DNA from: an uncultured Holophagaceae bacterium
Lineage (GTDB): Bacteria; Acidobacteriota; Holophagae; Holophagales; Holophagaceae
Assembly: GCA_903839205.1 (NCBI GenBank)
Contig: CAIMBM010000054.1
Location: 1 to 37,090 of the forward strand
DNA length: 37,090 bases
Direction of reading: 5' to 3'
Shown here: piece by piece, positions 1 to 37,090 of the stretch
Layout of the letters: each line of letters starts with the position of its first letter
Numbering within the stretch: position 1 is the first letter of the stretch
Position numbers and translations under genes: made by a program
Notes under the pieces: model-generated
Database searches by the model: none
Seen by the model: the letters and a program-made list of their open reading frames with translations, nothing else
What the model was told of the DNA's origin: nothing

Positions 1-1710
1 CACGGTGGCGCTGGGCGGCCCCTGGAGGGCGGCCATGATGAAGCCCTGGTCCTCCTGGGGGGCCAGTTCGGACTTGGAGCTGGCGAAGAGGAAGCCCGTG
101 GCCAGGAGGATGAGGACGCCCAGCACCACCGTCACCCTGGAGGTGGCCAGGGAACTGCGCAGGACGCGCAGGTAGTGCCCGTGGAACCACTCGAACTGGC
201 CGTCGATGAAGCGGACGAAGCGGCCCGCGTCCTGCTCGGCCTTGAAGAACCGTGAGCACATCATGGGCGACAGGGTGAGCGCCACCACGGCCGACACGGC
301 CACGGCCCCGGCCAGGGTGAAGGCGAATTCGGTGAAGAGGCTCCCGGTCAGCCCCCCCTGGAACCCGATGGGGACGTACACCGCCACCAGGACCACGGTC
401 ATGGCCAGGATGGGCCCTCCCAGTTCCCGGGCTGCCTGGAGGGCGGCCTCTAACGGTGTCCTCCCCTCCCGCATGTGCCGGTCGGCGTTCTCCACGACGA
501 TGATGGCGTCGTCCACCACGAGGCCGATGCCCAGCACCAGGGCCAGCAGCGTGAGCAGGTTGATGGAGTAGCCAAAGGCCAGCATGACGGCGAAGGTCCC
601 CACCAGGGAGAGGGGCATGGCGATCACCGGCACCACCACGGCCCGCAAGGTCCCCAGGAAGAGATAGATCACCACGGTGACGATGAGCAGGGCTTCGGCC
701 AGGGTCTTGATCACCTCGATGATGGATGTGTTGATGAACTCTGTGGCGTCGTAGACGATCTCCCCGGTGAGGCCCGAGGGCAGCTGGGACTGGATCTCCG
801 GGAAGGCGCTGCGCACCCGCTTGGCCACATCGAGGATGTTGGCCTCGGGGGCCACCTTGATCCCGATGAACACCGACTGCCGGCCGTTGAAGGAGACGTT
901 GAAGGAGTAGTCGTCAGCCCCGAGGGTGACGTTGGCCACATCCTCCAGCCGCACGATGGCGCCGCCGCTCTGCCGGATGGCCAGTCTCCTGAACTCCTCC
1001 ACCGTGTGCAGGTCCGTGGCGGCCGTGAGGTCCACGCTCACCATCTGGCCCTTGGTGGCGCCCAGGGTCGAGAGGACGTTGTTGTTCGCCAGGGCCGTGT
1101 TCACTTCGGTGGCGGTCACGCCGTGGGCGGCCATGCGCTGGGGATCCAGCCAGGCCCGGAGGGCGAAGTTGCGGGCGCCCAGGATCTCGGCGGTCTGCAC
1201 GCCGGGGAGGGAATCCAGCCGGGGCTTCACCACCCGCACCAGGTAGTCCGTGATGTTGTTGGTGGGCAGGACGTCGCTGTAGAAGCCCATGTACATGGCG
1301 TCGGTGTTGTCGCTCATCTGCACCGTGATGACCGGCTGCTGCGCCTGGGGGGGGAGCTGGTTCCTGACGGCGTTGACCTGGGTGGTGATCTCCGTGAGGG
1401 CCTTGTTCGCGCTGTAGTTCAGGCGCAGGGTGGCGGTGATGGTGGAGACGCTGTTGACACTGGTGGAGGAGAGGTAGTCGATGCCCTGGGCCTGGGCGAT
1501 GCTGGACTCCAGGGGCTGGGTGATGAAACCCGCGACACTGGTGGCATCCGCCCCGTAGTAGACGGTGGACACCGTCACCACCGCGTGTTCGGTCCGGGGG
1601 TACTGGTTCACGGGCAGGTTGAAGATGGACCGCAGGCCCAGCACGAGGATCAGCAGGCTCACCACGGTGGCGACCACGGGCTTGCGGATGAACAGGTCGG
1701 TGAAGTTCAT
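1..1710 (-). CDS. RND multidrug efflux pump, inner-membrane subunit (N-terminal part, 3' end outside window)
   Basis: This is the proton-driven pump subunit of a tripartite drug efflux system in the inner membrane. About 570 codons are present and read open to the window edge; family members have about 1,030 residues, so the C-terminal half lies outside. The protein begins MNFTDLFIRKPVVATVV, the typical RND start with transmembrane helix 1, followed by the periplasmic porter domain. The segment GIGLVVDDAIIVVENADRH carries the paired aspartates of the AcrB-type proton relay in helix 4. The start lies 12 bases after the stop of the adaptor gene, so it is the last of three co-transcribed genes. 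The hydrophobe/amphiphile exporter (HAE-1) class is likely; the substrate cannot be read from sequence. Confidence 0.93.
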   Translation of the reverse strand, partial: MNFTDLFIRKPVVATVVSLLILVLGLRSIFNLPVNQYPRTEHAVVTVSTVYYGADATSVAGFITQPLESSIAQAQGIDYLSSTSVNSVSTITATLRLNYSANKALTEITTQVNAVRNQLPPQAQQPVITVQMSDNTDAMYMGFYSDVLPTNNITDYLVRVVKPRLDSLPGVQTAEILGARNFALRAWLDPQRMAAHGVTATEVNTALANNNVLSTLGATKGQMVSVDLTAATDLHTVEEFRRLAIRQSGGAIVRLEDVANVTLGADDYSFNVSFNGRQSVFIGIKVAPEANILDVAKRVRSAFPEIQSQLPSGLTGEIVYDATEFINTSIIEVIKTLAEALLIVTVVIYLFLGTLRAVVVPVIAMPLSLVGTFAVMLAFGYSINLLTLLALVLGIGLVVDDAIIVVENADRHMREGRTPLEAALQAARELGGPILAMTVVLVAVYVPIGFQGGLTGSLFTEFAFTLAGAVAVSAVVALTLSPMMCSRFFKAEQDAGRFVRFIDGQFEWFHGHYLRVLRSSLATSRVTVVLGVLILLATGFLFASSKSELAPQEDQGFIMAALQGPPSATV

Positions 1711-1722
1711 GGACCGAAGGCC

Positions 1723-2871
1723 TCACTTTTCCTGGGGGGCCGGATGTGGATCAGAAGCGGGCTGCACCTTGTTGTCCACCAGGAGGGGCGTGCCGTTGCG
1801 CAGCTTCAGCCCGCCGCTGGTGACCACCTGGGCGCCGGCGTCCAGCCCCTTCAGGATGGCCACCTGGTCGCCCCGGGTGGGGCCAGTGGTCACGAACACC
1901 TGCTGGGCGTGGAGGCCCCCGGGGCCCTGGACCGCCAGGAAGACCAGGGAACCGTAGGGGTTGTAGGTCACGGCCGTCTGGGGCAGGGTGAGGTAGGACT
2001 GGGGCGTCCCGGTTTCCAGACTGATGCTGGCGAACATCCCAGGCACGAGGGCCCGTTCGGGGTTGGCGAAGGTGGCTTCCACCTGGAGGGTGCGGGAGCC
2101 GCCGTCCACCTTGGGATTCACGGCGGTGACCTTCCCCCGGAAGACGCGCCCGGGATAGCCGTCCAGGCTGAGTTCCACCTTCTGGCCGGGCCTGACCTGG
2201 GCCACCTCCCGCTGGGGCAGGGCGAAGTCCGCGTACACCTGGTCCAGCTGCTGGACCGAGGCCACCGCGATGCCGGGGGTCACGTAGGCGCCTTCGCTCG
2301 TGGTGATGAGGCCCACCCGGCCGGCGAAGGGCGCCGTGAGGTGCTTCTTGGAAACCAGGGCCAGCTCGGCCCTGGCGGCCGCCTCCTTGGCCTTGAGGTC
2401 AGCCTCCAGTCCGTCGTAGTCCGCGGGGCTGATGGTCCTGGCCTCCAGCTGTTCCTTGGCCCGCCGGAAAGTCACCTTGGCCAGGTCGGCCGCGGCCTGG
2501 AGGGCCTGGTACTGGGCCCGCTCGGCCTCGTCGTTGAGGGACACCAGCTTCTCCCCGGGGTGGACCTGGGCGCCCGCCACGGCCTCCACCTTCACCACCA
2601 CGCCGGGGACCTCGAAGGCGAGGTCCGCCCCCCGGATGGCGCGCAGGGTGCCCACGGTGTTCAGCGTGGGCTGCCAGCGCTCCGCATGGGCCTGGGTGGT
2701 GCTGACCGTCTGGGGGGGTTCCTGGCCGCCCCTGAGGGCCCGCCCGATCATGACGTTCCTGAAGAGGTTGAAGCCCCCCAGGAGCCCCAGGAGAAGACCC
2801 ACCGCCACGATCATGATGACCATGCGTTTCCGGGTGCTGGGCGGGGGATCGGGCAGGATCTCCGGTGCCAT
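1723..2871 (-). CDS. RND efflux periplasmic adaptor (membrane fusion protein)
   Basis: This 382-residue adaptor links the pump to the outer-membrane channel in the periplasm. An N-terminal membrane anchor (about residues 17-36) follows a short cytoplasmic Arg/Lys stretch. Next come a lipoyl/barrel-sandwich half-motif (FEVPGVVVKVEAVAGAQV), a helical hairpin around residues 110-165, the second lipoyl half (LTAPFAGRVGLI), and a beta-barrel with the typical GSRTLQVEA segment. The coding end is Pro/Lys-rich and unstructured. It sits 8 bases after the outer-membrane factor gene and 12 before the pump gene. It belongs to the HlyD/AcrA family, and its family-typical length suggests it is intact. Confidence 0.93.
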   Translation of the reverse strand: MAPEILPDPPPSTRKRMVIMIVAVGLLLGLLGGFNLFRNVMIGRALRGGQEPPQTVSTTQAHAERWQPTLNTVGTLRAIRGADLAFEVPGVVVKVEAVAGAQVHPGEKLVSLNDEAERAQYQALQAAADLAKVTFRRAKEQLEARTISPADYDGLEADLKAKEAAARAELALVSKKHLTAPFAGRVGLITTSEGAYVTPGIAVASVQQLDQVYADFALPQREVAQVRPGQKVELSLDGYPGRVFRGKVTAVNPKVDGGSRTLQVEATFANPERALVPGMFASISLETGTPQSYLTLPQTAVTYNPYGSLVFLAVQGPGGLHAQQVFVTTGPTRGDQVAILKGLDAGAQVVTSGGLKLRNGTPLLVDNKVQPASDPHPAPQEK

Positions 2872-2879
2872 GGGAACTC

Positions 2880-4304
2880 CTAGAAGCCGCCGCCCAGGGC
2901 GGCATAGAGGGCGGTGGTGTCCGACAGGGAAGTGGCCCGGGCCCGGATCAGGCCCATGCGGGCCAGGTGCCAGGACCGGGTGGCATCCAGCAACTGAAGG
3001 TAGCTGGCGGCGCCGATGCGGAACTGGGCCTTGGCCAGGTCCAGGGACCGGGCCGCGGCCTGTTCGGATTCCACCTGGGCTTGCAGCGTCTGGGCGTCGA
3101 AGCGCAGGGCGTTGAGGGCGTCCGAGACGTTGGCGAAGGCCACCAGCACGGTCTGGCGGTAGTCGGCCAGGGCCTGGTCCACCCCCGCCTCGGCCCCCCG
3201 CTTCTGGGCCCGCAGCGCCCCGCCGTGGAAGATGGGCTGGAGCAGCCCGAAGGACACGCCCCAGGTCTCATTGCTCCCCTTGAACATGTCCTGGTAGGTC
3301 AGGGCCTGGGGCCCGGCGAAAGCCCCCAGCGTGATCTGGGGCAGGAGCGCCGCCGTGGCCACGCCCACCTGGGCGGTGGCCGCGTGGAGCTGCGCCTGGG
3401 CCGCCTGAATGTCGGGGCGGCGCTGCACCACCTGAGAGGGCAGACTCACCGGCAGGTCCCTCGGCAGGGTGAGTCCCGCCAGGGCCACGCGCTCCAGCCT
3501 CGTTTCCGAGGGGTAGCCGCCCAGGTAGACCGCGAGCTGATTGCGCACCTGTTCCAGCTGCTGGGCCAGGGGGGGCAGGATCGCCCGGGAGGCGGCCAGC
3601 TGGGCCTGCAGGGCCAGGAGATCGCCCTGGCTCTTCACGCCGATCTCCACCTGCCTGCCCGTGAGGGCCGTCTGCTCCTCCAGGAGGGCCGCCACGTCCC
3701 GGGCGGCCTGGAGCTGCTCCGCGAGGGAGGCTTCCTGGACGGTGGCGATGGCGACGTTGGAGGTGAGGCTCAGGTAGGTCCCCGTGAGCAGCCATCGGCG
3801 CAGGTCCACCTGGGCCTGGAGACCTTCGACCCGCCGGCGGGCGCCCCCGAACAGATCAAGGGTGTAGGAGACGTTCAGGGTGGCTGAATAGATGGTGTAG
3901 GGCGAGTAGATCCCCACGGCCGGCCCGGGCAGGGAACGGCTCACGCCCACCTGCGCATCCACGGCGGGAGAGAGGCTGCCGCCGGCCGCCACGAGATCCT
4001 CCCGCGCCCGCCGCACCGCGGCCTGGGCCGAGGCCAGGGTGGGGCTGTGGGCCAGGGCGAGGTCCATCCGGCGGTTCAGCTCCGGGGAACCGAAGGTGGT
4101 CCACCAGGCGGCTGGCACGGCCTGGCCCTTGAGGAAGCGCTGCGCATCCCCGACCGTGGCATCCGGAAGGGGTGTGGCACTGAATTCGGTCAGCTTGGGC
4201 GGCGCCTGGGGGGTGAAGCTGGGGCCGACCTTGCAGCCCACCACCACAAGCAGTGTGGCGATTCCCGGGAGCGTTCCGCGAAGGACCTTGAAGGGATGAG
4301 CCAT
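2880..4304 (-). CDS. NodT-family outer membrane efflux lipoprotein (TolC-like channel)
   Basis: This 474-residue TolC/OprM-type channel completes the efflux complex in the outer membrane. I chose the ATG at 4304 because it gives a lipoprotein signal (MAHPFKVLRGTL..LLVVVGC) with the acylated cysteine in a good lipobox. The reading frame stays open for 58 codons upstream, but those encode low-complexity sequence. Two OEP repeats of long amphipathic helices follow, with the family segments SLPSQVVQRRPDIQAAQAQL and a matching C-terminal repeat ending in LRFDAQTLQAQVE. It is the first gene of the efflux operon. About 200 bases without a gene separate it from the exporter gene upstream; I saw no clear promoter or regulator gene there. 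Confidence 0.92.
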   Translation of the reverse strand: MAHPFKVLRGTLPGIATLLVVVGCKVGPSFTPQAPPKLTEFSATPLPDATVGDAQRFLKGQAVPAAWWTTFGSPELNRRMDLALAHSPTLASAQAAVRRAREDLVAAGGSLSPAVDAQVGVSRSLPGPAVGIYSPYTIYSATLNVSYTLDLFGGARRRVEGLQAQVDLRRWLLTGTYLSLTSNVAIATVQEASLAEQLQAARDVAALLEEQTALTGRQVEIGVKSQGDLLALQAQLAASRAILPPLAQQLEQVRNQLAVYLGGYPSETRLERVALAGLTLPRDLPVSLPSQVVQRRPDIQAAQAQLHAATAQVGVATAALLPQITLGAFAGPQALTYQDMFKGSNETWGVSFGLLQPIFHGGALRAQKRGAEAGVDQALADYRQTVLVAFANVSDALNALRFDAQTLQAQVESEQAAARSLDLAKAQFRIGAASYLQLLDATRSWHLARMGLIRARATSLSDTTALYAALGGGF

Positions 4305-4504
4305 GGAGTTTTCAAACCTGAACGAATGAAGCTGGAAGGAGGTGCCCCGGCCGCGGGTGTCTTCCCCGGGTCCAAGGCCCAGGGCCATTGTTAGGGAAAA
4401 TGCCGGATATTCCCAGGGCTTAGATGCCATCCGGCGAGTTCCTCCGCGCCGTGGGCCTTGGAATGATTGAAGACCCATCCGGTCGAAAGGATGAGGGCGC
4501 TCCG

Positions 4505-6367
4505 TCAGGGGACGGAGGCCGTGAAATCCTCGCCGGGGTTGATGAACTGGTCCATCTCCGCGCCGTGCTGGTGGTCGTGGAGCTGCTTGTAGCGGCCGTT
4601 CAGGGCGAGCAGTTCCCGGTGGGTGCCCCGCTCCACGATCTCCCCGTGTTCGATCACGAGAATCTGGTCGGCGCTCTCGATGGTGCTGAGCCGGTGGGCG
4701 ATGACGAAGGTGGTCCGGCCGGCCCGCAGGCGACGGAGGCCGTCCCGGATCAGGGCCTCGCTCTCGCTGTCGAGGCTGGAGGTGGCCTCGTCCAGGAGGA
4801 GGATGCGGGGGTCCGCCAGGATGGCCCGGGCGATGGCCACCCGCTGGCGCTGGCCGCCAGACAGCTTGACGCCGCGCTCGCCCACGACGGTGTCGTAGCC
4901 CAGGTCGAAGCGATCCACGAACTCGTGGACATGGGCGATGCGGCCCACGGCTTCGACCTCCTCGCGGGTGGCGCCGGGCTTGGCGAAGCCGATGTTGTCG
5001 GCCACAGTGCCGTCGAAGAGGAAGTTGTCCTGCATCACGACGCCCAGCTTGGCGCGGTACTCCCGCAGCCGCAGGGTCTCGATGTTCTTGCCGTCCACGA
5101 ATACCTGTCCCTGCTGGGGATGGTTGAAGGCCATGACCAGGGAGATGATGGTGCTCTTGCCGGAGCCGCTGGAACCCACCAGGGCGACCGTGCTGCCGGC
5201 GGGCACCTCGAAGGACATGCCCTTCAGGACCGGGGCGCCTTCCTCATAGGCGAAGGTGACATCCCGGAAGGCCACGGACCCCTCCATGGCTGGCAGCGGT
5301 TCGCGGCTGGCATCCTCCTGGTCCTCCGTGGGCATGTCGAGGATCTCCCGCACCCGGTCCAGGCCCGCGAAGGCCTCACTCACCTGCGTTCCGATGTTGG
5401 CGATCTGCACCACCGGCGCGGCCATCAGCCCCACGAAGAAGGTGTACATGATGAGGTCGCCCAGGGTCATGGCCCCCGTGAGGATGGCCCGTCCGCCGAT
5501 GATCATGATGAGGACGCCCAGGGCCCCCACGATGGCCGTGCCGAAGGCCGTGATGGCGCTGGTGCCCGTGAGCGTCCCGGCGATGTTCTTGAAGAGCCGC
5601 TCCGTGCCTTCGGCGAAGATCCGGCGCTCCCGGTCCTCGGCCACGTAGATCTTGAGGATCCGGATGCCGCCCACGGATTCCGTGAGGCGGCCCGTGATGT
5701 CGGCGGTGATCACGCTGCGCAGGCGGAAGAGGGGGCGCAGCTTCCGGAACGCCAGGGCCATGGCCCCGCCGAAGGCGGACAGGAAGAGGACCGTGGCCAG
5801 GGTGAGCTTCCAGTTCAGCCAGAACAGCACGGCCAGGGAGATCGTGGCCGTGAGGACGCCCCCCACCAGCTGGATGATCCCCGTGCCCACCAGGTTGCGG
5901 ACGCCTTCCGCATCGTTCATGACACGGGAGATGACGACGCCACTCTTGGTGCTGTCAAAATAGCGGATGGGCAGGCGCAGGATGTGGTCCTGCACCCGCT
6001 GCCGCATGGCCATGATGGCGCGCTGGGCCGCCACGCTGACCACCTGGGAATTGGCGTAGCTGGTGATCGCCTGCAGCAGGGTGGCGGCTCCCGCCCCCAG
6101 GGCCAGGGGCATGAGGAGGTGCCCGTTGTGCTTCCCGATGACCTCGTCGATGAGGTACTTCGTGCTGGCGGGCAGCACCAGCCCCGCCAGGCGGCTGATG
6201 AGCATGAGGAACAGGCCCAGCGAGAGCGATGCCCGATGCTGCCGCAGGAGGGCCCGGGCCTCCCGCCAGGCCCGGGCCGTGTCCACCTTGGGTTTCGTCT
6301 TGGGATCGGTCATGCGGCCACCGGGAGAGGGGATGGGAATGGAGCCCATGCGGGAGAGCTTGGCCAT
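4505..6367 (-). CDS. MsbA-like ABC exporter, fused permease and ATPase
   Basis: This 620-residue half-transporter would work as a homodimer in the inner membrane. A six-helix ABC transmembrane domain (about residues 40-340) is followed by a nucleotide-binding domain with Walker A GSSGSGKST, signature LSGGQRQRVAIARA, Walker B ILLLDEATSSLDSE and the H-loop VIAHRLST. There is no C39 peptidase domain, so it is not a bacteriocin processing exporter. The ATG at 6367 directly follows the stop of the esterase gene and has an AGGAGG ribosome site six bases upstream, so the two genes are coupled. Lipid A, phospholipid or drug export are the usual roles. A 7-bp stem with an AGGG loop (4500-4517) covers the stop codon. 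Confidence 0.93.
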   Translation of the reverse strand: MAKLSRMGSIPIPSPGGRMTDPKTKPKVDTARAWREARALLRQHRASLSLGLFLMLISRLAGLVLPASTKYLIDEVIGKHNGHLLMPLALGAGAATLLQAITSYANSQVVSVAAQRAIMAMRQRVQDHILRLPIRYFDSTKSGVVISRVMNDAEGVRNLVGTGIIQLVGGVLTATISLAVLFWLNWKLTLATVLFLSAFGGAMALAFRKLRPLFRLRSVITADITGRLTESVGGIRILKIYVAEDRERRIFAEGTERLFKNIAGTLTGTSAITAFGTAIVGALGVLIMIIGGRAILTGAMTLGDLIMYTFFVGLMAAPVVQIANIGTQVSEAFAGLDRVREILDMPTEDQEDASREPLPAMEGSVAFRDVTFAYEEGAPVLKGMSFEVPAGSTVALVGSSGSGKSTIISLVMAFNHPQQGQVFVDGKNIETLRLREYRAKLGVVMQDNFLFDGTVADNIGFAKPGATREEVEAVGRIAHVHEFVDRFDLGYDTVVGERGVKLSGGQRQRVAIARAILADPRILLLDEATSSLDSESEALIRDGLRRLRAGRTTFVIAHRLSTIESADQILVIEHGEIVERGTHRELLALNGRYKQLHDHQHGAEMDQFINPGEDFTASVP

Positions 6368-7045
6368 TCAGGGCCTCCTGCGGAGGACGGGATCGAGGGC
6401 AGCCCAGACCCGGTCGGCCACACGCCGGGCGCCCTCGGCATTGGGATGGATGCCATCGGGCTGGTTCAGTCCGGGATCCATGGCGACCCCTTCGAGCAGG
6501 AAGGGCAGCAGAGGTATCTGGTATTCCTTCGCGAGGCGGGGAAAGATCCGGGCGAAGCCCTTGCGATAGTCTGTGCCGTAGTTCTCAGGGAGTTGGATGC
6601 CGGCCAGCACCACCCGCGTGCCCTCCTTCCGGGCCCGGTCCAGGATCAGCCAGAGGTTCCGCTCGGTTTCCGCGACCGGCACCCCGCGCAGGCCGTCGTT
6701 GGCCCCGAGGCAGAGGAACAGCACGTCCACCTTCTGCCGGAAGACCCAATCCAGCCGGGCCACCCCGCCGGCCGTGGTGTCCCCGCTGATCCCGGCGTTG
6801 ACGACTTTCCAGGGCCGCCCTTCCGAGGCGAGCCGGGCTTCGATGAGGGCGGGAAAGGCCTGCTCCCTCGACAGGCCCAGGCCCGCCGTGAGGCTGTCCC
6901 CCAGGAACACCAGGGTGCCCTGGTAGGCCTGCGGCGCCGAAGCGGGCGCGGAGGGCGACCTCGCCTCCAGGGCCCCCCTGCCGCAGCCGCCGGCCAGGGC
7001 GGCCAGCAGGGGCAACACGACGGCGGAACAGGGGACCTTCCTCAT
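6368..7045 (-). CDS. tesA: TesA-like SGNH/GDSL esterase, predicted lipoprotein
   Basis: This 225-residue SGNH hydrolase is related to arylesterase/lysophospholipase TesA. Block I is FLGDSLTAGLG with the nucleophile serine, block II is NAGISGDTTAGG, block III is GANDGLRG, and block V is DGIHPN with the Asp-His pair, so all catalytic residues are present. The start at 7045 gives the signal MRKVPCSAVVLPLLAALAGGC. It ends in a lipobox cysteine, predicting an envelope lipoprotein, whereas E. coli TesA is a soluble periplasmic enzyme. It is divergent from a YbbA-like ATPase gene 84 bases away, as in E. coli, which supports the tesA assignment. It likely hydrolyses acyl esters or lysophospholipids. 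Confidence 0.9.
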   Translation of the reverse strand: MRKVPCSAVVLPLLAALAGGCGRGALEARSPSAPASAPQAYQGTLVFLGDSLTAGLGLSREQAFPALIEARLASEGRPWKVVNAGISGDTTAGGVARLDWVFRQKVDVLFLCLGANDGLRGVPVAETERNLWLILDRARKEGTRVVLAGIQLPENYGTDYRKGFARIFPRLAKEYQIPLLPFLLEGVAMDPGLNQPDGIHPNAEGARRVADRVWAALDPVLRRRP

Positions 7046-7129
7046 GGCTGAAGCATGGCATGACCGCCTTCGGCCCGGCACTCACCGAATCGAGGCGCGA
7101 GGCCGCTAGGCTGATGGGCGAGGGCTGCC

Positions 7130-7797
<668 letters not shown>

Positions 7798-7801
<4 letters not shown>

Positions 7802-10368
7802 GCTTCGCGCTGCGCATGGCCCTGCGGGAGGGTTCGCGCCAGAAGGGTCGCCTCCTGGTCATTGCCCTCTGCCTCGCCGTGGGTTTCGCGGCCTTCTTCG
7901 CGACGTACGGGTTCAGCGCCCGCGTGCTCAGCGGCATCCGGGCCGAATCGAGGTCCCTGTTGGGAGCCGATTTCTCCATCACGTCCATGGGGGAATTCCC
8001 CGAAGACGTACTTCAGGGGGCGGCCGCGCTGCCGGGCATCCAGGGCCACAGCCTCGTCTACGACCTGGTGAGCATGGCCCACACCGGAGAGGGAGAGGCC
8101 ATCCTCAGCCGCCTGGTGGAAGTGCGGGCCGTGGACGGGTCCTATCCCCTGGTCGGAAGGCTGGCTCTCCTGGCGCAAGGGGCGCCAAGGGAAGGCAGGA
8201 TCGGGGGCTCCGGGGCGGTGTTCGTGGATCGGGGGCTGGCCGAGAGCTGGGGGCTTCGGGGCGGGCCCGTCGGTGCAGGCTCGCCGGCTTCGACACTGGC
8301 CATCGGGGACGGAACCCTGCCCGTGGGCGGCGTGATCACCCTGGACGAAAGCCGCCAGGCCAGCGCCTTCACGCTCGGCCCCAGGGTCCTGTTGGATCGC
8401 ACGGACGCGGAGCGCCTGCACCTGCTCACCCCGCGGTCGCGGTTCACGGGGCGCTTGCTGTTGACCCTGGCCCCCGGGGCCGACGCCATCCGAGTGCGGA
8501 AGGAACTGGACGAGCTCGTTCGCGCCGCCCCCCGGCGGCTGCGGCTGCTGAACCACGAGGAGGCGGCCACGGCCCTGGCCCGGCCCATCCGGAACCTCAA
8601 CCGCTTCGTCCAGCAGCTGGGTCTGGCCACGCTGCTTTTAGCCATGCTGGGGGCCTGGGCGATCCTCACGACCTTCCTGGACGCCCGGTCCCGGGACGCG
8701 GCCATCCTGCGCTGTCTGGGGGCGGATCCCATGACACCGGCCCGCATTTACGGCCTGCTGACCCTGCTGCTGCTGGGCCTCGCCCTGGCCCTGGGCCTGG
8801 CGGCGGGGCTGGGGGTCTCGGCCCTGATCCCTCGGTGGCTGGGGGACCTCCTGCCCGTGGCAGTCCGGGAAGGATCCACGGCGCTGCCGCCCTTCCTCGA
8901 GACCATCCTCGCCCTGACCATGATCGTTCTGATCACCCTGCCGCCCCTGGTGCGGCTGGGGGAGGTGAAGCCGCTCCTGCTGCTGAGGGAGGACCCGGTG
9001 CACCAGGGAGGGCGGATCTGGCTCGGACGCTCCTGTGCCGGTCTGGCCCTGGCCCTGGCGGTGCTGCTGGTCATCCGCAACGCCCCCAGCCTGAGGGTGG
9101 GCGTGGGCACGGCCCTGGGCATGGCCCTGCTCTTTCTTCTGCTCTATGGGGCGGCCCGGCTGCTGCTGTTCACCTACCGCAGCACCGCCAGGGCGATGCC
9201 CCTCTCCCTGCGCCTGGCCTTCGGGCAGCTCGGGGCACGGCGGGGCCTGACTGCGCTCATGATGGCCGTGATGGGCCTGGCGGTCTTCCTCACGAGCGCG
9301 ACCCAGTTCATCAAGGACGACATCGTGGCGCCCATCGCCTCCCAGCGGGGCCAGGGCAATCGCCCAAACCTGTTCTTCCTCGACGTGCAGGCAACCCAGC
9401 GGGAAGGGGTGGCCGCCCGACTGAAGGCGGAAACGGGCCAAGAGCCCATGGAAGCACCCATCGTCCGGGCCAGGCTCAGCGCCATCGACGGCAGGCCGGT
9501 GGGCGAATCCCGGACCCGCAATCGAGACGAGGACGCGGGCGAAGGGCGCGGAGAAGGCTTCCGGAACCGCGAGCAGAACCTCACCTGGCGGGACCGGCTG
9601 GGCGCCTCCGAGGCCGTGGCCGCGGGCAAGTTCTGGAAGCCTGGAATTCTCCAGACGGACGAGATCTCCCTGGAACAGGGCTTTGCGGACTCCATCGGGG
9701 CCAAGTTGGGCAGTGTGCTGGCGTTCGATGTCTCCGGCACCGAGGTGCGGGGACGGGTCACCAGCCTCCGCAAAGTGATGTGGCAGAGCTTCCAGCCTAA
9801 CTTTTTCATCGTGATGCACCCATCACTGCTGAAGGGGGCGCCGGCCGTCCACCTCCTGGCCGTCGAGGCGGACCCGGCGGCCAAGGCCCGCATCCAGGTG
9901 GCCATGGCGAGGGATTTCCCGAACATCACCCTCATCGACGTGACGGAGGTGGTGGCGAAGGTGGGACGGGTGCTGGACACCATCGCCCTCATCACGCGGG
10001 CCCTGTCGGCGCTCATGCTGGCCTCGGCCTTCCTGGTGCTGACCGCCAGCCTCATCACCGGCCGCCTGGGACGCCAGAGGGACCTGGCCCTGCTGCGCAC
10101 CCTCGGGGCCTCCCACGGCACCCTGCTGCGCAGCCTGGCCTGGGAATTCCTGGCCCTGGGGGGCAGTTCCGCCCTGCTGGCCACGGCCCTGGCCTGGGGC
10201 CTGGCGAGGATCTACACCAGCCGGGTCCTGGAACTGCCCACCCATCCGGGCGTCGGCCTGGGCCTGCTGCTGATGGCGGCCTCCGCGGGACTGACTCTGG
10301 TGGTGGGCGTCGCCGGCAGCCTGCGGGTCCTCAACGTCAAGCCCATGGACGTGCTGCGGGGGGAATGA
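7798..10368 (+). CDS. ybbP: YbbP-like FtsX-family ABC permease
   Basis: This 856-residue inner-membrane permease pairs with the preceding ATPase. An N-terminal helix (about residues 18-40) leads into a large periplasmic domain. A block of helices then carries the first FtsX domain (about residues 260-400) and further helices to about 500. A second periplasmic region (about 510-710) follows, and the C-terminal FtsX domain (about 725-850) has three helices. The cytoplasmic-facing segment RLGRQRDLALLRTLGASHGTLLRS is the usual coupling motif; only its pattern is cited here. The length matches the two-FtsX-domain YbbP family (about 800 residues). It ends 21 bases before the convergent gamma-glutamyltransferase gene. 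The substrate is unknown. Confidence 0.9.
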
Positions 10369-10389
10369 TCAGGGTGGCAGGGCCCCGGT

Positions 10390-12063
10390 TCAGACGGGCA
10401 AGGCCAGGGCCTGCCCCTCCCGGCGGTGGTCGCTGACGGCCAGGTATCGGTCGCCCTGGCGGAAGATGCCCTGCACGTCGGAGATGAGTTCCTGCTTGTC
10501 CTTGAGGTGATAGCCCATCCCAGCCAGGGCCGAGAGCAGGTCGGGCCGGTCGAATCCCGGTTCGTGGGAGAGGACATCGGGCCAACCCTGGTGGTGCAGA
10601 CGGCTGGCGCGGATGGAGGTCTCCGGGGGCACGCCGTGGACGAGGCTGGCCAGGAGGATGTTCGCCAGGGTAGTGGGGATGGTGGGCCCCCCCGGCGTGC
10701 CCAGCAGCATCTCCACGGCGCCATCCGAGGTCACCAGCACGGGCGCCATGTTGCTGGCGGGACGCTTGCCGGGGGCGAAGAGGTTTGCCGCGCTGCCGAT
10801 GACACCGAAGTAGTTCTCCCTGCCTTCGATGAAAGAGAAGGAATCGATGCTGCCATTGAGCAGGAACCCCGCCCCAGCCACGGCCCATTTAGAGCCGTAG
10901 CGGAGGTTCATGGTGTAGGAGTTGGAGACGGCGTTGCCTTCGGCGTCGAGGATGGCGAAGTGGGTGGTGTTCTTCCCCGAGGCCTTCGGCACCCGGCACC
11001 GGGAGGCCAGGGCCTCGGTGGGCGTATCCCGTCCGGGGTCGATGAGCCCGAAGAGCCGGTCGAGGTTCTCCCGAGTGAGGAGCCGTTCGTAGGCGGAGCC
11101 CGGCGGAACATCTCCCAGGTAGTCCATGCGATCGATGAAGGCCAGCTTGGAGGCCTGGGCCAGGTAGTGGTGGTATTCGGGACTGCCGTACTCCCATCGT
11201 CGGCATTCATCGCGATCCAGGGTTCCGAGGACCTCCAGCAGCAGGGCGCCGCCCCCCTCGGGCGGCACGGTCCAGACCTGCCTGCCGGCGAGGTCCAGGT
11301 GGATGGGCGCCACTTCCCGCAGGGCGTAGTCCGCCAGGTCCTCGGCCGCCAGGAACCCGCCGTTGGCCTGCAGATCGGTCACCATCTGCTCGGCGATCCG
11401 GCCCCGGTAGAAGGCCTGCTCCCCCTCCTGGGCCAGCAGAGTCATGGTTTTAGCGAGGGTGGGATTCGGCAGGGTGTCGCCGGCTTTGTATGGTTCCGCC
11501 CGGACATAGATCCGCCAGGCCTCGGGTGAGACCGCGAGCTTGGGGGCGAGACGGTTGAGGCAATCCGCTTCGTACTGGGTGAGGACCGCCCCTTCCTCCG
11601 CCCGCCGGGCCACAGCCAGCAGCAGGTCCTTGGCCCGCAGATTTCCATAACGCTTTTGAAGCTCAAAGAAGGCCTTGACGGTTCCGGGCACACAGACGGA
11701 GGCGGGTCCGAAGGCCGTCTTGTCCGGATCCGGGGAACCATCGGGCAGCAGGAAGGCCTCCCGCGCGGCACCCCGGGGGGCCTGCTCCCGGTAGTTGAAG
11801 ACCTGGGGTCGGCCCCCCTTTTCCTGGAACAGGAGGTAACCCCCGCCGCCGAGATTGCCCGCCTGAGGCTGGTAGATGCAGAGGGAGAAGGCCGTGGCAA
11901 AGGCCGCGTCGAAGGCGTTGCCGCCGTCCTGGAGTACCTGGATGGCCAGTTCCGAAGCCTGCCGGGACGCAGAGGCGACCGCCCCCTTCCCCTGGGCCGT
12001 GGAGACCTGACCCGGCGTGGTGCCGCTCATGGTGACCCGGAAATCGTTGTACTTGTTCGTCAC
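10390..12063 (-). CDS. ggt: gamma-glutamyltransferase (glutathione hydrolase family)
   Basis: This N-terminal nucleophile hydrolase cleaves gamma-glutamyl bonds, for example in glutathione, after self-processing into two chains. The catalytic threonine lies in GKNTTHFAILDAEGNAVS, first Thr of the TTHF, near residue 366. The substrate-binding segments QAGNLGGGG and LLGTPGGPTIPTTLANI are also present. I chose the GTG at 12063 because AAGGA lies six bases before it; an internal ATG at 12030 lacks a good ribosome site. With this start the protein has 557 residues and no signal peptide. That is odd for a family that is mostly exported in Gram-negative bacteria. A signal-like peptide is encoded upstream in another frame (see findings). 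It is convergent with the permease gene. Confidence 0.9.
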   Translation of the reverse strand: MTNKYNDFRVTMSGTTPGQVSTAQGKGAVASASRQASELAIQVLQDGGNAFDAAFATAFSLCIYQPQAGNLGGGGYLLFQEKGGRPQVFNYREQAPRGAAREAFLLPDGSPDPDKTAFGPASVCVPGTVKAFFELQKRYGNLRAKDLLLAVARRAEEGAVLTQYEADCLNRLAPKLAVSPEAWRIYVRAEPYKAGDTLPNPTLAKTMTLLAQEGEQAFYRGRIAEQMVTDLQANGGFLAAEDLADYALREVAPIHLDLAGRQVWTVPPEGGGALLLEVLGTLDRDECRRWEYGSPEYHHYLAQASKLAFIDRMDYLGDVPPGSAYERLLTRENLDRLFGLIDPGRDTPTEALASRCRVPKASGKNTTHFAILDAEGNAVSNSYTMNLRYGSKWAVAGAGFLLNGSIDSFSFIEGRENYFGVIGSAANLFAPGKRPASNMAPVLVTSDGAVEMLLGTPGGPTIPTTLANILLASLVHGVPPETSIRASRLHHQGWPDVLSHEPGFDRPDLLSALAGMGYHLKDKQELISDVQGIFRQGDRYLAVSDHRREGQALALPV

Positions 12064-12484
12064 CTGGAATCCTTGCAAGCCCCACCAGTGTAGAGCACCC
12101 CACCCCTGCCCCGGGTGCGGGGGGCTTCGCACCGGCCCTTCGGTTGCCTGGGCCGATCCACTTCCCGGGGTTTTTCCCGCGTGGATCTGCTTGCTGACCT
12201 TGCTGTCCTGGTTGACGAGGCGCCCGTCGAGGCCAGGAGGGCGGCCGCGATCAGGAACGGAGTCGCCCTAGGGTTGAACAGGCGAGGACGCATCTTGAGG
12301 CTGGGAGTCCCGCCCCAGCCTTCCCCTGGACGTGCTGCCCGCTTTGGGGGTCCTGGCCATAGTACGATGACCAGGTGCCTTCTCTGACCTGCAGCGATTG
12401 GATCCTTCGGACGGCATCCTTGGATCCTGGGATGGCCCCCACCGATGCCGTGTCGTGCCTACGCCTATTTCTACAGAAGAGATC
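12064..12484. other. divergent intergenic region between ggt and hisC
   Basis: This region of about 420 bases has no convincing gene. On the minus strand a 77-codon frame (12293-12060) begins like a signal peptide (MRPRLFNPRATPFLIAAALL) but continues as Arg/Ser-rich low complexity and lacks a clear ribosome site. The frame of ggt itself stays open upstream to about 12267 without an ATG. The hisC side (12294-12484) should hold its promoter, but I could not identify good -35 and -10 boxes. No hairpin or T-box-like leader was recognised. Confidence 0.5.
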
Positions 12485-13558
12485 ATGAGCCGCTACTGGA
12501 GTCCCGTCGTCCACGGTCTCACCCCCTATGTCCCGGGGGAGCAGCCCAAGCTGGACCAGCTCGTCAAGCTCAACACCAACGAGAATCCCTACGGCCCGTC
12601 ACCCCGCGCGCTGGAAGCGATCCAGGCGGCCACGGGCAGCTCCCTGCGGCTGTACCCCGACCCCAACGCCGAAGTGCTGAAGACGTCTCTGGCCACCTAC
12701 CTCGACCTGCCTGCGGACCAGGTGTTCGTCGGCAACGGCTCCGACGAGGTCCTGGCCCACGCCTTCATGGCGCTCCTCAACCAGGACCGGCCGCTCTGGT
12801 TCCCAGACATCACCTACAGCTTCTACCCCGTGTACTGCGGGCTGTATGGGATCCGGTCCAGGCTGGTGCCCCTGAGGGAGGACTTCTCGATTGCCGCTGA
12901 GGACTACCTGCCCGGCACCGAGGGTCGGGCCGGAGGGATCATCTTCCCCAATCCCAATGCGCCCACGGGCTGCCTGCTGCCCCTGGAGGCCATTGAGCGC
13001 ATTCTCGCCGGCAACCCTGACACGGTGGTGGTGGTGGACGAAGCCTATGTGGACTTCGGGGGGGACAGCGCCATCCCCCTGGTGAGCCGCCATCCCAACC
13101 TCCTGGTGGTGCAGACCTTCTCCAAAAGCAGGTCCCTGGCGGGCCTGCGGGTGGGATTCGCGGTGGGCCACCCGGCCCTCATCGAGGCCCTGGAGCGGGT
13201 CAAGAACAGCTTCAATTCCTATCCCCTCGACCGGCTGGCCCTCGCGGGCGCGGTGGCCTCGGTAGAGGACGAGGCCTATTTCGACGCATGCTGCCGGAAA
13301 GTAATCGCCACGCGCGAGATCCTGGTCGCGCAGATGAACCGGCTCGGTTTTGAGGTCCTGCCCTCCGCCGCCAATTTCATCTTCGCCCGCCATCCCGCCC
13401 GGGACGCCACCGCCCTCGCCGCGGCGCTGCGCGAGCGGGCCATCATCGTCCGCCACTTCCGCAAGCCCCGCATCGACCAGTTCCTGAGGATCACGGTCGG
13501 CACCGAGGAGCAGTGCCGGATCCTCACGGATGCGCTGGGGGACATCCTCCCTGGATGA
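12485..13558 (+). CDS. hisC: histidinol-phosphate aminotransferase
   Basis: This PLP-dependent class I/II aminotransferase converts imidazole-acetol phosphate to histidinol phosphate in histidine synthesis. The 357-residue length fits HisC. Seen are the N-terminal [13 protein letters not shown], the cofactor-contact region [24 protein letters not shown], the [11 protein letters not shown] aspartate motif, and [15 protein letters not shown] with the Schiff-base lysine. The C-terminal LRITVGT arginine binds the substrate carboxylate or phosphate. The ATG at 12485 was chosen over an open frame beginning 29 codons earlier, whose extra residues match nothing in the family. No other his gene lies nearby, so it is a stand-alone copy. 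Use on aromatic amino acids is possible for such copies. Confidence 0.93.
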
Positions 13559-13560
13559 CC

Positions 13561-13595
13561 GGGCCCAGCCGCCTCCGGAAAGAGCGGCTGGGCCC
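13561..13595. terminator. bidirectional GC-rich hairpin between hisC and a convergent gene
   Basis: A perfect 12-bp stem (GGGCCCAGCCGC paired with GCGGCTGGGCCC) with an 11-base loop starts two bases after the hisC stop codon. It lies between two convergent genes. There is no T-tract on either strand, so it may be a GC-only terminator or a barrier that protects the 3' ends of both transcripts. Confidence 0.7.
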
Positions 13596-13627
13596 GCCGC
13601 GGCTCGCAGCCGCTTCGGAAATTGACC

Positions 13628-14275
13628 CTAGTGGTGCTTGGGGCCTTCCTCGGGACGCTCTCCCCGACCGGCGCCCTTGCTGTGCTCGGCCTGAGCCGCA
13701 TAATGCTCGCGCACCACCGGTTCCTGGGGCTGGTGCTGGTAGTTCTGGGCGTGGATCGCCTGCTGGCGGTCCGGAGCCGGGTACTGCTTGCCCTGGAAGC
13801 CTCTCTGGTAGCTTGGCACCGGCGCCGGCGCCGGCACGGCGCGGCGGTCCCACTGCTCCCAGCCGGCGCGGCGCCGCGACCAGTCGGCACCCCAGTGATC
13901 CCCCCATCGCGGCGGACTGTTGGGCTGCCAGCCCCGGAAGTAGGCGGGGGGCCGGCGGTAGTAGGCCACCGGGATCCGCAGCACGAACAGCGGCACGGCC
14001 TCGGGGTGGACCGGCGACCAGGGGCCGTTGTACCAGGAGCTCGCGTACCAGTTGTCGTCCTTGAAGACCCAGTACATGCCGTCGTAGAAGAAGAAATTCG
14101 TGTCCATGCCCGGGGCGTAGTAGGCCGGGGAGTCGGGCACCTGGACCAGCGCCGGCATGGTCGGCACGTTGATGCCGATGCTCATGTGGGGCAGGCCGAT
14201 GCTGATGCTCACCTGGGCCGGGGCCGAGAGGGCCGGCACCAGCAGCATCAAGGGCAAGAAGGGACGTGCGCGCAT
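13628..14275 (-). CDS. exported Tyr/Trp/Arg/Gln-rich protein of unknown function
   Basis: This 215-residue protein starts at the ATG at 14275, which has GGAGG seven bases upstream. It begins with a signal peptide (MRARPFLPLMLLVPALSAPAQ). The mature part has a hydrophobic beta-like stretch (VSISIGLPHMSIGINVP) and then an aromatic segment (NFFFYDGMYWVFKDDNWY, SSWYNGPWSPV). A low-complexity, Arg/Gln/His-rich tail follows. This aromatic pattern is common in exported proteins of Proteobacteria and Acidobacteria that lack an assigned function. It is the first gene after a divergent boundary on neither side: both it and the fatty acid synthase gene upstream run leftward, 90 bases apart. A role in the periplasm or envelope is inference only. 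Confidence 0.82.
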   Translation of the reverse strand: MRARPFLPLMLLVPALSAPAQVSISIGLPHMSIGINVPTMPALVQVPDSPAYYAPGMDTNFFFYDGMYWVFKDDNWYASSWYNGPWSPVHPEAVPLFVLRIPVAYYRRPPAYFRGWQPNSPPRWGDHWGADWSRRRAGWEQWDRRAVPAPAPVPSYQRGFQGKQYPAPDRQQAIHAQNYQHQPQEPVVREHYAAQAEHSKGAGRGERPEEGPKHH

Positions 14276-14365
14276 GTTCCGACCTCCGGGTCTAAGGGCA
14301 ATCGAGTGGCGAATGCTCTTGCAGGTTGAGCCTAGCGGCAGGAATCCCAAGAGGCACGGAATTAA

Positions 14366-15556
14366 TCACTGGCCCAGGCCCACCAGCTCCCGGGACTCCG
14401 CGACCGCATCTGTCGAGGCCGTATTCAATGATGGGGCCACCATCCGGAGCTCCCGCACCGGGTAGCCGCCCGCCAGTCCCCGCTTGGACATGACGATCTG
14501 CCACAGCTGGATGTTCCTGGCCCTGAAGGCGCCCGCGCAGGAGAGCAGGTAGTAGGTCCACATGCGGAAGAAGCGCGGGTCGAAGCGGGCCTGCAGGCGC
14601 GGCCAGTTCGCGGTGAAGTTGCCGTGCCAGGCCATGAGGGTCCGGTCGTAGTCGCTGCCGAAGCCGTGCCAGTCCTCCATGACAAAGCGTCCCTCCATGG
14701 CGCCGCTGATGCGGGCCTGGGAGGGCAGTTCGCCATTGGGGAAAATGTACTTGGCGATCCATGGATCGACTCCTGACCGGGACGAGTTCCCGCCGATGGT
14801 GTGCAGGAGGAAGATCCCTTCCTCCGCGAGGCGGCGGCGCACGATGTCCAGGAAGGTCCGGGCATTCTTGTGCCCCACGTGCTCGAACATGCCGATGGAC
14901 ACCACCCGGTCAAAGGACTGGTCCGGAAGTTCCCGGTAGTCCTGCACCTGGAAGGACACCGGGAGCCCCCGGCAGGATTCCTCCGCGAAGCTTTTCTGCG
15001 GCTGGGAGAGGGTGATGCCCAGCACCTTGGCGCCATAGTGCTGGGCGGCATGCTTCGCCAGCGCTCCCCAGCCGCACCCGATGTCCAGGAGGCGCATGCC
15101 GGGCTTCAGCATCAGCTTCTGGCAGACCAGGTCCAGCTTCTGCGCCTGGGCTTCCTCCAGGTTCCGGGCACCCTTCCAGTAGCCGCAGCTGTAGTTCAGG
15201 CCCGGATCCAGCATGGCCTGGAACAGGTCGTTGCCCAGGTCGTAGTGCCGGTCGATGACCTCCCGGGACCTGGCCCTGGTCTGGAAATTGAAGATCCTCG
15301 CCCCGAGGGCCCGGAACGCCAGCCCGGGAGTCAGGCGGAGGCGCCCCTCGACCCCGGAGCGCAGGAGGCGGGCGAAAAACTCGTCCAGCCGGGGACAGTC
15401 CCACCAGCCCTCCATGTAGGACTCCCCCAGCGCGAGGTTCCGGCCAGCCAGGACCCGGTCGTAGAACGCGGGCTCGTGGACCTGGATGTCCCAGGGATGG
15501 GTTCCGCCGACTTCGATCCCGGCCGTCGCCAGCAGCTGATGTGCCCATTCTCGCAT
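14366..15556 (-). CDS. cfa: cyclopropane-fatty-acyl-phospholipid synthase
   Basis: This 396-residue enzyme uses S-adenosylmethionine to add a methylene bridge to unsaturated acyl chains of membrane phospholipids. An N-terminal lipid-binding domain (ALGESYMEGWWDC) precedes the methyltransferase domain. The latter has the SAM motif LLDIGCGWGALAKHAA, the NYSCGYWKG segment with the conserved Tyr/Ser/Cys, the GITLSQPQ motif and the bicarbonate-site region SIGMFEHVGHKNA. The C-terminal helix HGNFTANWPRL is typical. The ATG at 15556 has GAGGAG six bases upstream. The length agrees with E. coli Cfa (382 residues). It is divergent from the kinase gene across about 140 bases. Stress or stationary-phase control is usual for the family but cannot be seen here. 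Confidence 0.95.
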   Translation of the reverse strand: MREWAHQLLATAGIEVGGTHPWDIQVHEPAFYDRVLAGRNLALGESYMEGWWDCPRLDEFFARLLRSGVEGRLRLTPGLAFRALGARIFNFQTRARSREVIDRHYDLGNDLFQAMLDPGLNYSCGYWKGARNLEEAQAQKLDLVCQKLMLKPGMRLLDIGCGWGALAKHAAQHYGAKVLGITLSQPQKSFAEESCRGLPVSFQVQDYRELPDQSFDRVVSIGMFEHVGHKNARTFLDIVRRRLAEEGIFLLHTIGGNSSRSGVDPWIAKYIFPNGELPSQARISGAMEGRFVMEDWHGFGSDYDRTLMAWHGNFTANWPRLQARFDPRFFRMWTYYLLSCAGAFRARNIQLWQIVMSKRGLAGGYPVRELRMVAPSLNTASTDAVAESRELVGLGQ

Positions 15557-15698
15557 CGGTGGACTCCTCGGAAATGAACCCTCTCATCGCCGGACCCATT
15601 GCGAACTTCGGTCCCAAGGATAGGCTCTCTCCAGGCACAACGCCCCTGGAATCCCTTGGAATTCCCTCGCCGCAAGAAAACAGGAACGAGGCACCGTG

Positions 15699-18038
15699 AT
15701 GGAACAGTCGCCCCAGAACCCAGATAGAGACCGGGATGAGGAGACAGCCGCCCGGCCCGGCCCGGATCCCGAGGGCACCCAGGCCCTGGCGCCAGCGGAT
15801 GCGGAGGCCACGCGGGCCCTGAGCGCGGGGAAACAAGCCCCTTCCCCGGCCCAACTGCCGAAGTTCATCGGGGACTACCGGATCCTGCGTGTGCTCGGCA
15901 TGGGGGGCATGGGTGTCGTCTACGAGGCGGAACAGCAGCACCCCCACCGGAAGGTGGCCCTGAAGGTGATGCGGAACCCCCACCTCGTGAGCGAAGCCCA
16001 GGCTCTGCAGTTCCGCCGCGAGATCCGGACCCTCGGGCGGCTGAAGCACCCCAATGTCGCCACCATCTTCGAGTCGGGCCAAACCGAGGACGGCCTGGAG
16101 TTCTACGCCATGGAAATGGTGCAGGGGGACACCCTGGACGTGTGGCTCGCCAAGCGCCCCCTCCTCATGACCCCGAAGGAGCAGAGGCTCCGGCTGCGCA
16201 TGTTCCGGATCATCTGCGAGGCGGTCCACTACGCCCACCTGCGCGGCGTGATCCACCGGGACCTGAAGCCCGCCAACATCATCGTCCTGGACGAGGAGGT
16301 CCCCGGCGCGAGTACCTCCGCCGCGGGCGGCCCGACCCTGAAGATCCTCGATTTCGGGCTGGCCCGGCTGCTCGAGCCCGAGGGTCAGGTCGCCTCCATG
16401 CGCACCGAGGTCGGCGTCATCATGGGAACGCTGCAGTACATGAGCCCCGAGCAGGCCCGGGGCGACACCTACGCCATCGACCTGAGGACCGACGTCTACG
16501 CCCTGGGCGTGATCCTCTACGAGATGATGACGGGGCGACGCCCCTACGAGCTGGGCAAGGCGGCGCTCAGCGAAGCCGTCCGGGTCATCTGCGAGGAGCT
16601 GCCCCAGAAGCCGAACGTCTCACTGCGCGGCTCCAGCAGCGGCAACGAGGATCTCTCCACCATCATCGGAAAGAGCCTGGAGAAGGAGCCGGATCGCCGC
16701 TACGACAGCGTGGGCGCGTTTTCGGAGGATGTGGAGCGGTTCCTCTCCTCCCAGCCCATCGTGGCGAGGCCCCAGAGCGGGGTGTATCGGGCCCGGATGT
16801 TCGTGCGCCGGCACCGCCTGGCCGTCTCCCTGGTCTCCACCATCGCGGTGCTGCTCGTGGCCTTCAGCCTCACCGTGGCCCTCCAGTCCCGGCGCATCGC
16901 CCACGAGGCTGCGGTGTCCAGGCGGGTCTCGGAGTTCATGACCCGCATGTTCCGGGTGTCGGACCCAAGCGAGGCCCGTGGCAACAGCGTCACCGCCCGG
17001 GAGATCCTCGACAAGGCCTCCCAGGACATCAGCTCTGGCCTGGGCCAGGATCCCGAGATCCGGACCAGGCTCATGCACACCATGGGCAGCGTGTACCACA
17101 GCCTGGGCCTGTACCCCAGGGCGGAGGGCCTCCTGGTACAGAGCCTCGTGGAGCAGCGCCGCCTCTTCGGCGCCAGGCATGCAGAGACCCTCGTCACGAT
17201 GTCCGACCTGGCCACCGTCTACGTCTACGAAGGGCGGCTCGAAGAGGCGGAAAAGCTGCTGCTCGAGGCGCTGCCGGCCTTGCGCCGGCTCAAGGGCCCC
17301 GACGATCCCGACACCCTCCGGCTGCTGAAGAACCTCACGGCCCTCTACATCGACCAGGGGCGCTACCCGGAGGCTGAAAAACTGGGGCTTGAGGTCAGCC
17401 GCTCCCTGCGCCGCAGCCTGGGGCCCGAGGACCCGGACACCCTGAGGTCCCTGCTCAACCTGGGGAACATCTACCGGTTCCAGGGGCGCTTTCCGGAGGC
17501 CCGGCAACTCCTGGAGGAGATTCTCCAGGTCCAGCGCCGGCTCCATGGAGCGGACCACCCCGCCACCCTGGACGCCATGAACAACCTGGCGGCCACGTTC
17601 GTGGATGAGAAGCGCTACGCCGAGGCGGAAAGGCTGGACGAGGAGGTCATCGCGATCCGGAGGCGGGTCCTGGGGCCGGAGCACCCGGAGACCCTCGCGT
17701 CGCTGAACAACCTGAGCATCATCTACGCCCTGGAAGGCCGCATCCAGGACTCCGAGGGGCTCACCCTCCAGATCCTCGAGATCGAGCGCCGGATCCTTCC
17801 CCCCAGGAATCCCGACCTGGGCAACACCCTCTACATGCTGGCCTGCCTGAAGGTCAGGGAAGGCAAGCCCGAGGAGGCCATCCACCGGCTCCAGGAGGCC
17901 CTGCGGGCCACGCTGCCCGTGGCCGGGGCCCTGGGCCTGGCCACGGACGCCGACCTGGAACCCCTCCATGGGGACCCCCGCTTCCAGCGCATGGCCGCAG
18001 AGGTGCAGCGCGACTACGGCCGCCCCGGCCAGCCCTGA
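15699..18038 (+). CDS. transmembrane Ser/Thr protein kinase with TPR sensor region
   Basis: This 779-residue Hanks-type kinase has a Pro/Ala-rich cytoplasmic leader, then a kinase domain (about residues 60-340). The domain has the glycine loop LGMGGMGVVYEAE, the ATP lysine in VALKVM, the catalytic loop HRDLKPANI, the DFG motif ILDFGLARL and the activation segment GTLQYMSPEQARG, so it should be active. One membrane helix lies near residues 375-400. The rest, probably periplasmic, holds five to six tandem TPR units of the TPR_12 type, each with LNNL-like and RYAEAERL-like helices. Such receptors are frequent in Acidobacteriota and Myxococcota. The substrate is not evident. The ATG at 15699 was preferred to the GTG three bases earlier for its spacing from ACGAGG. 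Confidence 0.93.
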   Translation: MEQSPQNPDRDRDEETAARPGPDPEGTQALAPADAEATRALSAGKQAPSPAQLPKFIGDYRILRVLGMGGMGVVYEAEQQHPHRKVALKVMRNPHLVSEAQALQFRREIRTLGRLKHPNVATIFESGQTEDGLEFYAMEMVQGDTLDVWLAKRPLLMTPKEQRLRLRMFRIICEAVHYAHLRGVIHRDLKPANIIVLDEEVPGASTSAAGGPTLKILDFGLARLLEPEGQVASMRTEVGVIMGTLQYMSPEQARGDTYAIDLRTDVYALGVILYEMMTGRRPYELGKAALSEAVRVICEELPQKPNVSLRGSSSGNEDLSTIIGKSLEKEPDRRYDSVGAFSEDVERFLSSQPIVARPQSGVYRARMFVRRHRLAVSLVSTIAVLLVAFSLTVALQSRRIAHEAAVSRRVSEFMTRMFRVSDPSEARGNSVTAREILDKASQDISSGLGQDPEIRTRLMHTMGSVYHSLGLYPRAEGLLVQSLVEQRRLFGARHAETLVTMSDLATVYVYEGRLEEAEKLLLEALPALRRLKGPDDPDTLRLLKNLTALYIDQGRYPEAEKLGLEVSRSLRRSLGPEDPDTLRSLLNLGNIYRFQGRFPEARQLLEEILQVQRRLHGADHPATLDAMNNLAATFVDEKRYAEAERLDEEVIAIRRRVLGPEHPETLASLNNLSIIYALEGRIQDSEGLTLQILEIERRILPPRNPDLGNTLYMLACLKVREGKPEEAIHRLQEALRATLPVAGALGLATDADLEPLHGDPRFQRMAAEVQRDYGRPGQP

Positions 18039-18163
18039 AGGTCCTGCCGGGCCGGAGAGCCGTCGAGCGCCTGGGGCAGGTGTCGGACCGGCGGGAAGGT
18101 TCGATTCCAGGAACGGTAATCCAGTGTGGCGCTATGCTGGCTCTCCCACTAAAGGAGTCACCC

Positions 18164-18742
18164 ATGCATCCCAACCGAATGGCATTGGCTCTTCTTCTTG
18201 TCGGGAGCTTCGCCCCGGCCCAGACCCCGGCCGCCCCGAAGGCCGCCGCGGACAAGGCCCCCACGACCAGCCAGGTCCTGGAGCGCCAGCTCGCCGGCCT
18301 CGAACGCGAGTTCGTGCCCGCCGCCGAGGCCATGCCCGAGGCCGCCTTCGACTTCGCCCCCACCACTGGCGAGTTCAAGGGTGTGAAGACCTTCGCCCAG
18401 CAGGTGCGTCACGTGGCCTCCGCCAACTTCATGTTCGCGGCGGGCATCCTGGGCGAGAAGCCCCCGGTGGACCTCGGCGGCGAGAACGGGCCCGAGGACC
18501 TGAAGACCAAGGCCGAGGTCATCAAGTACCTGAAGGACTCCTTCACTTTCGCCCACAGAGCCTTCGGGGGCATCACGGATGCCAACGCCACCGCCAGCAT
18601 CCCGACCCCCTGGGGCAAGGGTTCCACCACCCGGCTCTACCTCGCCTCGCTGACCGTCGCCCATGCCTTCGACCACTATGGCCAGATGGCCGTGTACCTG
18701 CGCATGAACGGCATCATCCCCCCTGCCAGCCGCAAGCCCTGA
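18164..18742 (+). CDS. exported DinB-like four-helix protein
   Basis: This 192-residue protein has the start at 18164 preceded by a strong AAAGGAG. A signal peptide (MHPNRMALALLLVGSFAPAQ) and an Ala/Lys-rich linker lead into a DinB/YfiT-like four-helix domain. Its metal histidines are probably the one in QQVRHVAS and the pair in VAHAFDHYGQ. Members of this superfamily are often thiol-dependent metalloenzymes (bacillithiol, mycothiol or glutathione transferases), but exported ones lack a proven reaction. It stands four bases before the PIG-L deacetylase gene in the same direction, so they form one transcript. A joint role in modifying or hydrolysing a thiol or amino-sugar compound is inference. 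Confidence 0.85.
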   Translation: MHPNRMALALLLVGSFAPAQTPAAPKAAADKAPTTSQVLERQLAGLEREFVPAAEAMPEAAFDFAPTTGEFKGVKTFAQQVRHVASANFMFAAGILGEKPPVDLGGENGPEDLKTKAEVIKYLKDSFTFAHRAFGGITDANATASIPTPWGKGSTTRLYLASLTVAHAFDHYGQMAVYLRMNGIIPPASRKP

Positions 18743-18746
18743 TCCA

Positions 18747-21266
18747 ATGCCGATCCTCCGCCGCATCGCCTCGTTCGCGCTGGCCGCCACGGTCCTGACC
18801 ACGCTGCGGGCGCAGGTCCCGGTCCGGGATGCGGCGGAGCTCCAGAAGCAGCTCGACCGCCTCCAGACCCTGGGCAGCGTGCTCTACCTCGCCGCCCATC
18901 CCGATGACGAGAACACCGCCGTGCTCGCCACCCTTTCCAAGGGCCGGAACCTGCGCACCGCCTACCTCTCCATGACCCGGGGCGGCGGGGGCCAGAACCT
19001 CATCGGCCCCGAGCTGGGGGACAGTCTGGCGGCCATCCGCACCCAGGAGCTGCTGGCGGCGCGGCGCATCGACGGCGCCGAGCAGTTCTTCACCTCGGCG
19101 GTGGACTTCGGCTATTCGAAGACCGCGGAGGAATCGCTGCGGATCTGGAACCACGACCGGGTCCTGGGCGACGTGGTGCGCACCATCCGGACTTTCCGCC
19201 CGGACGTGGTCCTCACCCGGTTCCCCCCGGACGCCCGGGCGGGGCATGGCCACCACATCGCCTCGGCCCTGCTGGCCATCGAGGCCTTCAAGGCCGCCGC
19301 CGATCCCGCGCGGTTCCCGGAGCAGCTCCAGGCCGGACTCCGGCCCTGGCAGGCCACCCGGCTGCTGTGGAACCAGTTCCGCTTTGCCGACGACGCCCCC
19401 AGGCCCGCTCCGGGCAGCCTCATGCTGGACGTGGGAGCCTATGATCCCCTCCTCGGCCGGTCCTACGGCGAACTGGCCGCCGAAAGCCGCAGCCAGCACC
19501 GCAGCCAGGGCTGCGGCGTGCTGGCCCAGCGCGGCCAGCGGGAGGAGGGCTTCGAACTGCTGGCGGGTCGTCCCGCCAAGGACGATCTCTTCGAGGGGAT
19601 CGACCTCAGCTGGTCCCGCTTCCCCGGCACCCAGGCGGTGGCCTCCCTCCTGCGCGAGGCTCGCCAGGGCTTCCGCCCGGATCGCCCCGCGGACACCCTG
19701 CCCCGGCTCTTCCGGGCCCAGGACGCCCTGCGGGCCCTGCCCCCGGCCCTCCAGGCCGAACCCCTCCTGCGGGCCAAGGCCGCGGAACTGGAGGAGGTGA
19801 TCCGTGGCGCCTCCGGGCTCTGGGTGGAAGCCATCGCGGATCGGCAGAGCCTGGCGCCCGGGGACCCGTTCACCGTGAATGCCGCCCTGCTGGTGCGGGG
19901 GGGCAGCCCCGTGGGCCTGGAGTCCCTCGCCCTCGAGGCGGTGAGGCCCGAAGGCGGCTCCGTCCTGGCGGCCCGCAGCTTCGATAAGCCCCTGCCGGAC
20001 AACCAGCCCTGGAAGGAGGCTTTCACCCTCACCGTGCCTGCGGCCACGCCGCTGGGCCAGCCTCATTGGCTGGACGGGCCGGGCTCGGCGACCTGGGCGG
20101 GCCTGCCTGAGTCCCCCGCACCCTTCCGCCTCCGGGCTCGGCTGAGGGGCGCTGGGGGCCCCTTCGAAGTGGTGGTACCCGTCCAATTCCGCTTCCGGGA
20201 CCCCGTGCTCGGCGAGCGCTACCGGCCCCTGGTGGTGGTGCCGCCCGCCCTGGTGAACCTGGCCGAAAGCGTGCTGATCTTCCCCGATCCGAAACCCCAG
20301 ACCCTGCGCCTCAAAGTGATCGCCGGGGCCGCGGCCGTCTCCGGGCGGCTGCGCCTGCGGGTGCCCGGCGGCTGGACCGTGACGCCCGAGGACAGCGCCT
20401 TCGCCCTGACCCGGGCCAGCGAGGAGCAGGAGCACTCCTTCCGCATCACGCCGCCCACCGGGACGGCCTCGGGCACACTGCAGGCGGAGGTGGACACTGG
20501 GGCGGGATATGGTCCCGCCCGCGGCCTCGTGAAGCTGGACTACTCCCACATCCCGCTGCAGACCCTCCTCCCGGAAGCCAGCATCCGGCTGGAGCGCTTC
20601 GACCTGAAGCACAACGGCCACCGCCTCGGCTACGTCATGGGGGCCGGTGACGACATCCCCCAGGCCCTGCGCCGCATCGGCTACGAGGTGGAACTGCTCT
20701 CGGACGAGGCCCTGTCCCGGGAGGACCTCGCGCGGTTCGATGCGGTCGTGCTGGGCATTCGCGCCTTCAACACCCGCCCCGCCCTGCGGACCCTCAAGGA
20801 CCGCCTCCACGCCTACGTGGCCGCGGGCGGCACCGAGGTGGTCCTGTACACGGTGAATACCGGCTTCCCGGGGATCAATGCCGCCATGGTCACGGACGCC
20901 ATCGGTCCCTACCCCTTCAAGGTGGGCCGGAAGCGCGTCACCGATGAGACGGCGCCCGTCCGGTTCCTGGTGCCCGGACACCCCGTGTTCCACTGGCCCA
21001 ACGTCATCACGGAACGGGATTTCGACGGGTGGGTCCAGGACCGGAGCCTCTACCACGCCGAGGGCTGGGACCCCCGCTACACCCCGCTGCTGGGCATGGC
21101 CGACCCCGGCGAAGCCGAGGATGACGGCGCCCTCCTCGTGGCGAGCTACGGGAGGGGCACCTATGTGTACACGGGCCTGGCCTTCTTCCGCCAGCTGCCG
21201 GACGGGGTCCCCGGGGCCACCCGCCTCTTCGCCAACCTCCTGGCCCTGGGCCATGCCCATGACTGA
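18747..21266 (+). CDS. exported PIG-L (LmbE-like) deacetylase with C-terminal amidotransferase-like domain
   Basis: This 839-residue protein carries a signal peptide (residues 1-22). Its zinc deacetylase domain (about 40-200) has the metal motif AHPDDEN (residues 50-56) and GHGHH (166-170). A beta-rich middle region resembles NEW3/immunoglobulin-like modules (about 330-600). A C-terminal alpha/beta domain (about 620-835) resembles ThuA/glutamine-amidotransferase folds, beginning near GYVMGAGDDIPQALRRIGYEVE. PIG-L enzymes remove acetyl groups from N-acetylglucosamine-type substrates. The large exported architecture differs from small cytoplasmic BshB or MshB. The gene shares an 8-base overlap with a small membrane peptide gene, followed by a sodium symporter. 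Periplasmic deacetylation of an amino-sugar compound before uptake is inference. Confidence 0.9.
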   Translation: MPILRRIASFALAATVLTTLRAQVPVRDAAELQKQLDRLQTLGSVLYLAAHPDDENTAVLATLSKGRNLRTAYLSMTRGGGGQNLIGPELGDSLAAIRTQELLAARRIDGAEQFFTSAVDFGYSKTAEESLRIWNHDRVLGDVVRTIRTFRPDVVLTRFPPDARAGHGHHIASALLAIEAFKAAADPARFPEQLQAGLRPWQATRLLWNQFRFADDAPRPAPGSLMLDVGAYDPLLGRSYGELAAESRSQHRSQGCGVLAQRGQREEGFELLAGRPAKDDLFEGIDLSWSRFPGTQAVASLLREARQGFRPDRPADTLPRLFRAQDALRALPPALQAEPLLRAKAAELEEVIRGASGLWVEAIADRQSLAPGDPFTVNAALLVRGGSPVGLESLALEAVRPEGGSVLAARSFDKPLPDNQPWKEAFTLTVPAATPLGQPHWLDGPGSATWAGLPESPAPFRLRARLRGAGGPFEVVVPVQFRFRDPVLGERYRPLVVVPPALVNLAESVLIFPDPKPQTLRLKVIAGAAAVSGRLRLRVPGGWTVTPEDSAFALTRASEEQEHSFRITPPTGTASGTLQAEVDTGAGYGPARGLVKLDYSHIPLQTLLPEASIRLERFDLKHNGHRLGYVMGAGDDIPQALRRIGYEVELLSDEALSREDLARFDAVVLGIRAFNTRPALRTLKDRLHAYVAAGGTEVVLYTVNTGFPGINAAMVTDAIGPYPFKVGRKRVTDETAPVRFLVPGHPVFHWPNVITERDFDGWVQDRSLYHAEGWDPRYTPLLGMADPGEAEDDGALLVASYGRGTYVYTGLAFFRQLPDGVPGATRLFANLLALGHAHD

Positions 21267-21387
21267 GCCCGGGAGGGAGGCCGCGCCGCCCATCCTCGGG
21301 TCCTGGAGGGGGATCTATGCCGCGGTCCTGGGCGAACTGCTGCTCTGCATCCTGCTCTTCCGCCTGTTCTCCTGGGCCTTCTCGTGA
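21259..21387 (+). CDS. 42-residue single-helix membrane peptide
   Basis: The frame starts at ATG 21259, inside the end of the deacetylase gene (8-base overlap). It ends in TGA that overlaps the GTG start of the symporter. The product has a polar N-terminus (MTEPGREAAPPILGSWRG) and one strong hydrophobic helix (IYAAVLGELLLCILLFRLF), and ends WAFS. Junctions with both neighbours in different frames argue for a real, translationally coupled gene. It may be an accessory subunit or assembly factor of the symporter; small partners of sodium symporters are known (for example the DUF997 protein near PanF). I do not recognise the family. Confidence 0.7.
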   Translation: MTEPGREAAPPILGSWRGIYAAVLGELLLCILLFRLFSWAFS

Positions 21388-23123
21388 GCCGCCTGGACTG
21401 GCTCGTCCTCGGCGGCTCCCTGCTCTTCGTCGTCCTCTGGGGCCTCTACAAAGGCCGGGGCAGCACGACCGGCGAGGGCTACATCGGCGGGGGCCGGGAC
21501 CACCGCTGGTGGCTCATCGGCCTCTCCATCATCGCCACCCAGACCAGCGCCATCACCTTCCTCTCCACACCGGGCCAGGCCTACGTGGACGGCATGCGCT
21601 TCGTGCAGTTCTACTTCGGCCTGCCCATCGCCGCCGTCCTCCTCTCCGTCACCCTCCTTCCCCTCTACCACCGGCTGAAGGTGTCCACGGCCTACGAGAT
21701 CCTGGAGGCCCGCTTCGACCTGAAGACCCGGCTCCTGGCCGCGGGGCTCTTCCTCGTCCAGCGCAGCCTCGCCGTGGGCCTCACCATCTTCGCGCCGGCG
21801 CTGGTCCTGTCGGTGCTGCTGGGCTGGAGCATCCACGCCAACATCCTGCTAGTGGGCACGCTGGTCATGATCTACACCGTGGCGGGCGGCACCAGGGCCG
21901 TGGCCTGGGCCCACAGTTCCCAGATGCTCATCATCGCCTGCGGAATGGTCCTCGCGGGGATCATGACCGCCCACCGCCTGCCAGCCCAGGTGAGCTTAGC
22001 CGATGCCCTCCACGTGGCCGGCGGGCTGGGACGCCTGAACGTCATCGACCCTCATTTCGACCCCCACAACCGCTACAACCTCTGGTCCGGGCTCATCGGC
22101 GGCACCTTCCTCATGCTTTCCTACTTCGGCACGGACCAGTCCCAGGTGCAACGCTACCTGGCGGGCAGCGACCTCACCCAGAGCCGCCTGGGGCTGCTCA
22201 TGAACGGCATGATCAAGGTGCCCATGCAGTTCCTCATCCTGCTCCTGGGGGCCCTGGTCTTCGTCTTCTACCAGTTCCACACCCCGCCCCTCTTTTTCAA
22301 CCCGGGCCCCGTGAAGCAGGTGCTGGCGGGCCCCGATGGGTCCGCCTACCGCGCCCTCGAGCTGAAGTTTTCCAAAGCCCGGGAAGGCCAGAGACAGAAG
22401 GCCGAGGCCTATGTCGCCGCAAGGCATGCCGGAGACCCGGCCTCGACCGCCACGGCGAGGGAGCAGCTCCTGCAATCCCACGCCGAGAGCGAGGCGATCC
22501 GACGTGAGGGGGTGGCCCTCATCGAGAAGGCCAACCCGGGCACCAACCCCAGTGACACGAACTACATCTTCCTCGCCTACGTGCTGAGCAGCCTACCCGC
22601 GGGCCTGGTGGGCCTCATCATCGCCGCCGTGTTCTCGGGCTCGATGTCCTCCATGTCCGGGGAGATCAGCGCCCTGGGGGCCACGACGGTGGTGGACCTG
22701 TGGCGGCGCCTCATCGGCGGCAGCCGGGGCGTGCGCGAAGTGTGGGTGGGGCGCGTGGCCACCTTTGCCTGGGGCTGCTTCGCCATGGCCTTCGCCGAAT
22801 ACGCGGCTCGCCTGGGATCGCTCATCGAGGCCGTGAACATCCTGGGCTCCCTCTTCTACGGCACCATCCTCGGCATCTTCATCACGGCCTTCTACGTCAA
22901 GCGGGTCCGGGGCGGGGCGGCCTTCTACGCGGCCCTCGTGGCCGAGGTGGGCGTGCTCGCCTGCTTCCGGTTCACGACCATCTCGTTCCTCTGGTACAAC
23001 GTCATCGGCTGCCTGGCCGTGGTGGGCCTGGCCTGGGCCTTCAGCCTGACCCAGGATCCGGGGGCCGGGGCTCCGGGAAACGCGCCAGGTGGGACTCGTA
23101 CAGGCGCACCAGGAATTCCATGA
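21384..23123 (+). CDS. sodium:solute symporter (SSS family)
   Basis: This 579-residue inner-membrane transporter has about 13 helices and the LeuT fold. It shows the family start (LDWLVLGGSLLFVVLWGLYKG, cited in part), the sodium-site region SIIATQTSAITFLSTPG in helix 1, and the conserved SYFGTDQSQVQRYLAG and VFSGSMSSMSGEISALG segments. An insertion of charged residues (about 325-385) lies between helices on the cytoplasmic or periplasmic side. The GTG start overlaps the stop of the small peptide gene. The last 25 or so residues are Gly/Pro/Ala-rich and are encoded opposite the end of the dehydratase gene (83-base overlap). This tail is not typical of the family. The substrate may be a sugar or amino-sugar compound, inferred only from the neighbouring deacetylase. 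Confidence 0.9.
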   Translation: MSRLDWLVLGGSLLFVVLWGLYKGRGSTTGEGYIGGGRDHRWWLIGLSIIATQTSAITFLSTPGQAYVDGMRFVQFYFGLPIAAVLLSVTLLPLYHRLKVSTAYEILEARFDLKTRLLAAGLFLVQRSLAVGLTIFAPALVLSVLLGWSIHANILLVGTLVMIYTVAGGTRAVAWAHSSQMLIIACGMVLAGIMTAHRLPAQVSLADALHVAGGLGRLNVIDPHFDPHNRYNLWSGLIGGTFLMLSYFGTDQSQVQRYLAGSDLTQSRLGLLMNGMIKVPMQFLILLLGALVFVFYQFHTPPLFFNPGPVKQVLAGPDGSAYRALELKFSKAREGQRQKAEAYVAARHAGDPASTATAREQLLQSHAESEAIRREGVALIEKANPGTNPSDTNYIFLAYVLSSLPAGLVGLIIAAVFSGSMSSMSGEISALGATTVVDLWRRLIGGSRGVREVWVGRVATFAWGCFAMAFAEYAARLGSLIEAVNILGSLFYGTILGIFITAFYVKRVRGGAAFYAALVAEVGVLACFRFTTISFLWYNVIGCLAVVGLAWAFSLTQDPGAGAPGNAPGGTRTGAPGIP

Positions 23124-26100
23124 GGACCCACTCGTGCTCCCGGGGGTGGGATCGGAGCAGCCGGTTGAGGTGCATGTGGGACAGGCTTCCGGCGAGGCTG
23201 GCCAGCTCTTCCTGAAGGAATCCCCGCTCGCAGGCCTCCCGGAGGGCGGACAGCGGACTCAGGTCCGGTTCCGCGGAGGGACCGGTGGCCGCGGGGAAGC
23301 CCGAGGCCAGGTCCTTCCGCAGGTCCCGGAACCGCAAGCCCAGCTGCAGAGCCGCCTGGCCCGAATCGTCGAATTCCTTCCGGAAGCCCGCCCGGAGGGC
23401 TTCGGCCAATGCCTTCCGGTCAGCGACGTTCAGGCCCAGGGCGGCCCAGAGGGCATCGGTTCGCTTCAGGCCCGCCCTCCAGCGCTGCTCCGGCGTCATG
23501 CCCCGGACCAGGCGGCCCAGGATGCATTGGCTGTCGGCATGGAACCACCCTTCGGCCAGGGCAAAGCCCCCGGGACCTCCGTAACGCTCCCATTCCGGCT
23601 CGAAGGTATCCACCTGCACCTTCCACAGGAGGCCCTGGGTCAGGGGGACCTCCAGGTGCTGATGGATCCGGGGGAGAAGTGCTGCGAGGAGGCGGCCGGG
23701 GACCCCATGGAAGCGCAGCCGCAGGTGGGGTTCCGGATCGCGGTAGCGGAGGAAGTGCCAGCGGTCCCAGAGCCCTTCGGCCCGGGTGGATCGAAGGAGG
23801 GGCTCCAGTTCCACCAGGAGCCGGTCCGCGCTGGCCAGCCCGCAGTAGAGCTTGAGGTAGAGCCATTCGGAACCGGGAGGATAGGCCCTGGTTCCGGGGG
23901 CCCGGGACAGCGGGGCGAGGGGAAGGGTCCGCCGCGGGGCGGGCGTGGTCGCCTCGAAGGGAAGCACCAGCTCATGGGCGAACCGCCCTTCCGGGGAGGT
24001 GACCAGAGCCAGGCCCGGGTCCGGGAAGCATTCCGTGAGGAGGAAGGAGGATTGGTTCGAGACCAGGTGGTGCAGGGTCTCCACGTCGAGCCCCTGGTCC
24101 AGGTCCACCAGGAGGGCATTGTCGGCCTCGGTGAGGGTCACAAAGCGCGGCAGCCCCCGGCTTTCCCGGAGGATCTGAAAGGCGCCCCAGGCCCCCTCCC
24201 GGGAGCCGGTCAGGGCCGCCCCCAGTTCCCCGGCTTCGATCCTCCAGCGCGCCTTGCTGAGCACGTGCCGGCCCCGGGTGACCCGCGGGAGGAAGGGCTG
24301 GTCGGCCAGCACCCCCCAGGACCATCCCCCGGGGCGCCCGTCCTGGCTCTGGAGGTGGGCCAGGAACCGGTACACCGCCGGCCCGCGGGCGAAGTTGTGC
24401 GCCGAGGACAGGCGGGGGATCACCTCGCGTCCCAGCCGCGTCGAGGCCAGGACCACGCGGTCGCCACGCACCGTCACCTGGAGGTCGGCAGGGAAGAGGG
24501 TCCGCTCCGGCGGGACGCCGGAGGTGGCCAGGAAGGGGATCTCGTAGGCCCGCAGGGAGGGCCGGGCCAGGATGTTGCCCATCCTGCCCTCGGGCACATG
24601 GACCAGCTCGGCGAACACCGCTTCCGGAGATCCCGCTTCCTCTTTCCGAAGGTGGGTTTCGAGCGCCTCCCTCAGGGCCGGGTCCCCGGAGGCGAAGCGC
24701 CCCAGCCACCGGGCGGCCGTGGGCCCCGAGTACTGTTCCATCCAGAACTGGAAATCACCCCGGTCCAGGGCCTCGGGGCTGGAGGCCTCGAGGGTGGCCT
24801 GGGCGGCGAAGGACTGGGGAAAGGGCGGCGGCTCCGGAGCGGCGAGGGCCTCCAGGTCCTCGTCCTCCAGGGCCCAGGCCCTAGCTCCCTGCCACCGGGG
24901 CAGCCGCGCCAGGAGCAACTTGTCCCGGGCGGACAGCGGCAGGGGAGGGAGCGGGTTCCCGAAGGGCAGGCCCTCCAGCAAGGATGAATCCATGGGCGCG
25001 CCCCCATCGAAGCCCAGGCCGCTCTCTTCGTCCAGCACATCCAGGAGCGGCATCCATCGACCGTCGTAGCGCGCCAGGAAGGCCGCCCGGAACCGGTCCA
25101 GGGGACCCTCCGGGGGGGGCGTGCTGAGCCGCCGCAGCAGTTCCGCCCCCTCCTCCAGGACCCGGCGTACCCTGGGAGAAAGGGCCAGGCCCGGAGCGGG
25201 CCGGAAGAGGTCCACCTGGAGGACATCCCGCGTGCCGGCGGACATCCCCAGGTCCGCCTGGGGCGGGGCCAGGCTGCCATAGCCCCTCGGATGGGCGCCG
25301 AGGGGCGCCTCCTGAAGGGCCTTCAGTTCCGCACCCAGCTTGATCAGGACCTCGGCCCTGGGGGCCGTGGCCGGGTTCGCCTGGAGGGTGGCGGCCACCT
25401 GACCCAGGGGATCGGGGCCTGTGAGGGGTGGCTGGAGTTCTCCGCACAGCAGCTGGGCGTCGACCAGCTGCTCCAGGAAGGCCCTGGCTTCCGTTGGACC
25501 CACTTGCACGTGGCCGGCCAGGTCCGCCGCCAGGTCCCCCAGGCACGACCCCTCCGGCGCCTGCCGAAGCACCAAGTCCAGGTGGGGCGTCGCCTCCACG
25601 GCCTCCAGGTGGTAAGTCCGGCCCTCCCCGTCTGCAGCCTTCCGGCGCTCGAGGTAGCGGTACCACCCCCCCCGGGCAAAGAGGCTCGAGTTGGGCCGAT
25701 AGCGCATCGAGGCCCGCACCTCCGGCTCCTGCTCCAAGCGATCCACCAGGGCTTCCAGAACGCCCCAGTCCAGGCGCACGGCCTTCCGGCACTCCGACCA
25801 GGAGCCCACGGAGAGGCTGCTGGCTGGGCCCCAGGCCCCCAGGGAGACCCCCGCGAAGAGCCCGAAGGGGGTCGACCGGCTGCTCATCCTGCGGAGGTAC
25901 TTCCACAGGGCCCGTTCCACCCTCCCGGCCGCAGCCTGCTCCAGGGTCCCCTCCAGCCAGGGATCCAGCCGCGCGGCGAGATCCGGAGAGGCGAGGGCCA
26001 GGGCCTCCCGCACCGGGTCGAGGCGGGCCAGGTGCCGCAGTGTCCGGGACAGGGCCTGCCGGCCCTCCGGCTCCGCCAGGGAGGAGAGGGCAGCCAAGGG

Positions 26101-26160
26101 CAGGCCAGGGCTGCGGAGCACGAAAAAATCAGCAGTCTGGCAGGTGGGCCGGTGGGACAT
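23041..26160 (-). CDS. full-length LanB-type lantibiotic/thiopeptide dehydratase
   Basis: This 1,039-residue class I dehydratase would use glutamyl-tRNA to glutamylate Ser/Thr in a precursor peptide and then eliminate glutamate to give Dha/Dhb. The N-terminal glutamylation domain has ADFFVLRSPGLP, RRMSSRSTPFGLFAG (residues 90-104) and NSSLFARGGWYRYLERR. It also has FLPRVTRGRHVLSKARW and PRFVTLTEADNALLVDLD. The elimination domain (about 763-1039) shows RWHFLRYRDPEPHLRLRF, ERYGGPGG, and the final SHMHLNR with the catalytic-type histidine. Both halves keep their hallmark residues, so it is probably active and is not a split or PEARL-type enzyme. The ATG at 26160 has AAGGA nine bases upstream; the frame extends 16 codons further but without support. 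No LanC lies nearby. Confidence 0.93.
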   Translation of the reverse strand: MSHRPTCQTADFFVLRSPGLPLAALSSLAEPEGRQALSRTLRHLARLDPVREALALASPDLAARLDPWLEGTLEQAAAGRVERALWKYLRRMSSRSTPFGLFAGVSLGAWGPASSLSVGSWSECRKAVRLDWGVLEALVDRLEQEPEVRASMRYRPNSSLFARGGWYRYLERRKAADGEGRTYHLEAVEATPHLDLVLRQAPEGSCLGDLAADLAGHVQVGPTEARAFLEQLVDAQLLCGELQPPLTGPDPLGQVAATLQANPATAPRAEVLIKLGAELKALQEAPLGAHPRGYGSLAPPQADLGMSAGTRDVLQVDLFRPAPGLALSPRVRRVLEEGAELLRRLSTPPPEGPLDRFRAAFLARYDGRWMPLLDVLDEESGLGFDGGAPMDSSLLEGLPFGNPLPPLPLSARDKLLLARLPRWQGARAWALEDEDLEALAAPEPPPFPQSFAAQATLEASSPEALDRGDFQFWMEQYSGPTAARWLGRFASGDPALREALETHLRKEEAGSPEAVFAELVHVPEGRMGNILARPSLRAYEIPFLATSGVPPERTLFPADLQVTVRGDRVVLASTRLGREVIPRLSSAHNFARGPAVYRFLAHLQSQDGRPGGWSWGVLADQPFLPRVTRGRHVLSKARWRIEAGELGAALTGSREGAWGAFQILRESRGLPRFVTLTEADNALLVDLDQGLDVETLHHLVSNQSSFLLTECFPDPGLALVTSPEGRFAHELVLPFEATTPAPRRTLPLAPLSRAPGTRAYPPGSEWLYLKLYCGLASADRLLVELEPLLRSTRAEGLWDRWHFLRYRDPEPHLRLRFHGVPGRLLAALLPRIHQHLEVPLTQGLLWKVQVDTFEPEWERYGGPGGFALAEGWFHADSQCILGRLVRGMTPEQRWRAGLKRTDALWAALGLNVADRKALAEALRAGFRKEFDDSGQAALQLGLRFRDLRKDLASGFPAATGPSAEPDLSPLSALREACERGFLQEELASLAGSLSHMHLNRLLRSHPREHEWVLMEFLVRLYESHLARFPEPRPPDPGSG

Positions 26161-26219
26161 GCGGGGGCGTCCTTGAAACGAATCAGAAAACCGGCACCGG
26201 GAACGCAACCTCTGGCCCC

Positions 26220-26237
26220 GAGGTCACCGCAGACCTC
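26220..26237. repeat. inverted repeat in the dehydratase/peptide divergent region
   Basis: GAGGTC and GACCTC are separated by six bases, a perfect 6-bp dyad 60 bases upstream of the dehydratase start. It could be an operator for the leftward gene or a chance hairpin. No regulator is known for it. Confidence 0.35.
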
Positions 26238-26262
26238 CGAATGGTACCCCGGGACGGGCTCA

Positions 26263-26293
26263 ACGGTTAAAGTCGTGCTTAGATACCGTTCAT
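26263..26293 (+). promoter_or_regulatory. tandem LytTR-like binding sites upstream of the peptide gene
   Basis: The published LytTR half-site pattern is [TA][AC][CA]GTTN[AG][TG]. ACCGTTCAT at 26285-26293 fits at all nine positions, and ACGGTTAAA at 26263-26271 fits at seven. Their starts are 22 bp apart, two helical turns, the spacing usual for LytTR direct repeats. They lie 75-105 bases before the peptide start. A LytTR response regulator is encoded 1.3 kb downstream, so control of the peptide and signalling genes is plausible. I did not find a strong -10 box. Confidence 0.5.
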
Positions 26294-26367
26294 GGAAAGG
26301 CTTAGGATTTCCAGCCGACCGAGTTCAAAACCTTGGGTGCGCCCCGTGGTGCGACCTGGGAGTTCCC

Positions 26368-26514
26368 ATGAACAGCAGCCTCTCCTTCCGCAAGGAATCC
26401 ATTCAGCGCTCCAGCAGCGCCAGCGAAGCCCTGAACCGTGCGCCGGAAGCCCAGAAGTCCGGGGCTGTCCGTGAGCAGAAGCCCATCTCCCTCACCACCG
26501 TACTTGGTTTCTAA
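26368..26514 (+). CDS. putative RiPP precursor peptide, 48 residues, no cysteine
   Basis: The small frame begins at an ATG with GGGAG five bases upstream and has G/C-rich third positions (about 79%). The N-terminal part carries SLSFRKESI, which resembles the L-x-[LF]-x-K-x-[ST]-I leader motif seen in Bacteroidetes class I lanthipeptide precursors. A Ser/Ala/Glu/Arg-rich leader follows. The C-terminus KPISLTTVLGF offers one Ser and two Thr for dehydration. There is no Cys, so no lanthionine ring could form. It is divergent from the LanB-type gene (207 bases apart) and is followed at once by a LytS/LytTR pair. The precursor role is inference from size, motif and position; I know no named relative. 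Confidence 0.62.
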   Translation: MNSSLSFRKESIQRSSSASEALNRAPEAQKSGAVREQKPISLTTVLGF

Positions 26515-27709
26515 TACCGATGGGCCTGATCTCTCCGGGTTCGATCCGGACAATGCTCATGAATCCGCAAGCCTACGGTCTTCCTGGTTCCCGCTGGCCA
26601 AGAATTGGCGGGTCCTCGGAGCCTGCTATTCCGTCTGGGTCCTCCTCATCCTGCAGGAGCATTGGACCCTTCATCGCCTTGGATCAGGTTGGATTTGGGC
26701 CAGCGCCCTCTCATCCCCACTCACCCACATCGGCGCCTTTGCCTTTCTGGCCCCCCTGCCCTGGATCCTGCCCCGACGACTTTCTTCGCCCTGGCGATTC
26801 ATCCTGGGGTTCACCCTTTCAGGGTTGGTTTGTGGATTAGTTGCAGCCTCTCTCCCCCTCCTTGATGCCTGGATACTCGCTCATGGAACTCTTCAGTTCA
26901 ATCTGGGTAGAATCTTGCGCCTCTACACCTCCCTGGTGGGTCCGGCCATGATGGTCGTGGGGGGACTGGTCGCAGCAAGGGCTCATACCGAAGAACTCCG
27001 GGAGGCCTTCGAAGCCGAGGCCCAGGTGGCCAAGAACCGCCTCCTCCAGAGCCAGATCCACCCCCACGTGCTGTTCAATGCGCTCAACGGCCTGGCGGAA
27101 CTCGTCTATAAGAACCCCAAGGCGGCCGAGCGCGCCATCCGGCATCTCTCGGACCTGCTCCGGCGTATCATGCGCGCTTCCGAGTACATGCGGCTGCCCC
27201 TCGGAGAAGAGCGCAAGATCATTTCGGACTTCCTGGCCCTGGAAGCCATCCGCCTGGAGAACCGGCTCCGGGTGGTCTGGGAGTGGGATGAGGATCTGGA
27301 CTCGATCGAAGTGCCCCCCCTGCTCCTCCAGCCCCTGGTGGAAAACGCCATCAAGCACGGCATCGCCCCCAGCATTCCCGGCGGCGACCTCGTGCTCCGC
27401 GCCCGGGCCCAGGGTGGGGCGATCTACCTGGAGGTCTGGAACTCCGGGGCGCCCTTCCATGACAGCGAGGCCGGAAATGGCCTGGGGGTGAGGAACCTGC
27501 GCTCGCGCCTGTCGCTGCATTTCGGCGCCGGGGCCAGCTTCTCGGTCGGTCCCTCCGGCCAGGGCACGCTGGCCTGCATTCGGCTGGAGGCGATCCAAGT
27601 AGAATACGTTCATGAAACGTCTGAACGCCTTGGTGGTCGACGACGAACCGCTGGCAAGGGAGCGGCTGTCGCGGCTACTCCAGGAAGCGGAATGCACAGT
27701 TATCGGTGA
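26504..27709 (+). CDS. LytS/AlgZ-type membrane histidine kinase
   Basis: This kinase of about 401 residues has four predicted membrane helices (near residues 37-53, 62-88, 98-124 and 140-159) and a His_kinase domain. The phospho-acceptor box is QIHPHVLFNALNG, with the receiving histidine near 188. A HATPase module follows with LVENAIKHGIAP as the N-box and GLGVRNLRSRL as the G-box. No separate ligand domain exists, so sensing must involve the membrane part. The start is uncertain: the frame has no ATG. TTG at 26504 overlaps the peptide gene stop; GTG at 26471 or 26438 would extend into the peptide gene as low complexity. The end overlaps the response regulator by 98 bases, so expression is coupled. 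Confidence 0.85.
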   Translation: MVSNTDGPDLSGFDPDNAHESASLRSSWFPLAKNWRVLGACYSVWVLLILQEHWTLHRLGSGWIWASALSSPLTHIGAFAFLAPLPWILPRRLSSPWRFILGFTLSGLVCGLVAASLPLLDAWILAHGTLQFNLGRILRLYTSLVGPAMMVVGGLVAARAHTEELREAFEAEAQVAKNRLLQSQIHPHVLFNALNGLAELVYKNPKAAERAIRHLSDLLRRIMRASEYMRLPLGEERKIISDFLALEAIRLENRLRVVWEWDEDLDSIEVPPLLLQPLVENAIKHGIAPSIPGGDLVLRARAQGGAIYLEVWNSGAPFHDSEAGNGLGVRNLRSRLSLHFGAGASFSVGPSGQGTLACIRLEAIQVEYVHETSERLGGRRRTAGKGAAVAATPGSGMHSYR

Positions 27710-28352
27710 GCTCGGGGATGGCCTGGCGCTGCTCCACTGGCTGAGCCAGCCCCATGATGTGGACGTGATCTTCCTGGACATCCAGATGCCCGGCCCCAAC
27801 GGGATGGAGGTGCTGGCGGAGGTCCCCAACTGTCCGCCGGTGGTCTTCGTGACTGCCCACGCCACCTATGCAGTCCGCGCCTTCGAACTCGCCGCCGTGG
27901 ACTACCTGTTGAAGCCCGTGTTCGAGGACAGGCTTGGAAAGTGCCTGCAGCGGTTGCGCAACCATCTGATCCGCCCCCTCAGCCCCTCGGAGCTGAAGGC
28001 GCTGCTCCCGCCACCCGCGCGCTTTCCCATCCGGGCCGGCGACGGGGAGATCTTCATGGAGCTGGAACTGGTCACCCACTTCGAACTGGAGCATGAGCGT
28101 GTGTGGGCCTGTCGGGGTCTCAACCGGTACGTCACCCGCTGGACCGCCCTCTCGGAAGTGGAAGAGGCCTTCCCCGACGACGGCATGCTGCGGATCCAGC
28201 GCCATCTGCTCCTCAGGCCCCAGATGGTCAAGGGGGTCCGTCCCACCACGGTCGGGCGAATCAAGGTGCTGATCGCTCCCAAGGTGGAACTCACCGTGAG
28301 CCGCGCCATGACGCCCCGCACGAGGGAGTGCATCCGGACCGGGACCGTCTGA
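27612..28352 (+). CDS. LytTR-family response regulator
   Basis: This 246-residue regulator is the partner of the kinase just upstream. The receiver domain (about 1-120) has the acidic pair D10/D11, the phosphorylation site D56 in IFLDIQMPGPNG, the switch Thr in FVTAH and the lysine in DYLLKP. The C-terminal LytTR DNA-binding domain (about 135-240) shows VWACRGLNRYVTRWTALSEV, LRIQRHLLLRP and the ending VELTVSRAMTPR, as in AgrA/LytR proteins. LytTR domains bind direct repeats about 21-22 bp apart, and such repeats occur before the small peptide gene. The regulator probably controls the peptide and dehydratase genes and perhaps its own operon; this last step is inference. Confidence 0.93.
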   Translation: MKRLNALVVDDEPLARERLSRLLQEAECTVIGELGDGLALLHWLSQPHDVDVIFLDIQMPGPNGMEVLAEVPNCPPVVFVTAHATYAVRAFELAAVDYLLKPVFEDRLGKCLQRLRNHLIRPLSPSELKALLPPPARFPIRAGDGEIFMELELVTHFELEHERVWACRGLNRYVTRWTALSEVEEAFPDDGMLRIQRHLLLRPQMVKGVRPTTVGRIKVLIAPKVELTVSRAMTPRTRECIRTGTV

Positions 28353-28354
28353 GG

Positions 28355-28380
28355 CGGGCCCCCGACCGCTGGGGGGCCCG
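28355..28380 (+). terminator. GC-rich hairpin after the LytTR regulator gene
   Basis: CGGGCCCCC pairs perfectly with GGGGGCCCG over nine bases, with an eight-base loop, starting two bases after the regulator stop codon. A U-tract is missing, as in the hairpin after hisC. It probably marks the end of the peptide-kinase-regulator transcript. Confidence 0.65.
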
Positions 28381-28577
28381 ACATCGCCCTTCCCGGGGTA
28401 GGTCCCTTCAGGGGCCTGAGCGCGAATTCCTGGCAGCCCCTCTCCCGTTCGGAGGCGGGGAAAGCACCATTCGGCGGAAAACGAATCCTGACACAGGGGC
28501 CGGAACTATGATCTGGAACCTCCTGGGATTGCACTTGCCCAGTTTGCATACGAGGCCTCGAGATCCGGGAGATGCCA

Positions 28578-29864
28578 ATGGTTACCAGTCGGTCCAGCCA
28601 TTTGTCCCGGCACGCCAAACCGCTTCACCATCCGGTTCAGTTCGGGCCCTGGAAATTCACAAGTCTCAGCGATTCCAAGTATCCGGAGACCCAGGCAGTG
28701 ATCAAAGACTTAACCACAAGGAGGCGCCTGGCGGAGAGGAGCAGACACCTCTCCTCGGCCCTTGACCAGGTGTTGGAGGCCATCGCCATCCTGGAGGCCA
28801 GGACGGGCGCCATCCTCTACGCGAATACGCATTTTTCCCGGCTGTTCGGAAATCCCAGCCACTGGTCTTCCGGCCAGACCTTCCTGGAACAGTTTGAGTG
28901 CCGGATCCTGGCCACCGCCCTTGAGCAGGCGCGCCTGGGCCGGGCCTGGACGGGCCGTTCCTTCCTGAATACTCAAGCGGGCAAACGGATCACCTTCGAG
29001 GGCACGGTCTCCCCGGAGCGCAACCCCGAAGGCACCGTCGAATCCCTGGTGGTGAGACTCCGGGACATCAGCCTTGAGGTGGAGAAGGACCACCACTTCC
29101 GCCAGGCCCAGAAGATGAATGCCCTCGGCGCTCTGGCGGGGGGCATGGCCCACGACTTCAACAACCTGGTCGGAGCCATTCTGGCAGCCGCCGAACTCAT
29201 CGAACGGCAGGTCGAACCGGATAGCCCCATCCAGAAGCGGCTGCAGGTCATCCAGCGGGTGGCCGGCCGGGCCAGGGACCTGAGCAAGCAGATCCTGAAC
29301 TTCAGCCGGCGTTCCGATGAGACATGGACCCCCTTCGACCTCACGGACCTCCTCTCCGAGGTGATCACCTTTCTGCAGACCACGCTCCCGAGGAACGTGG
29401 AGGTGCGGAGTGACCTGGCCAAGGGAATCCGGATCCTCGGGGATCCTTCCCAGCTGCACCAGGCGATCATGAACCTGGGGATCAACGGGAGCCAGGCCAT
29501 GCAGCCGGCTGGTGGCGTCCTGTCCATCAGCCTCCAGCCCATGGAGGCCCTTCAGTCGGTGGTCGACCGCCCCTTCCAGGAGCCCTGCGTCCTGCTTAGC
29601 ATCGAGGACACGGGATGCGGCATGGACTCCCACACGCTGGAAAGGATCTTCGAGCCCTTCTTCACCACCAAGGAGGCGGGCCAGGGGACGGGCCTCGGTC
29701 TTTCGGTGGTGAACGGCATCGTTCAGGGGCATGGGGGAAACCTGCAGGTTTCCAGCCAGTTGGGGAAGGGGAGCTCCTTCAAGATCTGCCTTCCGACCCA
29801 CCAGGATCTGCCCATGAGGCTGGATCTGGACAGCCCGCCCTTGAACGCCAGCAGCAATTTCTGA
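28578..29864 (+). CDS. orphan PAS sensor histidine kinase (NtrB-like)
   Basis: This soluble kinase of about 428 residues lacks membrane helices. The first 55 residues are unassigned. A PAS domain (about 60-165, with LDQVLEAIAILEARTGAILYA, cited in part) is followed by the dimerisation helix with the phospho-acceptor GALAGGMAHDFNNLVGA. A complete HATPase has DTGCGMDSH, FEPFFTTKEAGQGTGLGL and GKGSSFKICLP. The AHDFNN form of the H-box is typical of NtrB-like/hybrid kinases. I took the ATG at 28578, six bases after GGGAG, over the ATG two codons earlier. No response regulator adjoins it: the LytTR regulator upstream already has its own kinase and is separated by a hairpin. Confidence 0.9.
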   Translation: MVTSRSSHLSRHAKPLHHPVQFGPWKFTSLSDSKYPETQAVIKDLTTRRRLAERSRHLSSALDQVLEAIAILEARTGAILYANTHFSRLFGNPSHWSSGQTFLEQFECRILATALEQARLGRAWTGRSFLNTQAGKRITFEGTVSPERNPEGTVESLVVRLRDISLEVEKDHHFRQAQKMNALGALAGGMAHDFNNLVGAILAAAELIERQVEPDSPIQKRLQVIQRVAGRARDLSKQILNFSRRSDETWTPFDLTDLLSEVITFLQTTLPRNVEVRSDLAKGIRILGDPSQLHQAIMNLGINGSQAMQPAGGVLSISLQPMEALQSVVDRPFQEPCVLLSIEDTGCGMDSHTLERIFEPFFTTKEAGQGTGLGLSVVNGIVQGHGGNLQVSSQLGKGSSFKICLPTHQDLPMRLDLDSPPLNASSNF

Positions 29865-30001
29865 CCCCTTCGACGGCTGGGCCCGCCTGATCCGTGGCCA
29901 CCGGCCCCGGGAGCGCGGACACTGCCCGCTCCCACCCTGGAGGAATGGCTTGAGCCACCTGGGTGGCCAGGCTCATGCTCGGGACCAGCAGTGGAGGCTC
30001 C

Positions 30002-30448
30002 ATGCGCAGGTTCGCCGTCCTCATCGTGGCCTTGCCACTCCTTTCCCAGACAGCCAAGCCTCCCGCTCCGGCCGTGGCCTGGACCTACGAGACGCCCCAG
30101 GGGTTCCACCTGCTGGAGCCTGCCTACCGGTTTCCGACCCAGATCAAGCAGGCCCTGATCCAATGCGTCCAGCCCACGCCCGCCCTCTGCCGGGAGTACC
30201 AGGCGGTCTTCCTGGACAAGCGAAAGTTCTCGACCTGGCTGAAAGGGGTCCTCCTCAACTACAGGTCCGGGCGGATCCAGGCGGCCAAGGCTGCGGGGAA
30301 GGTTTATTCCAGCGACCCATCGAAGACGACCGACGACGGCGGAAGCTTGTACAGCACCGCCAGCCGGCCCAGGAAGGCAGATGAGCTGGAATCCATCGAC
30401 CGCTACCTGGACATCCTGAAGATCTGGGAGGAGGCGTCAGGACGTTGA
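30002..30448 (+). CDS. small exported protein of unknown function
   Basis: The 148-residue product starts at an ATG with GGAGG five bases upstream. A signal peptide (MRRFAVLIVALPLLSQ) is followed by a globular part with TYETPQGFHLLEPAYRF, a pair of cysteines (in IQCVQ and ALCREY) that could form a disulfide, and a charged helical end. I recognise no family. It stands alone, 137 bases after the orphan kinase gene. A 7-bp inverted repeat with an 11-base loop (29909-29933, GGGAGCG/CGCTCCC) in between may end the kinase transcript. Confidence 0.75.
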   Translation: MRRFAVLIVALPLLSQTAKPPAPAVAWTYETPQGFHLLEPAYRFPTQIKQALIQCVQPTPALCREYQAVFLDKRKFSTWLKGVLLNYRSGRIQAAKAAGKVYSSDPSKTTDDGGSLYSTASRPRKADELESIDRYLDILKIWEEASGR

Positions 30449-30565
30449 CGTGGCCGTCCCGGGTGACGCCATGCCGGCGCCGCTGTGCAAGGGGGTATAT
30501 TGGGATCCGGCCAGAAACTGGCATCCCATCCACCCGCCGCCCTGCGGCCTGCCCCTGGAGATTGC

Positions 30566-30895
30566 ATGGACCGAATTCGAACGAGGGTCTTGTCGATCAT
30601 CTGCTGTCTGGCCCTGGCCGGATGCGTCAAGCCCGTGGACTGCAACGCCGTGAGTGGACTGAACGTGGGCACCTCCACCATCCAGGACGCCAGTGCCCTC
30701 CTGGGCCAGCCCAGCAGCCGCAACTTGGGCGATGGCGGCACCTCGATCCTCCGGTGGGACGCCACGACGCATGTGTACACCGGTGGCGGATCCTCCACCG
30801 TCATCCAGCTCACCTTCGGGAAAGATGGAAAGCTCCTGGACAAGAGCTGCAAGACCACGATCACGCCGCCACTGGTCCGGGAACCGGCCGCCTGA
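30566..30895 (+). CDS. small lipoprotein, possibly BamE/SmpA-like
   Basis: The 109-residue product has a clear lipoprotein signal (MDRIRTRVLSIICCLALAGC) and the start is preceded by CTGGAG. The mature part reads GLNVGTSTIQDASALLGQPS and then ILRWDATTHVYTGGGSSTV and LTFGKDGKLLDKSC. This resembles the fold of BamE/SmpA-type small outer-membrane lipoproteins (helix pair, then a three-strand sheet with a 'G.s...v...lG.P' pattern). That likeness is weak and based on pattern only. Two cysteines of the mature protein could form a disulfide. It follows the preceding small exported protein gene by about 117 bases. Confidence 0.78.
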   Translation: MDRIRTRVLSIICCLALAGCVKPVDCNAVSGLNVGTSTIQDASALLGQPSSRNLGDGGTSILRWDATTHVYTGGGSSTVIQLTFGKDGKLLDKSCKTTITPPLVREPAA

Positions 30896-31044
30896 GCCGT
30901 CGGCTTCAGGGGCCTGCCCCTCCAGGCCGAGCGGGCGGCAGACCAGCCTGAGCGGCTGCGAGCTGGACCGGCGGGAGCCGGGGACTGCCTTCAAGCTGGG
31001 CCTTGCGGCTGCCCTGCCCCGGACTCCGCTGGTCCTGACCGGGG

Positions 31045-32274
31045 CTAGAGGCCCAATACCCTGGGCAGGCGCGGGCTGGAGATGAGGTCCACGAAGATCG
31101 CCCAGCGCCGCGCTGGATCCGCAACTGTCCCCCCCTGCCGCTCGACCCAGTCCCGCACCAGCTGTTCGCCCAGGTTGTAGTTGATGACGTAGCTGCGGTA
31201 GGTATCGATGAAGCGCAGTCGCTGGGCGGCCTGGGCCCCGGTGCGAAGGGAGTAGCGGACCAGGAAGGCCTCGGCTGCGGCACGATCGAGCCCCCCGTCA
31301 AGGTAGCCGCGGGCGGCCTCGTTGTCGGCGAAGGCCAGCACCTTCATTTCGGCCTGCACCAGCGCCCAAGGTTCCGCCTCCGCCGGATCCAGGCCCGCGA
31401 GCGGGAAGAGCACATCGCGCTCAAAGGCCAGTCGCTCCTCACCCGGGAAGGCGACTTCGATGCCGAAGTTGGCGGTGCCTTCGGCGATGAGGGACTGGGG
31501 CGAGAACAGCGGATAGACCGTGAACTCCACCCAGCCCCGGCCTCCGGGAGGGGCCTGGGCGATGCGCTGCTCCAACAGGGCGTTGTAGACGTGGTGGCCC
31601 GGATAGCCTTCGTGGGCCGCCAGGTCCAGGGCCCGGTCGATGCTGATGGGCTGGTCCAGGTTCACCTGGATCACCGAGGTCCCTTGACCCTGGTACCAGT
31701 TGTAGGCGGACCAGGGTTTGTCCCTGACGTACTCCACACGGAAGTGGTCGGAGGCCGGCAGCAGGACATGGCGGCGGGTGCGCTCGCGGGCCTCCGCGAT
31801 GGCCGCCTGGAAGACGGCGTCCACCCGATGGGCCGGGACCAGGGCCCGCTCCCGGGCCCGCTGGTAGCGCTCCTGCACGGAGCCGGGGCCCTCGAGCAGC
31901 TGGTCCAGCCGCGCCAGGGCCGCGTCGAAAGTGCCCTCCGGCACCCGGGATGGCCGCACCTGGTAGAGCGCCTCGGCCTCATCCTCGAAGCTGAAACGGC
32001 GCCCCTGCAGCCTGGCCAGATGGGCCACCACGGCCCCCAGCTGCCCCATGAGGTAGTCGCGCCGCAGGGTCTCGTCGGCCGGGACCTCCCAGGCGGCGAC
32101 CCCCTCCAGAAGCCCGCGTGCCTCGGCTGCCAAGGCATCCAGGGGGCGGGGGTCCCCGGCCTCCGCTGCGGCTCTCCAGTCCGGGGGCCCGGAGTAGGCG
32201 TCCACGAAATTGGCATCGTGGCGACCGACCGCCAGCACCAGCTTCACGTAGTTCGAGGCCCAGTCTGTGTGCAC
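31045..32274 (-). CDS. cytoplasmic DUF885-like metallohydrolase
   Basis: This 409-residue protein has the HEGYPGHH motif (residues 221-228), the characteristic zinc-peptidase-like signature of the DUF885 family. A downstream glutamate in LIAEGTANFG (about 264) may be the third metal ligand. The common family size is 550-600 residues with an export signal; this copy is shorter and has no signal peptide, so it should stay in the cytoplasm. It starts at GTG 32274, with AGGAAG six bases upstream. Family members are annotated as peptidases or hydrolases without a firm substrate. It is transcribed away from the porin gene, across about 345 bases. Confidence 0.85.
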   Translation of the reverse strand: MHTDWASNYVKLVLAVGRHDANFVDAYSGPPDWRAAAEAGDPRPLDALAAEARGLLEGVAAWEVPADETLRRDYLMGQLGAVVAHLARLQGRRFSFEDEAEALYQVRPSRVPEGTFDAALARLDQLLEGPGSVQERYQRARERALVPAHRVDAVFQAAIAEARERTRRHVLLPASDHFRVEYVRDKPWSAYNWYQGQGTSVIQVNLDQPISIDRALDLAAHEGYPGHHVYNALLEQRIAQAPPGGRGWVEFTVYPLFSPQSLIAEGTANFGIEVAFPGEERLAFERDVLFPLAGLDPAEAEPWALVQAEMKVLAFADNEAARGYLDGGLDRAAAEAFLVRYSLRTGAQAAQRLRFIDTYRSYVINYNLGEQLVRDWVERQGGTVADPARRWAIFVDLISSPRLPRVLGL

Positions 32275-32358
32275 CAGCTTCTTCCTATCCGTTCTGATCT
32301 AGCGAAGGGTCATCAGGGAGATCTTCACCTGCCAGGGCGCCCGGCGCCATCCTCATAT

Positions 32359-32373
32359 AACAAATCGATTGTT
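32359..32373. promoter_or_regulatory. operator-like palindrome
   Basis: AACAAATCGATTGTT is an almost perfect dyad with AACAA and TTGTT arms around a TCGA-containing centre. It is about 85 bases upstream of the DUF885-like gene and about 95 bases before the porin -35 box. Such short AT-rich dyads are typical of TetR or MarR family operators, but no such regulator is encoded in the window. Confidence 0.4.
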
Positions 32374-32451
32374 CGGTCATGACGGACCCGAAGGTGTGAC
32401 CTTCGCCCCGGGAGGAGCGGCCTAAATGAATTCCGCCGGAATATCTTTCAT

Positions 32452-32480
32452 TTGTAATGATGACTTCGAGGTCCTACACT
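32452..32480 (+). promoter_or_regulatory. sigma-70-like promoter of the porin gene
   Basis: TTGTAA (-35, four of six consensus bases) and TACACT (-10, four of six) are separated by exactly 17 bases. The dyad TCATT-TGT-AATGA (32448-32460) and a larger interrupted dyad (32424-32453) overlap the -35 box, so a regulator could control access. Transcription would start near 32487, giving a leader of about 135 bases. Confidence 0.5.
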
Positions 32481-32620
32481 TCCCACCGAGAAATAACAGC
32501 CTCATCACGGTTCCACAATCAGGACCTGCCGTCTCCCCCCCGGCCACTCGTCTCGAGTGAGCTAAATTCCCCCAACCAAGCCACACGCAAGCGTGGCCAT
32601 CTGTGCAGGAGCTAGCCCAC

Positions 32621-33985
32621 ATGAACAGAAGCAGCCTCACCAAAAACGTACTGACAGCATCCCTCATGATGCTGCCGTTCACCCTGGTGGCGGGTGATGC
32701 GCCCGGCGTGTTCAAGGTCCCCGGGACCGACACCACCATGAAGATCTACGGCTTCGCCGAGCTCAACGGCACCTACGACATGGGCACCCACAACTCCGAC
32801 ATCGACGACTTCGACTGGGCCTCCTTCCTCCCCACCCAGCCCTTTGACCATCCGGTCCCTGGTGTGCAGAGCGCGGCCACGAAGAACAACTCGCTGTACA
32901 TGACGGGCCGCACCTCCAGGCTCGGCTTCACCACCACCACCCCCAGCGACTTCGGCCCCATCACCATGGTGCTGGAAGGCGACTTCAACAGCCCCTCGCC
33001 CAGCAACTTCTCCTCGCCGACCACGACCAATGGCAACACCTTCCGCCTCCGCAAGGCCTACGGCCAGATCGGCGGCTTCCTCTTCGGCCAGACCTGGTCC
33101 ACCTTCTTCGACGGCGACTCCCTGCCTGACACCGTCGATTTCAACGCGGTCCCCTCGGCCTGCCTGGAGCGCATCCCCATGCTCCAGTACACCTTCAAGA
33201 CCGGCTCGAATTCCACCCTCGCCATCGCCGCCGAATTCCCCTTCGACCGCATGTTCCAGGGCAACTCGGGCCATGTGGTCTCCCAGGATGCCGGTGAAGG
33301 GTATGCCGGCGATTCCTACCAGGACGTCCCCGACCTGCACGCCAACTGGACCTACAGCGACAACTGGGGCCATGTCTCCGCCCGCGGCGTCATGCTCAGC
33401 TACAAGACCGGCGGGAACGAGGTCCTGGGCGCTGGCAACGCCATCGTCACCCAGCCCAGCCTCAGCGCCACCGGCTACGGCGCCGCGCTGTCCGGCCACT
33501 TCAACGTCGCGAAGGACACCTTCGTCTGGTCCGTGGAGGGTGGCAACGGCATCGGCCGCATGCTCTTCGGCGCCATCTTCCAGAGCGCCATCAATGATGG
33601 CCAGAAGATCGACATGTGGAAGGGTGTGGGCTGGCACCTGGGCTACACCCACGTGTGGGATTCCAAGTGGCGCAGCAACCTCGTCTACAGCCAGGTCAGC
33701 ATGTCCGATCCTGGTGCGTCCAATGGCATGACGCTCAACAAGTGGCTGCAGTCCTCGGCCAACCCGAACTACTGGGGCGCGGATGGTCAGCCCAACAAGA
33801 CCCTCCAGAACGCCATGATCAACACCTTCTACCAGATCTCCAAGACCGCTTCCTGCGGCGTGGAATACGCCTGGGGCACCCGCAAGACCTTTGAGACCTA
33901 CACGGCCGCAGGGGCCCTCGTCAACGACGGCAACACCGGCACCCAGAAGCGCATTAATTTCGTCTTCCACCTGAACTTCTTCTAG
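32621..33985 (+). CDS. DcaP-like outer membrane porin
   Basis: This 454-residue outer-membrane beta-barrel has a signal peptide (MNRSSLTKNVLTASLMMLPF, cleavage near ALVAG-like VAG). It then has the first strand MKIYGFAELNGTYDMG, the family segment GRTSRLGFTTTTPSDFGPI, and RKAYGQIGGFLFGQTWSTFFD. It ends in NFVFHLNFF, the aromatic C-terminal strand needed for barrel assembly. DcaP-type porins are trimeric channels that take up small organic anions such as dicarboxylates. The start has AGGAG nine bases upstream. The porin lies 51 bases before the binding protein gene, with no strong terminator, so it probably admits the substrate of the ABC system. Confidence 0.88.
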   Translation: MNRSSLTKNVLTASLMMLPFTLVAGDAPGVFKVPGTDTTMKIYGFAELNGTYDMGTHNSDIDDFDWASFLPTQPFDHPVPGVQSAATKNNSLYMTGRTSRLGFTTTTPSDFGPITMVLEGDFNSPSPSNFSSPTTTNGNTFRLRKAYGQIGGFLFGQTWSTFFDGDSLPDTVDFNAVPSACLERIPMLQYTFKTGSNSTLAIAAEFPFDRMFQGNSGHVVSQDAGEGYAGDSYQDVPDLHANWTYSDNWGHVSARGVMLSYKTGGNEVLGAGNAIVTQPSLSATGYGAALSGHFNVAKDTFVWSVEGGNGIGRMLFGAIFQSAINDGQKIDMWKGVGWHLGYTHVWDSKWRSNLVYSQVSMSDPGASNGMTLNKWLQSSANPNYWGADGQPNKTLQNAMINTFYQISKTASCGVEYAWGTRKTFETYTAAGALVNDGNTGTQKRINFVFHLNFF

Positions 33986-34036
33986 GTTGAAGTCATCCAA
34001 TCCGCATCACCTCATCCAACCTATTCAGGAGATTGC

Positions 34037-35164
34037 ATGAAAAAATCCTACCTAGTAGCACTGGGCCTAGCCGTGAGCGCCATCCTTCCCTTCGTCGGCT
34101 GCGACAAGAACAAGGAAGTGGTGATCGGCGGCGTCGCCCCCCTCACGGGAGAGGCTGCCACCTTCGGTGTCTCCACCAAGAACGGCTATGACCTGGCCGT
34201 CGCGGAATGGAACGCCAAGGGCGGTGTCCTCGGCAAGCAGGTGAAGCTGGTGTTCGCCGACGACAAGGGTGACCCTGCCGAAGGCGCCACCGTCTACACG
34301 AAGCTCATCGAGCAGGACAAGGCCTGTGCCATCGTCGGCACGGTCATGTCCAAGGTTTCCCTGGCCGGCGCTCCCATCTGCCAGGCCGCCAAGATCCCCA
34401 TGATTGCCACCGCCTCGACCAACCCCAAGGTCACGGGCGTGGGCAACTTCGTCTTCCGCGCCTGCTTCATCGACCCCTTCCAGGGCACGGTGGGCGCCAA
34501 GTTCGCGTTCGACGACCTGAAGGCCAAGAAGGCTGCCTGCCTCTTCGATGTGGGCAACGACTACACCAAGGGCCTCTCCGAGTTCTTCAAGACCAAGTTC
34601 ACCGCCCTCGGCGGGGAAATCGTCGGCTTCGAGGGCCATGCCACCGGAACCTCCGATTTCAAGGCCCAGCTGACCAAGGTGCTCGCGGCCAAGCCTGATG
34701 TCCTCTACGTCTCCGACTACTACAGCGACGTGGCGATCATCGCCAAGCAGGCCCGGGAACTTGGCTTCAAGGGCCCCCTGGTCGGTGGCGACGGCTGGGA
34801 TTCCCCCAAGCTCGTGGAAATCGCCGGCCCGGCGGTGGAAGGCTGCTTCTTCACCAACCACTATGCCAAGGAAGACAAGGCCCCCATCGTCCAGGACTTC
34901 GTCAAGAAGTACACCGCCAAGTACAACGCGGCCCCGGACGCCCTGGCGGCCCTGGCCTATGACGCCACCAACATCATGCTAGACGCCATCAACCGCGCCG
35001 GCTCCACCGATGGCACCGCCATCCAGGGTGCCCTGGTCAAGACCGACCTCAAGGTCGTGACCGGCCAGGTGAAGTTCGACGGCGATCGCAATCCCGTGAA
35101 GTCCGCGGTCATCATCGAACTCAAGGGCGGGCAGCAGGTCTACAAGACCACCGTTGCTCCGTAA
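34037..35164 (+). CDS. livK: LivK-type ABC substrate-binding lipoprotein
   Basis: This 375-residue periplasmic-binding-fold protein captures the substrate for the LivHM permease. The signal MKKSYLVALGLAVSAILPFV is followed by a lipobox cysteine (VGCDKN), so it is anchored to a membrane. The mature part has the family start VVIGGVAPLTGEAATFG, the ligand-site region MSKVSLAGAPICQAAKIPMI, and GGDGWDSPKLVEIAG. The fold is Peripla_BP_6 and the length is typical. Relatives bind branched-chain amino acids, but many members bind aromatic acids, amides or urea, so the substrate is open. AGGAGATTGC precedes the ATG. The hairpin after its stop suggests higher expression than the permease genes. Confidence 0.93.
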   Translation: MKKSYLVALGLAVSAILPFVGCDKNKEVVIGGVAPLTGEAATFGVSTKNGYDLAVAEWNAKGGVLGKQVKLVFADDKGDPAEGATVYTKLIEQDKACAIVGTVMSKVSLAGAPICQAAKIPMIATASTNPKVTGVGNFVFRACFIDPFQGTVGAKFAFDDLKAKKAACLFDVGNDYTKGLSEFFKTKFTALGGEIVGFEGHATGTSDFKAQLTKVLAAKPDVLYVSDYYSDVAIIAKQARELGFKGPLVGGDGWDSPKLVEIAGPAVEGCFFTNHYAKEDKAPIVQDFVKKYTAKYNAAPDALAALAYDATNIMLDAINRAGSTDGTAIQGALVKTDLKVVTGQVKFDGDRNPVKSAVIIELKGGQQVYKTTVAP

Positions 35165-35185
35165 GCCATAGAGGTCCAGTTTCGG

Positions 35186-35212
35186 AAGGGGGGGGGCCAC
35201 CGGCCCCCCCTT
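35186..35212 (+). terminator. intercistronic GC-rich hairpin between livK and livH
   Basis: AA followed by nine G and CC pairs with GGCCCCCCCTT; seven G-C pairs and two further G-C/C-G pairs form the stem with a two-base bulge and a three-base loop. It lies 22 bases after the livK stop and 23 before the livH start. Such hairpins act as partial terminators or 3'-end stabilisers that raise binding-protein levels over permease levels. Confidence 0.65.
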
Positions 35213-35234
35213 CACTCACGGAAAGGAGCACCGG

Positions 35235-36143
35235 ATGGGCTCAATTTTCAGTCCGCAGCAGATCGTGAATGGGCTCCAGCTGGGGGCCATCTACGCCCTG
35301 ATTGCGCTGGGCTACACCATGGTCTACGGGATCGTGCGCCTCATCAACTTCGCCCATGGGGACTTCTTCATGGTCGGGGCCTATGCGGCCTTTGGCTCCT
35401 TTTTCATGTTCAATTTCTTCCTCCCCCCCGGCAATGCCCTGGCCTTCCTCGTGCTCATCCTGGCCATGGCGGCCGGTGCGGCCATCGCCGTGATCACGGA
35501 TCATTTCGCCTACAAGCCCCTCCGCTACAAGCCGAAGCTCTCGTCCCTGGTGACGGCCATCGGCGTGTCCATGTTCCTCGAGTACGTGTTCTCCGCGATC
35601 CCCGTGATCGGCCCCTCCCCCCGTGGCTTCCCGGAGGTGCTACCGAAGAAGATGTTCCATTTCGCCAGTGTGGAAATTTCCAACTACGTGATCGTCGACC
35701 TGGCGGTGGCCGGGGCGCTCATGATCGGGCTCACCTTCCTCATCCAGCGGACCGCCCTTGGAAGGGCCATGCGCGCCGTCTCCCAGGACAAGGATGCGGC
35801 CAAGCTCATGGGCATCAATGTCGACCGGATCATCTCCCTGACCTTCCTCATCGGGGGGGCCTTCGCCGGCGCGGCGGGCCTCCTGGCGGGTCTCACCTAC
35901 CCCAGGATCCAGCCCTACATGGGCATCCTGCCGGGTCTCAAGGCCTTCATCGCGGCGGTGCTGGGCGGCATCGGCAGCATCCCCGGGGCCGTGCTCGGCG
36001 CCTTCATCATGGGGATCGCCGAGACCTGCGCCACGGCCTACAACTCACTTCTCGGAGAAGGGATCGCCTTCGTGATCCTCATCGTCGTCCTCCTCATCCG
36101 ACCCAGCGGCATCTTCGGCGAGAAGACCGCCGACAAGATCTAG
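35235..36143 (+). CDS. livH: LivH-type ABC permease
   Basis: This 302-residue inner-membrane permease has about eight helices. It shows the family start QQIVNGLQLGAIYALIALGY, the segment GIVRLINFAHGDFFMVGAY, the cytoplasmic coupling loop GRAMRAVSQDKDAAKLMGIN and the C-terminal LGAFIMGIAET. The ATG has AAGGAG nine bases upstream. It is followed by the LivM gene 10 bases later. Together with LivK, LivM and two ATPases (LivG, LivF), which should lie to the right of the window, it would form a hydrophobic-amino-acid-type (HAAT) uptake transporter. Confidence 0.94.
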   Translation: MGSIFSPQQIVNGLQLGAIYALIALGYTMVYGIVRLINFAHGDFFMVGAYAAFGSFFMFNFFLPPGNALAFLVLILAMAAGAAIAVITDHFAYKPLRYKPKLSSLVTAIGVSMFLEYVFSAIPVIGPSPRGFPEVLPKKMFHFASVEISNYVIVDLAVAGALMIGLTFLIQRTALGRAMRAVSQDKDAAKLMGINVDRIISLTFLIGGAFAGAAGLLAGLTYPRIQPYMGILPGLKAFIAAVLGGIGSIPGAVLGAFIMGIAETCATAYNSLLGEGIAFVILIVVLLIRPSGIFGEKTADKI

Positions 36144-36153
36144 GAGCACGGAC

Positions 36154-37090
<937 letters not shown>

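Follow-up and report, generated by a model that had tools for sequence, protein, structure and literature searches.

A candidate shared-site LytTR operator between a LanB-type dehydratase gene and a peptide-kinase-regulator operon in a possible Holophagaceae signaling cassette

In a Geothrix-like bacterium, a gene for a full-length LanB-type dehydratase lies divergent from genes for a small peptide, a sensor histidine kinase and a LytTR response regulator, and the DNA between them appears to form a three-site, two-way operator, with one pair of sites directed at the peptide-kinase-regulator genes and the other at lanB (Table 1). Judged from its conservation among relatives, this is very probably the operator of the neighboring regulator for the peptide side, and we think it likely that it serves both the peptide and lanB. 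On our best reading, the four genes look like a self-contained cell-to-cell signaling circuit built on the plan of ComQXPA or agr, with LanB as the signal-modifying enzyme. The most complete form of this proposal, a Holophagaceae quorum-sensing cassette in which a cyclase-free LanB yields a linear dehydroamino-acid pheromone, with a four-helix kinase and one shared-middle three-site operator that fires all of the genes, is tentative, and we hold it at somewhat below even. Throughout, ‘the window’ is the whole stretch of DNA analyzed, 37,090 nucleotides in length.

Table 1. Coordinates of the cassette features in the window.
Feature	Position	Strand	Remarks
LanB-type dehydratase, divergent, full-length	23041..26160	-	PF04738 and PF14028
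Site M1, ACCATTCGG	26237..26245	-	Putative outer half-site facing lanB; 8/9; 22 bp from M2
Shared middle site, CTCAACGGTTAAA	26259..26271	both	Overlapping M2 and P0 readings
Site P1, ACCGTTCAT	26285..26293	+	Putative half-site on the peptide side, proximal to the promoter; P0 is 22 bp away
-35-like element, TAGGAT	26303..26308	+	Proposed from conserved columns; TTGG in most relatives
-10-like element, CAAAAC (consensus CANAAC)	26326..26331	+	Proposed from conserved columns; 17-bp spacer
Leader hairpin, GCGCC-N4-GGTGC	26339..26352	+	5-pair stem directly before the ribosome-binding site
Ribosome-binding site of the peptide gene, GGGAG	26358..26362	+	By inspection; conserved in aligned relatives
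Precursor peptide, 48 aa, leader beginning MNSSLSFRKESIQRSS	26368..26514	+	Thr-rich core without Cys
Sensor histidine kinase (PF06580)	26525..27709	+	Start codon uncertain; open frame from 26438
Response regulator, receiver and LytTR domains	27612..28352	+	Presumed ligand of the operator

A preliminary description had reported two LytTR-like nonamers in direct orientation before the peptide gene, and the coordinates, plus-strand orientation, 22-bp spacing and scores given there were borne out in the window sequence. The site P0, ACGGTTAAA (26263-26271), matches the nonamer pattern at seven of nine positions and P1 at nine of nine, so that the two form a direct repeat with a 22-bp period 5’ of the small peptide gene. 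The consensus letters used for scoring are those which we take to be the LytTR nonamer, and they agree with the usage of the preliminary description. A passage of PMC2766830 describes ‘9-bp repeats separated by 12 bp’, without consensus letters. Perfect nonamers are no more frequent in the window than expected (7 observed versus 9.06), and another 9/9 match, TACGTTCAT at 27605-27613, overlaps the start codon of the regulator, has no partner site and is probably due to chance. We ran 5000 dinucleotide shuffles on the intergenic region (207 bp): 50 of them contained such a pair with GTT cores, and 213 did if the GTT was not required. Taken alone, the pair in the window is therefore just suggestive, and conservation in relatives has to decide.

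We compared 47 genomes of the same genus, 27 of which have a LanB match. In 27 of the 47, ACSGTT-N16-ACCGTTNRTG has a single match per genome, and the reversed control of this pattern has none in any of the 47. A longer pattern with up to three mismatches gave 30 matches in 28 genomes (control, 0), all of them at this cassette or at a lanB-less form of it. The additional three-mismatch places were one in G004, with 21-bp spacing, and second copies in G043 (locus L032), with GTC in P1, and in G018, where P0 is degraded and P1 kept. The preliminary description had proposed following both GTT cores into relatives; among the 27 lanB-linked operators (a count that leaves out L034, L037 and L038, which carry other LanB groups), P0 keeps its GTT in every one and P1 in 26, where it also scores 9/9, the GTC-bearing P1 of L032 scoring 8/9. 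A chance match to a loose consensus, which the 50 shuffles in 5000 might seem to allow, thus becomes a negligible prospect, ruled out in practice by the genus-wide conservation, the absence of control matches and the conservation of the alignment columns. A one-mismatch family search also gave two matches outside the cassette (G068:C462 and G074), where 10 query proteins were unmatched; we took these as chance. Beyond the 30 matches at cassette loci, the three-mismatch search of the 47 genomes found no second operator in any genome, which leaves two options: the peptide is itself the output, or further targets match the pattern less closely.

The operator also follows the regulator. An ortholog of at least 70% identity is present in 28 of the 47 genomes, and wherever the operator region is assembled as well, the operator is there (27 of 27; G034, whose contig begins within the kinase gene, is left out). 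The 18 remaining genomes have neither the ortholog nor, with three mismatches allowed, the operator. In G027 only 20 bases separate the operator from a contig end, which puts the regulator gene out of view. This distribution strengthens the earlier suggestion that the LytTR regulator encoded downstream is a candidate activator of the peptide gene. Same-genus genomes also contain further LytTR regulators, which counts against the assignment.

The preliminary description had missed a third site, M1, which is reversed and lies 21-22 bp nearer the dehydratase gene. Its partner is the site between M1 and P1, which is palindromic (CAACGGTTG) and offers a half-site to either strand: P0 on the plus strand and M2, ACCGTTGAG (26259-26267, 9/9), on the minus strand. 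The two direct sites claimed earlier are both real in this sense, but the 7/9 member is better seen as a shared palindromic site than as just a weak repeat. Across the 27 lanB-linked operators, the AACGGTT of the middle site is invariant; read on the minus strand it scores 9/9 in 24 and 8/9 in 3, and on the plus strand 7/9 in all. M1 lies 22 bp from M2 in 24 of these operators and 21 bp in the other three, and it scores 8-9/9 in 23 and 7/9 in four. An inverted repeat of M2 with P1 only is suggested by their 9/9 scores, but the conserved 21-22 bp phase joins P0 with P1 and M2 with M1, and for this reason we take the middle to be one putative shared palindromic site.

More distant loci, whose LanB proteins are 47-55% identical, keep three sites at 21-22 bp: L110 and L111 (G070, G066), L156 (G068) and L160 (G067). 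The last of these was fetched as a test of the three-site prediction, and the architecture was present. The center of the middle site is flipped to AACCGTT in L137 (G070) and in L110, which makes the plus-strand reading the perfect one in L110. L162 (G031) and L163 (G016) carry a second, more distant LanB (47-48% identical), located some kilobases from other LytTR regulators and perhaps adjoined by a LanC-like frame (by eye).

Is the lanB side truly regulated? Column conservation is high across both pairs and the P0-P1 spacer and falls to background past M1 toward lanB. It might be that only the peptide side is regulated, P0 and P1 being autoregulatory, M1 incidental or decaying, and lanB under a promoter of its own. 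P0 and P1 are indeed conserved far better than M1, which keeps its GTT core in 15 of the 27 lanB-linked operators and has lost it in 12, the window included; the lanB side is accordingly the weaker one. Between M1 and lanB, neither sequence nor length is constant, and the aligned lanB-linked operators revealed no lanB promoter at a fixed distance from the sites. We nevertheless consider regulation of the peptide side only improbable, since the M1 columns stand out from their flanks, the 21-22 bp phase is kept in 27 of 27 operators and again in L110, L111, L156 and L160, and M1 is missing where lanB is absent. The preliminary description had said that the regulator ‘perhaps’ also acts on the divergent dehydratase gene, and this idea gains from an opposite pair that faces lanB on a shared middle and was lost together with lanB in G007 and G008. 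These two genomes lack lanB and the peptide and retain the kinase and regulator; P0, the spacer and P1 are unchanged, M1 is gone and the minus-strand core of the middle site is broken. Their flanks are shared with the second copy in G018, so a single event is probable, and the loss of the lanB-facing pair may be a chance effect of where the deletion ended.

The two-way operator that we favor is followed, on the peptide side, by a plausible promoter. The -35-like element begins 9 bp past P1 and reads TAGG in the window (consensus TTGG), and the -10-like element is a weak match to the sigma-70 consensus. According to a passage of PMC6193735, the direct repeats of LytTR systems precede the -35 by about 10 bp; the placement of P1 relative to our predicted -35 agrees with this rule. 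All 28 aligned sequences have 73 nt between the tenth base of P1 and the start codon (29 were found, and L030, with a deleted leader, was left out). The distance is also 73 nt in L137 and L156 and 74 nt in L138 (own count), near-constant across genera. The leader hairpin has modest support, with two pairs altered on both sides among 31 sequences. A sigma-54 promoter, considered by eye on account of the TGG...TTGG after P1, was rejected: the spacing is one off and there is no AAA+ regulator. No Rfam family was found in the window.

The proteins fit a modifying enzyme and a two-component system. LanB scores 543.7 and 193.8 bits against its N- and C-terminal Pfam domains and matches MibB- and NisB-type structures, and its alignment keeps counterparts of NisB Y80, R83, R87, T89, H961 and R966 (placement by our own count). 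Y80F and H961A abolish dehydration by NisB, as reported in part of PMC4341554. The kinase has four predicted membrane helices; its structural model (mean pLDDT 76.3) has four long helices in its N-terminal part and short loops at residues 49-54 and 120-126, which we infer from charge and order to be extracellular. For the regulator, PF00072 scores 83.3 bits and PF04397 27.8 bits (cut-off 22.6). Its model (mean pLDDT 82.9) has full-length ComE (4cbv) as best Foldseek match, at TM-scores of about 0.39, a value explained by the differing arrangement of the domains, and the LytTR domain structure 3d6w is also among the Foldseek matches. VIA-align of the regulator returned receiver domains throughout, with no LytTR entry among the matches listed. 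A PAS-type histidine kinase (28572-29864) follows the regulator in the window and likewise in L099, L101, L105 and L139, and does not do so in other loci. When the window proteins were compared across loci, no exporter, immunity gene, protease or LanC was conserved with the four genes, nor was there any consistent conserved neighbor beyond them.

The start of the peptide is near invariant (LSFRKESIQ type) and its last residues are variable and Thr-rich in the 25 peptides tabulated (L015, at a contig end, and L030 are left out). None has a Cys in its last 14 residues; L036 has one, in the leader. By the cysteine criterion, the cassette is not a lanthipeptide cluster. In L030 (G017), the operator and a core-like coding end are present, with the peptide start and leader deleted.

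Distances between the last 14 residues track the kinase sensor (partial r 0.45, corrected for LanB, kinase and regulator; 0 of 2000 permutations) over 20 loci, 10 of 30 earlier loci having been dropped for want of a full LanB or as distant, with the proviso that Mantel-type tests on related sequences are lenient. The core shows next to no relation to LanB given the sensor (0.048) or to the kinase domain given LanB (0.06). A scan along the kinase peaks at columns 61-75, the end of helix 1 plus loop 1 (r 0.537, 0 of 1000 permutations), all but disappears in the membrane helix that follows (0.003, 0.046) and comes back to 0.28 in the second loop; two variable windows in columns 316-345 give r 0.20-0.33. 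The leader correlates with the sensor as well (0.54 with kinase and regulator controls, 0.495 with LanB added). Because this tells against a simple reading, we added a null of 61 equally variable LanB windows: against loop 1, none reached the core value (mean 0.015, SD 0.136, maximum 0.316), while against the whole kinase sensor three did.

Such covariation could reflect local linkage, in which adjacent stretches are exchanged as a block, and not recognition. The genes adjoin. Correlation also extends to columns 1-60 of the kinase, the part closest to the peptide gene (r 0.31-0.37), whose first columns partly read peptide DNA in another frame. We nonetheless find linkage a rather unlikely explanation, given that the peak is not in the nearest columns, that the signal vanishes in the next helix and returns in the second loop, and that the equally variable middle of the peptide gives 0.10. 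Peptide-signal systems themselves commonly swap signal and receptor as one block. We regard the core-loop covariation as suggestive.

A different role for the peptide would be that of an antimicrobial or other effector, the kinase sensing something else such as envelope stress. LanB enzymes are familiar mainly from lantibiotic clusters, many RiPPs are antimicrobial (as noted in part of PMC10352776), and with a single operator per genome the product may itself be the output. We think an effector rather unlikely, since the compared loci conserve none of the export, immunity, protease or cyclase genes named above and the peptide combines a near-invariant leader with a variable core that tracks the kinase loop. 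That the peptide is the signal for its own kinase we put at even chances.

The circuit that we propose runs as follows, with binding, activation, dehydration, export and sensing as steps that we infer. The regulator, phosphorylated by the neighboring kinase, probably binds P0 and P1 as a dimer on the same helix face and would activate peptide, kinase and regulator from the weak promoter 9 bp past P1. A second dimer on the middle site and M1, 21-22 bp apart on the opposite strand, would probably activate lanB. LanB would then dehydrate Thr and Ser residues of the peptide core, and the first extracellular loop of the kinase would probably sense the modified peptide once it had left through an unlinked exporter. 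Sensing would pass through kinase, regulator and operator to yield more peptide, kinase, regulator and LanB, a positive feedback.

If the circuit holds, Geothrix, which has cultured species, would offer a first testable circuit for peptide signaling. LanB would gain a new role, tailoring a signal in place of building lanthionine rings, and a two-way operator with a shared site would offer a compact means of synchronizing signal, receptor and modifying enzyme. If the peptide is a pheromone, the loci that lack LanB (G007, G008 and the second copy in G018) would receive a signal and have none of their own. Kinase-regulator pairs lacking peptide and lanB stand at L096 (G018:C1:438000-454000), L095 and L098, and are possible receivers without a signal; in G018 such a pair stands beside a cassette whose lanB match covers residues 5-195 only. 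Among the sequences, core and receptor loop both come in many natural variants, which would allow swap tests of specificity.

In the open-licence literature we found nothing on this cassette, nor on Geothrix with a lanthipeptide. Among known systems, LRS pairs consist of a regulator and a membrane inhibitor, whereas here a receiver-domain regulator accompanies a histidine kinase. HdrRM and BrsRM resemble the proposed circuit in positive autoregulation through direct repeats placed some 10 bp ahead of the -35 (PMC6193735, in part). Class I lanthipeptide clusters such as that of nisin share the full-length LanB with both domains (NisB). Unlike them, the compared loci conserve no linked LanC, transporter or immunity genes, no Cys occurs in any core examined, and the regulator is of LytTR type. 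The sil autoinducer of Streptococcus pyogenes is not known to be modified. The nisin cluster is likewise autoregulated via a two-component system. Nisin induces its own biosynthesis, as stated in part of PMC4341554.

The sil system resembles the cassette in its control region, with a LytTR regulator (SilA), an autoinducer peptide and divergent promoters that each have a direct repeat (DR1/DR2), and exact repeat spacing is essential there; it differs in having two separate pairs, a 21-bp period (10-bp repeats, 11-bp spacer) and a dedicated ABC exporter (passages of PMC2766830). The agr system of Staphylococcus aureus (AgrA, P2/P3) likewise combines a LytTR regulator and direct repeats with two divergent promoters, and has a peptide-kinase-regulator operon. 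At each agr promoter the repeats form a separate pair (passages of PMC4227749), whereas here the middle site appears to be shared, and AgrB and a thiolactone take the place that LanB has here, no AgrB being among the four genes. The passages on agr and sil in PMC4227749 and PMC2766830 make no mention of a shared middle site. ComQXPA of Bacillus subtilis uses an isoprenyl transferase where this cassette has LanB, its regulator is of LuxR type (PF00196) and not LytTR, and its genes all lie on one strand, not divergently. It is alike in setting modifying enzyme, pre-peptide, membrane kinase and regulator side by side, and in pairing a variable peptide with a variable membrane part of the kinase (PMC4008528, in part).
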